A stretch of 64,000 nucleotides of DNA from Desulfosarcina sp. OttesenSCG-928-A07. Lineage in GTDB: Bacteria; Desulfobacterota; Desulfobacteria; Desulfobacterales; Desulfosarcinaceae. The DNA lies in NCBI GenBank assembly GCA_030267325.1, contig JAJDJS010000002.1, positions 62,001 to 126,000 of the forward strand, written 5' to 3'. Positions 1-64,000 of the stretch are shown here, one piece after another. Under the pieces are notes generated by a model. The model searched no databases and was not told the origin of the DNA. It saw nothing but the letters and a program-made list of their open reading frames with translations. The position numbers and the translations under genes were made by a program. Each line of letters opens with the position of its first letter. Position 1 is the first letter of the stretch.

Positions 1-396
1 GGAATTGCATCAGGAGAATCCCACGGCACGTTTTTTGTTCCCCAGGACCGGAAACTCAACCGGCGAAAGTGCTGGATCGGCTATACGGCCAAACCCCAGG
101 GGACCCTTGTCGTGGATGGCGGCGCAGCAAACGCCCTTTTGACCAACGGCAAAAGCCTTTTGCCCGGCGGCATTTCCGAGGTTTCCGGCCGGTTTTCAGC
201 CGGTGCGGTGGTCATGGTGACAGATGTTGCCGGAAATCTCATCGGCACAGGTCTGGTCAATTATGGCGCGGATGAGATTCGTGCTATCATGGGATGCAAA
301 ACCAGTGAGATCGTCTCAAAGCTCGGGCAGAAGACCTACGACGAAGTCATTCACCGGAACAATCTGGTGATTACCGGTGAAATCGCGTCCGCCTGA
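1..396 (+). CDS. proB: Glutamate 5-kinase, C-terminal part (5' end outside window)
   Basis: The reading frame is open from base 1 and ends at 396, so only the last 131 codons are present. The visible part covers the end of the amino-acid kinase domain (GIASGESHGTFF) and a C-terminal PUA domain (WIGYTAKPQG, then GADEIRAIMG), as in bacterial ProB. ProB phosphorylates glutamate to gamma-glutamyl phosphate in the cytoplasm, the first step of proline synthesis. It lies directly before proA, the next enzyme of the pathway. The ORF-track start at 112 is an internal methionine. Identity is confident; full length cannot be judged. Confidence 0.9.
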   Translation, partial: GIASGESHGTFFVPQDRKLNRRKCWIGYTAKPQGTLVVDGGAANALLTNGKSLLPGGISEVSGRFSAGAVVMVTDVAGNLIGTGLVNYGADEIRAIMGCKTSEIVSKLGQKTYDEVIHRNNLVITGEIASA

Positions 397-507
397 AGAG
401 TGGACGGGGCCGGTTCCTCTTTCCCCTCGCCTCGGTCCTTGTGGCATCTGCACAACGCTGGCGGCGGAGAGAAACAGTTGTCTTTGGCTTACTTCTCGGA
501 GACCTTT

Positions 508-1764
508 ATGGATATCAACACCCTTATTCCAAAAATGGCCAAAGCTGCCAGAAGCGCGGCTTCTGTGATGAATCGGGCCACGACGGCCCAAAAAAACACC
601 GCGCTGCTCACCATGGCCGAGCTTCTGGAAAAAGAATCAAAGTTTCTGTTTCAGGAAAACCAAAAAGATTTGGCGCGAGCCGTTGCAGCGGGACTGCCCG
701 CCGCCATGGTGGATCGGCTGACGATTTCCGAAAAAACGGTTTCCGATATGGCGGACGGGCTTCGGGAAGTGGCTTCGTATACGGACCCGGTGGGCACCCT
801 GGGCGAAACATGGATACGGCCCAACGGCCTTCAGGTGGCCCGGATGCGCATCCCTTTGGGGGTGATCGGCATTATCTACGAATCCCGGCCCAATGTGACC
901 ATTGATGCGGCGGGCCTGTGCCTGAAGTCCGGAAATGCCGTGATTCTCCGGGGCGGGTCCGAGGCCCTTTATTCCAACAAGGCCCTTTCAAGCATCATTG
1001 AACGGGCCCTTGAAGCTGCCGGTCTTCCCGCCGAAGCCGCCCAGGTGGTGCCCACAGAGGACCGAAAGGCCATCAACCTGCTCCTTGCCCAGGAAGAGGA
1101 TATTGACCTCATCATTCCCCGGGGCGGAGAAGGCCTGATCCGATTTGTAGTGGCACACTCCAAAATCCCGGTCCTCAAGCACTATAAAGGCGTCTGCCAT
1201 CTGTTTGTGGATGAATCCGCAGATCTGGCCGTAGCCCAAACCCTTGCCTTGAATGCCAAAGCCCAGCGGCCGGGGGTGTGCAACGCCTTGGAAACCCTTC
1301 TGGTTCACCAGAAGGTGGCATCGGAATTTTTGCCGGTTGCGGCCGCAGCCTTCCGGGCAGCGGGCGTGGAACTTCGGGGATGTCCCAAAACCCTTTCCAT
1401 TCTGCCAGATGCGGTGGCAGCCACGGAAGCCGACTGGCCGGCCGAATATCTGGATCTTATTCTGGCGGTCAAGGTGGTGGATGATATGGATGACGCCATG
1501 GTCCATATTTCCCGTTACGGATCAAACCATACCGAGGCCATTGTCACCCGTGATTACCAGCGGTCCCGGCGGTTTCTGCGGGAAGTGGATGCGTCGGTGG
1601 TGCTGGTCAACGCGTCCACCCGCTTCAATGACGGCGGCCAGTTGGGCCTTGGCGCGGAAATGGGCATCAGCACATCCAAGCTTCATGCCTTTGGTCCCAT
1701 GGGACTGGAAGAACTCACTACCCGGAAATTTGTGGTTCTCGGAGACGGACAGATCCGCGAATAA
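508..1764 (+). CDS. proA: Gamma-glutamyl phosphate reductase
   Basis: NADPH-dependent reduction of gamma-glutamyl phosphate to glutamate semialdehyde, second step of proline synthesis. The 418-residue product has the family's usual length. It shows the aldehyde-dehydrogenase fold with the catalytic-cysteine region RPGVCNALE (Cys about residue 258) and [14 protein letters not shown]. The track ORF begins at 400, but the start is placed at 508 because [17 protein letters not shown] is the typical N-terminus and a GGAG lies about 7 bases upstream. It follows proB by 111 bases and precedes nadD by 22, so it is probably co-transcribed. Confidence 0.95.
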
Positions 1765-1786
1765 AGCGTTTTCACAGGGATGCAAG

Positions 1787-2458
1787 ATGCGGACAGGACT
1801 GTTCGGCGGCACATTCAATCCCATTCACAACGGCCATTTGATGGCGGCCCGTGTGGCCATGGAAAAGCTTTGTCTGGACCGCCTGATTTTTATTCCCTGT
1901 TACCTGCCGCCCCATAAACCCGCCCCTTGTCTGGCGTCTGCGGAAGATCGGCTTGCCATGATCCGGATGGCCATGCACAGTGATTCCCGGTACCGGGTTT
2001 CCGATGCAGAAATCCGCCGCGGCGGCCCTTCCTACACCATTGATACGATTGAGGCTTTTTCCGTCAAAAATCCCGATGATGATATTTTTCTGATTATGGG
2101 CATGGATGCCTTTTTTGAGCTGCACACCTGGAAAGATCGGCGCCGGATTCAGGAAATAGCACAAGTGGCGGTGATTTCTCGCGGTGTGGACCGGAAGGAA
2201 GATAAAGATGTGCTTCAGAATCGGGTGGAGGGGTATATCCAGGGCCGCCTTTCGGCAGACTATCGCCCGGACGGCACCGGCGAATGCTGCTGGCATTGCA
2301 TCACTGACACCCTGAAACCAGTTTGTCTTTTTCTGGCCGATCCGGTGGATATTTCTTCCAGCCAGGTGCGAGAAAACCTTATTGCCGGCCTGTCCGTCAA
2401 TCCATGGGTGCCGGCGGCAGTGGACGCCCACATCAAAAAAAATGGACTTTATCGATGA
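1787..2458 (+). CDS. nadD: Nicotinate-nucleotide adenylyltransferase
   Basis: Converts nicotinate mononucleotide and ATP to deamido-NAD in NAD biosynthesis. The 223-aa product begins MRTGLFGGTFNPIHNGHL, which contains the nucleotidyltransferase signature GGTFNPxHxGH, and ends with the second ATP-binding motif ISSSQVREN. The ORF in the track starts at 1253 inside proA; that extension is a shadow of the proA frame. The stop overlaps the rsfS start (ATGA), suggesting translational coupling. The proA-nadD-rsfS order is common in bacteria. Confidence 0.95.
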   Translation: MRTGLFGGTFNPIHNGHLMAARVAMEKLCLDRLIFIPCYLPPHKPAPCLASAEDRLAMIRMAMHSDSRYRVSDAEIRRGGPSYTIDTIEAFSVKNPDDDIFLIMGMDAFFELHTWKDRRRIQEIAQVAVISRGVDRKEDKDVLQNRVEGYIQGRLSADYRPDGTGECCWHCITDTLKPVCLFLADPVDISSSQVRENLIAGLSVNPWVPAAVDAHIKKNGLYR

Positions 2459-2898
2459 TTTCCTCTCCTGAAAAAAAAGACGATCCCAAACTGGATGCAG
2501 AGCTTGATGTTTATGTGAGCGCCCTTCTGGGCAGAAAAGCCAGAAATCCGGTGCTTCTGGATGTCCGTCCCCTCACCAGTATTGCAGACGCTTTTCTGAT
2601 CTGCCACGGCACTTCCACCCGTCAGGTTTCCGCCATTGCCGAGCATGTCCAGCGCGCCCTGAAAAAACAGGGCATCAAGGCCTTGAGTGTGGAAGGTCTG
2701 CGGGATGGCCACTGGGTGCTCATGGATTACGGCCATGTGCTGATTCATGTGTTTTATGAAAGTACCCGGCAGTTTTATGACCTGGAAGGGTTGTGGGCCG
2801 ATGCCCGGCGCATCCGCACTCCGGGCATGGAAAAACTCATTGAAGATGAAGGGGCTCCGGATGACGAGGATGTGGGAGCGTCATTTTTTATTGACTGA
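2455..2898 (+). CDS. rsfS: Ribosomal silencing factor RsfS (Iojap/YbeB)
   Basis: RsfS binds protein uL14 on the 50S subunit and blocks subunit joining when nutrients are low. The 147-aa product has the Iojap-domain core: VLLDVRPLTSIADAFLICHG, then RQVSAIAEHV, GHWVLMDYGHVLIHVF and ALEG-like DLEGLWADA. Its ATG overlaps the nadD TGA. It ends in an acidic tail (EDEGAPDDEDVG). The ORF-track start at 2323 runs back into nadD and is rejected. Operon with nadD upstream and gpmI 67 bases downstream. Confidence 0.92.
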   Translation: MISSPEKKDDPKLDAELDVYVSALLGRKARNPVLLDVRPLTSIADAFLICHGTSTRQVSAIAEHVQRALKKQGIKALSVEGLRDGHWVLMDYGHVLIHVFYESTRQFYDLEGLWADARRIRTPGMEKLIEDEGAPDDEDVGASFFID

Positions 2899-2965
2899 CC
2901 CTGTGTTCAGAACGCAATGGCCCAGAACCTTTTGATTCGTAAAAATCCTGATGGAAAAGCGCGCC

Positions 2966-4504
2966 ATGAAAAAACCCTACATGCTGATCATCTTGGACGG
3001 ATGGGGAATCGGAAAAAACGAACCCACCAACGCTGTTCTGGCGGCCCGCACCCCTTGTCTGGACCGACTTACAGAAACCTTTCCCTCCACGCGCCTTGCC
3101 TGTTCCGGCCCGGATGTGGGGCTTCCTGCCGGGATCATGGGAAACAGTGAGGTGGGCCACATGAACATCGGCGCAGGCCGGGTTGTGTATCAGGATCTGG
3201 TGCGGATTGACCGGGCCATTGCCGATGGTTCCTTTTTTGCCAACCCGGCGCTGGTCACGGCCATGGATGCGGTTTCCAAAACCGGAAAGGCCCTTCATCT
3301 TATGGGATTGGTGTCTGACGGCGGTGTCCACAGCCAGCTTTCCCATTTGTTTGCCCTTTTGGACATGGCCCGCAGCAAGGGACTGGCCCGGGTGTATGTG
3401 CATGCCATTCTGGACGGCCGGGATACGCCGCCGGACAGCGGTGCGGGGTATCTGGCCCAGGTGGTCAACCACTGCCGAGAAACCGGCGGCGGTGTGGTCG
3501 CGTCCATCTGCGGCCGGTATTATGCCATGGACCGGGACAAGCGATGGGACCGGGTGGAAAGGGCCTATGACCTGTACACCCAAGGCAGCGGTACAGGCGC
3601 CCACGATCCGGTGGAAGCGGTTCAGGCTGCCTATGGCCGGGGTGAAACCGATGAATTTGTGCAGCCCGTGGTGATGCTGGATCCAGAGGATCAGCCTATT
3701 GGGGAGGTGGAAGACGGGGACAGCATTATTTTTTTCAACTTCAGGGCGGACCGGGCCAGAGAAATCACCCGGGCGTTTACGGAAGCGGATTTTGACGGGT
3801 TTCCCAGAAAAAAACAGCCGAAACTTTCCGGTTATACCACCCTGACCCTGTATGATGAGGGGTTTGACCTGCCCATGGCCTTTGGGCCGGTACACCTGGA
3901 AAATATTCTGGGAGAGGTGGTCAGCAAGGCGGGATTGCATCAGCTCCGAATCGCTGAAACCGAAAAATACGCCCATGTGACCTATTTTTTTAACGGCGGT
4001 GAGGAATCTCCGTTTCCCCATGAGGACCGCTGTTTGATTCCTTCCCCCCGGGATGTGGCCACCTACGACCAAAAACCGGAAATGAGTGCATTTCAGGTGG
4101 CCGATGAAGTGATCGCCCGCCTTCACACCGGAAAATACGATTTGATTGTCCTCAACTTCGCCAATATGGACATGGTGGGACATACCGGCATCCTAGACGC
4201 TGCTATCAAGGCTTGCGAGGCGGTGGATACCTGTCTGGAGAAGGTTCTGGATGCCCTCCTGGCCCTGGGCGGCGCTGCCCTGGTAACGGCAGATCACGGC
4301 AATTCTGAAAAAATGGCGGATGATGATGGAAAACCCTATACTGCCCACACCACAAATCCGGTGCGCCTGATTCTGGTGGACCCGGAAAGAAAATCAGTCC
4401 GGCTGCGGGAGGGACGGCTGGGTAATATCGCTCCCACCCTTTTGGAGATGATGGGAATTTCCCGACCCGATGCCATGACCGAAGCCAGTTTGATTGAACC
4501 CTGA
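2966..4504 (+). CDS. gpmI: 2,3-bisphosphoglycerate-independent phosphoglycerate mutase
   Basis: Interconverts 3- and 2-phosphoglycerate with two Mn ions and a phosphoserine intermediate. The 512-aa length is typical. Visible motifs: LIILDGWGIGKNEPTNAV at the N-terminus, the phospho-acceptor serine in GIMGNSEVGHMNIGAGR, HAILDGRDTPP, and the C-terminal metal site VTADHGNSEKM plus HTTNPV. The start at 2966 is preferred over 2951 because GGAAAAG lies about 6 bases upstream and MKKPYMLIILDGWG matches family N-termini. Last gene of the proB-led run. Confidence 0.95.
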   Translation: MKKPYMLIILDGWGIGKNEPTNAVLAARTPCLDRLTETFPSTRLACSGPDVGLPAGIMGNSEVGHMNIGAGRVVYQDLVRIDRAIADGSFFANPALVTAMDAVSKTGKALHLMGLVSDGGVHSQLSHLFALLDMARSKGLARVYVHAILDGRDTPPDSGAGYLAQVVNHCRETGGGVVASICGRYYAMDRDKRWDRVERAYDLYTQGSGTGAHDPVEAVQAAYGRGETDEFVQPVVMLDPEDQPIGEVEDGDSIIFFNFRADRAREITRAFTEADFDGFPRKKQPKLSGYTTLTLYDEGFDLPMAFGPVHLENILGEVVSKAGLHQLRIAETEKYAHVTYFFNGGEESPFPHEDRCLIPSPRDVATYDQKPEMSAFQVADEVIARLHTGKYDLIVLNFANMDMVGHTGILDAAIKACEAVDTCLEKVLDALLALGGAALVTADHGNSEKMADDDGKPYTAHTTNPVRLILVDPERKSVRLREGRLGNIAPTLLEMMGISRPDAMTEASLIEP

Positions 4505-4540
4505 AAACGTCACTCTTTTTCCATGACTTCCAGGCCCCTG

Positions 4541-4564
4541 GGCGGAATAATGTTTTCCGCCTTT
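4541..4564 (+). terminator. Weak hairpin after gpmI
   Basis: GGCGGAA and TTCCGCC can pair over a 7-base loop, followed by TTT. It lies 36 bases after the gpmI stop. The stem is short and the T run is poor, so termination is only possible. The rest of 4505-4766 shows no gene. Confidence 0.35.
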
Positions 4565-4766
4565 CCCACCTGTATGGTTTACATCTTCCCCATAGACTGC
4601 CCTTCGGCCCCACCTTGAAAATTCTTGACTCACCTGAAGAAAAAGGGTAACCACGTTAAAATGTTAACCAAATGAATTCATGGGAGATTCGTCGGGTAAA
4701 ACAAGAATGCGGTAACGGGTTTTTTAAGCCCCTTTTTTTCCCTGTGCAATAAGGATCACGGTAGCT

Positions 4767-5099
4767 ATGTATAGCGTGGGTTATTTTCTGGTGGCAGTGG
4801 CCAGAATACTGGATGTACTGCTCATCTTGTTTATGTGGCTTGTTTTTCTTCGGGCGATTTTTTCCTGGGTGAATGTCTGGGTGAGCCCCTACCATCCGGT
4901 AATGCGCTTTCTCCGGCCTGTTGCCCATGTTTGCAACGTCATGACCGAGCCTGTATTCCGTCCGATCCGTGCCCGGCTGCCGCTTTTTTTCGGGGGAATG
5001 GATTTTACCCCCATGATTGTTATTCTGGTGATTATTTTTCTCGATACCTTTCTGGTGAACAGCCTGCTTCGAATGGCCGTCTCATTGATATCAAAGTGA
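4767..5099 (+). CDS. YggT family membrane protein
   Basis: The 110-aa product has two hydrophobic segments (about residues 5-30 and 80-105) separated by a polar middle with PYHPVMRFLRPV and MTEPVFRPIRARLP, the arrangement of YggT proteins. These are small inner-membrane proteins often found beside cell-division genes; roles in osmotic or division-related processes have been proposed. Here the next gene, 19 bases on, encodes a DivIVA-domain protein, a common pairing that supports a link with the division or envelope machinery. Biochemical function is unknown. Confidence 0.85.
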   Translation: MYSVGYFLVAVARILDVLLILFMWLVFLRAIFSWVNVWVSPYHPVMRFLRPVAHVCNVMTEPVFRPIRARLPLFFGGMDFTPMIVILVIIFLDTFLVNSLLRMAVSLISK

Positions 5100-5118
5100 C
5101 CTTAAACATGGAAATGCC

Positions 5119-5625
5119 ATGAAATTGATGCCAGAGGACATTGAAGACCAGCAATTCAAAATCCGCTTCCGGGGTTTTGACCGTTATGAGGTGAATCGTT
5201 TTCTGGACCAGATGGCCCAGGTCGTTGCCAATCTTCAGACCACAGTCAAACGCCAGGAGGACGCCCTCCAGCGGTTGCAACGGGACATCCAGGGCTACCA
5301 GCAACGGGAAGAAATCGCCAAAAGCGCTATGGCCAACGCCCGGCAATCCATTGACCAGGTCAAGGAAAATGCCCAGAAATCGGCAGAAATCATCGTTGCC
5401 GACGCCGAGGTGAAGGCGGAAAAAATTTTGAACCGGGCCCATGGCCGGCTCTCCCAGCTCCACGAGGATATTGCCGAACTCAAGCGGCAGCGCATCCAGA
5501 TTGAAGTGCAGATCCGGGCCACCCTTGATGCCCACACCAAGCTCCTGGAGGCGGGAAAGGAAAACATGGATGCCAGGGATGCGGAAGATGCCAAAATCCG
5601 GTTGCTGAACCAGTCGCGGGGCTGA
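5119..5625 (+). CDS. DivIVA-domain coiled-coil protein
   Basis: The N-terminus MKLMPEDIEDQQFKIRFRG followed by FDRYEVNRFLDQMA is the DivIVA membrane-binding motif. The remaining roughly 120 residues are a heptad-rich coiled coil (about 30-150), with KENAQKSAEIIVADAEVKA. DivIVA proteins bind curved membrane at poles or septa and recruit partners. At 168 aa it is short but normal for non-Gram-positive homologues. It follows the yggT-like gene by 19 bases and is likely co-transcribed with it and perhaps with the small ORF downstream. Confidence 0.88.
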   Translation: MKLMPEDIEDQQFKIRFRGFDRYEVNRFLDQMAQVVANLQTTVKRQEDALQRLQRDIQGYQQREEIAKSAMANARQSIDQVKENAQKSAEIIVADAEVKAEKILNRAHGRLSQLHEDIAELKRQRIQIEVQIRATLDAHTKLLEAGKENMDARDAEDAKIRLLNQSRG

Positions 5626-5678
5626 TGATTTTGACCGTTTTTTAGCAATTTTAGAATGTTACGGCAAAAGAGGAAAAG

Positions 5679-5834
5679 ATGACAGCAGGACAGTATACCT
5701 GCACAGATTATCGTCAGGAAATGATCCTTCTGGGGTTGAGGCGGCAGCTTTCAGATCCCCGGTTATCCGATGCCCAGAGGGAAGAGATCATGAAAAAAAT
5801 CCGAGAAATGGAATACCAAATGGGGATGGCCTAA
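5679..5834 (+). CDS. Small unknown protein, 51 aa
   Basis: ORF too short for the supplied track. ATG at 5679 is preceded by AGAGGAAAAG, a good ribosome-binding site. The product begins MTAGQYTCTDYRQEMILLGL and continues RRQLSDPRLSDAQREEIMKKI; it is mostly helical with an acidic/basic pattern. It starts 53 bases after the DivIVA gene and ends 3 bases before the MBL hydrolase gene, so it sits tightly within the run. I do not assign a function. Spacing and RBS suggest it is translated. Confidence 0.7.
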   Translation: MTAGQYTCTDYRQEMILLGLRRQLSDPRLSDAQREEIMKKIREMEYQMGMA

Positions 5835-5837
5835 CCC

Positions 5838-6761
5838 ATGGGTGCCACCATTTTGCAGATTGAACCGGATCTGTACCTGATGGGGCTTAATCCGCCCATC
5901 CCCGGATTCTCAAATTTCATCGGTTCCTGGTTGTGGAAGGGAGCCCATGGCAACTGCCTTGTGGATGTGGGGCCAGCTGTCACGGCGGATCAACTGGTGG
6001 ATGCCCTTTCCACACTGGGTGCGGATCATCTGGATTATATTTGTCTCACCCATATTCACCTGGATCATGCCGGCGCCATCGGGCATCTTGTCCACCGTTT
6101 TCCCGGTGTGCCGGTGGTCTGCCATCCCAAGGGAATTCCCCACCTGATGGATCCGGCGCAATTATGGCACGGTACGGTCAAAACCCTGGGGGATGTGGGA
6201 AAGGCCTATACCGCGCCCCTTCCAGTGCCCCCATCGGCTTTTGCAACCCCTGACCAGCTTGAAAATGCCCCGTTTCGTGTGGTTGATACACCCGGCCACG
6301 CTCCCCATCATTTTTCCATCCAAACAGACAAGTACCTTTTCTGCGGCGAGGCTGGCGGTGTTTGCCTGTCCATTGATGCCGATACTTTTTATCTGCGCCC
6401 GGCCACGCCCCCGCGTTTTTTTCTGGACGCCACCCTTGCCAGTGTGGACCGGCTTCTGGCCCTAAAACCGGAAATTCTCTGTTACGGCCATTTCGGCATG
6501 CGCCCCAATGGGGTTGCCATGCTGACCCGACACCGTGAGCAGCTCATCTTCTGGGAAGAGACCCTGATGGCAGAGGCGGGGGGAAAGCCCATGGCCGATG
6601 TTCACGACTGGAAGACGTGGGCAGACCTGATGCTTAAGCGCGATCCCCTGCTCGGCGCATTTGAAAAGCTTAATGCAGATGCCCAGAAGCGGGAACGCGG
6701 ATTTCTGATCAACAGCCTCAAGGGATTTTCCGGTTATCTGAACGAAAAAGCCGCTTCCTGA
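5838..6761 (+). CDS. Metallo-beta-lactamase-fold hydrolase
   Basis: 307-aa cytoplasmic protein of the MBL superfamily. The metal-binding motif THIHLDHAG (about residue 72) is followed by a further ligand region DTPGHAPHHF and a C-terminal CYGHFG. The fold and spacing match the glyoxalase II/lactonase-like branch. The roughly 80 C-terminal residues are helical. The substrate cannot be inferred. It follows the 51-aa ORF by 3 bases and is convergent with groL across a shared terminator. Confidence 0.88.
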   Translation: MGATILQIEPDLYLMGLNPPIPGFSNFIGSWLWKGAHGNCLVDVGPAVTADQLVDALSTLGADHLDYICLTHIHLDHAGAIGHLVHRFPGVPVVCHPKGIPHLMDPAQLWHGTVKTLGDVGKAYTAPLPVPPSAFATPDQLENAPFRVVDTPGHAPHHFSIQTDKYLFCGEAGGVCLSIDADTFYLRPATPPRFFLDATLASVDRLLALKPEILCYGHFGMRPNGVAMLTRHREQLIFWEETLMAEAGGKPMADVHDWKTWADLMLKRDPLLGAFEKLNADAQKRERGFLINSLKGFSGYLNEKAAS

Positions 6762-6868
6762 ATTCCAAAAATTTTGCAAATCTTGTCCGAGGTTGGCCGG
6801 AAAACCCCACACCCTGGGGCTGGGCAGTATAATCGCCACTGGCTTTTCTTTTCGGATGCACCAGATAC

Positions 6869-6906
6869 AAAAAAGGCGACAGGATTTTCTCCTGCCGCCT
6901 TTTTGA
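6869..6906. terminator. Bidirectional intrinsic terminator between MBL gene and groL
   Basis: AAAAAGGCG(A)CAGGA pairs with TCCTG(C)CGCCTTTTT around a TTTTC loop, giving a stem of about 14 pairs with one mismatch and T runs on both strands. It lies between convergent genes and can serve both. Confidence 0.85.
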
Positions 6907-6932
6907 TTACCGTAAAGAACAGAAAACGGTTT

Positions 6933-8929
<1,997 letters not shown>

Positions 8930-9163
8930 ACGTTTTTCTCCTTTTTGATCCTTAGTGTGGACAATACTGAAAACCATCCATGATGAATATGAAATGAACG
9001 TGGGGGATTCCCACATCGCCATTTGCGAGCGAAAATACCCGCTGTTCAATGAAAATGGCCCTGATCGATTTGCCTTATCAATATACAGGTGATCACCGGT
9101 TCATTGCGGCAATACATGACCCTGGGTTTGCCGGAAATGGACGGAAAGATAACGCTACGGCAA

Positions 9164-9457
9164 TCAATCGGCGCTTTCGCCACCCGTGGCTGATGACGCG
9201 GTCCCGGCGGAGGTGTCGCCACTTCCGGTTTTTTCATTTCCGGGCGAAGAATTGGCGGTATGGGTGCCGGTTTTGCTCTTGTTGGAATAGTCGGTCACAT
9301 ACCAGCCGGTTCCTTTAAGGTGAAAGCTGCTGTGGGAAATCAGCTTGTTCAAGTTTCCGGAGCAGTACTTGCAGGTGGTCAACGGGGCATCTGAAAACTT
9401 CTGAATCGCCTCCTCAATTTTCCCGCACGAGGCACATTGATATTCGTAGAGCGGCAT
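9164..9457 (-). CDS. FmdB family zinc-ribbon protein
   Basis: 97-aa protein starting MPLYEYQCASCGKIEEAIQ, the hallmark of FmdB/putative regulatory zinc ribbons. The first CxxC is followed by TTCKYCSG, which completes a four-Cys zinc site. Then comes the KLISHSSFHLKGTGWYVTDY segment and a low-complexity Gly/Ser/Thr tail. RBS AGAGGAAAA precedes the ATG. These proteins were first linked to amide metabolism, but the function of most is unknown. It is separated from groS by 234 bases and is probably an independent unit. Confidence 0.9.
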   Translation of the reverse strand: MPLYEYQCASCGKIEEAIQKFSDAPLTTCKYCSGNLNKLISHSSFHLKGTGWYVTDYSNKSKTGTHTANSSPGNEKTGSGDTSAGTASSATGGESAD

Positions 9458-9594
9458 AAATTTTTCCTCTAACTGCTTATAATAACTAATCTTTACAGGG
9501 CATCCAACGAAATGCTGAAACTAATATAGGTCGTGTTTAAAGCTTGTCAAGGCAATACGGGGCAAAATCAGAAACCGAAATCATGCGGCAAAAA

Positions 9595-10164
9595 TCAAAG
9601 AATGGATTTCAAGCTGTCCATGCCGGTGTCCCAGGTACTGTAAAAAGCCATGACCGGTGCCATTCCGGCCAGGCTCACAGGGTTTAAAATATCCCGGGTA
9701 ATAGCGTGCACCCGATGCTCTTCCGCAAGCCTTGCGGCTTCAGGTGCATTGAAATTCTGCAGAAAACGGCTGAAGCGGACAATGTGGACCAGTTCGTGGG
9801 TGATGATGTAAAGCGCAAACGGAAAAAGTGTGATTTCGGGATGAAGGCCAAGTACCGCAAGGATGGCCGGGTCCTGGATGCAGATCTTGTAAAAATCATA
9901 GGTACTGGATCCCAACATCCGGCCGTCGGGTTTTCCCTCGTAGCGCAGAATCTGGGCAAAAGGCCCCGGCACAATCTCATCATCCGCAAGATCCGCCACG
10001 GTTTTGACATCATACCGGGGATGCAGCCACTGGCTGGCGGACATTTTGTAATAATTGCTCACCAGCTCTTCGGCCATGGAAACGGCATTGTTGATCAACA
10101 CCATCTGATCCGGCGTGAACAGGGGAAGTCGCGGCTGATCTTTCATGGAAAAAAGGTGTACCAT
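9595..10164 (-). CDS. Zincin-like protein with HExxH motif
   Basis: 189-aa soluble protein I cannot place in a named family. Residues 121-130 read ITHELVHIVR, a hydrophobic helix carrying HExxH. About 21 residues later comes LAEEHRVHAI, which offers a Glu or His as third zinc ligand, as in gluzincin-type peptidases. No signal peptide is evident, so it would act in the cytoplasm. The start could also be Met7 (10146). It stands alone between fmdB and tRNA-Ser, both more than 100 bases away. Peptidase activity is an inference from the motif only. Confidence 0.7.
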   Translation of the reverse strand: MVHLFSMKDQPRLPLFTPDQMVLINNAVSMAEELVSNYYKMSASQWLHPRYDVKTVADLADDEIVPGPFAQILRYEGKPDGRMLGSSTYDFYKICIQDPAILAVLGLHPEITLFPFALYIITHELVHIVRFSRFLQNFNAPEAARLAEEHRVHAITRDILNPVSLAGMAPVMAFYSTWDTGMDSLKSIL

Positions 10165-10274
10165 ACCCGTTTTTCAGGATCAATAACCCTGGAACAATCA
10201 ATTTGTTCCTTGACAATCCGCTTTTCACGGGGCTACAGAGTCCTCTTTTATAAGGGGAACCAAAGCCCTGACAC

Positions 10275-10364
10275 GGAAGGATGGCCGAGTGGTTGAAGGC
10301 GCTGGTCTCGAAAACCAGTGAAGCGGCAACGCTTCCGAGAGTTCGAATCTCTCTCCTTCCGCCA
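10275..10364 (+). tRNA. tRNA-Ser (anticodon CGA)
   Basis: GGAAGGA at the 5' end pairs with TCCTTCC at the 3' end, followed by G and an encoded CCA. The anticodon stem CTGGT/ACCAG encloses CTCGAAA, giving anticodon CGA, which reads UCG. The extra arm (GAAGCGGCAACGCTTC) is long, as in class II serine tRNAs, and the T loop GTTCGAATC is present. Confidence 0.97.
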
Positions 10365-10453
10365 GTTTATTTTTTAATATTTTAAAATGATTCAATAAAA
10401 AATTTAGCCCAAGGACTAATGCCTCTGTAATGCCGATTTTCAGACCTTAGAAC

Positions 10454-10665
10454 TTATCTGTAAATAGTGATGGCTTTGTTAAGGGTGATCATCGTAGCAG
10501 CCAGCATACTGAGGGCTATATATGATAAATCTGTTTTTCGTATTGAGGGGCCAGCTTGCGAAAGCGGTTGAGCCATGAGCTGGCTGCCCCCACGACCCAT
10601 CTTCGGGGCTTGAATGTTGGATCCTTCTCAATCAGTCGTCTTTTTTCTCCATGATTATTTGATTT
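10454..10665 (-). pseudogene. IS5-type transposase remnant, frameshifted 3' fragment
   Basis: On the minus strand one frame reads GEKRRLIEKDPTFKPRRW followed by VVGAASSWLNRFRKLAPQYEK. It then hits a stop, but a shifted frame continues DLSYIALSMLAATMITLNKA to a stop at 10454. This matches the C-terminal RWVVERTxSWLNRFRRL region of IS5-family (ISL2/IS427-like) DDE transposases. The shift is explained by one lost A in an A run after YEK. The N-terminal catalytic part is absent and a stop lies just upstream, so it is a dead fragment. It is not in the ORF track. Confidence 0.75.
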
Positions 10666-10762
10666 TTGAGCTTAAAGTTCATCTTAACCAGCCTTGACAA
10701 GTAAACTCGTACCGACTAAAATAATTGCTAAATTTTTGCTTTGAGCAAATTTTATCTATGCA

Positions 10763-10932
10763 GTTTCAGGTGCTCCGGAACGGAGTGAAAAGGGAATCCC
10801 GTTAAAATCGGGAGCGTGCCCAACGCTGTAAGTCTATGGCCCGCCGGTCGGGCCTCGCGGCATCCACGGCCACTGTTTTTGACAATGGGAAGGCCGCCGC
10901 CAGAAGGACGAGCCAGAAGACCTGCCTGACAC
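10763..10932 (+). ncRNA. Cobalamin riboswitch (aptamer)
   Basis: Conserved B12-box elements are present in order: a GGTGCTCCGG stem at the 5' side, GCCACTG near 10869, TGGGAAGGC, and GAGCCAGAAGACCTGCC at the 3' side. This is the standard core of the cobalamin riboswitch. It lies upstream of a TonB-dependent receptor, the expected kind of target, and is followed by an intrinsic terminator, so high B12 should stop transcription before the receptor gene. Confidence 0.93.
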
Positions 10933-10989
10933 TATTGCCTTTGAAACTTGGGGACTTGAGTTTCATCGGTCTGTCTTGGGTAATCGGGC

Positions 10990-11025
10990 GCCCGGATCAT
11001 TTTTATCAATGGTCCGGGCTTTTTT
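10990..11025 (+). terminator. Riboswitch expression-platform terminator
   Basis: GCCCGGATCAT pairs with ATGGTCCGGGC (one mismatch) around TTTTATCA, followed by six T. It lies 58 bases after the cobalamin aptamer and 120 bases before the receptor start, the right place for a B12-dependent attenuator. Confidence 0.9.
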
Positions 11026-11145
11026 GCGTCCAGGCCCTGGGTCGATGACTTGGGCCACGCGAGAGTCCGGGCCGCGGGGGAATCTCTGAAATACGGTGAC
11101 TTTTGGGGATTCGCAGATCTTATTTTCAACACCTGCGGAGGACTT

Positions 11146-13299
11146 ATGAACAAAATTTTAGCCAAATGTTTGACCTTTTCAGTCTTGTTATCTTTCGGTT
11201 TCGGCTGGGTGCCGCTCCTGGCTCAGGGTGAGAGCGAAGCCCAGACTTCCAGCCAGCCCCAGGCCCGGGTGCAGAACACCCAGTCGCCGCCGGCCATGGA
11301 ATTGGATTCGATCATCGTCACCGCCACCCGGGTGGAACGGACCCTGGATGAACTGCCCATCTCCCTTTCGGTGGTGAGCGAGGAAGACGTGCGGCGCAAC
11401 CCCTCGGTCACCATTGCCGATCAAATCTCCTCGGTGCCTGGGGTTATGGTCGACAACCAGACTCCGGGCATCAAAAAAGTCAACATCCGGGGTATGTCCA
11501 GTTCACGGGTGGTAGTGCTGATCAACGGGGTCAAGCAGCCGGAACTCCGTCTGGCTGCCGACGGGGCCCCCATAGGGGTTGATCCCAGCCAGATTGAGCG
11601 CATTGAAGTCATCAAGGGGCCGGCCTCGGTTCTCTACGGCTCGGACGCCATCGGCGGGGTCATCAATATTATTACCAAAAAGGGCGGAGACAAGCCTTTT
11701 TCCTTCAGCCAGAATTTCCTCTATGATTCCTCCAACGAGGGCTACGGCTGGCAGAGTGCGATTTTCGGCGATTTTCAGGGCTTCAACTACCGTCTGTCCT
11801 ACGGCGGTTTCAATGCCGACGACATCCGGGTACCCGACAGCGTGGCTGACGGCCGGTTGCTGAACACCGACTATGACAAGCGGAACTACAGCGGCATCCT
11901 GGGCTATAGCTGGGACGGCGGCGAGATATCCTTTTCCTCCGACCGCCACAAAGTCACCGACATGGGCCATGTTCTGCGCTGGAACAACCCGGCCACGGGC
12001 GAACTGGAGCCGGCCACCTGGGATGAGGCCCGGCCTTACACCACCAGCAATCCCGAAGTTCAGCGCGATACCCACACCGTCAACCTGGGCCTGACCGAAC
12101 TCAACGATTACCTGGCCAAACTCAACTTCACGGCTTACGTCCAGGAACTGAACCGGGAAACCCAGGGCATCGGCATCAAAAACGAGGGCGGCTATGCCAA
12201 TGGCGTAGTTTATAGCTATGAGGAGCATGTTCAGGATTCCTATGGCGGCACCTTTCAGTCCGACTGGCGGCTGGGCGACGACCACTATGTCATCCTGGGC
12301 CTGGATTACGACAAGTCCAAATATGATTCCGATATCTCGGCCTTCAACCGACTCAGCGGAGTGCGCACCGGTCGCAATTTCGGCCACGGCCGCCAGGAGA
12401 GCTACGGTTACTTTCTGCAGCATGAATGGCAGATCACCGAGGACCTCAGCAGCACCTTGGGCCTCAGGTGGACCGAGGTGAAGACTGTCCTGTCCAAAGA
12501 GACATCCAAGCCGCAGAATGTGGGCTCGACCAAGGATTCCAAGATGGTCGGCAACCTAGGCTTGGTCTATTCCGGCTTTGAGGATTTTGAGCTGCGGGCC
12601 TTGTATTCCCAGGGTTTCCGCACCCCCAATCTCTTACAGCTCTTCATCGGCTCCTCGGCCTGGATGGAGCCCAACCCCGATCTGAAGCCGGAATCCTCGC
12701 AGAACTTCGAACTCGGCCTCCGCTACCACCGGGCCGGTTGGAACGTCGATCTGGGCCTGTTTTACAGCATTCTGAAAGACGCCATGGCCTCCCGGATCAT
12801 CGGCTACTCCGGTTCTAACGCCCTGCGTCAATATCAGAACCTGGAGGAAGTGGTTACCTATGGGGCTGAGCTGGGCTTGGACTATACCTTTGAGAATCTG
12901 AATCTGACCCCCTATCTGTCCGGCACCTGGCTGAGGTATATCTCCGAGGACCAATTTGGCTTCAAGGCCCGGCACGTTGATGGTCGCCCGGAGTTTTGGG
13001 GCAAGACCGGTCTTAAATGGGAAGTCCCGCTGACTGACGATCTTCAGTTTTACTCCGACCTCAACCTAATGCTGACCGGGCGCTCTTATCAATCCAACGC
13101 CGACGGCGTCGACACCGACCACATGCCCGGCTACGGGGTGCTCAACCTTAACTTCGGGTTTGAAGGAGGGCAGGAGCACAAGTATAATATCAGCGTCAGC
13201 CTCAACAACATCGGCAACAAGGAATACCGGCTGCCGCTCAGCAGTCTGAACTACGAACCCGGCTTCAACGTGGTGCTTGGGGTCGGCTTCGAATACTGA
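11146..13299 (+). CDS. TonB-dependent outer-membrane receptor (probable cobalamin/corrinoid uptake)
   Basis: 717-aa outer-membrane beta-barrel. A signal peptide covers about residues 1-27 (MNKILAKCLTFSVLLSFGFG, then LLAQG). A TonB-box-like segment DSIIVTATR follows, then the plug domain (SVPGVMVDNQ, NIRGMSSSRVVVLINGV, IEVIKGPASVLYGSDAIGG) and a barrel ending GVGFEY with a terminal aromatic. The start at 11146 has GGAGGA upstream. The cobalamin riboswitch in front makes a BtuB-like role likely. No ABC permease or BtuF gene is adjacent, so it must work with components elsewhere. Codon use (very rich in C-ending codons) differs somewhat from flanking genes. Confidence 0.9.
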   Translation: MNKILAKCLTFSVLLSFGFGWVPLLAQGESEAQTSSQPQARVQNTQSPPAMELDSIIVTATRVERTLDELPISLSVVSEEDVRRNPSVTIADQISSVPGVMVDNQTPGIKKVNIRGMSSSRVVVLINGVKQPELRLAADGAPIGVDPSQIERIEVIKGPASVLYGSDAIGGVINIITKKGGDKPFSFSQNFLYDSSNEGYGWQSAIFGDFQGFNYRLSYGGFNADDIRVPDSVADGRLLNTDYDKRNYSGILGYSWDGGEISFSSDRHKVTDMGHVLRWNNPATGELEPATWDEARPYTTSNPEVQRDTHTVNLGLTELNDYLAKLNFTAYVQELNRETQGIGIKNEGGYANGVVYSYEEHVQDSYGGTFQSDWRLGDDHYVILGLDYDKSKYDSDISAFNRLSGVRTGRNFGHGRQESYGYFLQHEWQITEDLSSTLGLRWTEVKTVLSKETSKPQNVGSTKDSKMVGNLGLVYSGFEDFELRALYSQGFRTPNLLQLFIGSSAWMEPNPDLKPESSQNFELGLRYHRAGWNVDLGLFYSILKDAMASRIIGYSGSNALRQYQNLEEVVTYGAELGLDYTFENLNLTPYLSGTWLRYISEDQFGFKARHVDGRPEFWGKTGLKWEVPLTDDLQFYSDLNLMLTGRSYQSNADGVDTDHMPGYGVLNLNFGFEGGQEHKYNISVSLNNIGNKEYRLPLSSLNYEPGFNVVLGVGFEY

Positions 13300-13316
13300 T
13301 CAGTGAAACCGGATAG

Positions 13317-13345
13317 CCGGGTGGCCCCTGCTTCGGGCCACTCGG
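13317..13345 (+). terminator. Strong hairpin after the receptor gene
   Basis: CCGGGTGGCCC pairs with GGGCCACTCGG (one mismatch) over a 7-base loop, 17 bases after the stop codon. There is no T run, so it may be an mRNA 3'-end stabiliser or part of a factor-dependent terminator rather than an intrinsic one. Confidence 0.45.
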
Positions 13346-13443
13346 CTCATGCGTTCGGGGGCCGAAGGCCTGACGGAGGATGACGGATGGCCGAGGCCGA
13401 TCCTTCCTTAGGTGAACATTCTCTTTGATCCACAGGACGCGCC

Positions 13444-14673
13444 ATGCCTGAAAACAACGCTTCTTGTCACCCTTCCTGGAAAAAATCCGCCGCTCTTTTT
13501 CTGGCCAGCCAGAATCTTTCCCTTTTCGGTTCCTCGGTTACAGGGTTTGCCATTATCTGGCATGTGACCCTTAAGACATCCTCCGGCACCTGGATGATGC
13601 TGATCATTTTATTTTCCATGCTGCCCCAGGTGCCGGTGTCCCTGTGGGGCGGAGTCTGGGCCGACCGGTACAACCGAAAACACCTCATCATGGCTTCGGA
13701 TGGCAGTGTTGCCGCAGCCACCCTGATCCTTTTTATCCTGCATCTTGCCGGCCATGACCACCTGGGCCTCTTGCTGGCGGTTTCTGGGGTTCGGTCCCTG
13801 GGCGCGGGCGTTCAGATGCCGGCAGTCAGCGCCATGATTCCCCAGGTCGTACCGGAAAACCAGCTTACCCGGTTCAGCGGCATCAACCAGTCCCTGAATG
13901 CGGCATCCCAGTTTCTGGCACCGGCCATCGGCGGTGTGGTACTGGGCACGGTGGGCATTGCCTGGGCATTTTTGCTGGATGGGGTGACCGCTGCTGCTGC
14001 TGCGATTCTGATTTTGCGCGGTATTCCGGTTTCTCCGGTTTCCCTGTCTGAAAAACAAGCTTCTGCCTGGACGGAAATGAAGGAAGGGGCTTTGTTTTCC
14101 TGGCACCATCCCCTGCTCAAGGCCCTGATTCTGTTTTATGGGGTATCGTTTTTTCTGATTTCACCGGCAGCATTTCTGACCCCTGTCATGATTGCCCGCA
14201 GTTTTGGCGATGATGTGTGGCGGCTGACCGCCAACGAACTGGTCTGGACCGCAGGCAGCCTGATCGGCGGCGCGTATATCGCCTGGAAGGGGGCTTTTCA
14301 CAACAAGGTCCGGGTCATCGCCCTTTCCCTGGCCGGATTCGGCATTCTTTTTCTGCTGCTCGGTGTTTGTCGTTCCTTTGGCGTTTACCTGGTGCTGATG
14401 GGAGTTGCCGGATTGATCCTGCCGTTTCTTACGACGGCTGAAACCGTCCTGATTCAGGAACAGGTCCCTATGGGGGTGATGGGCCGGGTGTTTTCCATTG
14501 TTCAGATGACTGGACTTGTGGCCATGCCCGCCGGAATGCTGGTGTTTGGCCCGATGGCCGACCATGTGCCCATTGAATTGATTCTGGTGGTAACCGGCTG
14601 GATGCTGGCCGGCACCGGATTGTTGTTTCTGAAAATCGGCGGCCGGGCCCTGGAATCCCTGGCGGACGAATGA
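13444..14673 (+). CDS. MFS transporter, macrolide-efflux (MefA/EntS-like) type
   Basis: 409-aa integral membrane protein with about 12 hydrophobic segments. The N-terminus FLASQNLSLFGSSVTGFAI and the loop motif GVWADRYNRKHLI (between TM2 and TM3) are typical of the MFS_3/MefA group of drug or siderophore exporters. It follows the TonB receptor by 144 bases; the strong hairpin between them argues for separate expression, but co-regulation is possible. The substrate cannot be inferred. Convergent with the HesB-like gene. Confidence 0.85.
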   Translation: MPENNASCHPSWKKSAALFLASQNLSLFGSSVTGFAIIWHVTLKTSSGTWMMLIILFSMLPQVPVSLWGGVWADRYNRKHLIMASDGSVAAATLILFILHLAGHDHLGLLLAVSGVRSLGAGVQMPAVSAMIPQVVPENQLTRFSGINQSLNAASQFLAPAIGGVVLGTVGIAWAFLLDGVTAAAAAILILRGIPVSPVSLSEKQASAWTEMKEGALFSWHHPLLKALILFYGVSFFLISPAAFLTPVMIARSFGDDVWRLTANELVWTAGSLIGGAYIAWKGAFHNKVRVIALSLAGFGILFLLLGVCRSFGVYLVLMGVAGLILPFLTTAETVLIQEQVPMGVMGRVFSIVQMTGLVAMPAGMLVFGPMADHVPIELILVVTGWMLAGTGLLFLKIGGRALESLADE

Positions 14674-14873
14674 ATTCCAAGCTGTCGGAAAAGGCGAACC
14701 GGTCTTCATTCATCGCGTCCAGGATGGAGCCGTTTTATTCATCTTGCGCATCCAACCCGCCAGACCTCATCCATGCACGTCCTTCACCGGACTGTTTAAA
14801 TATAGGCGATAAACGCACGGGGCAGACCGGCCGGCTCACCTGTGAACATTTTCCATAAAACCCTCATCACTCC

Positions 14874-15194
14874 TCATGACCCACAGCAGTTGGCTGAAGA
14901 ACCGCATCCCTGGCATCCGCCGCCGGCTTCCGGTTCAAGGCTGGAGGAAATGCGGAAGGTCGAATCTGTAAAATCAACTTCAACCGGTTGGATCTGGCTG
15001 AGGAGATCTTTTTGGATAATGAATTCAAATCCGCCGATTGCATGAACCGTATCGCCGCCGTTAATGGTATCCAGCGCCATGCCCAGCTGGGGTCCGCAGC
15101 ATCCCTGGGAAAGGAAAATCCGGATGGGGCTGAGGGTTTGTGTTTTGAAAAATTCACTGACGGCCTGAACTGCAGAAGGGGTGACGGTGATCAT
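14874..15194 (-). CDS. HesB/IscA-like protein
   Basis: 106-aa protein of the A-type Fe-S carrier fold: ITVTPSAVQAVSEFF, IRIFLSQGCCGPQLGMALD, then the hairpin FEFIIQKDLLSQIQPVEVDF. The C-terminus GGCQGCGSSANCCGS is Cys-rich but longer than the usual IscA CGCG end. The family includes anaerobe-specific members that carry Cys or selenocysteine at the SQGC position. A role in Fe-S or metal handling is an inference. The start overlaps the end of the upstream gene by 41 bases, so the two are probably translationally coupled. Confidence 0.8.
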   Translation of the reverse strand: MITVTPSAVQAVSEFFKTQTLSPIRIFLSQGCCGPQLGMALDTINGGDTVHAIGGFEFIIQKDLLSQIQPVEVDFTDSTFRISSSLEPEAGGGCQGCGSSANCCGS

Positions 15195-15744
15195 GTAAAT
15201 CTCCTTTGGTGTGATGGGTAGATTCAGGATTTGGGCGGACCGGTTCTGAAGGTGCCTGTTTTCCCTGGACCAACGCGCTGAAAATCAGTCGAAGATCCGT
15301 TTCGGTGAGCTGCAGGAGACCGTCTTCTTCAGCAGCATGATCCGCTTCCGCCTGATCTTTTGGGCACATATCCATTTTCCGGATGTTCCGTTGGATCGTC
15401 CGGCTCCGGCTGATGAGGGTTTCCGGAAAAAGGCGGTCCCGGTTATTTTCAATCCAGCGGGTGCATTCGTCATGGGTGCCGGCAAACAGCAGGAACAGGT
15501 CATTGTCTTTTTTAAGGGTGACCAGCCGATAGCCCGCACCCAGGTCAAATTTCCGGCAGCCCTTGATGCGCGCCTCGCCATAACGGGTGAAGGCGCAGAT
15601 CTGGTCAAAACGGGTGTCTTCGGTTTCAAGGGCCGCAGCAATGGCTTCCACCCGATCAGCGGCAAGGCACGCCCGACGACCGCCCTTTCTTAACGCTTCC
15701 AGACATTTTTCGAGCCTTGGATCCAGATGAATGGCGTCAATCAT
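15154..15744 (-). CDS. Unknown protein with RelE-like-looking N-terminal domain, 196 aa
   Basis: Start chosen at 15744 (MIDAIHLDPRLEKCLEALRK) because AAGGAGAC lies about 7 bases upstream; the track's 15789 start has no such site. Residues 1-110 contain ARIKGCRKFDLGAGYRLVTL and LLFAGTHDECTRWIENN, which in pattern resemble the RelE/HigB toxin fold. The rest (about 115-196) is polar and helical. I do not recognise a named family. It lies between the HdrD-like gene (28 bases upstream) and the HesB-like gene (41-base overlap), so it belongs to a three-gene minus-strand run. A toxin role is not established. Confidence 0.6.
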   Translation of the reverse strand: MIDAIHLDPRLEKCLEALRKGGRRACLAADRVEAIAAALETEDTRFDQICAFTRYGEARIKGCRKFDLGAGYRLVTLKKDNDLFLLFAGTHDECTRWIENNRDRLFPETLISRSRTIQRNIRKMDMCPKDQAEADHAAEEDGLLQLTETDLRLIFSALVQGKQAPSEPVRPNPESTHHTKGDLHDHRHPFCSSGRQ

Positions 15745-15772
15745 GGCAAAGTCTCCTTGAAAGCGTATGCCC

Positions 15773-17119
15773 TCAGTGGGAATCGGCAAACGGATCCGGT
15801 GTTCCCGGCTCGCCCGGCAGCCAGACAGACTTCAGATCCTCTCCCAGGTACGCCCGTTCATTTTCCGCCAGAATGCCCAGGGAAAGCGCAATAATGGTCC
15901 ACAGGTGGGTCACGTGGTAATGGCCCTCGTAATACTCAGCCAGGTCATGGATCTGGGCATGGCAGTTGTGGCAGGGCGTCAGGCAATAATCCGCACCGGT
16001 CGCGATAATCTGATCGAACTTGATTTTTCCGTATTTGCGGCGGGCGTCCGTATAACCGGACTGAAGGTACCCGCCTCCGCCACCGCAGCAGAAGTTGTTG
16101 GATTTGTTGGGCGTCATGTCGATGAAGTTTTCCTCGCCCACACAGGCTTTCACCACATACCGCATCTTGTCGGCCTGGGTATCGCCAAAGCTTTTGCGAA
16201 TCTGGTTGCACGGATCCTGAACCGTGAACTTGATTTTAAGGTCCTTGTTCCAGTCTGAACTGACTTTCAGTTTTCCGGATTTGATCCACTCATAGTAGTA
16301 GGCCACCATGGGGGCGATTTCCAAATCCGAGTTGATCCCGAACTTGGTATTGGCCGCCCAGACCGAATAGGTGGAATGGCCGCATTCGGTGTTCAGATAT
16401 ACCTTGCAGCCCAAGTCGTTGGCCGACTGAAGAGTCATTGCGGCAATTTTCTTCCAGTTTTCGTCATCAGCCAGGAACATGCAGTAGTTTTCGCCGCCCC
16501 AGGCCGTACAACTGTACGTCCAGTCAACGCCCGCCAAATGGAGGATTTTCCACAAGGGTACCATTTCATCCGGCTCGGTCACCGGCTCACGGGAATTCTG
16601 GCTGACAAAGAATTCCGCTCCCTGTTTGTCAATGGGCGCCTCAAGATTCTCCCATCCGGGCTGGGTTTCCCGCACTTCTTCCAGCACATCTTCCACCACA
16701 AAGCGGAAGTCTTCCGGTGGTGATCCCATGGCGCTGCAACTGTCATTTCGAAGGGCCATTTCACAGGACCCCAGAATTCCCTTGGGCCGCTCCTCACGCG
16801 GCCAGAGTTTCCGGGCCTCGTAGATCAGTCCGGAAATATTGATATCCATCGGACAAACATGGGTACAGCGGGTACACATGGAACACATCCACACCCAGGG
16901 GTGTTTGGTGATTTCCTCATCCAGGCCCATGGCGGCCATGCGCAGAAATTTCCGGGGGTCCATGTTTTCAAGGCCTGTTGCCGGGCACCCCGAGGCGCAG
17001 GCCCCGCAGGTGAGACACAGGCTCAGGTTTCCGCCCTTGGGCAGGATTTCCTTCACCTTGTCCAGGAAAACACTTTTATGGCCATGCTCGATTTTGATCA
17101 TCACTGCGGCTTCACTCAT
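15773..17119 (-). CDS. HdrD-like (Fe-S)-binding oxidoreductase subunit
   Basis: 448-aa cytoplasmic protein. Two [4Fe-4S] motifs come first: CLTCGACASGCP (Cys 35, 38, 41, 45) and CSMCTRCTHVCP (Cys 79, 82, 85, 89). The C-terminal half has a CCG-type region (QDPCNQIRKSF, NNFCCGGGGGYLQSG, LTPCHNCHAQ), as in heterodisulfide-reductase subunits HdrD/HdrB and related sulfate-reducer proteins (TmcB, GlpC-like). The start at 17119 has GGAG upstream; the track's 19-residue extension is rejected. No cytochrome or flavoprotein partner lies beside it, so its electron donor is unknown. A dyad TTTTGT-T-ACAAAA lies at 17141-17153. Confidence 0.85.
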   Translation of the reverse strand: MSEAAVMIKIEHGHKSVFLDKVKEILPKGGNLSLCLTCGACASGCPATGLENMDPRKFLRMAAMGLDEEITKHPWVWMCSMCTRCTHVCPMDINISGLIYEARKLWPREERPKGILGSCEMALRNDSCSAMGSPPEDFRFVVEDVLEEVRETQPGWENLEAPIDKQGAEFFVSQNSREPVTEPDEMVPLWKILHLAGVDWTYSCTAWGGENYCMFLADDENWKKIAAMTLQSANDLGCKVYLNTECGHSTYSVWAANTKFGINSDLEIAPMVAYYYEWIKSGKLKVSSDWNKDLKIKFTVQDPCNQIRKSFGDTQADKMRYVVKACVGEENFIDMTPNKSNNFCCGGGGGYLQSGYTDARRKYGKIKFDQIIATGADYCLTPCHNCHAQIHDLAEYYEGHYHVTHLWTIIALSLGILAENERAYLGEDLKSVWLPGEPGTPDPFADSH

Positions 17120-17140
17120 GACAACTCCTCTCCTTGGCAT

Positions 17141-17153
17141 TTTTGTTACAAAA
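17141..17153. promoter_or_regulatory. Dyad upstream of the HdrD-like gene
   Basis: TTTTGTTACAAAA is a perfect 6+1+6 palindrome, 22 bases upstream of the HdrD-like start. It could be an operator for a dimeric regulator. A related dyad (TTTGTTGACAAA) lies before hcp. No regulator can be named from this alone. Confidence 0.3.
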
Positions 17154-17902
17154 TGTGATTCCGGTGATGGGGTCAAACCGCGTTGTCAGTTGCGGGACGC
17201 ATGCAACAACTTCACGCCAACGGTCCGGGCGAAAACCCGGTTGGATGACCGGAAGCTTCCGGATTTTTTCCATAAAAAGGGAAAACAATCCAAACGCCAA
17301 GCCATCGCCAACTCGGGCCGTAGCCATCTCGGGCCGCAAAAGAATCAGAAACCGTCTGCCTGTCCTGATTCAGCGGATGAAGCGTGAAAACACAGCGTTT
17401 TTAAAGGCCTGAAAAGGGGAGTGCGAAAAACGCGGCGTTTCAGTTTTTGTCAGTGCATACCAACCCGGGCAGCAAACCGCAGCACCGTCATGTGAAACCG
17501 AAAAACCGAAGCATGGATGGTCCTTTTTGACAAAGGAGTGAGAGAGGTGAAAATTCAAACATGGGGTGATGCATTTCATAAGCCCGGAAAAATGTCAAGG
17601 AAGGGCTTAAGGATTTGTGTTTGGCTACGTTCCGGGAAAACCGGCTGTTTTCCCTTGTGCGGCGGAATCTGGAATGGTAATCGGATGTGTTTTCGTTCAT
17701 CATCACCGTAGTGCCTCGGTTTTTGAAAACAAAGACCCATGCAGGGTCGCTGAAACGCCCGGTGATTTGCGGAAACAACTTTCCGGTTTCTTTCGAACTG
17801 CTGCGCCGAACTTGCCTATACCGGTGCAACGGCTGCAAGCGCATGACGTCCCTCAAGGACATTTTGTTAACCCAAGCAATATACTTAAGGATCAGAAAAC
17901 CT
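17154..17902. other. Long intergenic region with no assignable gene
   Basis: About 750 bases between the divergent HdrD-like gene and asd. Short ORFs exist on both strands (for example one with AAAGGAGTGAGAGAGGTG near 17533), but none has a recognisable protein sequence. I see no tRNA or known riboswitch. It may hold the asd promoter or a decayed gene. Confidence 0.5.
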
Positions 17903-19021
17903 ATGACGAGCGTTGGAATCGTGGGATGGCGCGGCATGGTGGGATCGGTTCTCATGGACCGAATGATGGCGGAAAAAGATTTTGACAAGTTTGAGGCGGT
18001 CTTTTTCTCCACCTCCCAGGCCGGAAAAACCGGGCCGGATATCGGGGCCGGGGCCCAGCCGGTACTGGATGCCAATTCGGTGGACCGGTTGGCCCAGATG
18101 GATATCATCGTATCCTGCCAGGGCGGCAGTTACACGGAAACCCTCCATCCGGCGCTCCGGGAAAAAGGATGGAACGGATACTGGATTGATGCGGCCTCCT
18201 CTCTGCGGATGAAGGATAACAGCGTCATCGTGCTGGACCCGGTCAATCGCCATGTGATTGATGCAGCCCTTGAAAAGGGCGTCCGGGATTATATCGGCGG
18301 AAACTGCACGGTTTCCCTGATGCTCATGGCCCTGGGCGGCTTGTTCAAACAGGACTGGGTGGAATGGATGACCGCCATGACCTACCAGAGCGCATCCGGC
18401 GCCGGGGCCAACAATATGCGGGAGCTGGTGGCCCAGATGGGCAAAATCGGAATGGTGGCCAAACCGCTTCAGGACAACCCGGCGGCCTCCATTCTGGACA
18501 TTGACCGCAATGTTGCCGCCACCTTGGCCGCACCTGATTTTCCAACTGAATTTTTTGGCGCACCCCTGGCCGCCAGCCTGATTCCCTGGATTGACCGGGC
18601 CGTGGAAAACGGGCAGACCCGGGAAGAGTGGAAGGGCCTTGTGGAGACCAACAAAATTCTGGGCCGGTCTGATGCACCTGTTCCCATTGACGGCCTGTGC
18701 GTCCGGGTCGGGGCCATGCGGTGCCACAGCCAGGCCCTGACCTTAAAGCTCAAGTCCGATCTGCCCATGGATGTGATTGAAAACACCATTGTGTCAGCCA
18801 ACGACTGGGTCCGGCTGGTGCCCAACGACAAGCCCGATACCCTGGCCCAGCTCAGTCCGGCAGCAGTTTCCGGAACGCTTTCCATTCCGGTGGGCCGGCT
18901 CCGCAAGCTCAACATGGGGCCTGAGTATCTCACCGCTTTTACTGTGGGCGATCAACTGCTCTGGGGCGCGGCAGAACCCCTTCGCCGGGTGCTGCGGATT
19001 ATTCTGGACTATGTCGGGTAA
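17903..19021 (+). CDS. asd: Aspartate-semialdehyde dehydrogenase (proteobacterial type)
   Basis: 372-aa enzyme that reduces aspartyl phosphate to aspartate semialdehyde for lysine, threonine, methionine and diaminopimelate synthesis. Start [21 protein letters not shown] carries the NADP-binding motif; the catalytic cysteine is in [17 protein letters not shown]; the active-site segments [15 protein letters not shown] and [13 protein letters not shown] match the Gram-negative class. The track ORF start at 17687 is an upstream extension without family similarity. Followed closely by an alpha/beta hydrolase gene. Confidence 0.95.
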
Positions 19022-19052
19022 AACCGGGCTTTCCCAGCAGGAAAAAAAGGGC

Positions 19053-19670
19053 ATGAAACCCTCCTTTGTTCGTTTTTTATCCGGCAACGAAACCCTGGAC
19101 GGCCGGTATACGGCTGCTCCGGCATCAGACCGGGCGGTGATTGTCACTCACCCGCATCCGCTGTACGGCGGGGACATGAATAATTCGGTGGTGTCAGCCA
19201 TCGCCACCGCTTATCAGCAGTGCGGATTTTCGGTTCTGCGGTTTAACTTCAGGGGCGTGGGAGCCAGCACCGGCACCTACGGCGAGGGGATCGGCGAGCA
19301 GGAAGACGTGGCGGCTGCCGTGGATTTTGTGCGCCAAAAAGGCATTTCCCGCATCCATCTGTCCGGATACTCATTCGGCGCCTGGGTCAATGCCGCGACC
19401 CTTTCCGCTGGTTCCGGTTTCGGGGTGGAAGCCCTGACCCTGGTGGCGCCGCCGGCTGCGGTGATGCCGTTTCCCGAAGACCTCCGGCTGCCCATGCTGT
19501 CAGGTATTATCGCGGGAGAGCAGGATGACATTGCGCCGCCGGACCTGATCCGGAAACTGGCGGTTCGGTGGAATCCAGAAGCACGGCTGGAAGTCATTCC
19601 TGGGGCGGATCATTTTTTTGCGGGGTTTCTGGATGCAGTGACGGCGAGAGTTTCAGAATTTAGTCAATAG
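19053..19670 (+). CDS. Alpha/beta hydrolase
   Basis: 205-aa cytoplasmic hydrolase. It shows THPHPLYGGDMNN (oxyanion region), FNFRGVGASTG, the nucleophile elbow LSGYSFGAW, an acid in AGEQDDIAPP, and the catalytic His in PGADHFFAG, in the right order for a Ser-Asp-His triad. This is the short CocE/NonD-like or dienelactone-like group. An alternative ATG at 19011 would overlap the asd stop. The substrate is unknown. Co-transcription with asd is likely from the 31-base spacing. Confidence 0.87.
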   Translation: MKPSFVRFLSGNETLDGRYTAAPASDRAVIVTHPHPLYGGDMNNSVVSAIATAYQQCGFSVLRFNFRGVGASTGTYGEGIGEQEDVAAAVDFVRQKGISRIHLSGYSFGAWVNAATLSAGSGFGVEALTLVAPPAAVMPFPEDLRLPMLSGIIAGEQDDIAPPDLIRKLAVRWNPEARLEVIPGADHFFAGFLDAVTARVSEFSQ

Positions 19671-19764
19671 GATATAGATTTTAGCGGGAAGCAAAGGCTT
19701 TCCGATCTCGGCCCGTGCATTCGTATTGGCTAAATCCTAAGGCCTAAATTCTAAATCCTCATCT

Positions 19765-20001
19765 TTACTGATTCCCATACCCGTTCAGTTCCCCGCAATC
19801 CGGGCACTGCCAGGTGATACCGTTGCAGGACATGCGCGAGAAATTTTCATACATGCAGTCCTGGCACATCATGAATCCGCAGCGGCAGGTCCAGCAGAAC
19901 GGAACGGTTTTTTTGCAGCAGTGGCAGGTTTTCGGGCCTTTTCGGCGGCGCCGGTAGGCACCGGAAGACAACTCCGGGGACGGACGGGTGTTGGCGGACA
20001 T
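19765..20001 (-). CDS. Small Cys-rich zinc-cluster protein, 78 aa
   Basis: Start chosen at 20001, with AAGGA about 11 bases upstream. After a basic stretch (YRRRRKGPK) come six CxxC or CxC-type pairs: CHCC, CWTCRC, CQDC and CPDC. This suggests two interleaved zinc sites like a small RING or treble-clef protein. It is divergent from polA, 77 bases away. I do not recognise the family. A nucleic-acid or protein-binding role is possible but not shown. Confidence 0.7.
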   Translation of the reverse strand: MSANTRPSPELSSGAYRRRRKGPKTCHCCKKTVPFCWTCRCGFMMCQDCMYENFSRMSCNGITWQCPDCGELNGYGNQ

Positions 20002-20078
20002 CGTGTTGGCTTTCCTTGAAAAAATGATATAAATCGGGGCGCTGAACTTCATTTCCCCTCTAATCCAGGAGACCGCCC

Positions 20079-22787
20079 GTGTCAACGTCACCCGCTTCAG
20101 CTCCGCCGGAACACGCCCCGCAGACCCTTTATCTCATTGATGGCAGCGCTTATATTTACCGGGCCTATCATGCCATCCGGGGCCTTTCCAACAGCAGCGG
20201 CCTGCCCACCAACGCCACCTTCGGCTTTACCCGGATGCTCATCAAGCTGATGGAGGACCGGAAGCCCGGCCATGTGGCCATGTTTTTTGACGCCAAGGGC
20301 CCGACCTTTCGCCATGAGCGCTTTGCCGCATACAAGGCCAACCGCCCGCCCATGCCGGACGATCTGGTTCAGCAGCTCCCCTGGATCCGGAAAGTGACCG
20401 ATGCCTTCAACATTCCGGTGTTTGAACTGGCCGGCTATGAAGCAGACGATCTCATCGGCACCCTTTCCCGAAAAGCCGAAGAAAACGGAATGGCTGTGAT
20501 CATGGTCACTGGCGACAAGGACTTCATGCAACTGATCACGGACCGCCGCACCATCTGGGATCCCATGAAGGACGTGGTGATTGATGAGGCGGAAATCCGG
20601 CGGCAGTTTGACCTTGCCCCTGGCCAGATCATCGACGTGATGGGCTTTTCCGGCGATACAGCGGACAATGTCCCCGGTGTTCCGGGAATCGGCCAGAAAA
20701 CCGCCGTCAAACTGGTCCAGACCTTTGGCAGCATGGCCGGGGTATATGATCGCATTGACGAGATTCAGGCCAAAAAGCAGAAGGAAAACCTGCTCCAGTT
20801 TAAGGACCAGGCGTTTCTCAGCCGGGATCTGGTCACCATTGACCAGAACGCGCCCATTGAGATGCATCTGGAGGCCCTTGCAGCGAAAAAACCCGATGAA
20901 GAAGCCCTGACCCGGCTTTTCGGCGAACTGGAATTCCGGCAGTTGCAGCAGACTTACGCGCCCCGGAAAGAACCAATCCCGCGCGATTATACGGCGATTC
21001 TGGATGAAGCCGCCCTGGACGATCTGGTCCGGCGGCTGGAGGGGGCCGGACGGTTTGCCCTGGACACGGAAACCACGTCCACCTCGCCCATGCGGGCCCA
21101 TCTGGTGGGACTCTCGTTTTCCGTCACACCAGGAACAGCCTGGTACATTCCCGTGGATCACCGGTATATCGGCGCGCCGCCCCAGCTTTCCGCAAAAGCG
21201 GTGCTGGCCCGTCTGGCCCCGGTTTTCATGAATCCGGCCATTGAAAAAATCGGCCAGAACATCAAATACGACTGGATGGTGCTGCGCCGCCACGGTGCGG
21301 ATCTGGCCGGGGTGGCCTTTGACACCATGATTGCCTCGTATCTGCTGAATCCGGCCAAGCGGGCCCATGGCCTGGACCAGATTGCCCTGGATTATCTGGA
21401 TCACAAAAACATCACTTACGAAGAAGTGGCGGGAAAGGGAAAAAGCGCGGTTTCCTTTGATCAGGTCCCCATTGAAACAGCAGTGCCCTATGCCTGCGAA
21501 GACGCGGACATCACGCTTTCGGCCCATGAAGTGTTTGTCCCGCTGCTGGCGGCAGACGGGCTTTCCGATTTGATGGACAAGGTGGAAATGCCCCTTTTGC
21601 CCGTGCTTTTAAAAATGGAGCTCACCGGCGTGTGTGTGGACCGGGACCGGCTGCACCAGCTTTCAGATCGTTTTGCCAGGCAGCTTTCAGACCTTGAGCG
21701 GGAAATTTACGCCCTGGCCGGCGAAACCTTCAATATCCATTCATCCCAGCAGCTGGGCGAGATTCTGTTTGAAAAATTAAAGCTGCCGGTTCAGAAAAAA
21801 ACAAAGAAGAAAACCGGATATTCCACGGACGTGGAAGTCCTCACCACCCTTGCCAGGGACCACGCGCTGCCGGCCCTGATGCTTCGCCACCGCTCCCTGG
21901 CCAAGCTCAAATCCACCTATGCCGATGCCCTCATTGACCTGATTCATCCGGAAACCGGCCGGATTCATACGTCCTTTAACCAGACCGTCACTGCCACGGG
22001 CCGCCTGAGCAGCAGTGATCCCAATCTTCAGAACATTCCCATCCGGACCGAAGAAGGCCGGGAAATCCGCAAAGCCTTTATCCCCAGAAACGGCTGGCGG
22101 CTGCTTTCGGCGGATTATTCCCAGATTGAACTGCGGATTCTGGCCCACTGCTCGGACGATCCGATCCTGATCCAGTCCTTCCGGGATGAAGAAGATATCC
22201 ACACCCGGACCGCCGCTGAAGTGTTCCAGGTGCCGGCGGACCAGGTGACCGATGAACTGCGGCGCCAGGCCAAGGCCATCAATTTCGGCATTATTTACGG
22301 CATGAGTGCCTTTGGCCTGTCCCGGGATCTGGACATCACCAACAAAATGGCCCAGACCTACATTGACCACTATTTTGCCCGTTATCCGGGGGTCAAGGCC
22401 TTTATCGACAGCACCATTTCCCAGTCCCGGGAATCGGGCCGGACCAGCACCCTGATGGGGCGCATCCGCCATGTGCCGGACATGTCCAGCGCCAACCGGA
22501 GCATCCGCCAGGCCGCAGAGCGGATCGCCATCAACACGCCCATCCAGGGAACAGCGGCAGATCTCATCAAGCTGGCCATGATCCAGGTGGACCAGGCCCT
22601 GTCTGAACGACAGATGGAAACCACCATGCTGCTGTCGGTCCACGATGAAATGATCTTTGAAGTGCCGCCCCGCGAGCTGGATGCCGCCCGCAGCCTGATC
22701 CGGGAAAAAATGGAAAATGTCTGGAAACTTTCCGTGCCCCTCAAAGTCAATCTGGCGGATGGTGACAACTGGGCCGATGCGCATTGA
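20079..22787 (+). CDS. polA: DNA polymerase I
   Basis: 902-aa polymerase with all three domains. The 5'-3' exonuclease is at about 15-300 (YLIDGSAYIYRAYHA, GYEADDLIGT, VTGDKDFMQL, DNVPGVPGIGQKTA). The 3'-5' proofreading domain (FALDTETTSTSP, CEDADITLSAHEVF) keeps its acidic residues. The polymerase core has FNQTVTATGRLSSSDPNLQN, SADYSQIELRILAH, RRQAKAINFGIIYGMSAFGL and LSVHDEMIFEVP. The start is GTG at 20079 with CAGGAGA 7 bases upstream. It functions in Okazaki-fragment processing and repair. Full length and apparently intact. Confidence 0.97.
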   Translation: MSTSPASAPPEHAPQTLYLIDGSAYIYRAYHAIRGLSNSSGLPTNATFGFTRMLIKLMEDRKPGHVAMFFDAKGPTFRHERFAAYKANRPPMPDDLVQQLPWIRKVTDAFNIPVFELAGYEADDLIGTLSRKAEENGMAVIMVTGDKDFMQLITDRRTIWDPMKDVVIDEAEIRRQFDLAPGQIIDVMGFSGDTADNVPGVPGIGQKTAVKLVQTFGSMAGVYDRIDEIQAKKQKENLLQFKDQAFLSRDLVTIDQNAPIEMHLEALAAKKPDEEALTRLFGELEFRQLQQTYAPRKEPIPRDYTAILDEAALDDLVRRLEGAGRFALDTETTSTSPMRAHLVGLSFSVTPGTAWYIPVDHRYIGAPPQLSAKAVLARLAPVFMNPAIEKIGQNIKYDWMVLRRHGADLAGVAFDTMIASYLLNPAKRAHGLDQIALDYLDHKNITYEEVAGKGKSAVSFDQVPIETAVPYACEDADITLSAHEVFVPLLAADGLSDLMDKVEMPLLPVLLKMELTGVCVDRDRLHQLSDRFARQLSDLEREIYALAGETFNIHSSQQLGEILFEKLKLPVQKKTKKKTGYSTDVEVLTTLARDHALPALMLRHRSLAKLKSTYADALIDLIHPETGRIHTSFNQTVTATGRLSSSDPNLQNIPIRTEEGREIRKAFIPRNGWRLLSADYSQIELRILAHCSDDPILIQSFRDEEDIHTRTAAEVFQVPADQVTDELRRQAKAINFGIIYGMSAFGLSRDLDITNKMAQTYIDHYFARYPGVKAFIDSTISQSRESGRTSTLMGRIRHVPDMSSANRSIRQAAERIAINTPIQGTAADLIKLAMIQVDQALSERQMETTMLLSVHDEMIFEVPPRELDAARSLIREKMENVWKLSVPLKVNLADGDNWADAH

Positions 22788-22826
22788 CAGGGGGGAGAAA
22801 ATGGCTGGCGCTGCTTTCCGGGCCAG

Positions 22827-22966
22827 CTATACTGCGCACCGCCAATAAGTTGCTGTTTTCAGATTTTGAAAACCAGGGGTGCGATTCATTGCGCCCTGTC
22901 TGATGCAGGGGCGCCTCGCGAGGTGCCCCTACTGAAATAATGAGTTTAATGGCGTTTCTGAGTATA
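22827..22966 (+). repeat. MITE-like repeat, copy A
   Basis: About 140 bases bounded by imperfect terminal inverted repeats: TATACTGCGCACCGCCAATA at the left, and TTTAATGGCGTTTCTGAGTA, its near reverse complement, at the right. Inside is a strong palindrome around GGGGCGCCTCGCGAGGTGCC. The sequence recurs as copy B directly next to it and as copy C at 26530-26671 in the opposite orientation. No ORF. Confidence 0.8.
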
Positions 22967-23073
22967 TACTGCGCACCGCCAATAAATTTCTGTTTTTGAA
23001 TATTGAAAAGTAGGGGCACGATTCATCGTGCCCTCTCTGAAAAAATAAATTTAATGGCGTTCCTGAGTATATT
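22963..23073 (+). repeat. MITE-like repeat, copy B (shorter)
   Basis: Same ends as copy A (TATACTGCGCACCGCCAATA, and TTTAATGGCGTTCCTGAGTA at the right) and same orientation, sharing the TATA at the junction. The interior is shorter, with GGGCACGATTCATCGTGCCC as its hairpin instead of the long GC-rich palindrome. Confidence 0.75.
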
Positions 23074-23082
23074 TTCTGATTC

Positions 23083-23718
23083 CTAAACCCTGACCAGCGG
23101 CTGGCTGATCACTTTCACAGGATTTCCCCGCTCCAGGGTATTGTGCTGATCCCAGTTTTCCCGGATCAGGCGCCGGTTTTCGTCCGCCTGCCAGTTGACC
23201 AGCTTCAGATACAGCCGCTCTCTGGCCAGTTTTTTGTTCCGGGCCTGGGATCGCTCGTCCGATGCCATGGCCCACAGTCCGGTGGGAATATGAACGGCCC
23301 GCACTGCGGATTCGGTTTTGTTCACATGCTGGCCGCCAGGACCGGACGCTCGCAAGGTGTCATACCGAAGATCTTTCTCATCCGAAAAACCAGCTTCCGG
23401 AATCTGGATGCGCTGGATGCCGATGAACCAGTTCTTTCGTTTGTACAGTTTCCGGTAGGGGCTTTTGCTGATCCACTGAAGGGTTCCGGTCCACTGGACC
23501 GCAAACGCTTCTGCGGTCTTGCCGCCAAGCTTGATGCTGGCGGATCGCAGGGTGCCGGCAAACTCCGGCGGACCGGGCTCCCGTTCCAAAATGTCGACCA
23601 AAAGCCCGGCTTCCCGCGCTGCCTTCAGGATCATTTCCAGAACCAGGGCCACAACCCGTGCGCATTCCACCGGACCTCTGCCTGATGTGATCTGAAGAAA
23701 AACAGGCTGGGATCTCAT
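23083..23718 (-). CDS. prfH: Peptide chain release factor H (PrfH)
   Basis: 211-aa release-factor homologue consisting mainly of the GGQ peptidyl-hydrolase domain: [20 protein letters not shown] at about 125-144, after an N-terminal PrfH-specific part ([19 protein letters not shown]). It lacks the full stop-codon-reading architecture of RF1/RF2. Published work on PrfH/RtcB2 pairs shows that PrfH releases peptides from ribosomes with a cleaved decoding centre so that RtcB2 can reseal the 16S rRNA. Its ATG overlaps the rtcB stop (ATGA), so expression is coupled. Confidence 0.93.
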
Positions 23719-25109
23719 TCTTTGTTCATCCTCACAATGCGGGGCATAAATTTGCCGTGAACCGTCACAAGCCCGGTCTGGCAGGCCATGATCTGGTCAA
23801 TGTCCTTGTAGGCAGAAGGGGTTTCCTCAAGGCTGCCGCCCATCAGGGTGACGCCTTTTTCGGAAAGGGCCTTTCGCATGGCAGACCGGGTAAAGGATTC
23901 TTTTGCCTTTTGCCGGGACATGGTGCGCCCGGCCCCATGGGACGCGGAAGAAAGGGATGCGTCCTCGCCGCATCCCACCACCAGATAGCCAGGGCTGGCC
24001 ATGCTGCCGGGGATGAATCCGGCAACCCCCTTGCCCGCAGGGGTCGCGCCCTTTCGATGGACGATGAGGGGCCTTCCGCCGATGTCTTCCTTCCAGGCAA
24101 AGTTGTGATGGTTGCTGAGGGTGGCTAGGACAGAGACCCCCAACTCGCGGGTGAGGTTTTTGTGGATCTGTTCATGGCAGGCTTTGGCAAAATCACCGGC
24201 CAGGTTCATGCTGAGCCAGTATTCCGCACCTGCCTCGGAATCCAGATCCAGCCAGGCAAAATTCGTGGCCCCTCTGGGAAGCCGGCACTGGTCCCGGGCA
24301 ATTTCACTGTAGGCCGTGGCAATGGTCGCCCCCATGCCCCGGGACCCGGAATGGGAAACAAGGGCCGCATAGGTTCCTGGCGAAAGTCCCAGCACATTGT
24401 CTTCAAACAGGGTGAGTTCGCCGAATTCCACAAAATGATTGCCCCCGCCGGAAGAGCCCAGTTGCCGGACCGCCTTTCCATGCAGGCGCTTGAGCAGATC
24501 CGTGGCGAAAAATTCCGGGCAATCGAGGATTTCGTGTTCCTGACGAAAGGGAAGTCCGCCGTCCATGCCAAAATGGGTGCAGGCCCGCAGGGCAGCCTTG
24601 ATCTGGTGGGTATAGCGCCGGGCAAACTGCGCGCCGCTGTCCAGCACGGAAAGGCTCATCCGGCAGCCGATGTCCACGCCAACAGCATAGGGAATCACCT
24701 GGTTTTCCGTTGCCAGCACGCCGCCCACCGGAAGACCGTAGCCTGGATGCGCGTCTGCCATCAGCGCACCGGAAACAGCGACCGGAAGGCGCATGGCCAT
24801 CTGCATCTGCTGCTTTGCAAGGCTTTCGATAAACGGATTGCCGTAGGTTTTGAAGGAAACCGCCTCCTCCCGCAGGGCATAGGTCCTGAAGGCAAGGGCT
24901 TCTTCCGGTGAAGGGGAAAGATGCTCCGCGAGTTTTCCCCAGATGGGATCGGATTTGTAGGCGTCCGGATCGTCAACTACCGCCCGGAGAAGGGACAAAA
25001 GTTCGTCTTTGGAACGATATCGGTAGGGTTTGAGGCTGTTGACAGCCAGGCTGCGGGCAATGTCGCTCCGCAGGCCAAGTTGGGTCAGTTCTTTAGGTCG
25101 TATGGCCAT
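23715..25109 (-). CDS. rtcB: RtcB family RNA ligase (RtcB2, PrfH-associated)
   Basis: 464-aa GTP/Mn-dependent RNA ligase joining 2',3'-cyclic phosphate or 3'-phosphate to 5'-OH ends. Signature segments are [72 protein letters not shown] and the guanylylation-site region [12 protein letters not shown]. It begins with a [13 protein letters not shown] extension rather than the classical RtcB N-terminus. The tight overlap with prfH identifies it as the RtcB2/PrfH rescue-and-repair type. A 43-codon ORF overlaps its start by 25 bases. Confidence 0.95.
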
Positions 25110-25216
25110 AAGTCCTTTTTCTCTTTTTGTTTATCACGCCATGGCGGCGCGGTGTGTCGCATCAATGCGTTAATAGAGGTTCTGTTTCCGGTGCGGATGG
25201 ATTCAATGACAGTCAT
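25085..25216 (-). CDS. 43-aa leader ORF overlapping rtcB
   Basis: Starts at the ATG at 25216 with AAAGGAG about 7 bases upstream, one of the best ribosome-binding sites in the area. It reads MTVIESIRTGNRTSINALMR and on to [11 protein letters not shown], ending 25 bases inside rtcB in another frame. The supplied track shows it only as the tail of a longer ORF without an RBS. It could be a translated regulatory leader whose translation opens the rtcB start, or a small partner protein. I do not recognise it. Confidence 0.6.
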   Translation of the reverse strand: MTVIESIRTGNRTSINALMRHTAPPWRDKQKEKKDLWPYDLKN

Positions 25217-25275
25217 GGTGTACTCCTTTCGGTTTGCGGAAAAATACCGCGTCAAGGGTGTGTTGATGTTTTTTT

Positions 25276-25307
25276 GCGCGGCATTTGAAAAATGTTCCGT
25301 GCCGCGC
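25276..25307. promoter_or_regulatory. Inverted repeat between rtcB leader and fic
   Basis: GCGCGGCA and TGCCGCGC pair perfectly over 16 bases, with a nested CATTTGAAAAATG dyad. On the minus strand it would form a 5'-UTR hairpin about 60 bases before the leader ORF; on the plus strand it is followed by ATTTTTAA. It could be an operator or an attenuator for the divergent rtcB and fic genes. Confidence 0.4.
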
Positions 25308-25475
25308 ATTTTTAAGGCGTAGCCTATAGCGGATGCGAAAAGAATTTTCCAGCCCATTTTTTTGTGTAATGCCGGATAGAAACACCGGATTTTCGTGTTT
25401 TTAGGTACTGCGCCCTTTTTTCGGAATAACGCTTCACCAGTGGAAAACACGGGTATCTTGTGCAATAAAACAGTC

Positions 25476-26507
25476 ATGAAAAAAACCGCCCCCTATCAGC
25501 CGCCTTACACCATCACCCCGGAAATCCTGAACCGGGTTGCGGCCATCAGCGAGGCTGTGGGAAGACTGACCGTACTTGCCGACACGGCGTCTGCGCTTTT
25601 CCTGCGGCGCATCAATCGTGTCCGTACCATTCACGGATCACTGGCCATTGAGGGAAACACCCTGAGCCAGGACCAGATTACCGCGATTCTTGATGGAAAA
25701 CCGGTGATTGCCCTGCCACGGGAAGTGCGGGAAGTCAAAAATGCCCTTGCTGCCTACGAGCGCGTTGATGCCTGGCAGCCCGAGTCGGAAACTGATTTAT
25801 TGGAGGCCCATAGCCTGTTGATGGCGGGCCTTATTGGCGATGCGGGAAAATACCGCAGCAGCGGCGTGGGGGTCATGGCAGGGCGGCAGGTTGTTCACAT
25901 GGCGCCCCCGGCAAAACGGGTACCGCTTCTGATGGCTGATCTGTTGGGCTGGCTTTTCCGTACGGATGTGCATCCGCTCATCACCAGCGCGGTTTTTCAC
26001 TACGAATTTGAATTCATCCATCCGTTTGCCGATGGCAATGGCCGCATGGGCCGGCTGTGGCAAAGCCTGATCCTGTCCCGCTGGAACCCTTTGTTTGCCG
26101 ATATTCCGGTGGAAAGCCTGATTTTCGAACACCAGGCCGACTATTACCAGGCCCTTCAGGAAAGCACCCGCAGGACGGATTCCGCGCCGTTTATCGAATT
26201 GATGCTGCGGCTGATCGAAAACAGTGTTGTCAGCCCCCAAGTCAGCCCCCAGGTCACCCCCCAGGTCACCCCCCAGGTCGGCGCCCTGCTCGCTGTCATC
26301 CAGGGGGCAATGGACCGCGAAGCACTGCAATCCGCACTGGGGCTTTCGGACCGCAAATCCTTCCGTGCCCGCTACCTCGGGCCAGCCTTGGCGGCGGGTC
26401 TGGTTGAAATGACCCTTCCTGACAAGCCCAGCAGCCGCCTTCAGCGATACCGCCTCACCGAAAAGGGGGCAGAACTGGCTGGCGCAGGATGCGCAGTAAG
26501 CCGGTGA
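25476..26507 (+). CDS. Fic family protein (class II, winged-helix C-terminus)
   Basis: 343-aa Fic protein. The catalytic motif HPFADGNGRMGR (His182) is intact, so AMP or another nucleotide part may be transferred to a target. An N-terminal inhibitory motif SLAIEG (Ser55-Glu59-Gly60) marks it as a self-inhibited class II enzyme. Residues about 252-267 are a PQV(S/T) tetrapeptide repeat, then a winged-helix-like segment (LSDRKSFRARYLGPALAAGL). The ORF-track start at 25395 adds 27 residues without Fic features. Divergent from rtcB-prfH, 260 bases apart, inside the same repeat-bounded block. Confidence 0.88.
   Translation: MKKTAPYQPPYTITPEILNRVAAISEAVGRLTVLADTASALFLRRINRVRTIHGSLAIEGNTLSQDQITAILDGKPVIALPREVREVKNALAAYERVDAWQPESETDLLEAHSLLMAGLIGDAGKYRSSGVGVMAGRQVVHMAPPAKRVPLLMADLLGWLFRTDVHPLITSAVFHYEFEFIHPFADGNGRMGRLWQSLILSRWNPLFADIPVESLIFEHQADYYQALQESTRRTDSAPFIELMLRLIENSVVSPQVSPQVTPQVTPQVGALLAVIQGAMDREALQSALGLSDRKSFRARYLGPALAAGLVEMTLPDKPSSRLQRYRLTEKGAELAGAGCAVSR
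26229..26276 (+). repeat. Four 12-base tandem repeats inside fic
   Basis: Four copies of GTCA(G/C)CCCCCA(A/G) encode VSPQ VSPQ VTPQ VTPQ, a flexible linker between the Fic domain and the winged helix. Similar PQV linkers are known in Fic proteins. Copy number may vary between strains by slippage. Confidence 0.85.
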
Positions 26508-26529
26508 CGCGCGGAAGCAGAAAAGGAAG

Positions 26530-26671
26530 ATATACTCAGAAACGCCATTCAACTCATCATTATCAGTAGGGGCGCCTCGCGAGGCGCCCCTACATCAGAC
26601 AGGGCGCAATGAGTCGCGGCCCTGGTTTTCAAAATCTGAAAATAGCAATTTATTGGCGGTTCGCAGTATAT
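26530..26671 (-). repeat. MITE-like repeat, copy C (inverted)
   Basis: 142 bases. Its reverse complement nearly matches copy A: ATATACTGCGAACCGCCAAT at the left, the same AGGGGCGCCTCGCGAGGCGC palindrome, and GCGTTTCTGAGTATAT at the right end. With copies A/B it brackets prfH-rtcB-fic in inverted orientation. No ORF. Confidence 0.82.
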
Positions 26672-26739
26672 CTTTTCGGTAGAATATACGAAGCCGCCAT
26701 CCTTGGGATAAACTTCCGCTTTCGCCATGTTGACGGGAA

Positions 26740-27546
26740 TTATACGCTGGATTGGGGAGTTTCGGGATCGAGCCCAAACAGGGTGCAGGTGTTGAGCCAA
26801 ATCTGTTTTGCCAAAATTTCCGGCGATTCCTGACGAACTTCAGCCACTTTCAGCAGCACCTCACGAACAAACGCCGGCTCATTGCGACGAAATTTGTTGC
26901 GCTGGGGCGTGGGCGTCAAGTATGGTGCGTCGGTTTCAATCAGGATCCGATCAGGCGGAATCAGCGGAATCATCCGGCGCAGTGATTCTCCGCGCTGGCG
27001 AATCGTGACAATTCCCGTAATCCCGATATAAAACCCCATTTCAAGGTACCGGACCAGTTCGGTTTCCGTACCGCTGAAGCAGTGAACTACTGCCTTTCTC
27101 CGGGAATTGGGGTAATTTTCCAAAAGTTCCAACAGGCGGCCCTGGCTGTCCCGTTCATGAAAAATAAGGGGCAGATCCGCCGCATCCGCTATCTCAAGCT
27201 GACGGACAAACCAGTATTCCTGATCTTTCCGGGGCGATCGCATCCGGTTGAAATCGAGACCAATCTCTCCCCAGGCCACCACTTTGGGATCGGCAGACAG
27301 CATACGCAGATGGTCCAAAGTGGCCTCGGAGCAGGATTTGCTGTTATGGGGATGAACGCCCACAGCAGCAACCAGAAGATCCGGATGGAGATGAGAAAGG
27401 TCAACAGCCCGGCGGGACGTGGCCCCATTAATGCCCGCAATGAGCATTTGATTCACACCGGACATTTTGGCTCGATGCAGAACATCTGAAAAATCCAGGT
27501 CAAAATCTGAATCATCAAGATGGCAATGACTATCAAAAAGTTTCAT
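26740..27546 (-). CDS. tatD: TatD family metal-dependent hydrolase/DNase
   Basis: 268-aa TIM-barrel hydrolase with KLFDSHCHLDD, AAVGVHPHNS, VAWGEIGLDF, LIFHERDSQG, VVHCFSGTETE and ILIETDAPYLTP, the full set of metal-ligand motifs. TatD proteins are 3'-5' exonucleases or related deoxyribonucleases in the cytoplasm; roles in DNA repair and quality control are reported. Length is typical. It stands alone between repeat copy C and the nfn promoter region. Confidence 0.93.
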   Translation of the reverse strand: MKLFDSHCHLDDSDFDLDFSDVLHRAKMSGVNQMLIAGINGATSRRAVDLSHLHPDLLVAAVGVHPHNSKSCSEATLDHLRMLSADPKVVAWGEIGLDFNRMRSPRKDQEYWFVRQLEIADAADLPLIFHERDSQGRLLELLENYPNSRRKAVVHCFSGTETELVRYLEMGFYIGITGIVTIRQRGESLRRMIPLIPPDRILIETDAPYLTPTPQRNKFRRNEPAFVREVLLKVAEVRQESPEILAKQIWLNTCTLFGLDPETPQSSV

Positions 27547-27829
27547 GGGATGGACTTTGTTTCTGTTATGCGTTACAGCACCTTCCGGACAATTTATTCC
27601 GAATGGATGCCCGATTTATTAGGGTACTGCCCGGTTTTTAGCGGTTGTGAGAACATCTCACCTCTTTCACCTGCGTCACCTGTCTTTGGGATAGAAGGAT
27701 GCAGGCCTCTCGGTGAGGACTGAAAACCAGGCGGAACTTTTTTATTTTACTCCCGACACCGCGCTCACCCGAGTGCTGCGCTGTATTCCTGTTTTTTAAA
27801 ACAATTTTCAAGATGAAATGTCCGTTAGC

Positions 27830-27869
27830 GCATTTTATTAACCATGAAAGACATTCCATAATAAAATGC
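27830..27869. promoter_or_regulatory. Perfect inverted repeat upstream of nfnA
   Basis: GCATTTTATTA and TAATAAAATGC are exact 11-base complements separated by 18 bases, ending 73 bases before the nfnA start. There is no T run after it, so an operator pair or mRNA structure is more likely than a terminator. The rest of 27547-27942 shows no recognisable gene. Confidence 0.4.
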
Positions 27870-27942
27870 TCCAGACGTTTTTCAGGGGAGACGTTTTTTC
27901 AGAAAAATGGGGCCGGGAAACACAATCACGTGGAGGACAACA

Positions 27943-28779
27943 ATGTTCAAGATCGTAAAACGCGAGGAAATGGCCGAAGGGACCGTGATTTTAAACGAAA
28001 TCGAGGCGCCGCTGATTGCCAAAAAAGCCAAGCCCGGACAGTTCGTGATCCTGAAGGCCAATGAGGACGGAGAGCGAATTCCCCTCACCATGGCGGACAC
28101 AGATCCGGAAAACGGCACCATCACTATTATTTATATGGTTGTGGGAAAGTCGACCGCCCTTTTCAAGACCCTTCAGGTGGGCGACGGATTCCAGGATGTG
28201 ATCGGTCCGCTGGGAACCCCCACGCATCTGGAAAAACTGGGAAAAGTGGTCTGCGTGGGGGGCGGAACGGGTGTTGCCGTGCTTCATCCCATTACCCGTG
28301 GCCTGAAAGCCGTCGGTAATCAGGTGACCTGCATCATCGGCGCCCGCACCAAAAATCTTCTGATCATGGAGCCCCAGATGAAGGCCGCTTCCCATGACCT
28401 CAAGGTCTGCACGGATGACGGTTCATACGGCCACCACGGCTTTGTCACGGATGTTCTCAAGGAAATACTGGAAAAAGGAGATGTCCAGCTGGTGGTGGGC
28501 ATCGGCCCGGTCCCCATGATGCGGGCGGTTGCGAATCTGACCCGCCCCTACAATGTCAAAACCCTGGTAAGCCTCAATCCCATCATGATTGACGGAACCG
28601 GCATGTGCGGCGGATGCCGGGTGACGGTTGGCGGAAAAACAAAGTTCGCCTGTGTGGACGGACCTGAATTTGACGGCCATGAAGTTGATTTTAACGAGTT
28701 GATGATGCGCCTTCAGGCCTACAGCGAAGATGAAAAAAAATGCTACGATGAGTTTTGTACCCTTCAGAACGCCACCTGA
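27943..28779 (+). CDS. nfnA: NADH-dependent ferredoxin:NADP+ oxidoreductase, subunit A
   Basis: 278-aa subunit of NfnAB, which couples reduced ferredoxin, NADH and NADP+ by flavin-based electron bifurcation in anaerobes. It has FAD-binding (GQFVILKANEDGERIPLTMAD) and NAD-binding (VCVGGGTGVAVLHPI) regions and a [2Fe-2S] site (TGMCGGCRVTVGG with a later ACVDGPEFDG). The start at 27943 has GGAGGAC upstream; the track's 12-residue extension is rejected. It is followed by nfnB after 113 bases. Older names are sulfide dehydrogenase beta subunit (SudB) and GltD-associated reductase. Confidence 0.93.
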   Translation: MFKIVKREEMAEGTVILNEIEAPLIAKKAKPGQFVILKANEDGERIPLTMADTDPENGTITIIYMVVGKSTALFKTLQVGDGFQDVIGPLGTPTHLEKLGKVVCVGGGTGVAVLHPITRGLKAVGNQVTCIIGARTKNLLIMEPQMKAASHDLKVCTDDGSYGHHGFVTDVLKEILEKGDVQLVVGIGPVPMMRAVANLTRPYNVKTLVSLNPIMIDGTGMCGGCRVTVGGKTKFACVDGPEFDGHEVDFNELMMRLQAYSEDEKKCYDEFCTLQNAT

Positions 28780-28892
28780 CCACGCTGCTGGGGTGTTGAC
28801 GCGTAAAACGCTGTATGTGGTGCATGGCCATGATGATATCCATTCTCCGCCAGCAGTCAGGCGGATGCAATTGTTGATGGGAGAAAAGAAAT

Positions 28893-30311
28893 ATGGAACA
28901 AGTGGAAAAAAAGGGAAAAAAAAATCAGACCCCCAGAACGCCGATGCCGGAACAGGATCCCAACGTCAGAAAACGCAATTTTCAGGAAGTTCCCACCGGC
29001 TATACCGTTGAAATGGCCCAGGCTGAAGCGGCCCGGTGTCTGCAGTGCAAAAAACCCGGATGCGTTGCCGGGTGTCCTGTTGAAGTGGATATTCCCGGTT
29101 TCATCACCCTGATTACCAAGGGAGATCTGACCGGCGCCATCCGGCATATCTGGAAAAAAAATGCCCTTCCCGCAGTCTGCGGCCGGGTGTGTCCCCAGGA
29201 AATCCAGTGTGAAGGCCGCTGCATCGTGGGTAAAGGCGGAGAAGCGGTCGCCATCGGCAACCTGGAGCGGTTTGTGGCAGACTGGGAACGGGAACACGGC
29301 ACCGGCGAAGTGCCGCCCAAACCCGCTTCCACTGGAAAAAAAGTGGCAGTGGTGGGATCCGGACCTTCAGGTCTCACGGTTGCCGGCGATCTGATCCAGA
29401 AAGGCCATTCCGTCACAGTTCTGGAAGCGTTCCACAAAGCCGGCGGTGTGTTGGTGTATGGCATTCCCGAATTTCGTCTGCCCAAAGCCATTGTGGCCAA
29501 TGAGGTGAATTTCCTGGAACGTCTTGGCGTTGATGTGGAGGTGAACGCGGTGGTGGGCCGCACCGTCAGCCTGGACGAGCTGTTTGAACAAGGATATGAG
29601 GCGATTTATCTGGGGGTGGGCGCGGGTCTGCCCAGCTTCATGAATCTTCCCGGCGAAAATCTCATCGGTATTTTATCGGCCAATGAATACCTCACCCGGG
29701 CCAACCTGATGAAGGCCTATCTCTATCCCAAAACCGACACGCCCATTCCCAAAGGGAAACATGTGGTGGTGCTGGGGGCCGGAAACGTGGCCATGGACGC
29801 GGCCCGAACCGCCATGCGTCTGGGGGCCGAGAGTGTCAAAATTGTCTACCGCCGTTCACGGGACGAAATGCCTGCCCGAAAGGCGGAAATTCACCATGCC
29901 GAAGAAGAGGGCATTGAATTTTTTCTGCTCACCAACCCCACCCAATTTATCGGCAATGACAAAGGCCGGCTTACCTCCATGGAATGCCTGAAGATGGAAC
30001 TGGGTGAACCGGATGCGTCAGGCCGCCGTCGCCCGATTCCCATCGAAGGATCCGAGTTTGTGATGGAAACCGATCTGGTCATTGTGGCGGTGGGATCTGG
30101 CGCCAATCCCCTGCTGACCCAATCCACGCCCGATATGCAGCTCAACAAATGGGGCTATATTGTCGCGGATCCGGAAACCGGAAAAACCACGAAAAAAGGC
30201 GTGTGGGCCGGTGGCGACATTGTGACCGGTGCGGCCACGGTCATCCTGGCCATGGGCGCGGGCCGGAAAGCGGCTGACTCCATTCACGAGTACCTCACCT
30301 GGGGATGGTGA
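28893..30311 (+). CDS. nfnB: NADH-dependent ferredoxin:NADP+ oxidoreductase, subunit B (glutamate-synthase small-subunit type)
   Basis: 472-aa flavoprotein. N-terminal Fe-S ligand motifs CLQCKKPGCVAGCP and VCGRVCPQEIQCEGRC precede an FAD site (VAVVGSGPSGLTVAGDL) and an NADP site (VVVLGAGNVAMDAARTAMRLG, then YRRSRDEMPAR). The end (GVWAGGDIVTGAATVILAMG, AGRKAADSI) is typical of the GltD family. With NfnA directly upstream it is assigned to NfnAB rather than to glutamate synthase, since no gltB lies nearby. Confidence 0.93.
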   Translation: MEQVEKKGKKNQTPRTPMPEQDPNVRKRNFQEVPTGYTVEMAQAEAARCLQCKKPGCVAGCPVEVDIPGFITLITKGDLTGAIRHIWKKNALPAVCGRVCPQEIQCEGRCIVGKGGEAVAIGNLERFVADWEREHGTGEVPPKPASTGKKVAVVGSGPSGLTVAGDLIQKGHSVTVLEAFHKAGGVLVYGIPEFRLPKAIVANEVNFLERLGVDVEVNAVVGRTVSLDELFEQGYEAIYLGVGAGLPSFMNLPGENLIGILSANEYLTRANLMKAYLYPKTDTPIPKGKHVVVLGAGNVAMDAARTAMRLGAESVKIVYRRSRDEMPARKAEIHHAEEEGIEFFLLTNPTQFIGNDKGRLTSMECLKMELGEPDASGRRRPIPIEGSEFVMETDLVIVAVGSGANPLLTQSTPDMQLNKWGYIVADPETGKTTKKGVWAGGDIVTGAATVILAMGAGRKAADSIHEYLTWGW

Positions 30312-30345
30312 TGCACCCATAACCGATTGAAGAATGATAAAAATG

Positions 30346-30389
30346 AAAAGCCGCTGCCCCGTCCTAAAGGATGGGGCAGCGGCTTTTCA
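30346..30389. terminator. Bidirectional intrinsic terminator, nfnB / DUF1015
   Basis: AAAAGCCGCTGCCCC pairs perfectly with GGGGCAGCGGCTTTT around a 12-base loop. A/T runs on both sides let it stop transcription from both convergent genes. Confidence 0.93.
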
Positions 30390-30413
30390 TTTGATGGAAC
30401 GGCAGCTTTTTGC

Positions 30414-31742
30414 TTATGCCTTCAGTATATTCATCACCAGCCCGGAGCGGACCTTCGGATAAAAATAAGTGGACTTCCGGGGCATGGTAAGACCTTTCTG
30501 GGCCACTTCCGCCACCTGATCAATCCGGGTGGGATTCAACAGAAACGCCGCATCAAATTCGCCGCTGTCAATGGCAGCCAACGCCTCTCCCGCATCGGTG
30601 ACATAACCGAACTTGGTGGCATCATCCAGCCGGGCCTGGTCAAACCCCAAAATTCGCATAAACACCAGCCGGGTCAGCACGGTCACATCCAGTTCCTGAA
30701 GCGCCGGATCCAGGGCATCGCCGAATTCGGCATTCATGGCGCCGGGTTTTAAGGTCAGCAGATGAAAAACCGGCGCGCCGCGGCCGTAAACCCCAATGGC
30801 CTGATTTTTGGCGTGTTGGGTCAGGGCCTCCAGAAACTTTTCTTCAACCGCCTTCCGGGTGTCCGGGGTAAAGGGATAATCCGCAATATCAAAAAAGGAC
30901 CGGGCCCGGTCCAGAGCCGTTTTCAACACTTCAGGACCCACCTCCCGGACCAGCCGGTGGGCCGGCAGAATAATCAGGCCAGGATCGCTCATGCTGCACA
31001 GATACATCATCACATCATTGGCCGGATGCTGATCCGTGAACAAGGGGTCGGTTTCCCGAAGATAATTTCTGTAGTTGAGGGCGGTTTCATACCGGTGATG
31101 ACCGTCGGCAATAACAAGGGGTTTATCCGCCATGCCTGCCGCAACCTGATCGTGAACAGCTGGATCCGAAATTCGCCAGAACTGATGGTGGTGGCCTTCC
31201 TCGTCCACAAAATCCACGTCAGGACGGGCTTTATCAACGGAATTTTCCAGTATTTTTACAATGTTGTGTTCATCCGGATAAATGGCAAAGACCGGACAGT
31301 AGTTGCAGTGAGTGGCCTTTAACAGCTCCAGCCGTTCGGAACGAACCCTTGAAAATGTTTTTTCGTGGGGAAGGATGATTTTCTTTTCAAATTCCTCGAT
31401 TTTTATTCGGGCGATCAGGCCGTAGCGCGTAATGGACCCGTTTTTCCACGGCCAGGTGATGGCTTTGAGGTACAAAGCCGGCTGATCATCCTGCTTTAAT
31501 ACGCCCTGTTTCAGCCATTCCTGAAAAAAAGCGGCAGACCGGGTATGGGGGTTGTTGTCCGGCGTATCAGATGGCGCAGGCGCCCCCAGGATCAAACGGA
31601 TAATATTGTTGGGATGGCGCTGGTGAAAAGCTGCCTGGGCCTCGGGCGAGATCACGTCATAGGGCGGGCTTGTCACCTCGGCGCTGTCGGGGATGGTTTC
31701 GGGATTGTACAGTATTCCTTTGAACGGCAAGACGGTGGCCAT
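30414..31742 (-). CDS. DUF1015 family protein
   Basis: 442-aa cytoplasmic protein with the DUF1015 hallmarks: PFKGILYNPETIP, TSPPYDVISPEAQAAFHQRH, NIIRLILG, and the central IADGHHRYETALNYRN. The start at 31742 (MATVLPFKG) is chosen over 31757 because AAAGGACG lies just upstream. The family is widespread in anaerobes and often located near serine or cysteine metabolism genes; cysE and cysK are 1-4 kb away here. Biochemical function is not established. Confidence 0.88.
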   Translation of the reverse strand: MATVLPFKGILYNPETIPDSAEVTSPPYDVISPEAQAAFHQRHPNNIIRLILGAPAPSDTPDNNPHTRSAAFFQEWLKQGVLKQDDQPALYLKAITWPWKNGSITRYGLIARIKIEEFEKKIILPHEKTFSRVRSERLELLKATHCNYCPVFAIYPDEHNIVKILENSVDKARPDVDFVDEEGHHHQFWRISDPAVHDQVAAGMADKPLVIADGHHRYETALNYRNYLRETDPLFTDQHPANDVMMYLCSMSDPGLIILPAHRLVREVGPEVLKTALDRARSFFDIADYPFTPDTRKAVEEKFLEALTQHAKNQAIGVYGRGAPVFHLLTLKPGAMNAEFGDALDPALQELDVTVLTRLVFMRILGFDQARLDDATKFGYVTDAGEALAAIDSGEFDAAFLLNPTRIDQVAEVAQKGLTMPRKSTYFYPKVRSGLVMNILKA

Positions 31743-31996
31743 GGATCGTCCTTTCATGGAGAGGCATCAGGTCTCATCAGGGAGGGAGGTCGTCAAATTG
31801 GGTTTGATACTATAAATACCGCTTTCAGTTCAAGTAAAAACAAGGCCGCGAAATCCGCCCGAAAACCGGTAAAAAGGGCGGATAACCGTTTCGGATTTCA
31901 CGAAAAAGACAGGTAAAATAAAGATGGACAAGCTGTCGGGGATGATATAAAAGACCGCATTTGTCGGTACTATTTCAATATGAAGGGGGTGATCCA

Positions 31997-32095
31997 TTGG
32001 GCAGTGTGATCAAAAAGCGAAGGAAAAAAATGCGAAAGCATAAACACAGAAAATTGTTGGCCCGCACGCGGCATCAGCGGAGAAAGGGCAAGTAA
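31997..32095 (+). CDS. 32-aa basic ribosome-associated protein, AURKAIP1/COX24 domain type
   Basis: Too short for the ORF track. TTG at 31997 with GAAGGGGGT about 7 bases upstream begins (M)GSVIKKRRKKMRKHKHRK, followed by LLARTRHQRRKGK. This is the short highly basic KKRRKKMxKHKxRK motif of bacterial AURKAIP1/COX24-domain proteins, related to the mitochondrial ribosomal protein. It is followed by a terminator, so it is probably a monocistronic gene. Confidence 0.82.
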   Translation: MGSVIKKRRKKMRKHKHRKLLARTRHQRRKGK

Positions 32096-32127
32096 ATGCT
32101 ACCGTTGAGCTTCTGTGGAATTTTTTG

Positions 32128-32167
32128 AAAAAGCGCCGCTTCCGCTTATTTTTCCGGCGCTTTTTTA
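32128..32167 (+). terminator. Intrinsic terminator after the 32-aa gene
   Basis: AAAAAGCGCCG pairs with CGGCGCTTTTTT around a 16-base loop, 33 bases after the stop. A-rich on the left and T-rich on the right, so it can also serve the convergent rhodanese gene. Confidence 0.88.
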
Positions 32168-32207
32168 TTCTTTTTGTCCCAAAACCCAAAAAGTCAGATG
32201 AGCGGCG

Positions 32208-32771
32208 TTATTTTTCCGCTGTTTGGCGGCCTTCCTTTCCCGTTTCTGTGGGAAATCCCTTTTTCTGCCACTGGGTCCAACCATTTTTCAAATAATAAAC
32301 CCGGGTAAATCCGCTCAGGACGAACACCTCGGCAAGATCAACGGCCAGGTGGCAGTCGTCGCCGTCGCAGTATGTGATGATCACGGTGTCCGGGCCTGTT
32401 TCAGCAAGAAAATCGTTGAGCCAGGCATCCTGATCTTCCTCAACAAAATTCCGGGCGCCTTGGATATGGCCGGCTGAAAAATCCAGTTCGTGCCGGGCAT
32501 CGGCAAAAATCGTCCCCGGTACATCAAAGTATTGTCTGGCCTCTTCCAGAGAGATTTCCCGGATGTTTTGGTTTTCATCCGCCTGCCCCTCACTTTCCGG
32601 CAAACGGGCCGCCGCATCCCCCCGGCTGCTCAGTCCACTGACGGATCCACTGTTTGGGCTGATTTTGGCAGAATTGATTTTGTCAGGCCGGATTTCATAC
32701 ACAATTCCGGAAACCACAACAGCCACCAATACAATCAGCAGTGCTTCCCTTAATGTTGATTTCCACTTCAT
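32208..32771 (-). CDS. Membrane-anchored rhodanese-domain protein
   Basis: 187-aa protein. Residues 8-25 (EALLIVLVAVVVSGIVY) form an N-terminal membrane anchor, then a Ser/Gly-rich linker. The rhodanese domain (about 70-180) has REISLEEARQYFD, FADARHELDFSAGHIQGA and the active-site loop ITYCDGDDCHLA, with the expected Cys. It would sit on the periplasmic side and handle sulfane sulfur, or bind partners. It is divergent from cysE, which suggests sulfur metabolism, but the link is only contextual. Confidence 0.85.
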   Translation of the reverse strand: MKWKSTLREALLIVLVAVVVSGIVYEIRPDKINSAKISPNSGSVSGLSSRGDAAARLPESEGQADENQNIREISLEEARQYFDVPGTIFADARHELDFSAGHIQGARNFVEEDQDAWLNDFLAETGPDTVIITYCDGDDCHLAVDLAEVFVLSGFTRVYYLKNGWTQWQKKGFPTETGKEGRQTAEK

Positions 32772-32933
32772 TTTTCTCTATCCATTTCTTTTTATGGATG
32801 CTGGAAGAATCCGTATTGCATTGCGACTTCGTGTCTTCCCGGAAGAGAAACAATCGGTTTCGGCGGCAACCGTATCATGATATGGAATCAGACATCCACC
32901 GGTTTTCAAAACACATCATCAAAGAGGTCCGCC

Positions 32934-33884
32934 ATGTCCGATACCTGCCGGTCAACGGTTGAATGCCATGAACAGGCCCGTGAAAAACTCTCCGCCATTG
33001 CCAAACACATCATTGATCACAGCCGAACCGATGCCTGCTATACGCATCTGGATACAGATCCAGTTCCGGCGGCCGGACAGGTGGCAGATATTATTGACCT
33101 GTTCCGGCAATTGCTGTTTCCCGGATATTTCAGCCCCGAAACCCTGGACCCCATGAACATGGACTATCACCTGGGCCAGACCCTTTCCCGGCTGTACGAT
33201 CGCCTGGCCAAGTCCATCACCCACCATATCCGCCACGAATGCCGGCGCTACAATCAATCATGCAGTGAATGCGACCGCCAGGGCCATGCGATTTCCCTTT
33301 CCCTGATGGATGCCATTCCCGAAATCCGGCAGATTCTGGTGTCCGATGTCCGGGCCGCGTTTGAGGGTGATCCGGCAGCCAAAAGCCATGACGAAATTAT
33401 TTTCAGTTATCCGGGCCTTTACGCCATCACGGTTCACCGGGTGGCCCACCTCTTGTACCGGCTGAAAGTACCCCTGCTTCCCCGGATCATGAGCGAATAC
33501 GCCCACAGCCTCACCGGCATTGACATCCATCCCGGCGCAACCATCGGTGAGCGGTTTGTCATTGACCACGGCACCGGGGTTGTAATTGGCGAAACCACCC
33601 GCATCGGCCACAACGTCCGGATTTATCAAGGCGTGACCCTTGGCGCCCTGTCCCTTCCCATGGGTTCCGGGGAAAAGCTGCGGGGGGAAAAACGCCACCC
33701 CACCCTTGAAGATGATGTGATTATTTATGCCGGCGCAACGATTCTGGGGGGTGATACGGTGATCGGCGCACGGTCTGTGGTGGGCGGAAATGTCTGGCTC
33801 ACGGACTCCATTCCACCGGATACCCAAGTGATGCTGGAGCGGCCCCGGCTGGTCATCAAAGAGGTCCGGCAGTTGTCCGGCTGA
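32934..33884 (+). CDS. cysE: Serine O-acetyltransferase
   Basis: 316-aa enzyme making O-acetylserine from serine and acetyl-CoA, first step of cysteine synthesis. An all-helical N-terminal domain (about 1-180) precedes a left-handed beta-helix with hexapeptide repeats ([59 protein letters not shown]). This longer form is the EpsC/SatA-like type common in anaerobes. The start at 32934 has AGAGG upstream; the track's 19-residue extension is dropped. cysK follows after 41 bases. Confidence 0.94.
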
Positions 33885-33925
33885 CATCGGCGGATGGGGG
33901 ATTTTATCTGACGAAAGGATCTATC

Positions 33926-34846
33926 ATGTCCATTTATCCAGCCATTGTCTCCACCATTGGAAAAACGCCGCTTGTCCGTCTCAATCAGATCGCTGATGGC
34001 TTGGGCGCGGAAATTGTCGCCAAGCTGGAATTTTTCAACCCCTTGGGCAGCGTCAAGGATCGCGTGGCCGTGGCCATGGTGGATACGGCGGAAAAACAGG
34101 GCCGGCTGTCTCCAGGCGGGATGGTGGTGGAGCCCACCAGCGGTAATACCGGCATCGGCCTTGCCTTTGTCTGCGCGCTCCGGGGATACCGGGTCTGCCT
34201 GACCATGCCGGAAACCATGAGTGTGGAGCGCCAAAAGCTCCTTCGCCATTTGGGCGCAGAGCTGGTGCTGACGCCGGGAAATCTGGGGATGGAAGGCGCC
34301 ATTGAAAAGGCCCGCACCATTGTGGCGGGTCATTCAGGTGCCTTTATGCCAAACCAGTTTGAAAACCCGACCAATCCCGAAGCCCACCGAAAAACCACGG
34401 CAGTTGAAATCTGGAATGACACCCAAGGTGAGGTGGATATTCTGGTGGCGGCCGTGGGCACGGGCGGCACCTTTACCGGGGTAGGCGGGTATCTCAAGGA
34501 AAAACGTCCGGGATTTTACTGTGTGGCCGTAGAACCGGCCGGCTCCCCGGTGCTTTCCGGCGGGAAAAAAGGGCCCCACCAGATTCAGGGCATCGGCGCT
34601 GGTTTTGTTCCGCCGATTCTGGATCAGAGCCTCATTGATGAGGTGGTGACGGTCTCTGATGAAGCGGCATTTGGCATGGCCCGCCGTCTGGCTGTCCAGG
34701 AAGGGCTCCTCTGCGGGATTTCATCCGGTGCGGCAGTATGGGCGGCCCTCACCATTGCCGCCCGGCCTGAAAACAAAGGAAAACGCATCGTCACCCTGCT
34801 TCCCAGTACCGGTGAGCGGGAGGTGAGTACGAAGCTGTTTGCCTGA
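33926..34846 (+). CDS. cysK: Cysteine synthase A (O-acetylserine sulfhydrylase)
   Basis: 306-aa PLP enzyme converting O-acetylserine and sulfide to cysteine. The PLP lysine lies in [11 protein letters not shown], the substrate loop is [12 protein letters not shown], the phosphate-binding glycine loop is [14 protein letters not shown], and the C-terminal serine is in [26 protein letters not shown] precedes the ATG. It forms an operon with cysE and together they complete cysteine synthesis from serine. Confidence 0.96.
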
Positions 34847-35023
34847 AAATGGCATTTGGTGATAGATAGCCATCTTCCGCCAGCCGTTTTTCAAACAAGT
34901 TTTCAAAAAATAATGCTCTGCTTAAAATTTGGTGTCCGTTATTGATGAGTGATCTTACTGGTGCTTCGATACGCAAAAACGGATTGTCTATGGCCCGCAA
35001 CATGCTGGCTGTGGCGGGCGGCC

Positions 35024-35072
35024 GCCCCTAACAACTAGTCACCGCTATTTCATAGACGAGTTAGAAATATCG
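35024..35072. other. Short imperfect inverted repeat before the AT-rich cassette
   Basis: CCCCTAACAACTAGTC and GACGAGTTAGAAA are imperfect complements with a 14-base spacer; the outer ends (CTAAC and GTTAG) recall integron attC core sites. It is shorter than typical attC and no integrase or second copy was found. It marks the boundary between normal-composition and AT-rich DNA. Confidence 0.25.
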
Positions 35073-35081
35073 AGGATTGCT

Positions 35082-35654
35082 ATGTCTATAATCCCTTACC
35101 TTGATGGAGAGATAGCAACGAGTCTAATTGTTGGTGCAATAGGAAGTTTTGTTGCGGGCCTCTTGCTCCCTGTTATAATTACACTGTGCAGGGGTATAAT
35201 AGGTAAAATACTTGTAATTAGAAAACCTGTCAGCATTAACGGTGTCTATGACTGCAAGTATTACATACCTTGGAAGCCCTATGGTCAGCATGTCATTTAT
35301 GAACGAATTTTCATTTTTCAGTTTGGCAAAAAATGCTACGGCTACATCATAAACAACACAAAAGATGATAGTTTCAGAAAGTTAGAACGTCCAGGAATTA
35401 GACTGGTCGGAAATATCTTTTTAGAGAGATATTTTATAGGCTGGTGGAGCCATCCCATGCCTGACGATCATACCTACGGGTCATTTAACATGCAAATAGA
35501 TCCAGGCGGGCAAAAGCTTGAAGGATTTTGGACGGGTGAAAGTGGAGCATATCATAGAGTCTTAGGAGGCGGATGGGTCTGGGAAAAGCAAAACATATGG
35601 TATACTATTTTTCATCTTATTTATTTCAAAATAAGAGGCAACAAAATTTTTTAA
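35082..35654 (+). CDS. Unknown protein, one membrane segment plus beta-rich domain
   Basis: 190-aa product of visibly AT-rich DNA. Residues about 11-45 (IATSLIVGAIGSFVAGLLL and on) are hydrophobic, one long or two short membrane passes. The rest alternates aromatic and polar residues as in a beta-sheet or small barrel (GVYDCKYYIPWKPYGQ, RIFIFQFGKKCYGYII, LEGFWTGESGAYHRV). I do not recognise a family. The architecture loosely recalls two-TM/beta effector proteins of CD-NTase-type defence systems, but no motif proves it. RBS TCGAGGA precedes the ATG. First gene of a three-gene run. Confidence 0.6.
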   Translation: MSIIPYLDGEIATSLIVGAIGSFVAGLLLPVIITLCRGIIGKILVIRKPVSINGVYDCKYYIPWKPYGQHVIYERIFIFQFGKKCYGYIINNTKDDSFRKLERPGIRLVGNIFLERYFIGWWSHPMPDDHTYGSFNMQIDPGGQKLEGFWTGESGAYHRVLGGGWVWEKQNIWYTIFHLIYFKIRGNKIF

Positions 35655-35666
35655 AAGAGAACGCAC

Positions 35667-36368
35667 GTGACTACTTTCCATACAAAAATCGACATCGATA
35701 CAGAGTCTTACTTATTAAATCAAAGTCAATATTCGATACATGAAATTGATGACATATTTAATTCTGCTAATTTTTTCCCTGAACCATATATGCAAATATC
35801 AAAACTTCAAGCAACAGCTATTCAGTTTTTCATCACAACCGCCAAAATAAAAAACATTGTTGAGGTAGGAACATTTGTCGGATACAGCGCCTTTTCAATG
35901 GCATATGTACTCCCTCCTGACAGCACATTGCGGACGATAGAAATCAACGAAGAATTCCATACTAAAGCAGAATATAATCAGTATCAATATATGAAAAATT
36001 TTAAAAACAGAAAAAAAACGCATGTTGGTGGAATAGAAAACATAGAATTTATACATGATGATGCAAAAAATGTTTTTCCCCGTCTGGCTGCAAAAGCTGA
36101 CACAATCGATTTGGTTTTTTTAGATGGAGACAAAGAACACTATTTGTTCTATCTTGAATGGGCAATAAAATGTTTAAAAAAAGGAGCTTATTTTTTAATA
36201 GATAATGCCCTTTTTAAAGGAAGGGTAGTGAATGACAATGGCCAACATATAACTACTAAATATTCAAGAAGTATTAGAGATATGACAACCAAGCTAAAAA
36301 AAAGCGACCGTTTTGATTATTTTTTTCTTCCTGTAGGGGACTGTATGATTGTTGCACAAAAAAAATGA
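35667..36368 (+). CDS. Class I SAM-dependent O-methyltransferase
   Basis: 233-aa enzyme of the catechol/caffeoyl-CoA O-methyltransferase fold (Methyltransf_3). The SAM-binding motif is IVEVGTFVGYSAFSMAYVLP, followed by the acidic loop IEINEE, and IDLVFLDGDKEHYLFYLEW near the metal site. Start is GTG at 35667, 12 bases after the preceding stop. AT-rich codons (ATA, AAA, TTT, AGA) differ sharply from neighbours such as cysK. The acceptor substrate is unknown; co-location with the kinase-like gene suggests a small-molecule or nucleotide modification role. Confidence 0.85.
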   Translation: MTTFHTKIDIDTESYLLNQSQYSIHEIDDIFNSANFFPEPYMQISKLQATAIQFFITTAKIKNIVEVGTFVGYSAFSMAYVLPPDSTLRTIEINEEFHTKAEYNQYQYMKNFKNRKKTHVGGIENIEFIHDDAKNVFPRLAAKADTIDLVFLDGDKEHYLFYLEWAIKCLKKGAYFLIDNALFKGRVVNDNGQHITTKYSRSIRDMTTKLKKSDRFDYFFLPVGDCMIVAQKK

Positions 36369-36377
36369 AATAGTATT

Positions 36378-37091
36378 ATGACGAGACTTATAATAACAAT
36401 TGATGGGCCAACAGGCTCAGGGAAAACAGCAACAGCAAAGATGCTGTCACAAAGACTTAACATTTTCCACTTAAAGGGTGGTATCTTTTTAAGATCTCTA
36501 ACGTATTTTTGTTTGAGAAACAATATAACTACTGAAAATGATATCGCAAAAACATCTCGACATTTCAATCCAGTTATAGATTTCAATAATGAAAACAATA
36601 TATTTTTAGATGAAGAAAATGTTGCAGATTTTTTATGGACAAAAGAAGTCAATGCGTTTGTTCCGTTTGTCGCCAATATTAGGGAGGTTAGATCAGAAAG
36701 AAAAAAATGGATTAGAGAAATTACAAAAAACATGGATATTGTCGCAGATGGAAGAACCCTAGGAAGCGAAATATTTCCGGATGCAACTATAAAATTCTTT
36801 CTCACTTGTGGAATTAAAGAAAGAGCTCAGAGAAGATTGCTCCAAAAAAGGTTTGGGACAGACTTGGACGGTGTTAAAGAAGACATTTTAAAAAGAGACA
36901 AAAAAGATATGGAGGGAGTGGTGAATCGCCTATTACCACCAAAAAATTCTATTCACATAGATTCAACCCACCTCACATTAGAGCAGACTGTAAGCGCTAT
37001 GCTTAATCATATAACCTCTTTTCTTTCTGAAACTTCACAAACCCCAATCACAGAACTCTCCGAATGGTGGAACCATCATCCTGCCGAATAA
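36378..37091 (+). CDS. Cytidylate-kinase-like P-loop protein
   Basis: 237-aa protein starting MTRLIITIDGPTGSGKTATA, the Walker A motif and layout of (d)CMP kinase. VADGRTLGSEIFPDATIKFF and CGIKERAQRR match the Cmk NMP-binding and LID regions. It is divergent from a housekeeping Cmk in its central part, and the C-terminus (SEWWNHHPAE) is extended. It follows the methyltransferase by 9 bases in the same AT-rich DNA. As a third gene of an imported cassette it may phosphorylate a special nucleotide substrate rather than serve general CMP recycling. Confidence 0.8.
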   Translation: MTRLIITIDGPTGSGKTATAKMLSQRLNIFHLKGGIFLRSLTYFCLRNNITTENDIAKTSRHFNPVIDFNNENNIFLDEENVADFLWTKEVNAFVPFVANIREVRSERKKWIREITKNMDIVADGRTLGSEIFPDATIKFFLTCGIKERAQRRLLQKRFGTDLDGVKEDILKRDKKDMEGVVNRLLPPKNSIHIDSTHLTLEQTVSAMLNHITSFLSETSQTPITELSEWWNHHPAE

Positions 37092-37240
37092 ACTGTGTTT
37101 TACGAACCGGTTTGACCGGCGCCGCGTTTTCACCGGAAAACATCGTTTCCATGATCTTACTTGCCTTGCTCATTCAGGCGCCTTTCCTTTATTTTGCGGA
37201 GCCATTCTCGTGATATCTCTTCCCGTTCGTTTTGGAACGA

Positions 37241-38545
37241 TCAACCTTTCGGGGGCAAATCAACTCCCGACAAAATCCGGTTCATGTTCCGGACCGCGCA
37301 CATCTCGCCGCACATGGAACAGGTGTCGGTATGTTCGGGCGGCGCGGTGTTTCGATAGTGGCGGGCGATTTCCGGGTCCATGGCCAGATTGAACTGGGCT
37401 TCCCAGTCAAGGGCTGCACGGGCTGTGGACATGGCATCGTCCCACTGGCGGGCGCCGGGGACGCCTTTGGCAATGTCGGCGGCGTGGGCGGCAATCCGGG
37501 AAGCGATGATGCCGACCTTCATGTCATTGTGGTCCGGCAGGCGAAGGTGTTCGGCGGGCGTTACATAGCAGAGAAAGTCCGCGCCATTTGCCGCCGCAAT
37601 GGCCCCGCCGATGGCGCTGGTGATATGATCATAGCCCGGCGCCACATCCGTCACCAGAGGGCCCAGCACATAAAAGGGCGCGCCGTGGCAGAGCCGTTTT
37701 TCCAGCATCATGTTTCCGGCAATCTCATCCATGGCCATGTGGCCGGGACCCTCAATCATCACCTGGACGTTTTGCTCCCAGGCCCGCCGGGTCAGTTCTC
37801 CCAGGGTGATGAGCTCCTCCACCTGACAGGCGTCGGTGGCATCATGCAGGCACCCCGGCCGGCATCCATCTCCCAGGCTTAAAGTCACATCGTGGCGCTG
37901 GCAGATGTCCAACAGCCGGTCGAAATCCGCATAAAACGGATTTTCCTGGTCATGAATCGCCATCCAGGCAAATATCAGGCTGCCGCCACGTGAAACAATG
38001 TGGGAGATCCGTTCCTGCCGGGAAATTTTTTCTGCTGCCCGGCGGTTGAGACCCGCATGAATGGTGAGAAAATCCACGCCGTCGGCGCAATGGCGCTCCA
38101 CCACGTCAAACATGTCGTCCGCCGTCAAGTCCTGAACCGATTTTCCGGCCCCACCCACCGCATCGTAAAGGGGAACGGTTCCGACCATGGCCGGAGACAG
38201 GGCCACCAGTTCTTTTCTGAAGGCACGGGTATTTCCGTAACAGGAAAGATCCATGATGGCATCGGCTTTAAGGGACAGGGCCAGGCGGGCTTTGTCCAGT
38301 TCCAGGGAAGGATTGGAACAATCTTTTGAAATTCCCAGATTCACATTGATTTTGGTCCGCAATCCCCGGCCGATCCCCTCGGGGTCAAGGCTCACGTGGG
38401 CTTTGTTGGCCGGAATAATCACACTGCCGTCCGACATTCGCTGAAGCAAGGTTTCCAGGGCGATCTTTTCCTTTTCCGCAACAACTTTCATCTGCTCGGT
38501 AATCATTCCCTTTCGGGCCGCATCCATCTGGGTGGTATAAGACAT
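37241..38545 (-). CDS. thiC: Phosphomethylpyrimidine synthase ThiC
   Basis: 434-aa radical-SAM-type enzyme converting aminoimidazole ribotide to hydroxymethylpyrimidine phosphate for thiamine. The Fe-S motif CSMCGEMC lies near the C-terminus, with [25 protein letters not shown] and [15 protein letters not shown] upstream. It is the shorter form without the plant/E. coli N-terminal extension. ThiC-like BzaF (B12 lower-ligand synthesis) was considered, but a TPP riboswitch upstream assigns it to thiamine. RBS GTGGAGGAAA precedes the ATG. Confidence 0.94.
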
Positions 38546-38560
38546 AAGATTTCCTCCACT

Positions 38561-38583
38561 AAAAAACCCGCCAAAGGGCGGGC
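38561..38583 (-). terminator. TPP-riboswitch terminator
   Basis: On the minus strand GCCCGCC-CTTT-GGCGGGTTTTTT forms a 6-7 bp hairpin with a six-T tail. It lies between the TPP aptamer and the thiC RBS, so ligand-controlled transcription termination is expected. Confidence 0.88.
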
Positions 38584-38614
38584 AGTATCAGAAAATCGGC
38601 ATGGGTTTTTCTGT

Positions 38615-38712
38615 ATGGGCGCGCTTCCTTCGGCAGCATGATCTGCATCAGGTTCAAAGGGTCGGCGCAACCCCGCGCCATCTCAGCCGCGCAACCCGCG
38701 GCTCCCCCGGCA
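38615..38712 (-). ncRNA. TPP riboswitch (THI element)
   Basis: Minus-strand sequence contains the invariant parts: GGCTGAGATGG, CGACCCTTTGAACCTGAT, and CATGCTGCCGAAGGAAG, between GC-rich closing stems (GGGGGAGCC at the 5' side). It lies about 70 bases upstream of thiC. Thiamine pyrophosphate binding should favour the following terminator. Confidence 0.95.
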
Positions 38713-38864
38713 ATATTCTGTATGCCTTCCTTAAGAACAGGGAAAAAGAAAGTCAATATTCGATTTGCACCAGGGCAATGGTTTGAAAAAAATAAAAATT
38801 TCTCTTTATGTCCAGCACCTCCGCGCAAGCGGGGCCAGAAGATAAAAAGGCATCGGCACTGTTC

Positions 38865-39857
38865 TCAGGAGAAAAAGCCAATGACGGGAAACAGAAGATA
38901 TCCGATGTAGACCAGATAAAGGGAAATGGTGAACCCGCCCTCAGATTTTCCCATCATTCGGGTATTTCCGGCAAAGAGAAACACAAACAGCATGAAACTG
39001 GCAAGGGTCAGCATTCCCATATCGCCGTAGGCAAGGGGAGAAATGGCGATGGGACGAATCAGGGCGCTGACGCCCAGAACAAAAAAAATATTGAAAAAAA
39101 CCGCGCCGGAAACCGTTCCCACCACAATTTCCGTAAACCCGCGTCGGGCCGCCGCAATACAGGTGGCAAGTTGCGGAAGAGCGGTACCCAGAGCAATCAC
39201 GGTCATCCCCATCACCCTTTCGGAGATCCCCATCAGTTTGGCCAGACTTGCCCCGCTGTCCACGATGAAGCGCGATCCCACCGCAAGGCAAAGACAACCG
39301 AAAAGTCCTTTAAGGACCACCACAAAAATAACAGGGGAGTTATGGTTGACCGGCTCGGGCACGTTTTTTACGCCGCTGTTCACCGACCCCGCAAATGAGA
39401 TGACTCGCCCGCTGAAGATGCAAAAAAAACACAAGAGGATGAGACCATCCGACCGGCTGATCACAGAAAAAAAAGCATGGTCCAGAAACGCGTCGCTGAC
39501 CACGATCCAGAGGATGCCGGCTGCGATGAGAATAAAGAGAATGCCGCTGCGGATGGTTTTTCGGTATAGATAGATGGGACAAAAAAGCGCCGCCACGCCC
39601 GGCACAAGGAGAAGACTGGCAATGCTGCTGCCCACGGCGTTTCCCAGTACGATTTCCGTATTGCCGGAGATACTCGCGGAAATGCCCACAAAAAGTTCCG
39701 GAACCGAGGTACCGAACCCCATGACCACAAATCCGATGGTCAGGGGGGAAAATCCGGTACGGCGGGCTATTCGGGCGGCATTGGTAACAAAAAAATCAGT
39801 TCCCCGGATGAGAAGGAAAAAGCCCGTCGCAAAAAAAACAAGGGGAAGAACGGTCAT
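38865..39857 (-). CDS. Calcium/sodium antiporter (CaCA family)
   Basis: 330-aa membrane protein with about 10 hydrophobic segments and the two alpha-repeats: VMGFGTSVPELFVGISASIS with GNAVGSSIAS, and VIALGTALPQLATCIAA with GTVSGAVFFNI. This is the YrbG-like K-independent exchanger layout. The second repeat has ALPQL where SxPEL is usual, so one ion-site Glu is replaced by Gln. The start at 39857 has GGAGCAGG upstream and overlaps the stop of a 51-codon ORF (ATGA). It exports Ca2+ or a related ion in exchange for Na+ or H+. Confidence 0.88.
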   Translation of the reverse strand: MTVLPLVFFATGFFLLIRGTDFFVTNAARIARRTGFSPLTIGFVVMGFGTSVPELFVGISASISGNTEIVLGNAVGSSIASLLLVPGVAALFCPIYLYRKTIRSGILFILIAAGILWIVVSDAFLDHAFFSVISRSDGLILLCFFCIFSGRVISFAGSVNSGVKNVPEPVNHNSPVIFVVVLKGLFGCLCLAVGSRFIVDSGASLAKLMGISERVMGMTVIALGTALPQLATCIAAARRGFTEIVVGTVSGAVFFNIFFVLGVSALIRPIAISPLAYGDMGMLTLASFMLFVFLFAGNTRMMGKSEGGFTISLYLVYIGYLLFPVIGFFS

Positions 39858-40009
39858 GAACCTGCTCCAAGATACTGGGAGAGGGTCGATTCCACATGAA
39901 AAAAAACATCGGTTGTCTTTTTTACCGTACCGCCCAGTCCGGCCACATACCGGACAGCGTTTTCCCAATGTCTGGAATCATCTGCTGAAATGAGAATTTT
40001 TTTCTCCAC
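39854..40009 (-). CDS. 51-aa UspA-like N-terminal stub, coupled to the exchanger
   Basis: GTG at 40009 with AAAGGAG 7 bases upstream begins (M)EKKILISADDSRHWENAV, the first strand-loop-helix of universal stress proteins (KILVAxDxSxxxxxAV). After 51 codons the stop overlaps the antiporter start. Full UspA domains are about 140 aa, so this is a stub, either a degraded gene or a short coupled leader protein. The strong RBS suggests it is still translated. The track shows it only inside a longer ORF. Confidence 0.55.
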   Translation of the reverse strand: MEKKILISADDSRHWENAVRYVAGLGGTVKKTTDVFFHVESTLSQYLGAGS

Positions 40010-40296
40010 GAGGCGACTCCTTTCGGGTATTGGGAAGATGCCGCTGACACATGCAAGGCACTCCCACCTGTCCATTGCCGCGCCTGATCTCCTTTTTGGG
40101 GATCAGACACGATTGTCAGGCTTGCCATTGTATACAAAATCGAGATAATTATCGACAGCGGAATGAACCCGAAATGTCAGGGGACGCCCGCATGTCCCAA
40201 ACCTTTAAATAAACCGCTCCGACCGCTTCATAGACACGCTTGCCCTGGCCCGCCTGCGCGGGCTCCGGGGTAAATCCGGAAAGGTCTGAAGAACTG

Positions 40297-43002
40297 ATGA
40301 ACGCTTGGAAAAAATGGGCATGGGCGATGGCAGGGCTTTTGACGGTGGCCCTGATCGTGGTTGTGCTGAAATTTATGGTGATTGATGTTCTGGTGGACTG
40401 GTGGTGGTTCCGATCCCAGAATCTCGAAATATATTTTATTTTGAGAAAAGCCCACCGGTACATCGTTTTTATATTTTTCACCATTGTCTTTACCGTGGTC
40501 TTTGCCGTCAATTTCTGGATCGCGTCCCGGTTCATCGGATTCATCAACCAGAAAAAAAACGGAGAAAAACGGCGGGATTTGATCCGGCTCCTTCATCGGG
40601 AAACCATGCGGCTGTACCGCCCCTTATCCCTTCTCATGGCCTTTCCCGTGGCCATTACCATGTTTCAGAACTGGGAAGCGGCCCTGATGTTTCTTTTTGG
40701 CGAGGCCAGCGGTGTGACAGATCCTGTTCTGGGAAAGGATATCAGCTTTTATCTGTTCCGCCTGCCGGTCTACCACATGCTCCAGCAGGGGGTCCTGTTG
40801 GTTTCCATCATCCTGCTCATCGGCGTTTCTTTTCTCTACTGGTACGCGCACCGCCTGCTTGCCGCAGAAGACCAGGCCCTGCCCCGGGGCGCCCGGATCC
40901 ATATCAGCATTCTGGGGCTTGCGACCGTGATGATCTTGTGCTGGGGGATTTTGCTGGAACGCTTTGACATGCTTTACACCGCAACCAATGCCCCTGTTTT
41001 TTTCGGGCCCGGATATGCGGAAATGCGGGTGATTCTCCCCTTTATCTGGCTCAGCGTAATTTTTTTGATGGCCACGGGAATCGCCCTGATCTACAGCGCC
41101 AACCGGAAAACCGGATGGCGGTTTGTGTTCATCTTCGGTCTGTTTTTTGTAATGAGTTTTATTGCCAAAAACGCGGATTTTTTTGCGCAGAACATCCGGA
41201 CCTATATTGTGATGCCCAATCAGATGGCCCGGGAACGCAATTATATTGAGGCCCACATGCGGGCAACCCTTTCGGCCTTTGGCCTGGATCAGGTAAAACC
41301 CATTGAGTTTAAGCCCAAACCCGTCACTGACTTTGATTCCACGGCCCCTGATCTTGTCCGCAGACTCCAGAACATCCCGGTATGGGACCGTGAAATGCTG
41401 AGCGGTATTTATGAAGAGATCCAGGGAATCCGGACCTATTACACCTTTCCGGCCATCAATGTGGACCGATACGGGGTGGAAGACCGGTACCGCCAGGTTT
41501 ATATCGGCGCCAGGGAAGTGGATCCTGAGCGGCTTCCCAAGTCAGCCCAGACCTGGATCAATATCCACCTTCAATACACCCACGGTCAGGGCGTGGCCAT
41601 GACGCCGGCGGCCCAGGCCGGTGATGAATTCATGACCTGGTTCATCAGGGATGTGCCGCCCCGGTCCGATTACGGCCTGACCATCAAACAAAGCGGCATC
41701 TACTACGGCCTGGGCGGCAAACACTATGTGATCGCCCCCAATGATACCGGTGAAATCGGACACCCCCTGGCCGAAGGGGACGCCATTGTCCATTATGACG
41801 GAACCGGCGGGATTCCCATGGGCTCGCTCTTGAAGAAATGGTTCCTGGCCACCTATTTTGACGACCACGACATCTTTTTCACCACCAAGACCCATTCCCG
41901 GAGCCGACTTTTGTTCCGGCGCAACATCATGGAACAGGCCAATCACATCACTCCCTTTTTCCGCCTGGATCCGGAGCCGTATGTGGTCACGACCCAAGAG
42001 GGCATTTTCTGGATCCAGGACGCCTACACCACATCCACCCATTATCCCCTGGTGGAGCAGGTGGAAGAAGGGTTCAACTACATTCGAAATTCCGTCAAAA
42101 TCGTTACCGATGCATATAACGGAACGATTTCCTATTATGCGGCGGACCTTTCCGATCCGGTGTTAAAGGCCTACCGCCGGATGTATCCCGGCCTGATCAA
42201 GCCCCTGGAGAGCCTGCCAGCGGAGCTCCGCCAACATATCCGCTATCCCAGGGATCTGTTTCGTATTCAGGCCCATGTCTATGCCAAATACCACCCCCAG
42301 GCACCCGAACAATTCTACCGGCAGGAAGATTTCTGGGCCATTTCGAAAGTCCCTTCAGACCAGGAACTTGTTCCAGCCAATCCCTACTATCTGACCCTGG
42401 ACCTGCTGGAGCCGGGAAAACAGGATTTTCTTCTTTTTGTTCCCCTGTCACCCTTTGGCCGGGACAATTTGCGGGCCCTGATGGTTGCCGGATGCGATGG
42501 CGACAATTATGGAAAGCTTTTTGTCTACAACTTTTCCCAGGAACAGCACGTCTACGGGCCGGCCCAGGTCAACGCGGTGATCAATCAGGACATCAACATT
42601 GCCCAGCAGTTTACCTTGTGGGGACAGCGGGGGGCTGAAGTGGTTCTGGGAAACATGATCATCGAGCCCTCCCAGGGAAATTTGCTTTACATCCAGCCGG
42701 TTTATCTGCGGGAGTCCGGGCCCATCCAGATTCCGGAGCTGAAACGGCTGATCATGGCTGTTGACGGCGCCGTGGTCATGGCGGCGAGCCTGGAGGAAGC
42801 AGCTGTTAAACTGGAGGCTGAACTGTCACGAAAACGGCTTCGCCAGCAGCAGGTTTTCCCGTCACCCCAGGAGGTCCCGGGCCTGGAATTACCGGGTCCT
42901 GAATTACTGGAAACAAAGGCGCCGGTACCCCCGACATCTGAAACCGGAACACCGGACCCCGGTGATATGACGGAGCCAGAAAAGGAAACAACAGGCCCGT
43001 AG
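40297..43002 (+). CDS. UPF0182 family membrane protein
   Basis: 901-aa protein. About seven transmembrane helices fill residues 1-310, with DVLVDWWWFRSQNLEIYF and GKDISFYLFRLPVYHMLQQ, typical UPF0182 motifs. A large domain follows (about 310-850; YIEAHMRATLSAFGLDQV, VMPNQMARERN, ARYLLFRRNIM-type segment SRLLFRRNIMEQANHITPF), probably outside the cytoplasm, then a Pro/Thr/Glu-rich tail. The start at 40297 is chosen because the family begins just before the first helix. Function is unknown. Monocistronic, convergent with uppP. Confidence 0.9.
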   Translation: MNAWKKWAWAMAGLLTVALIVVVLKFMVIDVLVDWWWFRSQNLEIYFILRKAHRYIVFIFFTIVFTVVFAVNFWIASRFIGFINQKKNGEKRRDLIRLLHRETMRLYRPLSLLMAFPVAITMFQNWEAALMFLFGEASGVTDPVLGKDISFYLFRLPVYHMLQQGVLLVSIILLIGVSFLYWYAHRLLAAEDQALPRGARIHISILGLATVMILCWGILLERFDMLYTATNAPVFFGPGYAEMRVILPFIWLSVIFLMATGIALIYSANRKTGWRFVFIFGLFFVMSFIAKNADFFAQNIRTYIVMPNQMARERNYIEAHMRATLSAFGLDQVKPIEFKPKPVTDFDSTAPDLVRRLQNIPVWDREMLSGIYEEIQGIRTYYTFPAINVDRYGVEDRYRQVYIGAREVDPERLPKSAQTWINIHLQYTHGQGVAMTPAAQAGDEFMTWFIRDVPPRSDYGLTIKQSGIYYGLGGKHYVIAPNDTGEIGHPLAEGDAIVHYDGTGGIPMGSLLKKWFLATYFDDHDIFFTTKTHSRSRLLFRRNIMEQANHITPFFRLDPEPYVVTTQEGIFWIQDAYTTSTHYPLVEQVEEGFNYIRNSVKIVTDAYNGTISYYAADLSDPVLKAYRRMYPGLIKPLESLPAELRQHIRYPRDLFRIQAHVYAKYHPQAPEQFYRQEDFWAISKVPSDQELVPANPYYLTLDLLEPGKQDFLLFVPLSPFGRDNLRALMVAGCDGDNYGKLFVYNFSQEQHVYGPAQVNAVINQDINIAQQFTLWGQRGAEVVLGNMIIEPSQGNLLYIQPVYLRESGPIQIPELKRLIMAVDGAVVMAASLEEAAVKLEAELSRKRLRQQQVFPSPQEVPGLELPGPELLETKAPVPPTSETGTPDPGDMTEPEKETTGP

Positions 43003-43078
43003 CGGACGGATTTTCATTATGGGTGGAGTGAGATCTTGGCCGCGTGAAAGAAACCGCCATGGAAGGAAAAACCCTGCT

Positions 43079-43912
43079 TCATCGCCCTGCCCAGGAAACC
43101 ACCAGGGTCACCAGCCCCGCCAGCCAGCAATAGGGGGCAAACCAGTACAATCGTCCCCGGCTCACCACCCGCAGCAGGACGACAAGTGCCAGCCAGCCCA
43201 CAATAGCGGCAACCACCGAGCCCAGAAGAAGCGCTTTGATTGAAATGGTCGTCTCCAGTTCCGGTGACACCAGCCCCAGCACCAGTGCGCCCAGAATAGC
43301 CGGAATGGAAAGCAAAAATGAGTAACGCCCGGCCGCTTCGCGGTCTACGCCCAGAAACAGGGCAGCGGAAATAGTGGATCCGGAACGGGAAATGCCCGGA
43401 ATAATGGCCATCCCCTGCACCACACCGATCACCACGGCATCTTTGAGGGTCATCTGAAGGACAGGACGGCCCTGTTTTTGAACCCGGCGGGTCATCCAGA
43501 GCAGGGCACCGGTGAGTATCAGCATCCCCCCCACCAGCATGGGCGAGGCAAACAACTGGTGGACCCGATCCTTGAAGAGAATTCCCAAAATACCCGTGGG
43601 AATACTGCCCGTCACAATACACACCGCCATGCGAAACGCCGGATCTGTCTGCCAGAGGAGCGAGAGGCTTCCTGCTTTTTTGAGCCGTGCAGGCAGGGTG
43701 ATCAGGGTTGTGAGAAGTTCCATAATTTCCCGGAAAAAAACAACCACCACCGCCAGAAGGGTTCCACCGTGAAGGCAGATGTCGAAGAACAGTGCCGGCT
43801 CTTCAATACCAAAAAGATGTTGGAAAAGGACCAGGTGGCCCGAACTGCTGACCGGCAGAAATTCCGTCAGCCCCTGGACCGCCCCCAGAATCATGGCTTC
43901 AAGGGTATTCAC
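43079..43912 (-). CDS. uppP: Undecaprenyl-diphosphate phosphatase (BacA/UppP)
   Basis: 277-aa membrane enzyme that recycles undecaprenyl pyrophosphate to the monophosphate carrier for peptidoglycan and other polymers. Motifs are GAVQGLTEFLPVSSSGHLVL at the N-terminus and the second site GVVQGMAIIPGISRSGSTIS. About eight hydrophobic segments. Length and motif set are normal. Overexpression of the family gives bacitracin resistance. Alone, convergent with the UPF0182 gene. Confidence 0.95.
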   Translation of the reverse strand: MNTLEAMILGAVQGLTEFLPVSSSGHLVLFQHLFGIEEPALFFDICLHGGTLLAVVVVFFREIMELLTTLITLPARLKKAGSLSLLWQTDPAFRMAVCIVTGSIPTGILGILFKDRVHQLFASPMLVGGMLILTGALLWMTRRVQKQGRPVLQMTLKDAVVIGVVQGMAIIPGISRSGSTISAALFLGVDREAAGRYSFLLSIPAILGALVLGLVSPELETTISIKALLLGSVVAAIVGWLALVVLLRVVSRGRLYWFAPYCWLAGLVTLVVSWAGR

Positions 43913-44213
43913 CGAAAAAACTCCGTGGGTATGAAATGGAAGGGTTTGAATTCGCGGCGGTTACCGTATACCGCCGGGATGCGGTTGGCAAGTATCATGT
44001 GCGGTTTTTCCAAAGGGCATGGACAGCCGGGTTCAATTTTTTATATTCTCACGCCATAAGATCAAAAAAGCCCAAACCCAAATACGACGCGCATCGGTTT
44101 TCAGCAAAAGGTGGCGGGTTTTGTTTGTCTTTCCGGATGAAACCAGGCAATGTTGCGGAATGCGGCTGTCTTTCTGATGCTTTTTATTTCTTTCACACAG
44201 GAAAGGTTTTTAC
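43913..44213. other. Intergenic region between divergent uppP and rubrerythrin
   Basis: 301 bases separating divergent genes, presumably carrying both promoters. No ORF with recognisable protein sequence, no repeat copy, and no clear operator was seen. Confidence 0.5.
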
Positions 44214-44729
44214 ATGAAGCCCAAAACAAAAGAAAACATTGAAAAAGCGTTTATCGGTGAAGCAAAAGCCTATTTCCGGCTTCTGGCATATGCGGAAAAA
44301 GCCGCGGAAGAAGATATCCCGCAGGTTGCCCTCTTGTTCAGAGCCATTGCCGAAGCCGAGCGGGTTCACGCGACCCGGCACCTCAACCTGGTCAAGGATA
44401 TTGTGGTCAAGGACACGGACACCAATCTTGAGGAATCCTTTCAGCGGGAAAAAACCGTCAGTGAAATCGCCTATCCGGAGTTTCTCAAAGTCGCCGAAGA
44501 TGAGGGCGAAAAAGCCGCCGCCATGGTCTTTTCCTTTGCCCGGGATGCGGAAGAATACCACGCCAAACTCTATGACCGGGCCATCATGAACATGATCAAC
44601 AATAAAGTAAAGGAATACCACGTCTGTCAGGTCTGCGGCTATGTGACAGACCTCAAAATTCCGGACAAATGTCCCATCTGCGGCGCACCGCCGGAAAAAT
44701 TCAAGACCGTTTCGGATCAGGACGAATAA
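44214..44729 (+). CDS. Rubrerythrin
   Basis: 171-aa cytoplasmic non-haem diiron peroxidase that reduces H2O2 to water in anaerobes. A ferritin-like four-helix domain has Glu-rich ligand motifs (IGEAKAYFRLLAYAEKA, IAEAERVHATRHL, ARDAEEYHAKLYD). The C-terminal rubredoxin-type site is CQVCGYVTDLKIPDKCPICG. RBS AGGAAAGG precedes the ATG. It overlaps the convergent rsmG-fusion gene by 13 bases at the 3' ends. It supports an anaerobic lifestyle for the host. Confidence 0.95.
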   Translation: MKPKTKENIEKAFIGEAKAYFRLLAYAEKAAEEDIPQVALLFRAIAEAERVHATRHLNLVKDIVVKDTDTNLEESFQREKTVSEIAYPEFLKVAEDEGEKAAAMVFSFARDAEEYHAKLYDRAIMNMINNKVKEYHVCQVCGYVTDLKIPDKCPICGAPPEKFKTVSDQDE

Positions 44730-46201
44730 AACGATGTGCCCCGCCGCCACTCATAAAGGGCGATTGCCGCAGCCACCGCCGCATTGAGGGATTCCACGGC
44801 ACCGGCCATGGGGATGGCCACGGCCCGGGTCTGAAGATGGGCCGGCACGCCAGGCCCTTCCATACCGGCCAAGAGACAGAAGCGGTCCGGAAATGAAAAT
44901 CCCGAAAGCGGCGATCCGGTGGCGGACAGGGTGACAAGGGGCAGGGTATCCGGCAGATCCTGAAGAGAGGGACCAGCAAAAAGCCGCGCCGTAAAAACAG
45001 TTCCGGCAGACGTACGAATGGCCTTGGGATGAAAAGGATTGGCACTTTCGGAAAGCAATACCACGCGGTCCACATCAAAGGCCGCAGCGCATCGAATCAC
45101 CGCGCCCACATTTTCCGGATCCTGGAACGGAATCAACAGGGTACAGCCGGAAAGGGCGGCGTCAGCTGCCTGCCAAACCGAAAGGGCCGGGACGTCAAAC
45201 AAAAGCAGGGGCGTTCGGGTGCCGAAAAGATCCAGCGCTTCGAACAGCTCCGGCGCCAGTTGCAGCCAAGTCATGTCCGGCGGCGCATCCGGTGGCGGCG
45301 GATGGTGTTCCCCACGAGTAATCCAGGCTGCACATCGGCCGGGATGCCGGGTGAGGGCGTCGGTCACCAGCCGGTTTCCGCAGATCAATGTTTTTTCCGC
45401 TTTTTTAACGCCGCGGCCGGTGAGGAGTTTTTTCAGATCCCGGAATATCGGATTGGTACTGCTTTCAATGAGCCGGGTTCGGCGCCAGGGAAAAGATGCC
45501 GCACCAGTCTGGCAAGACGGCGCGGACAGACGGCGATAACACACCAGCCGGCGCTGGTGCGGGGTTTGGGGAATGGCGTAGGCCATATCGGCGGAAAGAC
45601 TGTATTCACCTGAAAACCGGACTGCCGCATCTTCTATTTCCGCGTCACAATGGGGGCCTTTCATAAATACGGCGATCCCGCCCTGAACCAGACATCCGGA
45701 AATCCGGTCCAAGGTATCGGCAATGTTTTCCACAGCCCGGGTGATCACCCCGTTTACCGGTCGGTCAAAATCCGGTGCAATGCCTCGCCCGATAATTTCC
45801 ACATCGGACAGACCCAGGGCATCCACGGCTGTTCGGAGAAAGTCAACCCGGGCTTTCCGGCTTTCAGCCAACAGAAGGTGCAGTTCCGGCCGGAATATTT
45901 TAAGGGGAATACCGGGCATGCCTGGACCCGTGCCCAGATCCATCAGGGGCGAGGGAAGCTGGGTCTGAAGCGCCGGCAGCATGGAATCCGCGTAGAGTTT
46001 GTGCACCATATTATCAAAGTTGTGTATCCGGGTGAGATTCAACTCAGCATCATATTGCCGCAGCAGCTGGTGATACGTCCACAGGGCGGAAAGCTGGCCG
46101 GCGGAAAGATGAATTCCGCAGCGCCGGAGCAGCAAATTCATCCGATCTGGTCCGGGTGCGTCAGGGGATGCGGAAGCAGGCGGAAAGGGGTTGGCGTTCA
46201 C
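44717..46201 (-). CDS. rsmG: RsmG-SpoU fusion: 16S rRNA m7G527 methyltransferase plus TrmH-type 2'-O-methyltransferase
   Basis: 494-aa single ORF with two RNA methyltransferase domains. Residues about 20-225 are RsmG: LNLTRIHNFDNMVHKLYADS and the SAM motif LMDLGTGPGMPGIPLKI. Residues about 240-494 are a SpoU/TrmH SPOUT domain: IESSTNPIFRDLKKLL, then motifs PFQDPENVGAVIRCAAAFD, LLAGMEGPGVP and IPMAGAVESLNAAVAAAIAL, the trefoil-knot SAM site. RsmG alone is about 210 aa. The start is GTG at 46201 (or Met21). A MITE-like repeat ends 17 bases upstream. The fusion is unbroken in the sequence given. Confidence 0.88.
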   Translation of the reverse strand: MNANPFPPASASPDAPGPDRMNLLLRRCGIHLSAGQLSALWTYHQLLRQYDAELNLTRIHNFDNMVHKLYADSMLPALQTQLPSPLMDLGTGPGMPGIPLKIFRPELHLLLAESRKARVDFLRTAVDALGLSDVEIIGRGIAPDFDRPVNGVITRAVENIADTLDRISGCLVQGGIAVFMKGPHCDAEIEDAAVRFSGEYSLSADMAYAIPQTPHQRRLVCYRRLSAPSCQTGAASFPWRRTRLIESSTNPIFRDLKKLLTGRGVKKAEKTLICGNRLVTDALTRHPGRCAAWITRGEHHPPPPDAPPDMTWLQLAPELFEALDLFGTRTPLLLFDVPALSVWQAADAALSGCTLLIPFQDPENVGAVIRCAAAFDVDRVVLLSESANPFHPKAIRTSAGTVFTARLFAGPSLQDLPDTLPLVTLSATGSPLSGFSFPDRFCLLAGMEGPGVPAHLQTRAVAIPMAGAVESLNAAVAAAIALYEWRRGTSFYSS

Positions 46202-46218
46202 AGGGCAGGCTCCATGGC

Positions 46219-46337
46219 TTAGATCGTGTCACCTTAAAAAATATAACAATTTGAATTTCTTATAAACCAGAAAAGCCTGATCGCTTTGTTAATATCAAAA
46301 AATTTCAATTTGTTATGAGATAGCGACAACGATCTGA
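46219..46337. repeat. Second MITE-like repeat family, copy 1
   Basis: 119 bases. Left end TTAGATCGTGTCACCTTAAA, and ATAACAATTTGAATTT further in, are nearly mirrored by the right end (reverse complement TCAGATCGTTGTCGCTATCT, and ATAACAAATTGAAATTT). AT-rich, no ORF. Related sequence at 56350-56449. It occupies the region just upstream of the rsmG-fusion start. Confidence 0.65.
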
Positions 46338-46440
46338 CCGAATTTCGTGGAAACAGGCAAGTATCTCAATGAATCTTGCGGTTTTCCGGCCAGATGGGGT
46401 TGCGTGTCCGGATCGCGCCGGTTATAGATGAATCCGATCG

Positions 46441-46465
46441 GTGACGCAAGGGCGCGTCACTTTTT
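46441..46465 (+). terminator. Intrinsic terminator upstream of the fic-kilA-N genes
   Basis: GTGACGC and GCGTCAC pair over AAGGGC and are followed by TTTTT. No gene on the plus strand ends just before it, so it may be a leftover of a lost gene, the end of a small RNA, or an attenuator for the downstream fic gene. The surrounding 46338-46639 shows no recognisable gene. Confidence 0.6.
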
Positions 46466-46639
46466 CGGTGCGGTTTCCTTTCAGGAAGGTAAAAGCCTCT
46501 TCCCATTAAACAACAGATGCAGCCGAATCCATGGCCATCCTTTTCGATGAACTCACCTGCGGGACTTCCCCCAACGCCGCGGGTGACGAATGAACCAAAA
46601 AGATTGTTTTTGCGGTGATTACGTGGCATATTCTCCGCA

Positions 46640-47782
46640 ATGAATGCGGCGAATATGCGTTATATCCATGAACAGCTCCACTGGCCCCACTTCCACTGGG
46701 ATATTGAAGCCCTTGCCGGTTTGCTGGGGACAGTGCGCTACAAGCAGGGCTTGCTGCTGGGCCGGATGGGTGCGCTGGGGTTTTCCATCCAGGCGGAAGC
46801 GGGCCTTGAAACCTTGACGGAAGAGGTGGTGAAATCCAGCGCCATTGAAGGGGAAAAGCTGGATTCCGCTCTGGTTCGTTCTTCTCTGGCCCGCCGTTTG
46901 GGAATGGACATCGGCGGTCTGGCGCCAGTCAACCGGCACATTGACGGCATTGTCGACATGATGCTGGACGCCACCCAGCAATATGCAGATCCATTGACAA
47001 AATCGCGTCTGGTGGGCTGGCATGCGGCGCTTTTTCCATCCGGGTTCAGCGGGTTTCGAAAGATCACAGTGGGGGCGTGGCGCACCCCTGATGACGGTGT
47101 CATGCAGGTGGTGTCAGGTTATGCCGGAAAAGAGAAAGTCCATTTTGAAGCCCCGGCTGCAGAGCGCTTGGACAAAGAAATGGCCGTTTTTACAGACTGG
47201 TTCAACGCACCTGCCGACATCGATCCTGTCCTGAAAGCCGGAATCGCCCACCTCTGGTTTGTGACCCTGCATCCTTTTGGAGACGGCAACGGACGCATCG
47301 CCCGGGCCATTGCCGATTGCGCCCTTTCCCGTGCGGATAACTCCCCCCACCGGTTTTACAGCATGTCCAGTCGTATTGAGCAAGAACGCAAGGCGTACTA
47401 CGACATCCTTGAACGCACACAAAAGGGCAGCCTGGATATCACGCGCTGGCTGGGGTGGTTCCTGGGGTGCCTGGAGCGGGCGATTGACAGCCCGGAACAA
47501 ACCCTTGCCGCTGTTTTTCGTAAAGCCCGTATCTGGCAGCAGGCAGCGCGCTATCCGCTCAATGCCCGCCAGCGCAGCATGATCAATCGATTGCTGGATG
47601 CGTTTGCGGGCAAGCTGACCAGCGGAAAGTATGCCAAGCTTGAAAAATGCTCTGCGGACACGGCCCTGCGGGATATTCGGGAACTGGTGCAATATGGGAT
47701 TTTCCGCCAGAGTGACAAGGGCGGACGCAGCACAAGCTATGAACTGGTGATTCCGGATGAAACGCAGACAGGCGGTGTGTGA
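46640..47782 (+). CDS. Fic family protein with DUF4172-type N-terminus
   Basis: 380-aa Fic enzyme. The N-terminal segment YIHEQLHWPHFHWDIEAL is DUF4172-like. An inhibitory motif SSAIEG (Ser66-Glu70-Gly71) and the catalytic HPFGDGNGRIARA (His211) are intact, so it is likely a self-inhibited AMP-transferase. A C-terminal winged helix (KLEKCSADTALRDIRELVQY) follows. Its stop overlaps the next start (TGATG). Located in an accessory patch with KilA-N, an unknown and HigBA genes. The target is unknown; Fic proteins can act as toxins or regulators. Confidence 0.88.
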   Translation: MNAANMRYIHEQLHWPHFHWDIEALAGLLGTVRYKQGLLLGRMGALGFSIQAEAGLETLTEEVVKSSAIEGEKLDSALVRSSLARRLGMDIGGLAPVNRHIDGIVDMMLDATQQYADPLTKSRLVGWHAALFPSGFSGFRKITVGAWRTPDDGVMQVVSGYAGKEKVHFEAPAAERLDKEMAVFTDWFNAPADIDPVLKAGIAHLWFVTLHPFGDGNGRIARAIADCALSRADNSPHRFYSMSSRIEQERKAYYDILERTQKGSLDITRWLGWFLGCLERAIDSPEQTLAAVFRKARIWQQAARYPLNARQRSMINRLLDAFAGKLTSGKYAKLEKCSADTALRDIRELVQYGIFRQSDKGGRSTSYELVIPDETQTGGV

Positions 47783-48612
47783 TGGCAAAACTCACGGTTC
47801 TGAACACAACGGTTTCCCTTTATTCCCACAAGGAAGAGGATTACATCAGCTTAACAGATATGGCGCGTTATCGTGACGCCAAGCGGGTGAACTATATTAT
47901 CCAGAACTGGCTGAGAAACCGAAACACCCTTGAGTTTGTCGGGCTTTGGGAGCAGTTGAACAACCCGGACTTTAAAGGCATCGAATTCGATGCCTTTAGA
48001 AAGCAGGCCGGACTGAACAGTTTTTCGCTCACGCCCAGGTTATGGATAGAGAAAACCGCTGCTGTGGGGCTTGTTTCCAAATCTGGGCGTTACGGCGGAA
48101 CCTATGCACACAAGGACATCGCCTTTGAGTTTGCGTCCTGGCTGAGTGTTGAATTCAAGCTTTACCTTATCAAGGAATTTCAACGCCTCAAGGACGAAGA
48201 ATATCGTCAGCTTGGCTGGGACATCAAACCCAACCTTGTCAAAATCAACTACCGTATTCACACCGATGCCATCAAGGCTCACCTTGTGCCGGGAGCGATC
48301 ACCCCGGCTCGGGCCAGCAGGGTGTATGCCATGGAGGCAGATGTTCTGAATGTGGCCCTGTTTGGTCAGACCGCCACTGAATGGCGTAAAGAAAATTCAG
48401 GCAAAAACGGAAATGTGCGGGATCATGCCACTGCCGCACAACTGGTGTGCCTTTCCAACCTGGAAAACCTCAACGCCCTGTTCATCAAGGAAGGCGTGCC
48501 GCAATCAGAGCGCCTCACCCGACTCAACGCCATTGCCATTCACCAGATGACGCTGCTCAGTTCCGATCCCGGCATAAAACAGCTTGAATCCGCAGAAGAA
48601 GTAAAAAAATGA
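47782..48612 (+). CDS. KilA-N domain protein
   Basis: 276-aa protein. The KilA-N domain at about 10-135 has EEDYISLTDMARYRDAKRVN, WLRNRNTLEFVGLWE, and GRYGGTYAHKDIAFEFASWL. The C-terminal half is helical (VRDHATAAQLVCLSNLENLN). KilA-N domains bind DNA and are found in phages and in bacterial accessory regions, often next to toxin-like genes. The start ATG overlaps the fic stop, and its own stop overlaps the next ATG (ATGA), so three genes are translationally chained. It may act as antitoxin or regulator for Fic, which is an inference. Confidence 0.85.
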   Translation: MAKLTVLNTTVSLYSHKEEDYISLTDMARYRDAKRVNYIIQNWLRNRNTLEFVGLWEQLNNPDFKGIEFDAFRKQAGLNSFSLTPRLWIEKTAAVGLVSKSGRYGGTYAHKDIAFEFASWLSVEFKLYLIKEFQRLKDEEYRQLGWDIKPNLVKINYRIHTDAIKAHLVPGAITPARASRVYAMEADVLNVALFGQTATEWRKENSGKNGNVRDHATAAQLVCLSNLENLNALFIKEGVPQSERLTRLNAIAIHQMTLLSSDPGIKQLESAEEVKK

Positions 48613-48938
48613 GCACAAAAAACAGATACCCGGAGCTGTATGCCAAGGTTGAGGAACTGTTCTTCCGGCATGATCCCATCGGAATCAATTTTGGGGACAA
48701 TACCGATGAGTATGATCCGGAAGTGGGTACCGTCCTTCCGCGTCTGGAATCCTGCAAAAACATTCAGGATGTAACGGATGTCCTGCATTCGGAATTTGTG
48801 CGCTGGTTTGACGCAGATATTGCCGGATCCCGTGATCGCTATATCCCCATTGCAGCCGAGTTGTGGCAGATCTGGCAGGACTTTAAAAATCCGTCTGATC
48901 CCCACTTCATTTCTTCCAGGAACGTCATCGTCCCATGA
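48609..48938 (+). CDS. Unknown small acidic protein (DUF1871-like pattern)
   Basis: 109-aa protein whose ATG overlaps the kilA-N stop. The pattern YPELYAKVEELFFRHDPIGI, TDEYDPEVGTVLPRL, VTDVLHSEFVRWFDAD resembles a family of short proteins that I recall as DUF1871; function unknown. The last six codons (SRNVIVP region) lie in a segment that duplicates DNA from the der 5' end, so the original C-terminus may have been changed by the insertion. It could be an immunity or adaptor protein for the chained genes. Confidence 0.65.
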   Translation: MSTKNRYPELYAKVEELFFRHDPIGINFGDNTDEYDPEVGTVLPRLESCKNIQDVTDVLHSEFVRWFDADIAGSRDRYIPIAAELWQIWQDFKNPSDPHFISSRNVIVP

Positions 48939-48951
48939 AACCCATTATTGC
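48911..48951 (+). repeat. Direct repeat, left copy (der 5'-end duplicate)
   Basis: About 41 bases (AGGAACGTCATCGTCCCATG, then AAACCCATTATTGC) closely match 49771-49810 at the start of der, including its ATGAAACC. It preserves the first codons of a second der-like start (MKPIIA), which then runs out of frame similarity. It brackets higBA. Confidence 0.7.
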
Positions 48952-49014
48952 GAGCGATAACAGATCCGGCGGAGAACGCTTGCAACAATCCCAAAACGGG
49001 ACTATAGCTTGTTC

Positions 49015-49317
49015 ATGAGAATTATTGCTGTTTCCACACTCAAGCTGTTTTGGGAGCAAACGCCTTCCTGTAAAGACGCAAAAGAACCGCTTCAGGCATG
49101 GTACAAATTTGTCCTTAACGCAGACTGGACCACACCTGCAGATATCAAGGCAGATTTTCGAAACGTCAGTATCCTGAAGGATGGAAGGGCTATTTTCAAC
49201 ATTGCGGGGAACAAGTACCGGCTGGTGGTCTGGATTAACTACCCGTACAAGGTCGTCTACATCCGGTTCGTCGGCACCCACGCGCAATATGATGCAATTG
49301 ACCCGCAAACGATTTGA
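49015..49317 (+). CDS. higB: HigB-type mRNA interferase toxin
   Basis: 100-aa RelE-superfamily toxin of the HigB_toxin subgroup: RIIAVSTLKLFWEQTP, ADIKADFRNVSILKDGR, FNIAGNKYRLVVWINYPYK and YIRFVGTHAQYDAID, ending as usual for the family. HigB cleaves mRNA in association with the ribosome. The start at ATG 49015 is taken; TTG 49009 is possible. The higA gene follows after 8 bases, giving the toxin-first order typical of higBA, where HigA represses the shared promoter. Confidence 0.9.
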   Translation: MRIIAVSTLKLFWEQTPSCKDAKEPLQAWYKFVLNADWTTPADIKADFRNVSILKDGRAIFNIAGNKYRLVVWINYPYKVVYIRFVGTHAQYDAIDPQTI

Positions 49318-49325
49318 GGAAAATC

Positions 49326-49706
49326 ATGCAGATCAAACCAATACATGATGAAAACGACTACCGCGATGCGCTGCGGCGGATAGAAGGGCTGATGGGCGCT
49401 GAACCCGGAACTCCGGAGGGCGATCTGCTGGATGTCTGGGTGACCCTGGTGGAAGCCTATGAGCGCAAAATGTATCCGATGGATTTGCCCGACCCTGTGG
49501 AGGCGATCAAATTTCATCTGGAACAGACCGGAAAGTCGCCCAAAGATTTGCAGCCCATGATCGGACGGATGAATCGCGTGTATGAAGTGCTGGCCCGCAA
49601 ACGTCCGTTAACACTGGCGATGATCCGCAAGCTTCATGGTGAGCTGGGAATTCCGGCGGAGAGCCTGATCCGGGAGACATGTATCCCCCAGCATCACCAC
49701 CCCTGA
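49326..49706 (+). CDS. higA: HigA-type antitoxin
   Basis: 126-aa antitoxin with an acidic N-terminal half (HDENDYRDALRRIEGLMGAE, PEGDLLDVWVTLVEAYERK) and a helix-turn-helix domain at about 65-120 (AIKFHLEQTGKSPKDLQPMI, GRMNRVYEVLARKRPLTLAM). The start at 49326 has TGAGGAAAA upstream. It binds HigB and represses the operon. The long pre-HTH part matches the COG5499 HigA subgroup paired with this HigB type. Confidence 0.9.
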   Translation: MQIKPIHDENDYRDALRRIEGLMGAEPGTPEGDLLDVWVTLVEAYERKMYPMDLPDPVEAIKFHLEQTGKSPKDLQPMIGRMNRVYEVLARKRPLTLAMIRKLHGELGIPAESLIRETCIPQHHHP

Positions 49707-49770
49707 TCCGCCATGCGGCACATCTTTCGAAATAACCCGTGAATATTCGATAATCCATCACATCGCACCC

Positions 49771-49810
49771 TTCTTTAGGAAAGTCATCGCCCCATGAAAC
49801 CTGTTGTTGC
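49771..49810 (+). repeat. Direct repeat, right copy (der start region)
   Basis: AGGAAAGTCATCGCCCCATG, then AAACCTGTTGTTGC, the true der RBS and start, matching 48911-48951 with a few substitutions and one indel. Together the two copies bracket about 820 bases with higBA. Confidence 0.7.
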
Positions 49811-51173
49811 CATTGTCGGCAGACCCAATGTGGGAAAATCCACCCTGTTCAATCGCATGACCCGCTCGCGGGACGCCATTGTGGACGATTTGCCCGGCGT
49901 GACCCGGGACCGGAACTTCGGCACCGCCAAATGGAACGACACGGTTTTTACCCTGGTGGACACCGGCGGATTTGCCGAAGGCGATGACGATGCCTTTGCC
50001 CCCCATATCCGCCATCAGGTGGAACAGGCTATTTCCGACAGCGATGCGGTCATGCTGGTGCTGGACGGGAAAGCCGGTCTGTCCCCCTTTGACGCGGATC
50101 TGGTCCGGATTCTGCGAAACCAGGACAAACCCGTATTTTTTGTGGTGAACAAAATTGACGGCGAGCATCAGGAAAAGGCGCTACCTGATTTTTACAATCT
50201 GGGCATTGACGCGCTGTTTCCCGTATCCGGGGAACACGGCTACGGCATGGGCGATTTTCTGGATGCCCTGACAGATGCCTTTCCGGATACAGACACTGAA
50301 GAAGCGACAGATGCGATCCGGATCGCGGTGGTGGGAAAACCCAACGCGGGAAAATCCTCCCTGATCAACGCGCTTCTCGGTGAAGACCGGCTGGTGGTCA
50401 GTGAGGTGGCCGGCACCACGCGCGATGCCATTGACGCCCGCATCACCCGCAATGGCAAGGACTATCTGTTTATTGATACAGCCGGCATCCGCCGGAAAAG
50501 CAGCGTATCCCAACGGCTGGAAAAGTTTTCCATTATCAAGGCCCTTCGCAGCCTGGATCGGTGCCAGGTGGCCCTCATTGTCATTGATGCGGATGAGGGA
50601 ATTTCCGACCAGGACGCTCGTGTGGCCGGCTATGCCCACGACCGGGGCTGCGGCGTGATCTTTCTGCTGAACAAATGGGATCTGGTGGATAACCGGAACG
50701 GAAAAGCCCTTTCCCGCATCACCGAAGACTTGCGCATGGCCGCCAAATTTCTTGCCTTTGCGCCCATCCTCACGGTTTCCGCCACCACGGGCATGCGGAT
50801 TCAGAAAATTTTTCCGGCTGTGGATGCGGTGTTCGGCCAGTATTCAGTCCGGATCACCACCGGCCAGCTGAACCGGGTCATGGAACAGGCCCTGGAGCGA
50901 ACCCAGCCCCCGCTTCACAAGGGGAAACGGCTGAAATTCTACTATGCCACCCAGGTGTCCAGCCAGCCGCCCACCTTTGTGAGTTTTGTGAATTTTCCGG
51001 AAGCCGTTCATTTTTCCTACCAGCGGTATCTGACCAACCAGCTTCGGGAGGCCTTTGGACTGGATAAAACCCCGCTTCGCCTGCTCCTGCGTCAGCGCAC
51101 CGGAAAAAATCCCGATTTTCTCAACAAAAAACCCGGTTTTCCCAGAAAAGGCCGCCGACCGAAAAAACGCTGA
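49794..51173 (+). CDS. der: Ribosome biogenesis GTPase Der (EngA)
   Basis: 459-aa double GTPase needed for 50S assembly. The first G domain has VAIVGRPNVGKSTLFN, VDTGGFAEG and VVNKID; the second has IAVVGKPNAGKSSLINAL, FIDTAGIRRKS and LLNKWDLVD. A C-terminal KH-like domain (about 355-440) ends in a basic tail (PRKGRRPKKR). Upstream AGGAAAG supports the start. rarA follows after 12 bases. Confidence 0.96.
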   Translation: MKPVVAIVGRPNVGKSTLFNRMTRSRDAIVDDLPGVTRDRNFGTAKWNDTVFTLVDTGGFAEGDDDAFAPHIRHQVEQAISDSDAVMLVLDGKAGLSPFDADLVRILRNQDKPVFFVVNKIDGEHQEKALPDFYNLGIDALFPVSGEHGYGMGDFLDALTDAFPDTDTEEATDAIRIAVVGKPNAGKSSLINALLGEDRLVVSEVAGTTRDAIDARITRNGKDYLFIDTAGIRRKSSVSQRLEKFSIIKALRSLDRCQVALIVIDADEGISDQDARVAGYAHDRGCGVIFLLNKWDLVDNRNGKALSRITEDLRMAAKFLAFAPILTVSATTGMRIQKIFPAVDAVFGQYSVRITTGQLNRVMEQALERTQPPLHKGKRLKFYYATQVSSQPPTFVSFVNFPEAVHFSYQRYLTNQLREAFGLDKTPLRLLLRQRTGKNPDFLNKKPGFPRKGRRPKKR

Positions 51174-51185
51174 CTGGATTTTTTT

Positions 51186-52559
51186 ATGGACTTGTTTGAA
51201 CATCAGGCGGGGAAAGTCCTGGATCCCCGGCAGCCGCTCGCCGAACGCATGCGGCCCAAAACCCTTTCAGACCTTTTTGGTCAAGAAGCGGTTGCCGGAC
51301 CGGATTCCCTGATCCGCCGGGCCATTGAAACAGACCGGATTTTTTCCATGATTCTGTGGGGGCCGCCCGGATGCGGAAAAACCACCCTGGCCCGCATCAT
51401 CGCCCAGGAAACAAAATCTCACTTCATTCATTTTTCAGCAGTGCTGGCGGGCGTCAAGCAGATCCGGGAGGTAATTGACGAGGCCAAAAAACAGCGGCAG
51501 TTTCATCTTAAGCGGACCCTTTTGTTTGTTGATGAAATTCACCGGTTCAACAAAGCCCAGCAGGACGCATTTTTGCACCATGTGGAATCCGGCCTTATCA
51601 CCCTGATCGGTGCCACCACGGAAAATCCTTCCTTTGAAGTTATTGCGCCCCTTTTGTCCCGGTGCCGGGTGGTCGTGCTGTCCCTTCTGGATGAAGCGGC
51701 CCTTGGAAAAATCATTGACCGGGCTATGACCGATCCTGTGGCCGGGCTGGGAGAATTTAGTCTCCGCATCACAGACGATGCCCGGACCCATCTGATCCAG
51801 ATTGCCGACGGCGACGGCCGCAGCGCGCTGAACAGCCTCGAAATAGCCGCCGGATTAGCTATGGCAGAACCTTTGCCGGACCTGGAAACGCCCCGGACCA
51901 TCACCCTTGACCACGTGGAACAGGTGCTCCAGAAAAAGGCCCTTTTATACGACAAGGGCGGGGAAGAGCACTACAACCTCATCTCGGCGCTTCACAAAAG
52001 TCTTCGGGGAAGCGATCCGGATGCGGCCCTGTACTGGCTGGCCCGCATGCTGGAGGCCGGGGAAGACGCCCTGTATATTGCCCGGCGCATGGTGCGGTTT
52101 GCTTCCGAAGATGTGGGCAACGCCGATCCCTTTGCCCTGGGCATTGCCATTGGCGCCATGGAATCCTTTCGCTTTCTGGGTCATCCCGAAGGAGATCTGG
52201 CCTTGGCCCAGGCAGCGGTGTATCTGGCCACTGCACCCAAAAGCAACAGCATCTACACCGCGTGGAATGCGGCCCGGCAGATGGCCAGGGAAAAAGGCGC
52301 GCTTCCGGTGCCGCTGCATATCCGCAATGCCCCCACCCGGCTGATGAAAGATATAGGCTACGGCAAAGGGTATCAGTATGCCCATGATTTTAAAGGCGGC
52401 TACACGGCCCAGACCTATCTTCCGGACAGTATTGCTGGCGCCCGGTTTTATACCCCCACAGATCGCGGCTATGAAAAAAGTATCGCCACGCGGCTTTCTC
52501 AATGGCGAGCCATGCGGGAAAAAGAAAAAAGTGAAGATCGGAAACAGGCGGGTGTCTGA
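51186..52559 (+). CDS. rarA: Replication-associated recombination protein A (RarA/MgsA)
   Basis: 457-aa clamp-loader-like AAA+ ATPase. Features are PLAERMRPKTLSDLFGQE, Walker A ILWGPPGCGKTTLA, Walker B TLLFVDEIHRFN, sensor ATTENPSFEV and the C-terminal tetramerisation part (YNLISALHKSLRGSDPDAAL, YGKGYQYAHDFKGGYTAQTY). It acts at stalled replication forks with SSB. Length and motifs are complete. Probably co-transcribed with der. Confidence 0.95.
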   Translation: MDLFEHQAGKVLDPRQPLAERMRPKTLSDLFGQEAVAGPDSLIRRAIETDRIFSMILWGPPGCGKTTLARIIAQETKSHFIHFSAVLAGVKQIREVIDEAKKQRQFHLKRTLLFVDEIHRFNKAQQDAFLHHVESGLITLIGATTENPSFEVIAPLLSRCRVVVLSLLDEAALGKIIDRAMTDPVAGLGEFSLRITDDARTHLIQIADGDGRSALNSLEIAAGLAMAEPLPDLETPRTITLDHVEQVLQKKALLYDKGGEEHYNLISALHKSLRGSDPDAALYWLARMLEAGEDALYIARRMVRFASEDVGNADPFALGIAIGAMESFRFLGHPEGDLALAQAAVYLATAPKSNSIYTAWNAARQMAREKGALPVPLHIRNAPTRLMKDIGYGKGYQYAHDFKGGYTAQTYLPDSIAGARFYTPTDRGYEKSIATRLSQWRAMREKEKSEDRKQAGV

Positions 52560-52627
52560 GTACGGCATTCTTCAACCTGATTAATTTATTATCAATACGA
52601 CGTTATCTAAACCTGTAAAGACCGCTC

Positions 52628-53863
52628 ATGCCGCCACCTTCATTTTTTTTCTCCATGGTGCTCAACCGCCGGATGCTGGTGGCGCTGGTAATGGGCTTTT
52701 CCTGCGGCCTGCCGCTGTCCATGACCCTTTCCGTGCTTCAGGCATGGATGACAGACGCCGGCGTGGATCTTTCCACCATCGGTCTTTTTTCACTGGTGGG
52801 CCTTCCGTATACCGTAAAATTCATATGGGCGCCGGTCTTTGACCGGTTTACCCTGCCTTTTCTGGGCCGAAGGCGGGGATGGCTGCTGGTTGCCCAGCTT
52901 TGTCTGATCGGCAGCATCCTGTGGCTGGGATTCAGCAATCCGTTGACCCATCCCCGGCTTCTGGCTCTGGCCGCCCTTGCCGTGGCCTTCTGCAGTGCTT
53001 CCCAGGATGTGGTGGTGGATGCCTACCGACGGGAAGATCTTTCCGATAAAGAGCTGGGAATGGGCGCCTCCCTGTATATTTACGGGTACCGGACAGGCAT
53101 GCTGCTGACCTCGGGCGGCGGACTGATGTTGGCCGACCACATGTCCTTTTCCATGGTTTACGCCCTCATGGCCATGGGACTGATACCGGGCGTCATCACC
53201 ACCTTTCTCACACCCGAACCCAAGGTTCATACTCCGCCCACCACCCTCCGAAAGGCTGTGGTGGAGCCGCTGACCGCATATTTTCGCCGCCCCCGTGCCG
53301 TATGGATTCTGGCTTTTATTCTTTTGTATAAAATCGGGGATACCATGGCCGGCGCCATGACCCTGCCGTTTTATCTGGATATGGGCTTTTCCAAAACCCA
53401 GATCGGCGCGGTGGTGAAATTCTTCGGATTCTGGGCCATCATGGCCGGAGCGTTTTGCGGCGGCCTCATCCTGCTCCATGTCAATATCCGCCGAAGCCTT
53501 TGGGGATTCGGCATTCTTCAGGCCCTTTCCACTGCCGGCTTTGCCCTTTTGGCCGTCATCGGGCCCAGTATGGCCGCGCTGTCAGCGGTTATTGCCTTTG
53601 AAAACTTTACCGCCGGCATGGGAACCGCCGCCTATACTGCCTATATGGCCAGTATTACGGACAAAAGGTTCACCGCCACCCAATATGCCCTGCTCTCCAG
53701 CCTCATGGGAATTCCCCGGGTGGTGGCCGCAGCGCCCACCGGATACCTGGTGACCCACCTGGAATGGATCGGCTTTTTTGTTCTGTGCACGCTGATCGCC
53801 CTGCCCGGACTGTTGTTGATCAGGTGGATTGATGCACCTTACGAAAGCAAACAAACCCCTTGA
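52628..53863 (+). CDS. AmpG-like MFS permease
   Basis: 411-aa integral membrane protein with about 12 hydrophobic segments. FSCGLPLSMTLSVLQAWMTD, PYTVKFIWAPVFDRFTLPFL, GRRRGWLLVAQ and ASQDVVVDAYRRE are the motifs of AmpG muropeptide permeases, which import anhydro-muropeptides for cell-wall recycling. Length is near the shorter AmpG class. No ampC or ampR gene is adjacent. Identification as the AmpG subgroup of the MFS is good; the exact substrate is inferred. Confidence 0.85.
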   Translation: MPPPSFFFSMVLNRRMLVALVMGFSCGLPLSMTLSVLQAWMTDAGVDLSTIGLFSLVGLPYTVKFIWAPVFDRFTLPFLGRRRGWLLVAQLCLIGSILWLGFSNPLTHPRLLALAALAVAFCSASQDVVVDAYRREDLSDKELGMGASLYIYGYRTGMLLTSGGGLMLADHMSFSMVYALMAMGLIPGVITTFLTPEPKVHTPPTTLRKAVVEPLTAYFRRPRAVWILAFILLYKIGDTMAGAMTLPFYLDMGFSKTQIGAVVKFFGFWAIMAGAFCGGLILLHVNIRRSLWGFGILQALSTAGFALLAVIGPSMAALSAVIAFENFTAGMGTAAYTAYMASITDKRFTATQYALLSSLMGIPRVVAAAPTGYLVTHLEWIGFFVLCTLIALPGLLLIRWIDAPYESKQTP

Positions 53864-53940
53864 GGCAGCGCATTCATTGTGTTGCGAGGGATGCGTTCCA
53901 TTCTTTATCGTTTATCTGATCATTTTGGCATGCACTGCAT

Positions 53941-53952
53941 TTTGTTGACAAA
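53941..53952. promoter_or_regulatory. Dyad upstream of hcp
   Basis: TTTGTTGACAAA (TTTGT-N2-ACAAA) lies about 120 bases before hcp. hcp genes in sulfate reducers are controlled by HcpR or NsrR-type regulators; this dyad does not clearly match a consensus I can recall, so the assignment is tentative. Confidence 0.25.
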
Positions 53953-54070
53953 CTCCACTGTTCCAATGGGGTGGTTATGGGATCCATAAGGGGCTATGGT
54001 GGGCCCGTATCGTCACTGCATCAGCTTTTTCGGTGACGCTGACAAACACCATGGAAAAAGGAGAAATGCC

Positions 54071-55702
54071 ATGTATTGTAACCAATGTGAACAGACTGCC
54101 CAGGGAATTGCCTGTACCAAACAAGGGGTTTGCGGAAAGACCGCAGATGTTGCCGAAATTCAGAATCTGATGATTTATGCTGCCCGCGGGCTTGCCCTGA
54201 TTGCGCTGGCTGCGGAAGAAAAGGGCGCGGATACGCGCGCTGCCGGCAGATGTTGCGCCGCGGCCCTGTTTTCCACCATTACCAACGTGAATTTTGACAA
54301 GGAATCTTTGCTCCGGGTGTTGCATCAGGTCGTTGACGAAAGAAATGCCCTTGCCAAAAAAGCCGGTGTTTCCTGTAACGCGCCTGCAGCAACCTTTGTT
54401 CCTGCAGCGGATGAGGAAACCTTGCTCAAACAGGCGGAAGTGGCATCCCTTACAAAATTGGCGGAAAATCCGGACTGTAACTCCCTGGCCCAGACCGTGC
54501 TGTTCGGGCTCAAGGGCCTTTGCGCCTACACTGACCATGCCGCCATTCTGGGCCATGAAAATCCGGCGTTGTACACGGCCATTTTCAAACTCCTGGCCTT
54601 TGGTTTTGATGGGGAAACGCCAACCCTTGACGCGTGGGTAAAGGCAGCCATGGATTGCGGCCACACCAATCTCATGGCCATGGAGCTTCTGGATGCGGCC
54701 AATACCGAAACCTTCGGCCATCCTGAGCCCACAGCGGTTTCCTTGAGGCCCAAACCCGGAAAAGCCATTCTCATCACCGGCCATGACCTGAAGGACCTTT
54801 ATATGCTGCTTGTCCAGACCGAGGGAAAAGGCATCAATATCTACACCCATGGCGAAATGCTGCCCACCCATGCCTATCCGGGACTTAAAAAATTCCCCCA
54901 TTTTGCCGGTCATTTCGGAACGGCATGGCAGAACCAGATAAAGGAAATGCCCCATTTTCCGGGAGCCATTTTGTTCACCACCAATTGTATTCAGCGGCCC
55001 GGGGAAATCTATAAGCAGAATGTGTTCACCACAGGTCTGGTGGGCTGGCCCGGAACCACTCATGTGAAAAACGGTGATTTCGGACCGGTGATTGAAAGGG
55101 CCCTTGCCCTGGAAGGCTTTACCGAAGAAACCGCGGCACAGTATCCCGACACCCAGGTCATGGTCGGATTTGGCCGCCATACGGTCCTGGGAATCGCCGA
55201 CACAGTGGTGCAGGCGGTCAAATCCGGTGCCATCCGCCATTTTATTCTGGTGGGCGGATGTGACGGCGCCAAGCCCGGCCGGAATTATTATACAGAACTT
55301 GTTGAAAAAACACCGAAAGACACCGTTGTGCTCACCCTGGCCTGCGGAAAGTTCCGGTTTTTTGACAAACAGCTCGGAACCATCGGCGGCATTCCCCGGC
55401 TCCTGGATGTGGGCCAGTGCAATGATGCCTTCAGCGCGGTAAAAATCGCCCTGGCACTGGCCGATGCGTTTGGATGCGGGGTCAACGAACTGCCGCTTTC
55501 GCTGGTGCTTTCCTGGTATGAGCAAAAAGCTGTGGCCGTATTGCTCACGCTTTTGTCTCTCGGCATCCAGGGCATCCGCCTGGGACCGACACTGCCGGCT
55601 TTTATATCGCCCGCAGTGCTGGATGTGCTGGTTTCGACGTTTGACATCAAACCCATCACCACACCGGATGAAGATCTGAAGGCCATTTTGGGTGCAGCGT
55701 AA
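54071..55702 (+). CDS. hcp: Hybrid cluster protein (hydroxylamine reductase / NO reductase)
   Basis: 543-aa cytoplasmic Fe-S protein that reduces NO or hydroxylamine and protects anaerobes from nitrosative stress. The N-terminal cluster motif is Cys3, Cys6, Cys15, Cys21 (MYCNQCEQTAQGIACTKQ), the class I arrangement of strict anaerobes. Hybrid-cluster ligands appear in AAILGHENP, FTTNCIQRP, LVGGCDGAKPGRNYY and TLACGKFRFF. The start at 54071 has AAAGGAG upstream; the 25-residue track extension is rejected. It is followed by an HPP membrane gene and a convergent Rrf2 regulator. Confidence 0.95.
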   Translation: MYCNQCEQTAQGIACTKQGVCGKTADVAEIQNLMIYAARGLALIALAAEEKGADTRAAGRCCAAALFSTITNVNFDKESLLRVLHQVVDERNALAKKAGVSCNAPAATFVPAADEETLLKQAEVASLTKLAENPDCNSLAQTVLFGLKGLCAYTDHAAILGHENPALYTAIFKLLAFGFDGETPTLDAWVKAAMDCGHTNLMAMELLDAANTETFGHPEPTAVSLRPKPGKAILITGHDLKDLYMLLVQTEGKGINIYTHGEMLPTHAYPGLKKFPHFAGHFGTAWQNQIKEMPHFPGAILFTTNCIQRPGEIYKQNVFTTGLVGWPGTTHVKNGDFGPVIERALALEGFTEETAAQYPDTQVMVGFGRHTVLGIADTVVQAVKSGAIRHFILVGGCDGAKPGRNYYTELVEKTPKDTVVLTLACGKFRFFDKQLGTIGGIPRLLDVGQCNDAFSAVKIALALADAFGCGVNELPLSLVLSWYEQKAVAVLLTLLSLGIQGIRLGPTLPAFISPAVLDVLVSTFDIKPITTPDEDLKAILGAA

Positions 55703-55711
55703 AAAACTTCC

Positions 55712-55733
55712 GGGCAGACACATGGGTCTGCCC
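55712..55733 (+). other. Hairpin between hcp and the HPP gene
   Basis: GGGCAGAC and GTCTGCCC form a perfect 8-bp stem over 6 bases, 10 bases after the hcp stop. There is no T run, so it may adjust expression of the downstream gene or stabilise the hcp mRNA rather than end it. Confidence 0.4.
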
Positions 55734-55794
55734 CTGCAACAGATAAGGCTGGTTGTGGAAATCCATATACCCGCCACGCATTTTCAGGATTGAT

Positions 55795-56334
55795 ATGAAA
55801 TCTTATTTTTCAAAAATGCGAGGATGCAGTACCCGTCCGCCGGCTTCCAGGCCGGTGGAAGTACTGCTGGGGTTTGTGGGGAGCTGTGTGGCGCTGTATG
55901 TCGTGGGGGTGCTTCACGCCCTCAGTATGAATACATCGGGTTTTCCGCTGATCATGGCACCCTTCGGCGCCTCGGCCGTGCTGGTTTTCGGCGCATTCCG
56001 GAGTCCACTGGCCCAGCCGAGAAATGTCATCGGTGGCCATGTGCTCTCGGCCATTGTGGGGGTGACGGTGTATCAGCTGGTGGGCGACAACCCGGTTGTG
56101 GCGGTGAGTCTTTCTGTGTCGGCTGCCATTGCCCTGATGCATATCACCCAAACCCTGCATCCACCGGGCGGGGCCACGGCCTTTGTCACGGCAGCCGGCG
56201 GCCCTGCCGTGCATGCCCTGGGCTACTGGTATGTACTGACACCGTGCGCCATCGGCAGCGGGATCATGGTGCTGGTGGCCCTTATTGTGAACAACGTGCC
56301 CAAAGAACACAAATATCCCCAGTTCTGGGTATGA
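55795..56334 (+). CDS. HPP family integral membrane protein
   Basis: 179-aa protein with about four membrane helices. The motifs PFGASAVLVFGAF, LAQPRNVIGGHVLSA and QTLHPPGGATAFVTA define the HPP family. Plant plastid members transport nitrite. Next to hcp, a role in nitrite or nitrosative-stress handling is a reasonable inference but unproved. The start at 55795 is chosen for the clear N-terminus and the AGGA upstream; the track's 14-residue extension is rejected. Confidence 0.85.
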   Translation: MKSYFSKMRGCSTRPPASRPVEVLLGFVGSCVALYVVGVLHALSMNTSGFPLIMAPFGASAVLVFGAFRSPLAQPRNVIGGHVLSAIVGVTVYQLVGDNPVVAVSLSVSAAIALMHITQTLHPPGGATAFVTAAGGPAVHALGYWYVLTPCAIGSGIMVLVALIVNNVPKEHKYPQFWV

Positions 56335-56349
56335 AAAAACTGGCGCTCA

Positions 56350-56449
56350 TTAGATCGTGCCACCTTAAGAAGGGTAACAATTTAAATTTATTATATAAAA
56401 TAATATATTATGATTTTAAACTGTTACAACTTAGAGACAACACTGTCTA
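56350..56449. repeat. Second MITE-like repeat family, copy 2
   Basis: About 100 bases. The left end TTAGATCGTGCCACCTTAAG and GTAACAATTTAAATTT match copy 1 at 46219 closely. The right end (reverse complement TAGACAGTGTTGTCTCTAAG, GTAACAGTTTAAA) is a diverged inverted copy. The centre is almost all A/T. The TAG stop of the Rrf2 gene coincides with its right terminus. Confidence 0.6.
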
Positions 56450-56968
56450 CTTCTGTTTCCCTGTTTTTGTTTCAGGCAGAGAGGCTCGGGATGAGGGTGA
56501 CATGGCAGAATCCGGTTTCTTTTTTTTCAGGTGAAAGGTGTTCAGTAAAATGCCGTTTGGACCGTTGGGATATTGCCGCAAAATCACATCCAGAAAAATG
56601 CCGTCCAGATGTTGCTGGACATTCCGGGAAACCGCCTTCCATACGCTCCGGATCCCGCATTCATCCTGATTGGGGCACTCATTAGACTTGTCACCGCAGC
56701 ACACAGCAAAGTCCACGCCAGAGTCAAAAAGCAAAACCAACTTTCCCAGACTGATGTGTTCAAGGGGCACCAGAAGACGGATTCCGCCCTTGGCGCCCAC
56801 GGTTCCGGCGGTGATGTTTTCCCGCCGCAATACGGCGTGGATATTTTCCACCGTGCGCACCGTCATACCGATTTTTTCCGCCAGCCAGGCGGTTGAGACC
56901 GGTTCGGACAGGCTACTCAGTTCAAACAGCAGGCGGATCGCATACCGGATGTTAGGGGAAAATCGCAT
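56447..56968 (-). CDS. Rrf2 family transcriptional regulator (NsrR/IscR-like)
   Basis: 173-aa regulator. The winged-helix N-terminus MRFSPNIRYAIRLLFELSSL, then EKIGMTVRTVENIHAVLRR, is Rrf2-type. Cys90, Cys91, Cys98 and Cys104 (AVCCGDKSNECPNQDECG) can bind an Fe-S cluster as in NsrR or IscR, although spacing and number differ slightly. Its place beside hcp and HPP suggests an NO-sensing repressor of those genes. The last residues are encoded up to the edge of a MITE-like repeat. The start at 56968 replaces the longer track ORF. Confidence 0.85.
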   Translation of the reverse strand: MRFSPNIRYAIRLLFELSSLSEPVSTAWLAEKIGMTVRTVENIHAVLRRENITAGTVGAKGGIRLLVPLEHISLGKLVLLFDSGVDFAVCCGDKSNECPNQDECGIRSVWKAVSRNVQQHLDGIFLDVILRQYPNGPNGILLNTFHLKKKKPDSAMSPSSRASLPETKTGKQK

Positions 56969-57149
56969 ATTCTCACCAAGGTTACAGGATTTTTGATTCA
57001 AGCATTGCGCCGGATCGGAGTACTGTACCACGGACAGCCGGAATATTCGAAATACTTTCCATCCATGAAAGATGCGGGATACGCCAAGGAGGCATTATAA
57101 AGCGTTTTACCACTCAACATTCCCATTGTTTTTTCAGGCATCATTTTTT

Positions 57150-57167
57150 ATGACTGATAAATGTCAT
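57150..57167. promoter_or_regulatory. Dyad upstream of the NRDE gene
   Basis: ATGAC-N8-GTCAT (ATGACTGATAAATGTCAT) is a symmetric site between the divergent Rrf2 and NRDE genes, 83 bases before the NRDE start. It could be an operator for the Rrf2 regulator or another dimer. No consensus match is claimed. Confidence 0.25.
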
Positions 57168-57249
57168 AGAAAAATCTTAGCCTTAAAATCCGCTGATGAG
57201 GGGCTTTTGTGAAACTGTCTTTACTGTTTTTGATCAAAGGATAACCCCC

Positions 57250-58017
57250 ATGTGCTTGATTCTTTTTGCATGGCATCACCATCCCCAGTGGCCGCTGATT
57301 GTCATTGCCAACCGGGATGAATTTTACGCCCGACCCACGGAAAAAGCCCACTTCTGGGACGATCCCCCGGATCTTTTGGCTGGACGGGATCTTGAGGCCG
57401 GCGGAACCTGGATGGGCCTCCGGAAACAGGGCCTCCGCTTTGCCGTTCTCACCAATTACCGGGATGGCCAAGGGGTCCGACCAGAAAACGCCTCCAGGGG
57501 AAACATTGTCCGCGAGTATCTTGAATCCGATGTTTCCCCGCCGGTTTTTCTTGAACACCTCATAAAAAACCGGGAAAACTATAATCCCTTTAACCTGATA
57601 TGCGGAAAAGGGGGTGAGCTGTTCTTTTTTTCCAGCACACAAGATGGGTATGAAAAAATTTCGCCCGGTATTCACGGCCTTTCCAACCATGTTCTGGATA
57701 CCCCATGGCCCAAAGTCCGGAGGGGGTGTCGGCTCCTTGAAGAAGCGCTGGAGAAAGAGATTTCAGAAAAAACCCTCCTGTCTGTTTTACAAGACAAGCA
57801 CCCTCCCGAAGACAGGGAACTGCCGGATACAGGCGTCGGATATGAAATGGAACGGGCGCTTTCACCCATTTTTATCCAGTTTCCCGGATACGGCACCCGA
57901 TGCAGCACCCTTTTTTTATGCGATCCGTCCTTTAGTCCGAATGGAAAAGTTTCCTATACCGAAGTGTCCTGGAACGAAAAGGGAGAAAAATCCGGAACCG
58001 TCCGGGTGGCGTGGTAA
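57250..58017 (+). CDS. NRDE (TANGO2-like) family protein
   Basis: 255-aa protein of the NRDE/TANGO2 family: [52 protein letters not shown] and [13 protein letters not shown]. The second residue is Cys, and the family has an N-terminal-nucleophile-hydrolase-like fold, so it could be processed to expose Cys. Eukaryotic TANGO2 is linked to haem or lipid handling; the bacterial role is unclear. The start at 57250 has AAAGGAT upstream. Confidence 0.88.
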
Positions 58018-58107
58018 ATCCGTTGGGTAAAAAAATTAAAAGCGGGAATTGCCGTCTCATGTATTTGATATGGTACGGCAAAGCGGAATTAACCTTGATG
58101 CATTTTT

Positions 58108-61634
<3,527 letters not shown>

Positions 61635-61840
61635 AGAAAAAACCTTTTTTAAAATTTATCTGTATTAGGGGCTGTCTAAAAGTTAATAAGATTCTTAATC
61701 TTTTAATTTTTATGTAAATTTGAAGTTATCACAATGTCTGTAAAATGGGTGAAAAGGATGATTTATAAAAATCGGAACCCCTGTTTGTTTATAACTTCAC
61801 CCTTATGAACAGGCGGTTGTAAGAAGGGGTGTAAAAAACG

Positions 61841-62371
61841 TCAGGCTTTCATCCATGTTTTGATTTCTTTGATTGTGGATGTGCTCCAATCTGACGACGC
61901 CTTTGTTTTTAAAAACAGAAAAAAAAGACCCTGGATCAATTGGATGACTTTTTCATAAAAATAGACCTTTTCCAGAAAAGCCCCTTCAACATCATCCCGA
62001 CTTTCCATTTTGCCGGTCTCCTGTGGCAGTTTAAGGGTTGAAAAAGCCATACTTTCCCCTTTCAGGGAAAATTTCCATTCCTTTTCATCCTGGGTTTTGT
62101 AAACAAGACTCATTTCAACGACCACCGCTCCCTTTTGAAGCGCCAAAAATCCCTCTTCAAGACCTGCGTCATCCCCTTTGATGGTAATTCTTTCACTGGC
62201 ATTGGTGGCTGTGTTTTCAAGCACCAGGCGATTTCCGATGGAAATGGAAAAAATGGATTCATCAATGGTTTTTAAACATTCAGGATGAACGTCAATGATA
62301 AACCACAGCCAGGTTAAAAATTCATTTCCGAGAAATTTATATCGGTTATAGGCAACAGCAACATCCAGCAT
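61841..62371 (-). CDS. Unknown protein paired with RdgC
   Basis: 176-aa protein lying 32 bases downstream of rdgC. It has the motif RYKFLGNEFLTWLWFIID and a long middle (NASERITIKGDDAGLEEGFL) that I associate with proteins encoded beside short RdgC genes in this bacterial group, but I cannot name the family. Short bacterial RdgC plus this partner could make up the equivalent of the longer E. coli RdgC; that is an inference. Apparently cytoplasmic and not membrane bound. Confidence 0.65.
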   Translation of the reverse strand: MLDVAVAYNRYKFLGNEFLTWLWFIIDVHPECLKTIDESIFSISIGNRLVLENTATNASERITIKGDDAGLEEGFLALQKGAVVVEMSLVYKTQDEKEWKFSLKGESMAFSTLKLPQETGKMESRDDVEGAFLEKVYFYEKVIQLIQGLFFLFLKTKASSDWSTSTIKEIKTWMKA

Positions 62372-62403
62372 AAAAAAAGGTAACTCCCGCTAAGGGTAAG
62401 GGT

Positions 62404-63018
62404 TTATTTAACAAATGAGGTGGGACGGGCATTTGTGATGGCATCTTTTTGCGCATCGGACAGAGGGGATGCCAGGTAGGTCCATGTATAAGGAAAAAAC
62501 CGTACCAGTTTGAGTTTAAAGGATCGGGTAAAAAGGGTTTCCAGTTCTTCGTTGGCGCCCTTTGAGGTTGAAAAAAACAGAAGCCGGCCCTCTTCATAAT
62601 TCCAGATCAGATCGTAACTGGAAGGTGTTGCGGGAACCCTTTTGTTCAGTACATATAACACATGATCTTTAATCTCTTTTTTCTCGGATTTGCTCAAAAA
62701 ATCACGGCCGCTGGCCTCAAGCCGCTTTTTCATTTCCATGACATAGTGTTTTTGAATCACTTTGGATGAAATGGATTTTTTGTCGATCCGCATGGAAAAT
62801 GAAAAATAAGAGCCGATCAAAAAAGGATTCGCATCAAAATCTGTACTGAATGGATCTGAAAAACAGGTCCAGCCAATGGCCCTGTCCTCGGACTCGGCGT
62901 CAATGTCTGAAATGGCATATTTGAAAAGTCCGGCCCGGATGTTTTCCAGCACCGGATCGTCAATTTTCCCTTCAACATGGTACTGGGTGAGGGAAACAGA
63001 AGATGAAAATATGCCCAT
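62404..63018 (-). CDS. rdgC: RdgC-like recombination-associated protein
   Basis: 204-aa protein with the RdgC pattern: GIFSSSVSLTQYHVEGKI, IGWTCFSDPF, NPFLIGSYFSFSMRIDKKSI, KVIQKHYVMEMKKRL, and LYVLNKRVPATPSSYDLIWN. E. coli RdgC is about 300 aa and forms a DNA-encircling dimer that modulates RecA; this form lacks the C-terminal third. The gene next to it may supply a partner. The assignment rests on motif memory, so it is moderate. Confidence 0.8.
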   Translation of the reverse strand: MGIFSSSVSLTQYHVEGKIDDPVLENIRAGLFKYAISDIDAESEDRAIGWTCFSDPFSTDFDANPFLIGSYFSFSMRIDKKSISSKVIQKHYVMEMKKRLEASGRDFLSKSEKKEIKDHVLYVLNKRVPATPSSYDLIWNYEEGRLLFFSTSKGANEELETLFTRSFKLKLVRFFPYTWTYLASPLSDAQKDAITNARPTSFVK

Positions 63019-63123
63019 GGGAGGTCCTGTCTGTCAAATGTCCAAGGTGTGCTGCCCATCACCTGAATAAATATTTTGATTATTTGATCAAGCGTATCTA
63101 TTTATAAAAATTAGCAATTAATA

Positions 63124-64000
63124 TCAAGTTGTTTTTGGGTCAAACACCAGACGACGTCCGGCAGGACTTGGATCCAGTTTTCCGTTCAAAAATGCCACAT
63201 GACCGGAAACAAGGGTGGCCGCAACTTTGGATCTGAATGTCAGTCCGGAAAAGGGTGTCCACCCGCATTGATAATAAATAGGATTTTTGTCCACAAAAGT
63301 GGGCTGATGCATATCCACCAGCACCAGATCAGCCCAATACCCTTCCCGAAGATATCCCCGTTCCCGAATACCCAATAGCTGCGCCGGAGCGTGGGCCATT
63401 CGTTCCACCAGGGTTTCCAGGGAAAGTATGCCGTTATGGACATGTTCCAGCAGACAAACCAGGGCATGCTGAACAAGGGGAAGACCGGACGGTGCGCCGA
63501 GATAAGGCTTTTGTTTTTCTTCCAGGGTGTGGGGGGCGTGGTCTGTTCCCACCACATCAATTTTTCCATCCTTAAGGGCTGTTAAAAGGGAAAATCGATC
63601 TTTTTCCGTCTTTATGGCCGGGTTGCATTTGATCAGTGTTCCCCTGTCTTTATAATCTTTATCGGAAAAAAACAGGTGATGGGCGCAGACCTCGGCGGTG
63701 ATGTGTTTTTCATTCAGGGGCTTTTCGGAAAAAAGGGAAAGTTCTTTTTCCGTGCTGAGGTGGAGCACATGAAGCCGGGTTTTATGTTTTTTGGCCAGTT
63801 CAACGGCAAGGGAAGTGGATTTGAAGCAGGCAGCTTCACTGCGAATCAACGGGTGGAGCGAAATTGGAATGTCACTTCCATAAATGCGTTTAAAATGGGA
63901 AATTGCTGCGTCAATAGTGGGTGTGTCTTCACAGTGGACTGCTACCAGAACCGGACTGTGGATGAAGATCTGCTCCAGGGCGTCCGGATTATCCACCAGA
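63124..64000 (-). CDS. pyrC: Dihydroorotase, class I (5' end outside window)
   Basis: The frame is open to the window edge; the track start at 63996 is a GTG inside the gene. The visible 291 codons cover the second half of the amidohydrolase barrel: VAVHCEDTPTIDAAISHF (His ligand), LHVLHLSTEKELSLF, AEVCAHHLFFSDKDY and IDVVGTDHAPHTLEEK (catalytic Asp), then GAPSGLPLVQHAL and the C-terminal ADLVLVDMHQPT. It makes dihydroorotate in pyrimidine synthesis. Related hydantoinase-type enzymes are less likely given these motifs. Confidence 0.88.
   Translation of the reverse strand, partial: LVDNPDALEQIFIHSPVLVAVHCEDTPTIDAAISHFKRIYGSDIPISLHPLIRSEAACFKSTSLAVELAKKHKTRLHVLHLSTEKELSLFSEKPLNEKHITAEVCAHHLFFSDKDYKDRGTLIKCNPAIKTEKDRFSLLTALKDGKIDVVGTDHAPHTLEEKQKPYLGAPSGLPLVQHALVCLLEHVHNGILSLETLVERMAHAPAQLLGIRERGYLREGYWADLVLVDMHQPTFVDKNPIYYQCGWTPFSGLTFRSKVAATLVSGHVAFLNGKLDPSPAGRRLVFDPKTT

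What the first reader, a model, noticed from the sequence alone, without database searches (positions are those of the whole stretch)
44717..46201. RsmG fused to a SpoU/TrmH methyltransferase in one ORF
Two RNA methyltransferases with different folds (Rossmann and SPOUT) are joined without a stop. The pairing could couple m7G527 in 16S rRNA with a 2'-O-methylation made on the same particle. I do not recall a characterised fusion of this kind.
Basis: partly seen in the sequence, partly recalled or inferred. Interest (0 to 1): 0.6.

Follow-up and report, generated by a model that had tools for sequence, protein, structure and literature searches.

The report
RsmG–SpoU double rRNA methyltransferase fusion
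This gene joins two ribosomal-RNA methylating enzymes of unrelated folds into one protein that is conserved across several bacterial phyla; the first half looks like the enzyme that marks the small ribosomal subunit and the second most resembles enzymes that mark the large subunit, so one protein may modify both.

Summary
The fusion is real. The 494-aa ORF (44717-46201, minus strand) holds a complete RsmG/GidB domain, a short flexible linker, and a complete L30e-like plus SpoU domain. It is no assembly artefact: 70 distinct one-ORF relatives (34-66% identity) occur in Desulfobacterota, Planctomycetes, Myxococcales and Leptospirales/Spirochaetia, with both active sites almost invariant. The RsmG halves form one clade (bootstrap/SH-aLRT 100/99), so one fusion event is simplest; later splits followed, and two genomes carry the halves as separate genes at distant loci.

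In several lineages the fusion is the only RsmG found; in Desulfosarcina, including this genome, a separate RsmG coexists. Every sampled genome that kept only the SpoU half has a separate RsmG. This supports real RsmG activity in the first half.

The SpoU half is a distinct subfamily. Its nearest solved relative by sequence and fold is B. subtilis RlmP (Gm2553, 23S A-loop), followed by RlmR and AviRb, all 23S enzymes. So "two marks on the same particle" is not supported. One protein serving two ribosomal subunits is more likely, but the 2'-O target is unproven. I found no paper describing this fusion in the library searched. It is a new variant of a known kind: bifunctional rRNA methyltransferases.

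The parts
44717..46201 (-). RsmG-SpoU fusion ORF, 494 aa, GTG start (Met21 is an alternative start)
45521..46141 (-). RsmG/GidB Rossmann methyltransferase half, about residues 21-227 (Pfam core 37-195)
   Evidence: PF02527 99.8 bits; Foldseek to 3g8b, 1xdz, 1jsx
45488..45520 (-). Poorly conserved linker, about residues 228-238, pLDDT below 50 at 233-236
45161..45487 (-). L30e-like substrate-binding domain of the SpoU half, about residues 239-347
   Evidence: full-length alignment with 7qiu; AF2; PF22435 in 3 relatives
44741..45142 (-). SPOUT (SpoU) catalytic domain, about residues 354-487
   Evidence: PF00588 90.2 bits; motifs N364, R370, E448-G451, E470-S471-L472-N473

Best explanation
A bifunctional rRNA methyltransferase. 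Shown: one conserved polypeptide with two intact, independently folded SAM-dependent domains joined by a flexible linker, probably from one ancient fusion that later split several times. Inferred: the N-terminal half makes m7G527 in 16S rRNA, as RsmG does. Inferred, weaker: the C-terminal L30e-SPOUT half acts as a dimer and makes a ribose 2'-O-methyl in 23S rRNA, most likely in or near the A-loop (RlmP-like, Gm2553; I would give that exact site about 0.35). The fusion then mainly co-expresses or co-localises two ribosome-biogenesis enzymes rather than channelling one substrate. In the window's host a second, standalone RsmG is also present, so the RsmG half there is redundant or specialised.
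For: Both domains pass Pfam cut-offs in the window protein and match in all 61 aligned members. Invariant columns include the catalytic and SAM residues of both halves over proteins down to 34% identity. All fused RsmG halves plus two split orthologues form one clade, 100/99. The SpoU halves plus 9 standalone orthologues form one clade, SH-aLRT 100. The fusion is the only GidB in G042, G080 (both 99% complete), G116, G145, G291, in Planctomycetes G326-G328, in G329-G331 and in G336, whereas all eight sampled genomes that kept only the SpoU half retain a separate RsmG. Nearest solved structures: E. coli, T. thermophilus and B. subtilis RsmG for the N half; RlmP (7qiu), RlmR, 1ipa, AviRb for the C half, by phmmer, profile and Foldseek. 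PF22435 MRM3-like substrate domain in 3 members. AF2 mean pLDDT 91.4 but pTM 0.66, with pLDDT below 50 at 233-236. The own genome's other two SpoU proteins are TrmJ-like, so no separate RlmP-type enzyme was found.
Against: No activity data. The window protein scores 97.0 bits on TIGR00138, just under its 99.5 cut-off, although L028 (119.2) and the split L087 (112.2) pass. The SpoU subfamily sits on a long branch (1.25) away from RlmP/RlmR and has its own motif around the RNA-contacting loop (HPK then x-[VIL]-R-[AT] where RlmR has R-N-S-T), so another target is possible. An RlmE-type FtsJ is present in the host, which argues against Um2552 but not against Gm2553.
Confidence: 0.6

Rival explanations
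1. Same-particle model of the first reader: both halves act on the 30S precursor, m7G527 plus a nearby 2'-O-methyl in 16S rRNA.
For: Long conservation as one chain. The SpoU half is a subfamily of its own, so its target is unknown.
Against: The nearest characterised relatives of this L30e-SPOUT type act on 23S rRNA (PMC12123411). Halves are separated to distant loci in G302 and G487. SpoU-only lineages exist.
Confidence: 0.12
2. The SpoU half modifies tRNA or another 23S site (P-loop, AviRb site, or a new one), and the RsmG half keeps its 16S role.
For: L30e-SPOUT enzymes have moved between several 23S sites (PMC12123411); the motif III and loop residues differ from RlmR.
Against: Best sequence and fold match is RlmP, an A-loop enzyme.
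Confidence: 0.35
3. One half is a non-catalytic RNA-binding or assembly module that positions the other.
For: A duplicate RsmG exists in the window's genome, so one RsmG domain could be free to drift.
Against: Catalytic residues of both halves are invariant from 34 to 66% identity; mean divergence of the two halves is equal (0.49 and 0.51).
Confidence: 0.08
4. Sequencing or assembly error joining two genes.
For: None beyond draft quality of some relatives.
Against: One-ORF form in 70 distinct relatives from several phyla, including the complete chromosome of D. widdelii (L005).
Confidence: 0.01

Closest known systems
RsmG (GidB), 16S rRNA m7G527 methyltransferase (PF02527, TIGR00138; 1jsx, 3g88, 1xdz)
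   Same: Fold, SAM loop, conserved R and KG motifs, full domain length; the only RsmG found in several fusion hosts
   Different: Carries a second methyltransferase at the C-terminus; forms its own clade apart from standalone RsmG; the window member is 2.5 bits under the NCBIfam cut-off
RlmP/YsgA (23S Gm2553, 7QIU) and mitochondrial MRM3
   Same: L30e-like plus SPOUT architecture; best sequence, profile and fold match for the C half (E 6e-20, TM normalised to target 0.79); E before SLN in motif III as in RlmP
   Different: Separate subfamily on a long branch, fused to RsmG; target not shown
RlmR (23S Um2552, T. thermophilus, PMC12123411)
   Same: Same fold; equivalents of N122, R128, R153, S236, N238 kept
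   Different: D235 is E, N154 is T, T156 is A in the window protein; an RlmE-type FtsJ is already present in the host
RlmKL (E. coli 23S m7G2069 + m2G2445) and the TrmD-Tm1570-type tandem SPOUT fusions
   Same: Two RNA methyltransferase domains in one chain
   Different: Those join two Rossmann or two SPOUT domains; here a Rossmann domain is joined to a SPOUT domain, and the two probably serve different ribosomal subunits (PMC4119055, PMC1829167)
TlyA (23S and 16S 2'-O-methylcytidine, PMC12805891)
   Same: Precedent for one protein methylating both subunits
   Different: A single active site rather than two fused enzymes

Membership tests
RsmG | PF02527 above gathering score over the whole domain | tested here: met
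   99.8 bits against 27, profile positions 2-162 of 184
RsmG | TIGR00138 equivalog cut-off (99.5 bits) | tested here: inconclusive
   Window 97.0 bits, not met; fusion-family members L028 119.2 and split L087 112.2 pass
RsmG | SAM-binding and catalytic motifs retained | tested here: met
   D88 G90 G92 G94 R155 K181 G182 R217 invariant in 61 members
RsmG | Makes m7G at 16S G527 | not testable with these tools
   Indirect only: sole RsmG found in several hosts
SpoU/TrmH 2'-O-methyltransferase | PF00588 and motifs I-III | tested here: met
   90.2 bits; N364 R370 E448 G449 G451 S471 N473 invariant
RlmP/MRM3 | L30e-like substrate domain plus SPOUT | tested here: met
   Full-length alignment to 7qiu; PF22435 in 3 members
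RlmP/MRM3 | Groups specifically with RlmP in a tree | tested here: not met
   Own clade (SH-aLRT 100) on a long branch beside RlmP, RlmR and others; no specific sister relation to RlmP
RlmP/MRM3 | Makes Gm2553 in the 23S A-loop | not testable with these tools
   No rRNA modification data
RlmB | TIGR00186 cut-off 160.15 | tested here: not met
   68.8 bits
RlmR | D before SLN contacting U2552, and the R-N-S-T loop | tested here: not met
   E470 and R-T-S-A in the window protein

The most novel reading that the evidence does not exclude
A single protein lays one mark in each ribosomal subunit's A-site region (m7G527 near the 30S decoding site and a 2'-O-methyl in the 50S A-loop), giving the cell a stoichiometric or timing link between small- and large-subunit maturation, with an RluA-type pseudouridine synthase as a divergently encoded partner.
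Probability: 0.2. Interest if true: 0.7.

Novelty: new variant of a known kind. Interest (0 to 1): 0.42.

Why it matters
A Rossmann-SPOUT methyltransferase fusion appears undescribed in the literature searched here, yet it is conserved in several phyla. It gives a clean test of whether rRNA modification of the two subunits is coordinated, and it suggests a target (23S, A-loop region) for a SpoU subfamily of unknown substrate. It also affects annotation: a fused gene can be named for one half only, and hosts where it is the only RsmG could be misread as lacking one function.

Tried and rejected
(1) Assembly artefact: rejected by 70 distinct one-ORF relatives. (2) N-terminal extensions of up to about 290 aa in genus g2 relatives (L064-L072), first taken for a third domain, are antisense shadows of a divergent RluA-family gene. 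(3) RlmE versus SpoU complementarity: RlmE-type FtsJ (206-217 aa) is present in the window's genome, G014 and G302 and not seen in G080, the Planctomycetes, G331 or G336, so there is no clean complementarity and no target assignment. (4) RlmB identity: rejected by score. (5) RlmR-type Um2552: disfavoured by residues and by the presence of RlmE in the host. (6) Literature: no paper on an RsmG-SpoU fusion; the RlmP paper itself is not held. (8) My notebook groups L031, L032 and L034 with Planctomycetes; their record titles name only 'bacterium', so they are not counted as such here.

Full report
Observation. The ORF at 44717-46201 on the minus strand is open for 494 codons. Pfam gives GidB/RsmG at residues 37-195 and SpoU at 357-483, both far over their cut-offs. 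The stretch between them is not empty: residues 243-486 align end to end with the L30e-SPOUT protein 7qiu, B. subtilis RlmP/YsgA. AlphaFold2 on a 61-member alignment gives mean pLDDT 91.4 and pTM 0.66, with confidence below 50 only at 1-4 and 233-236, which I read as two rigid units on a flexible tether. Foldseek matches the C-terminal unit best to 7qiu (E 6e-20), then RlmR, 1ipa and AviRb, and the N-terminal unit to T. thermophilus, B. subtilis and E. coli RsmG.

Not an artefact. Forty-nine loci in the genome collection encode relatives, nearly all as one ORF, in Desulfobacterota, Isosphaeraceae and other Planctomycetes, Myxococcales, and Leptospirales/Spirochaetia. In the window's family 21 of 30 genomes, own included, hold the full one-ORF form. 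In an even draw of 297 genomes of the phylum 19 do, in 8 families. Among 70 distinct relatives the domain order never changes, and the columns that stay invariant in a 61-member alignment include D88, G90, G92, G94, R155, K181, G182 and R217 of RsmG and N364, R370, E448, G449, G451, S471 and N473 of SpoU. The stretch between L219 and S247 varies from 20 to 48 residues and holds the least conserved block outside the two ends.

History. All fused RsmG halves plus two split orthologues form one clade apart from standalone RsmG, including the standalone copies in the same genomes (bootstrap/SH-aLRT 100/99). The SpoU halves plus nine standalone SpoU orthologues also form one clade (SH-aLRT 100). 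One fusion followed by losses and splits is the simplest reading; the direction is inferred, because the root is not tested. Genuine splits: in G302 and G487 the RsmG half and the SpoU half are separate genes on different contigs, and the RsmG copies sit inside the fused clade, although an AU test of the fused rows as a clade of their own gives p 0.064. In members of families f46, f58, f43 and f44 only the SpoU half is kept. The D. cetonica split (L042/L103) is a frameshift within the conserved end of the RsmG half in a draft genome, not two natural genes.

Function of the RsmG half. In G042 and G080 (both 99% complete), G116, G145, G291, the three Planctomycetes tested (G326-G328), three unnamed bacteria (G329-G331) and one Spirochaetia genome (G336), the fusion is the only GidB match; several of these are MAGs, so absence of a second copy is not proven everywhere. 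All eight sampled genomes that kept only the SpoU half have a separate RsmG. This pattern suggests that the two are interchangeable and that the fused half does RsmG's job. In the window's genome a standalone RsmG exists at G000:C60, 29% identical over the domain, so the fused half there is redundant or specialised. In Myxococcales and Leptospirales the coexisting standalone GidB proteins are the diverged ones.

Function of the SpoU half. By sequence, profile, fold and the MRM3-like substrate domain hit in three members it belongs with the L30e-SPOUT 23S enzymes: RlmP (Gm2553), RlmR (Um2552), AviRb (Um2479) (Table 1 of PMC12123411). It is not a member of RlmB by score and lacks RlmR's D235, N154 and T156. 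It sits on its own long branch, so membership in RlmP is not claimed; RlmP-like action on the A-loop is the leading guess. The window genome holds only two other SpoU genes, both TrmJ-like, and an RlmE-type FtsJ. This leaves Gm2553 or another 23S site open and makes Um2552 unlikely.

What the fusion does. The evidence points to two different subunits, one enzyme each. The variable linker, the independent domains and the repeated loss or separation of halves argue against obligatory coupling; long conservation as one chain in several phyla argues that co-production is useful. TlyA is a precedent for one enzyme serving both subunits (PMC12805891, title and abstract), and RlmKL for two fused rRNA methyltransferases (PMC4119055). 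I found no description of a Rossmann-SPOUT fusion of this kind in the library; subscription papers and protein databases outside these tools were not searched.

Neighbourhood. In 66 of 96 loci (four of the 66 are repeat fetches) an RluA-family pseudouridine synthase lies just upstream on the opposite strand, including beside SpoU-only genes (L089, L090, L093, L095) and RsmG-only genes (L049, L087). It is absent from the window, where Fic and KilA-N genes follow instead; the host's copy is on another contig (C93), and in relative G014 it lies about 22 kb away. This may be a functional partner or only conserved gene order.

Noticed in passing
L004, L005, L008, L018, L023, L087, L089, L090, L098, L099 and others: An RluA-family pseudouridine synthase is divergently encoded directly upstream of the fusion in 66 of 96 loci, also beside split halves; its target is unknown (nearest characterised model TruC, far below cut-off).
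   Followed up: partly
window 46640-48612 (+): A Fic/DUF4172 gene and a KilA-N gene sit where relatives carry the RluA gene; the host's RluA orthologue is on another contig, so an insertion or rearrangement is likely.
   Followed up: partly
L088-L096: Standalone orthologues of the SpoU half (249-290 aa) form, with the fused ones, a subfamily of L30e-SPOUT enzymes without assigned target.
   Followed up: partly
L149-L153 (Leptospirales and Myxococcales genomes): Highly diverged standalone GidB proteins coexist with the fusion; they may have lost or changed RsmG function.
   Followed up: partly
draw from the phylum of G327 (Planctomycetes): 62 of 149 genomes showed no GidB match at all, so RsmG may be missing or too divergent in many Planctomycetes (completeness of these genomes not told).
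   Followed up: no
L051 (Myxococcales MAG; G491:C21:65535-66934): The two halves appear as adjacent ORFs in different frames with a short overlap near the linker; could be a frameshift error or a natural translationally coupled pair.
   Followed up: no
L064-L072 upstream of the fusion: Antisense frames of the divergent RluA gene stay open and run in frame into the fusion ORF, giving false 600-780 aa ORFs; a trap for automatic gene calling.
   Followed up: yes
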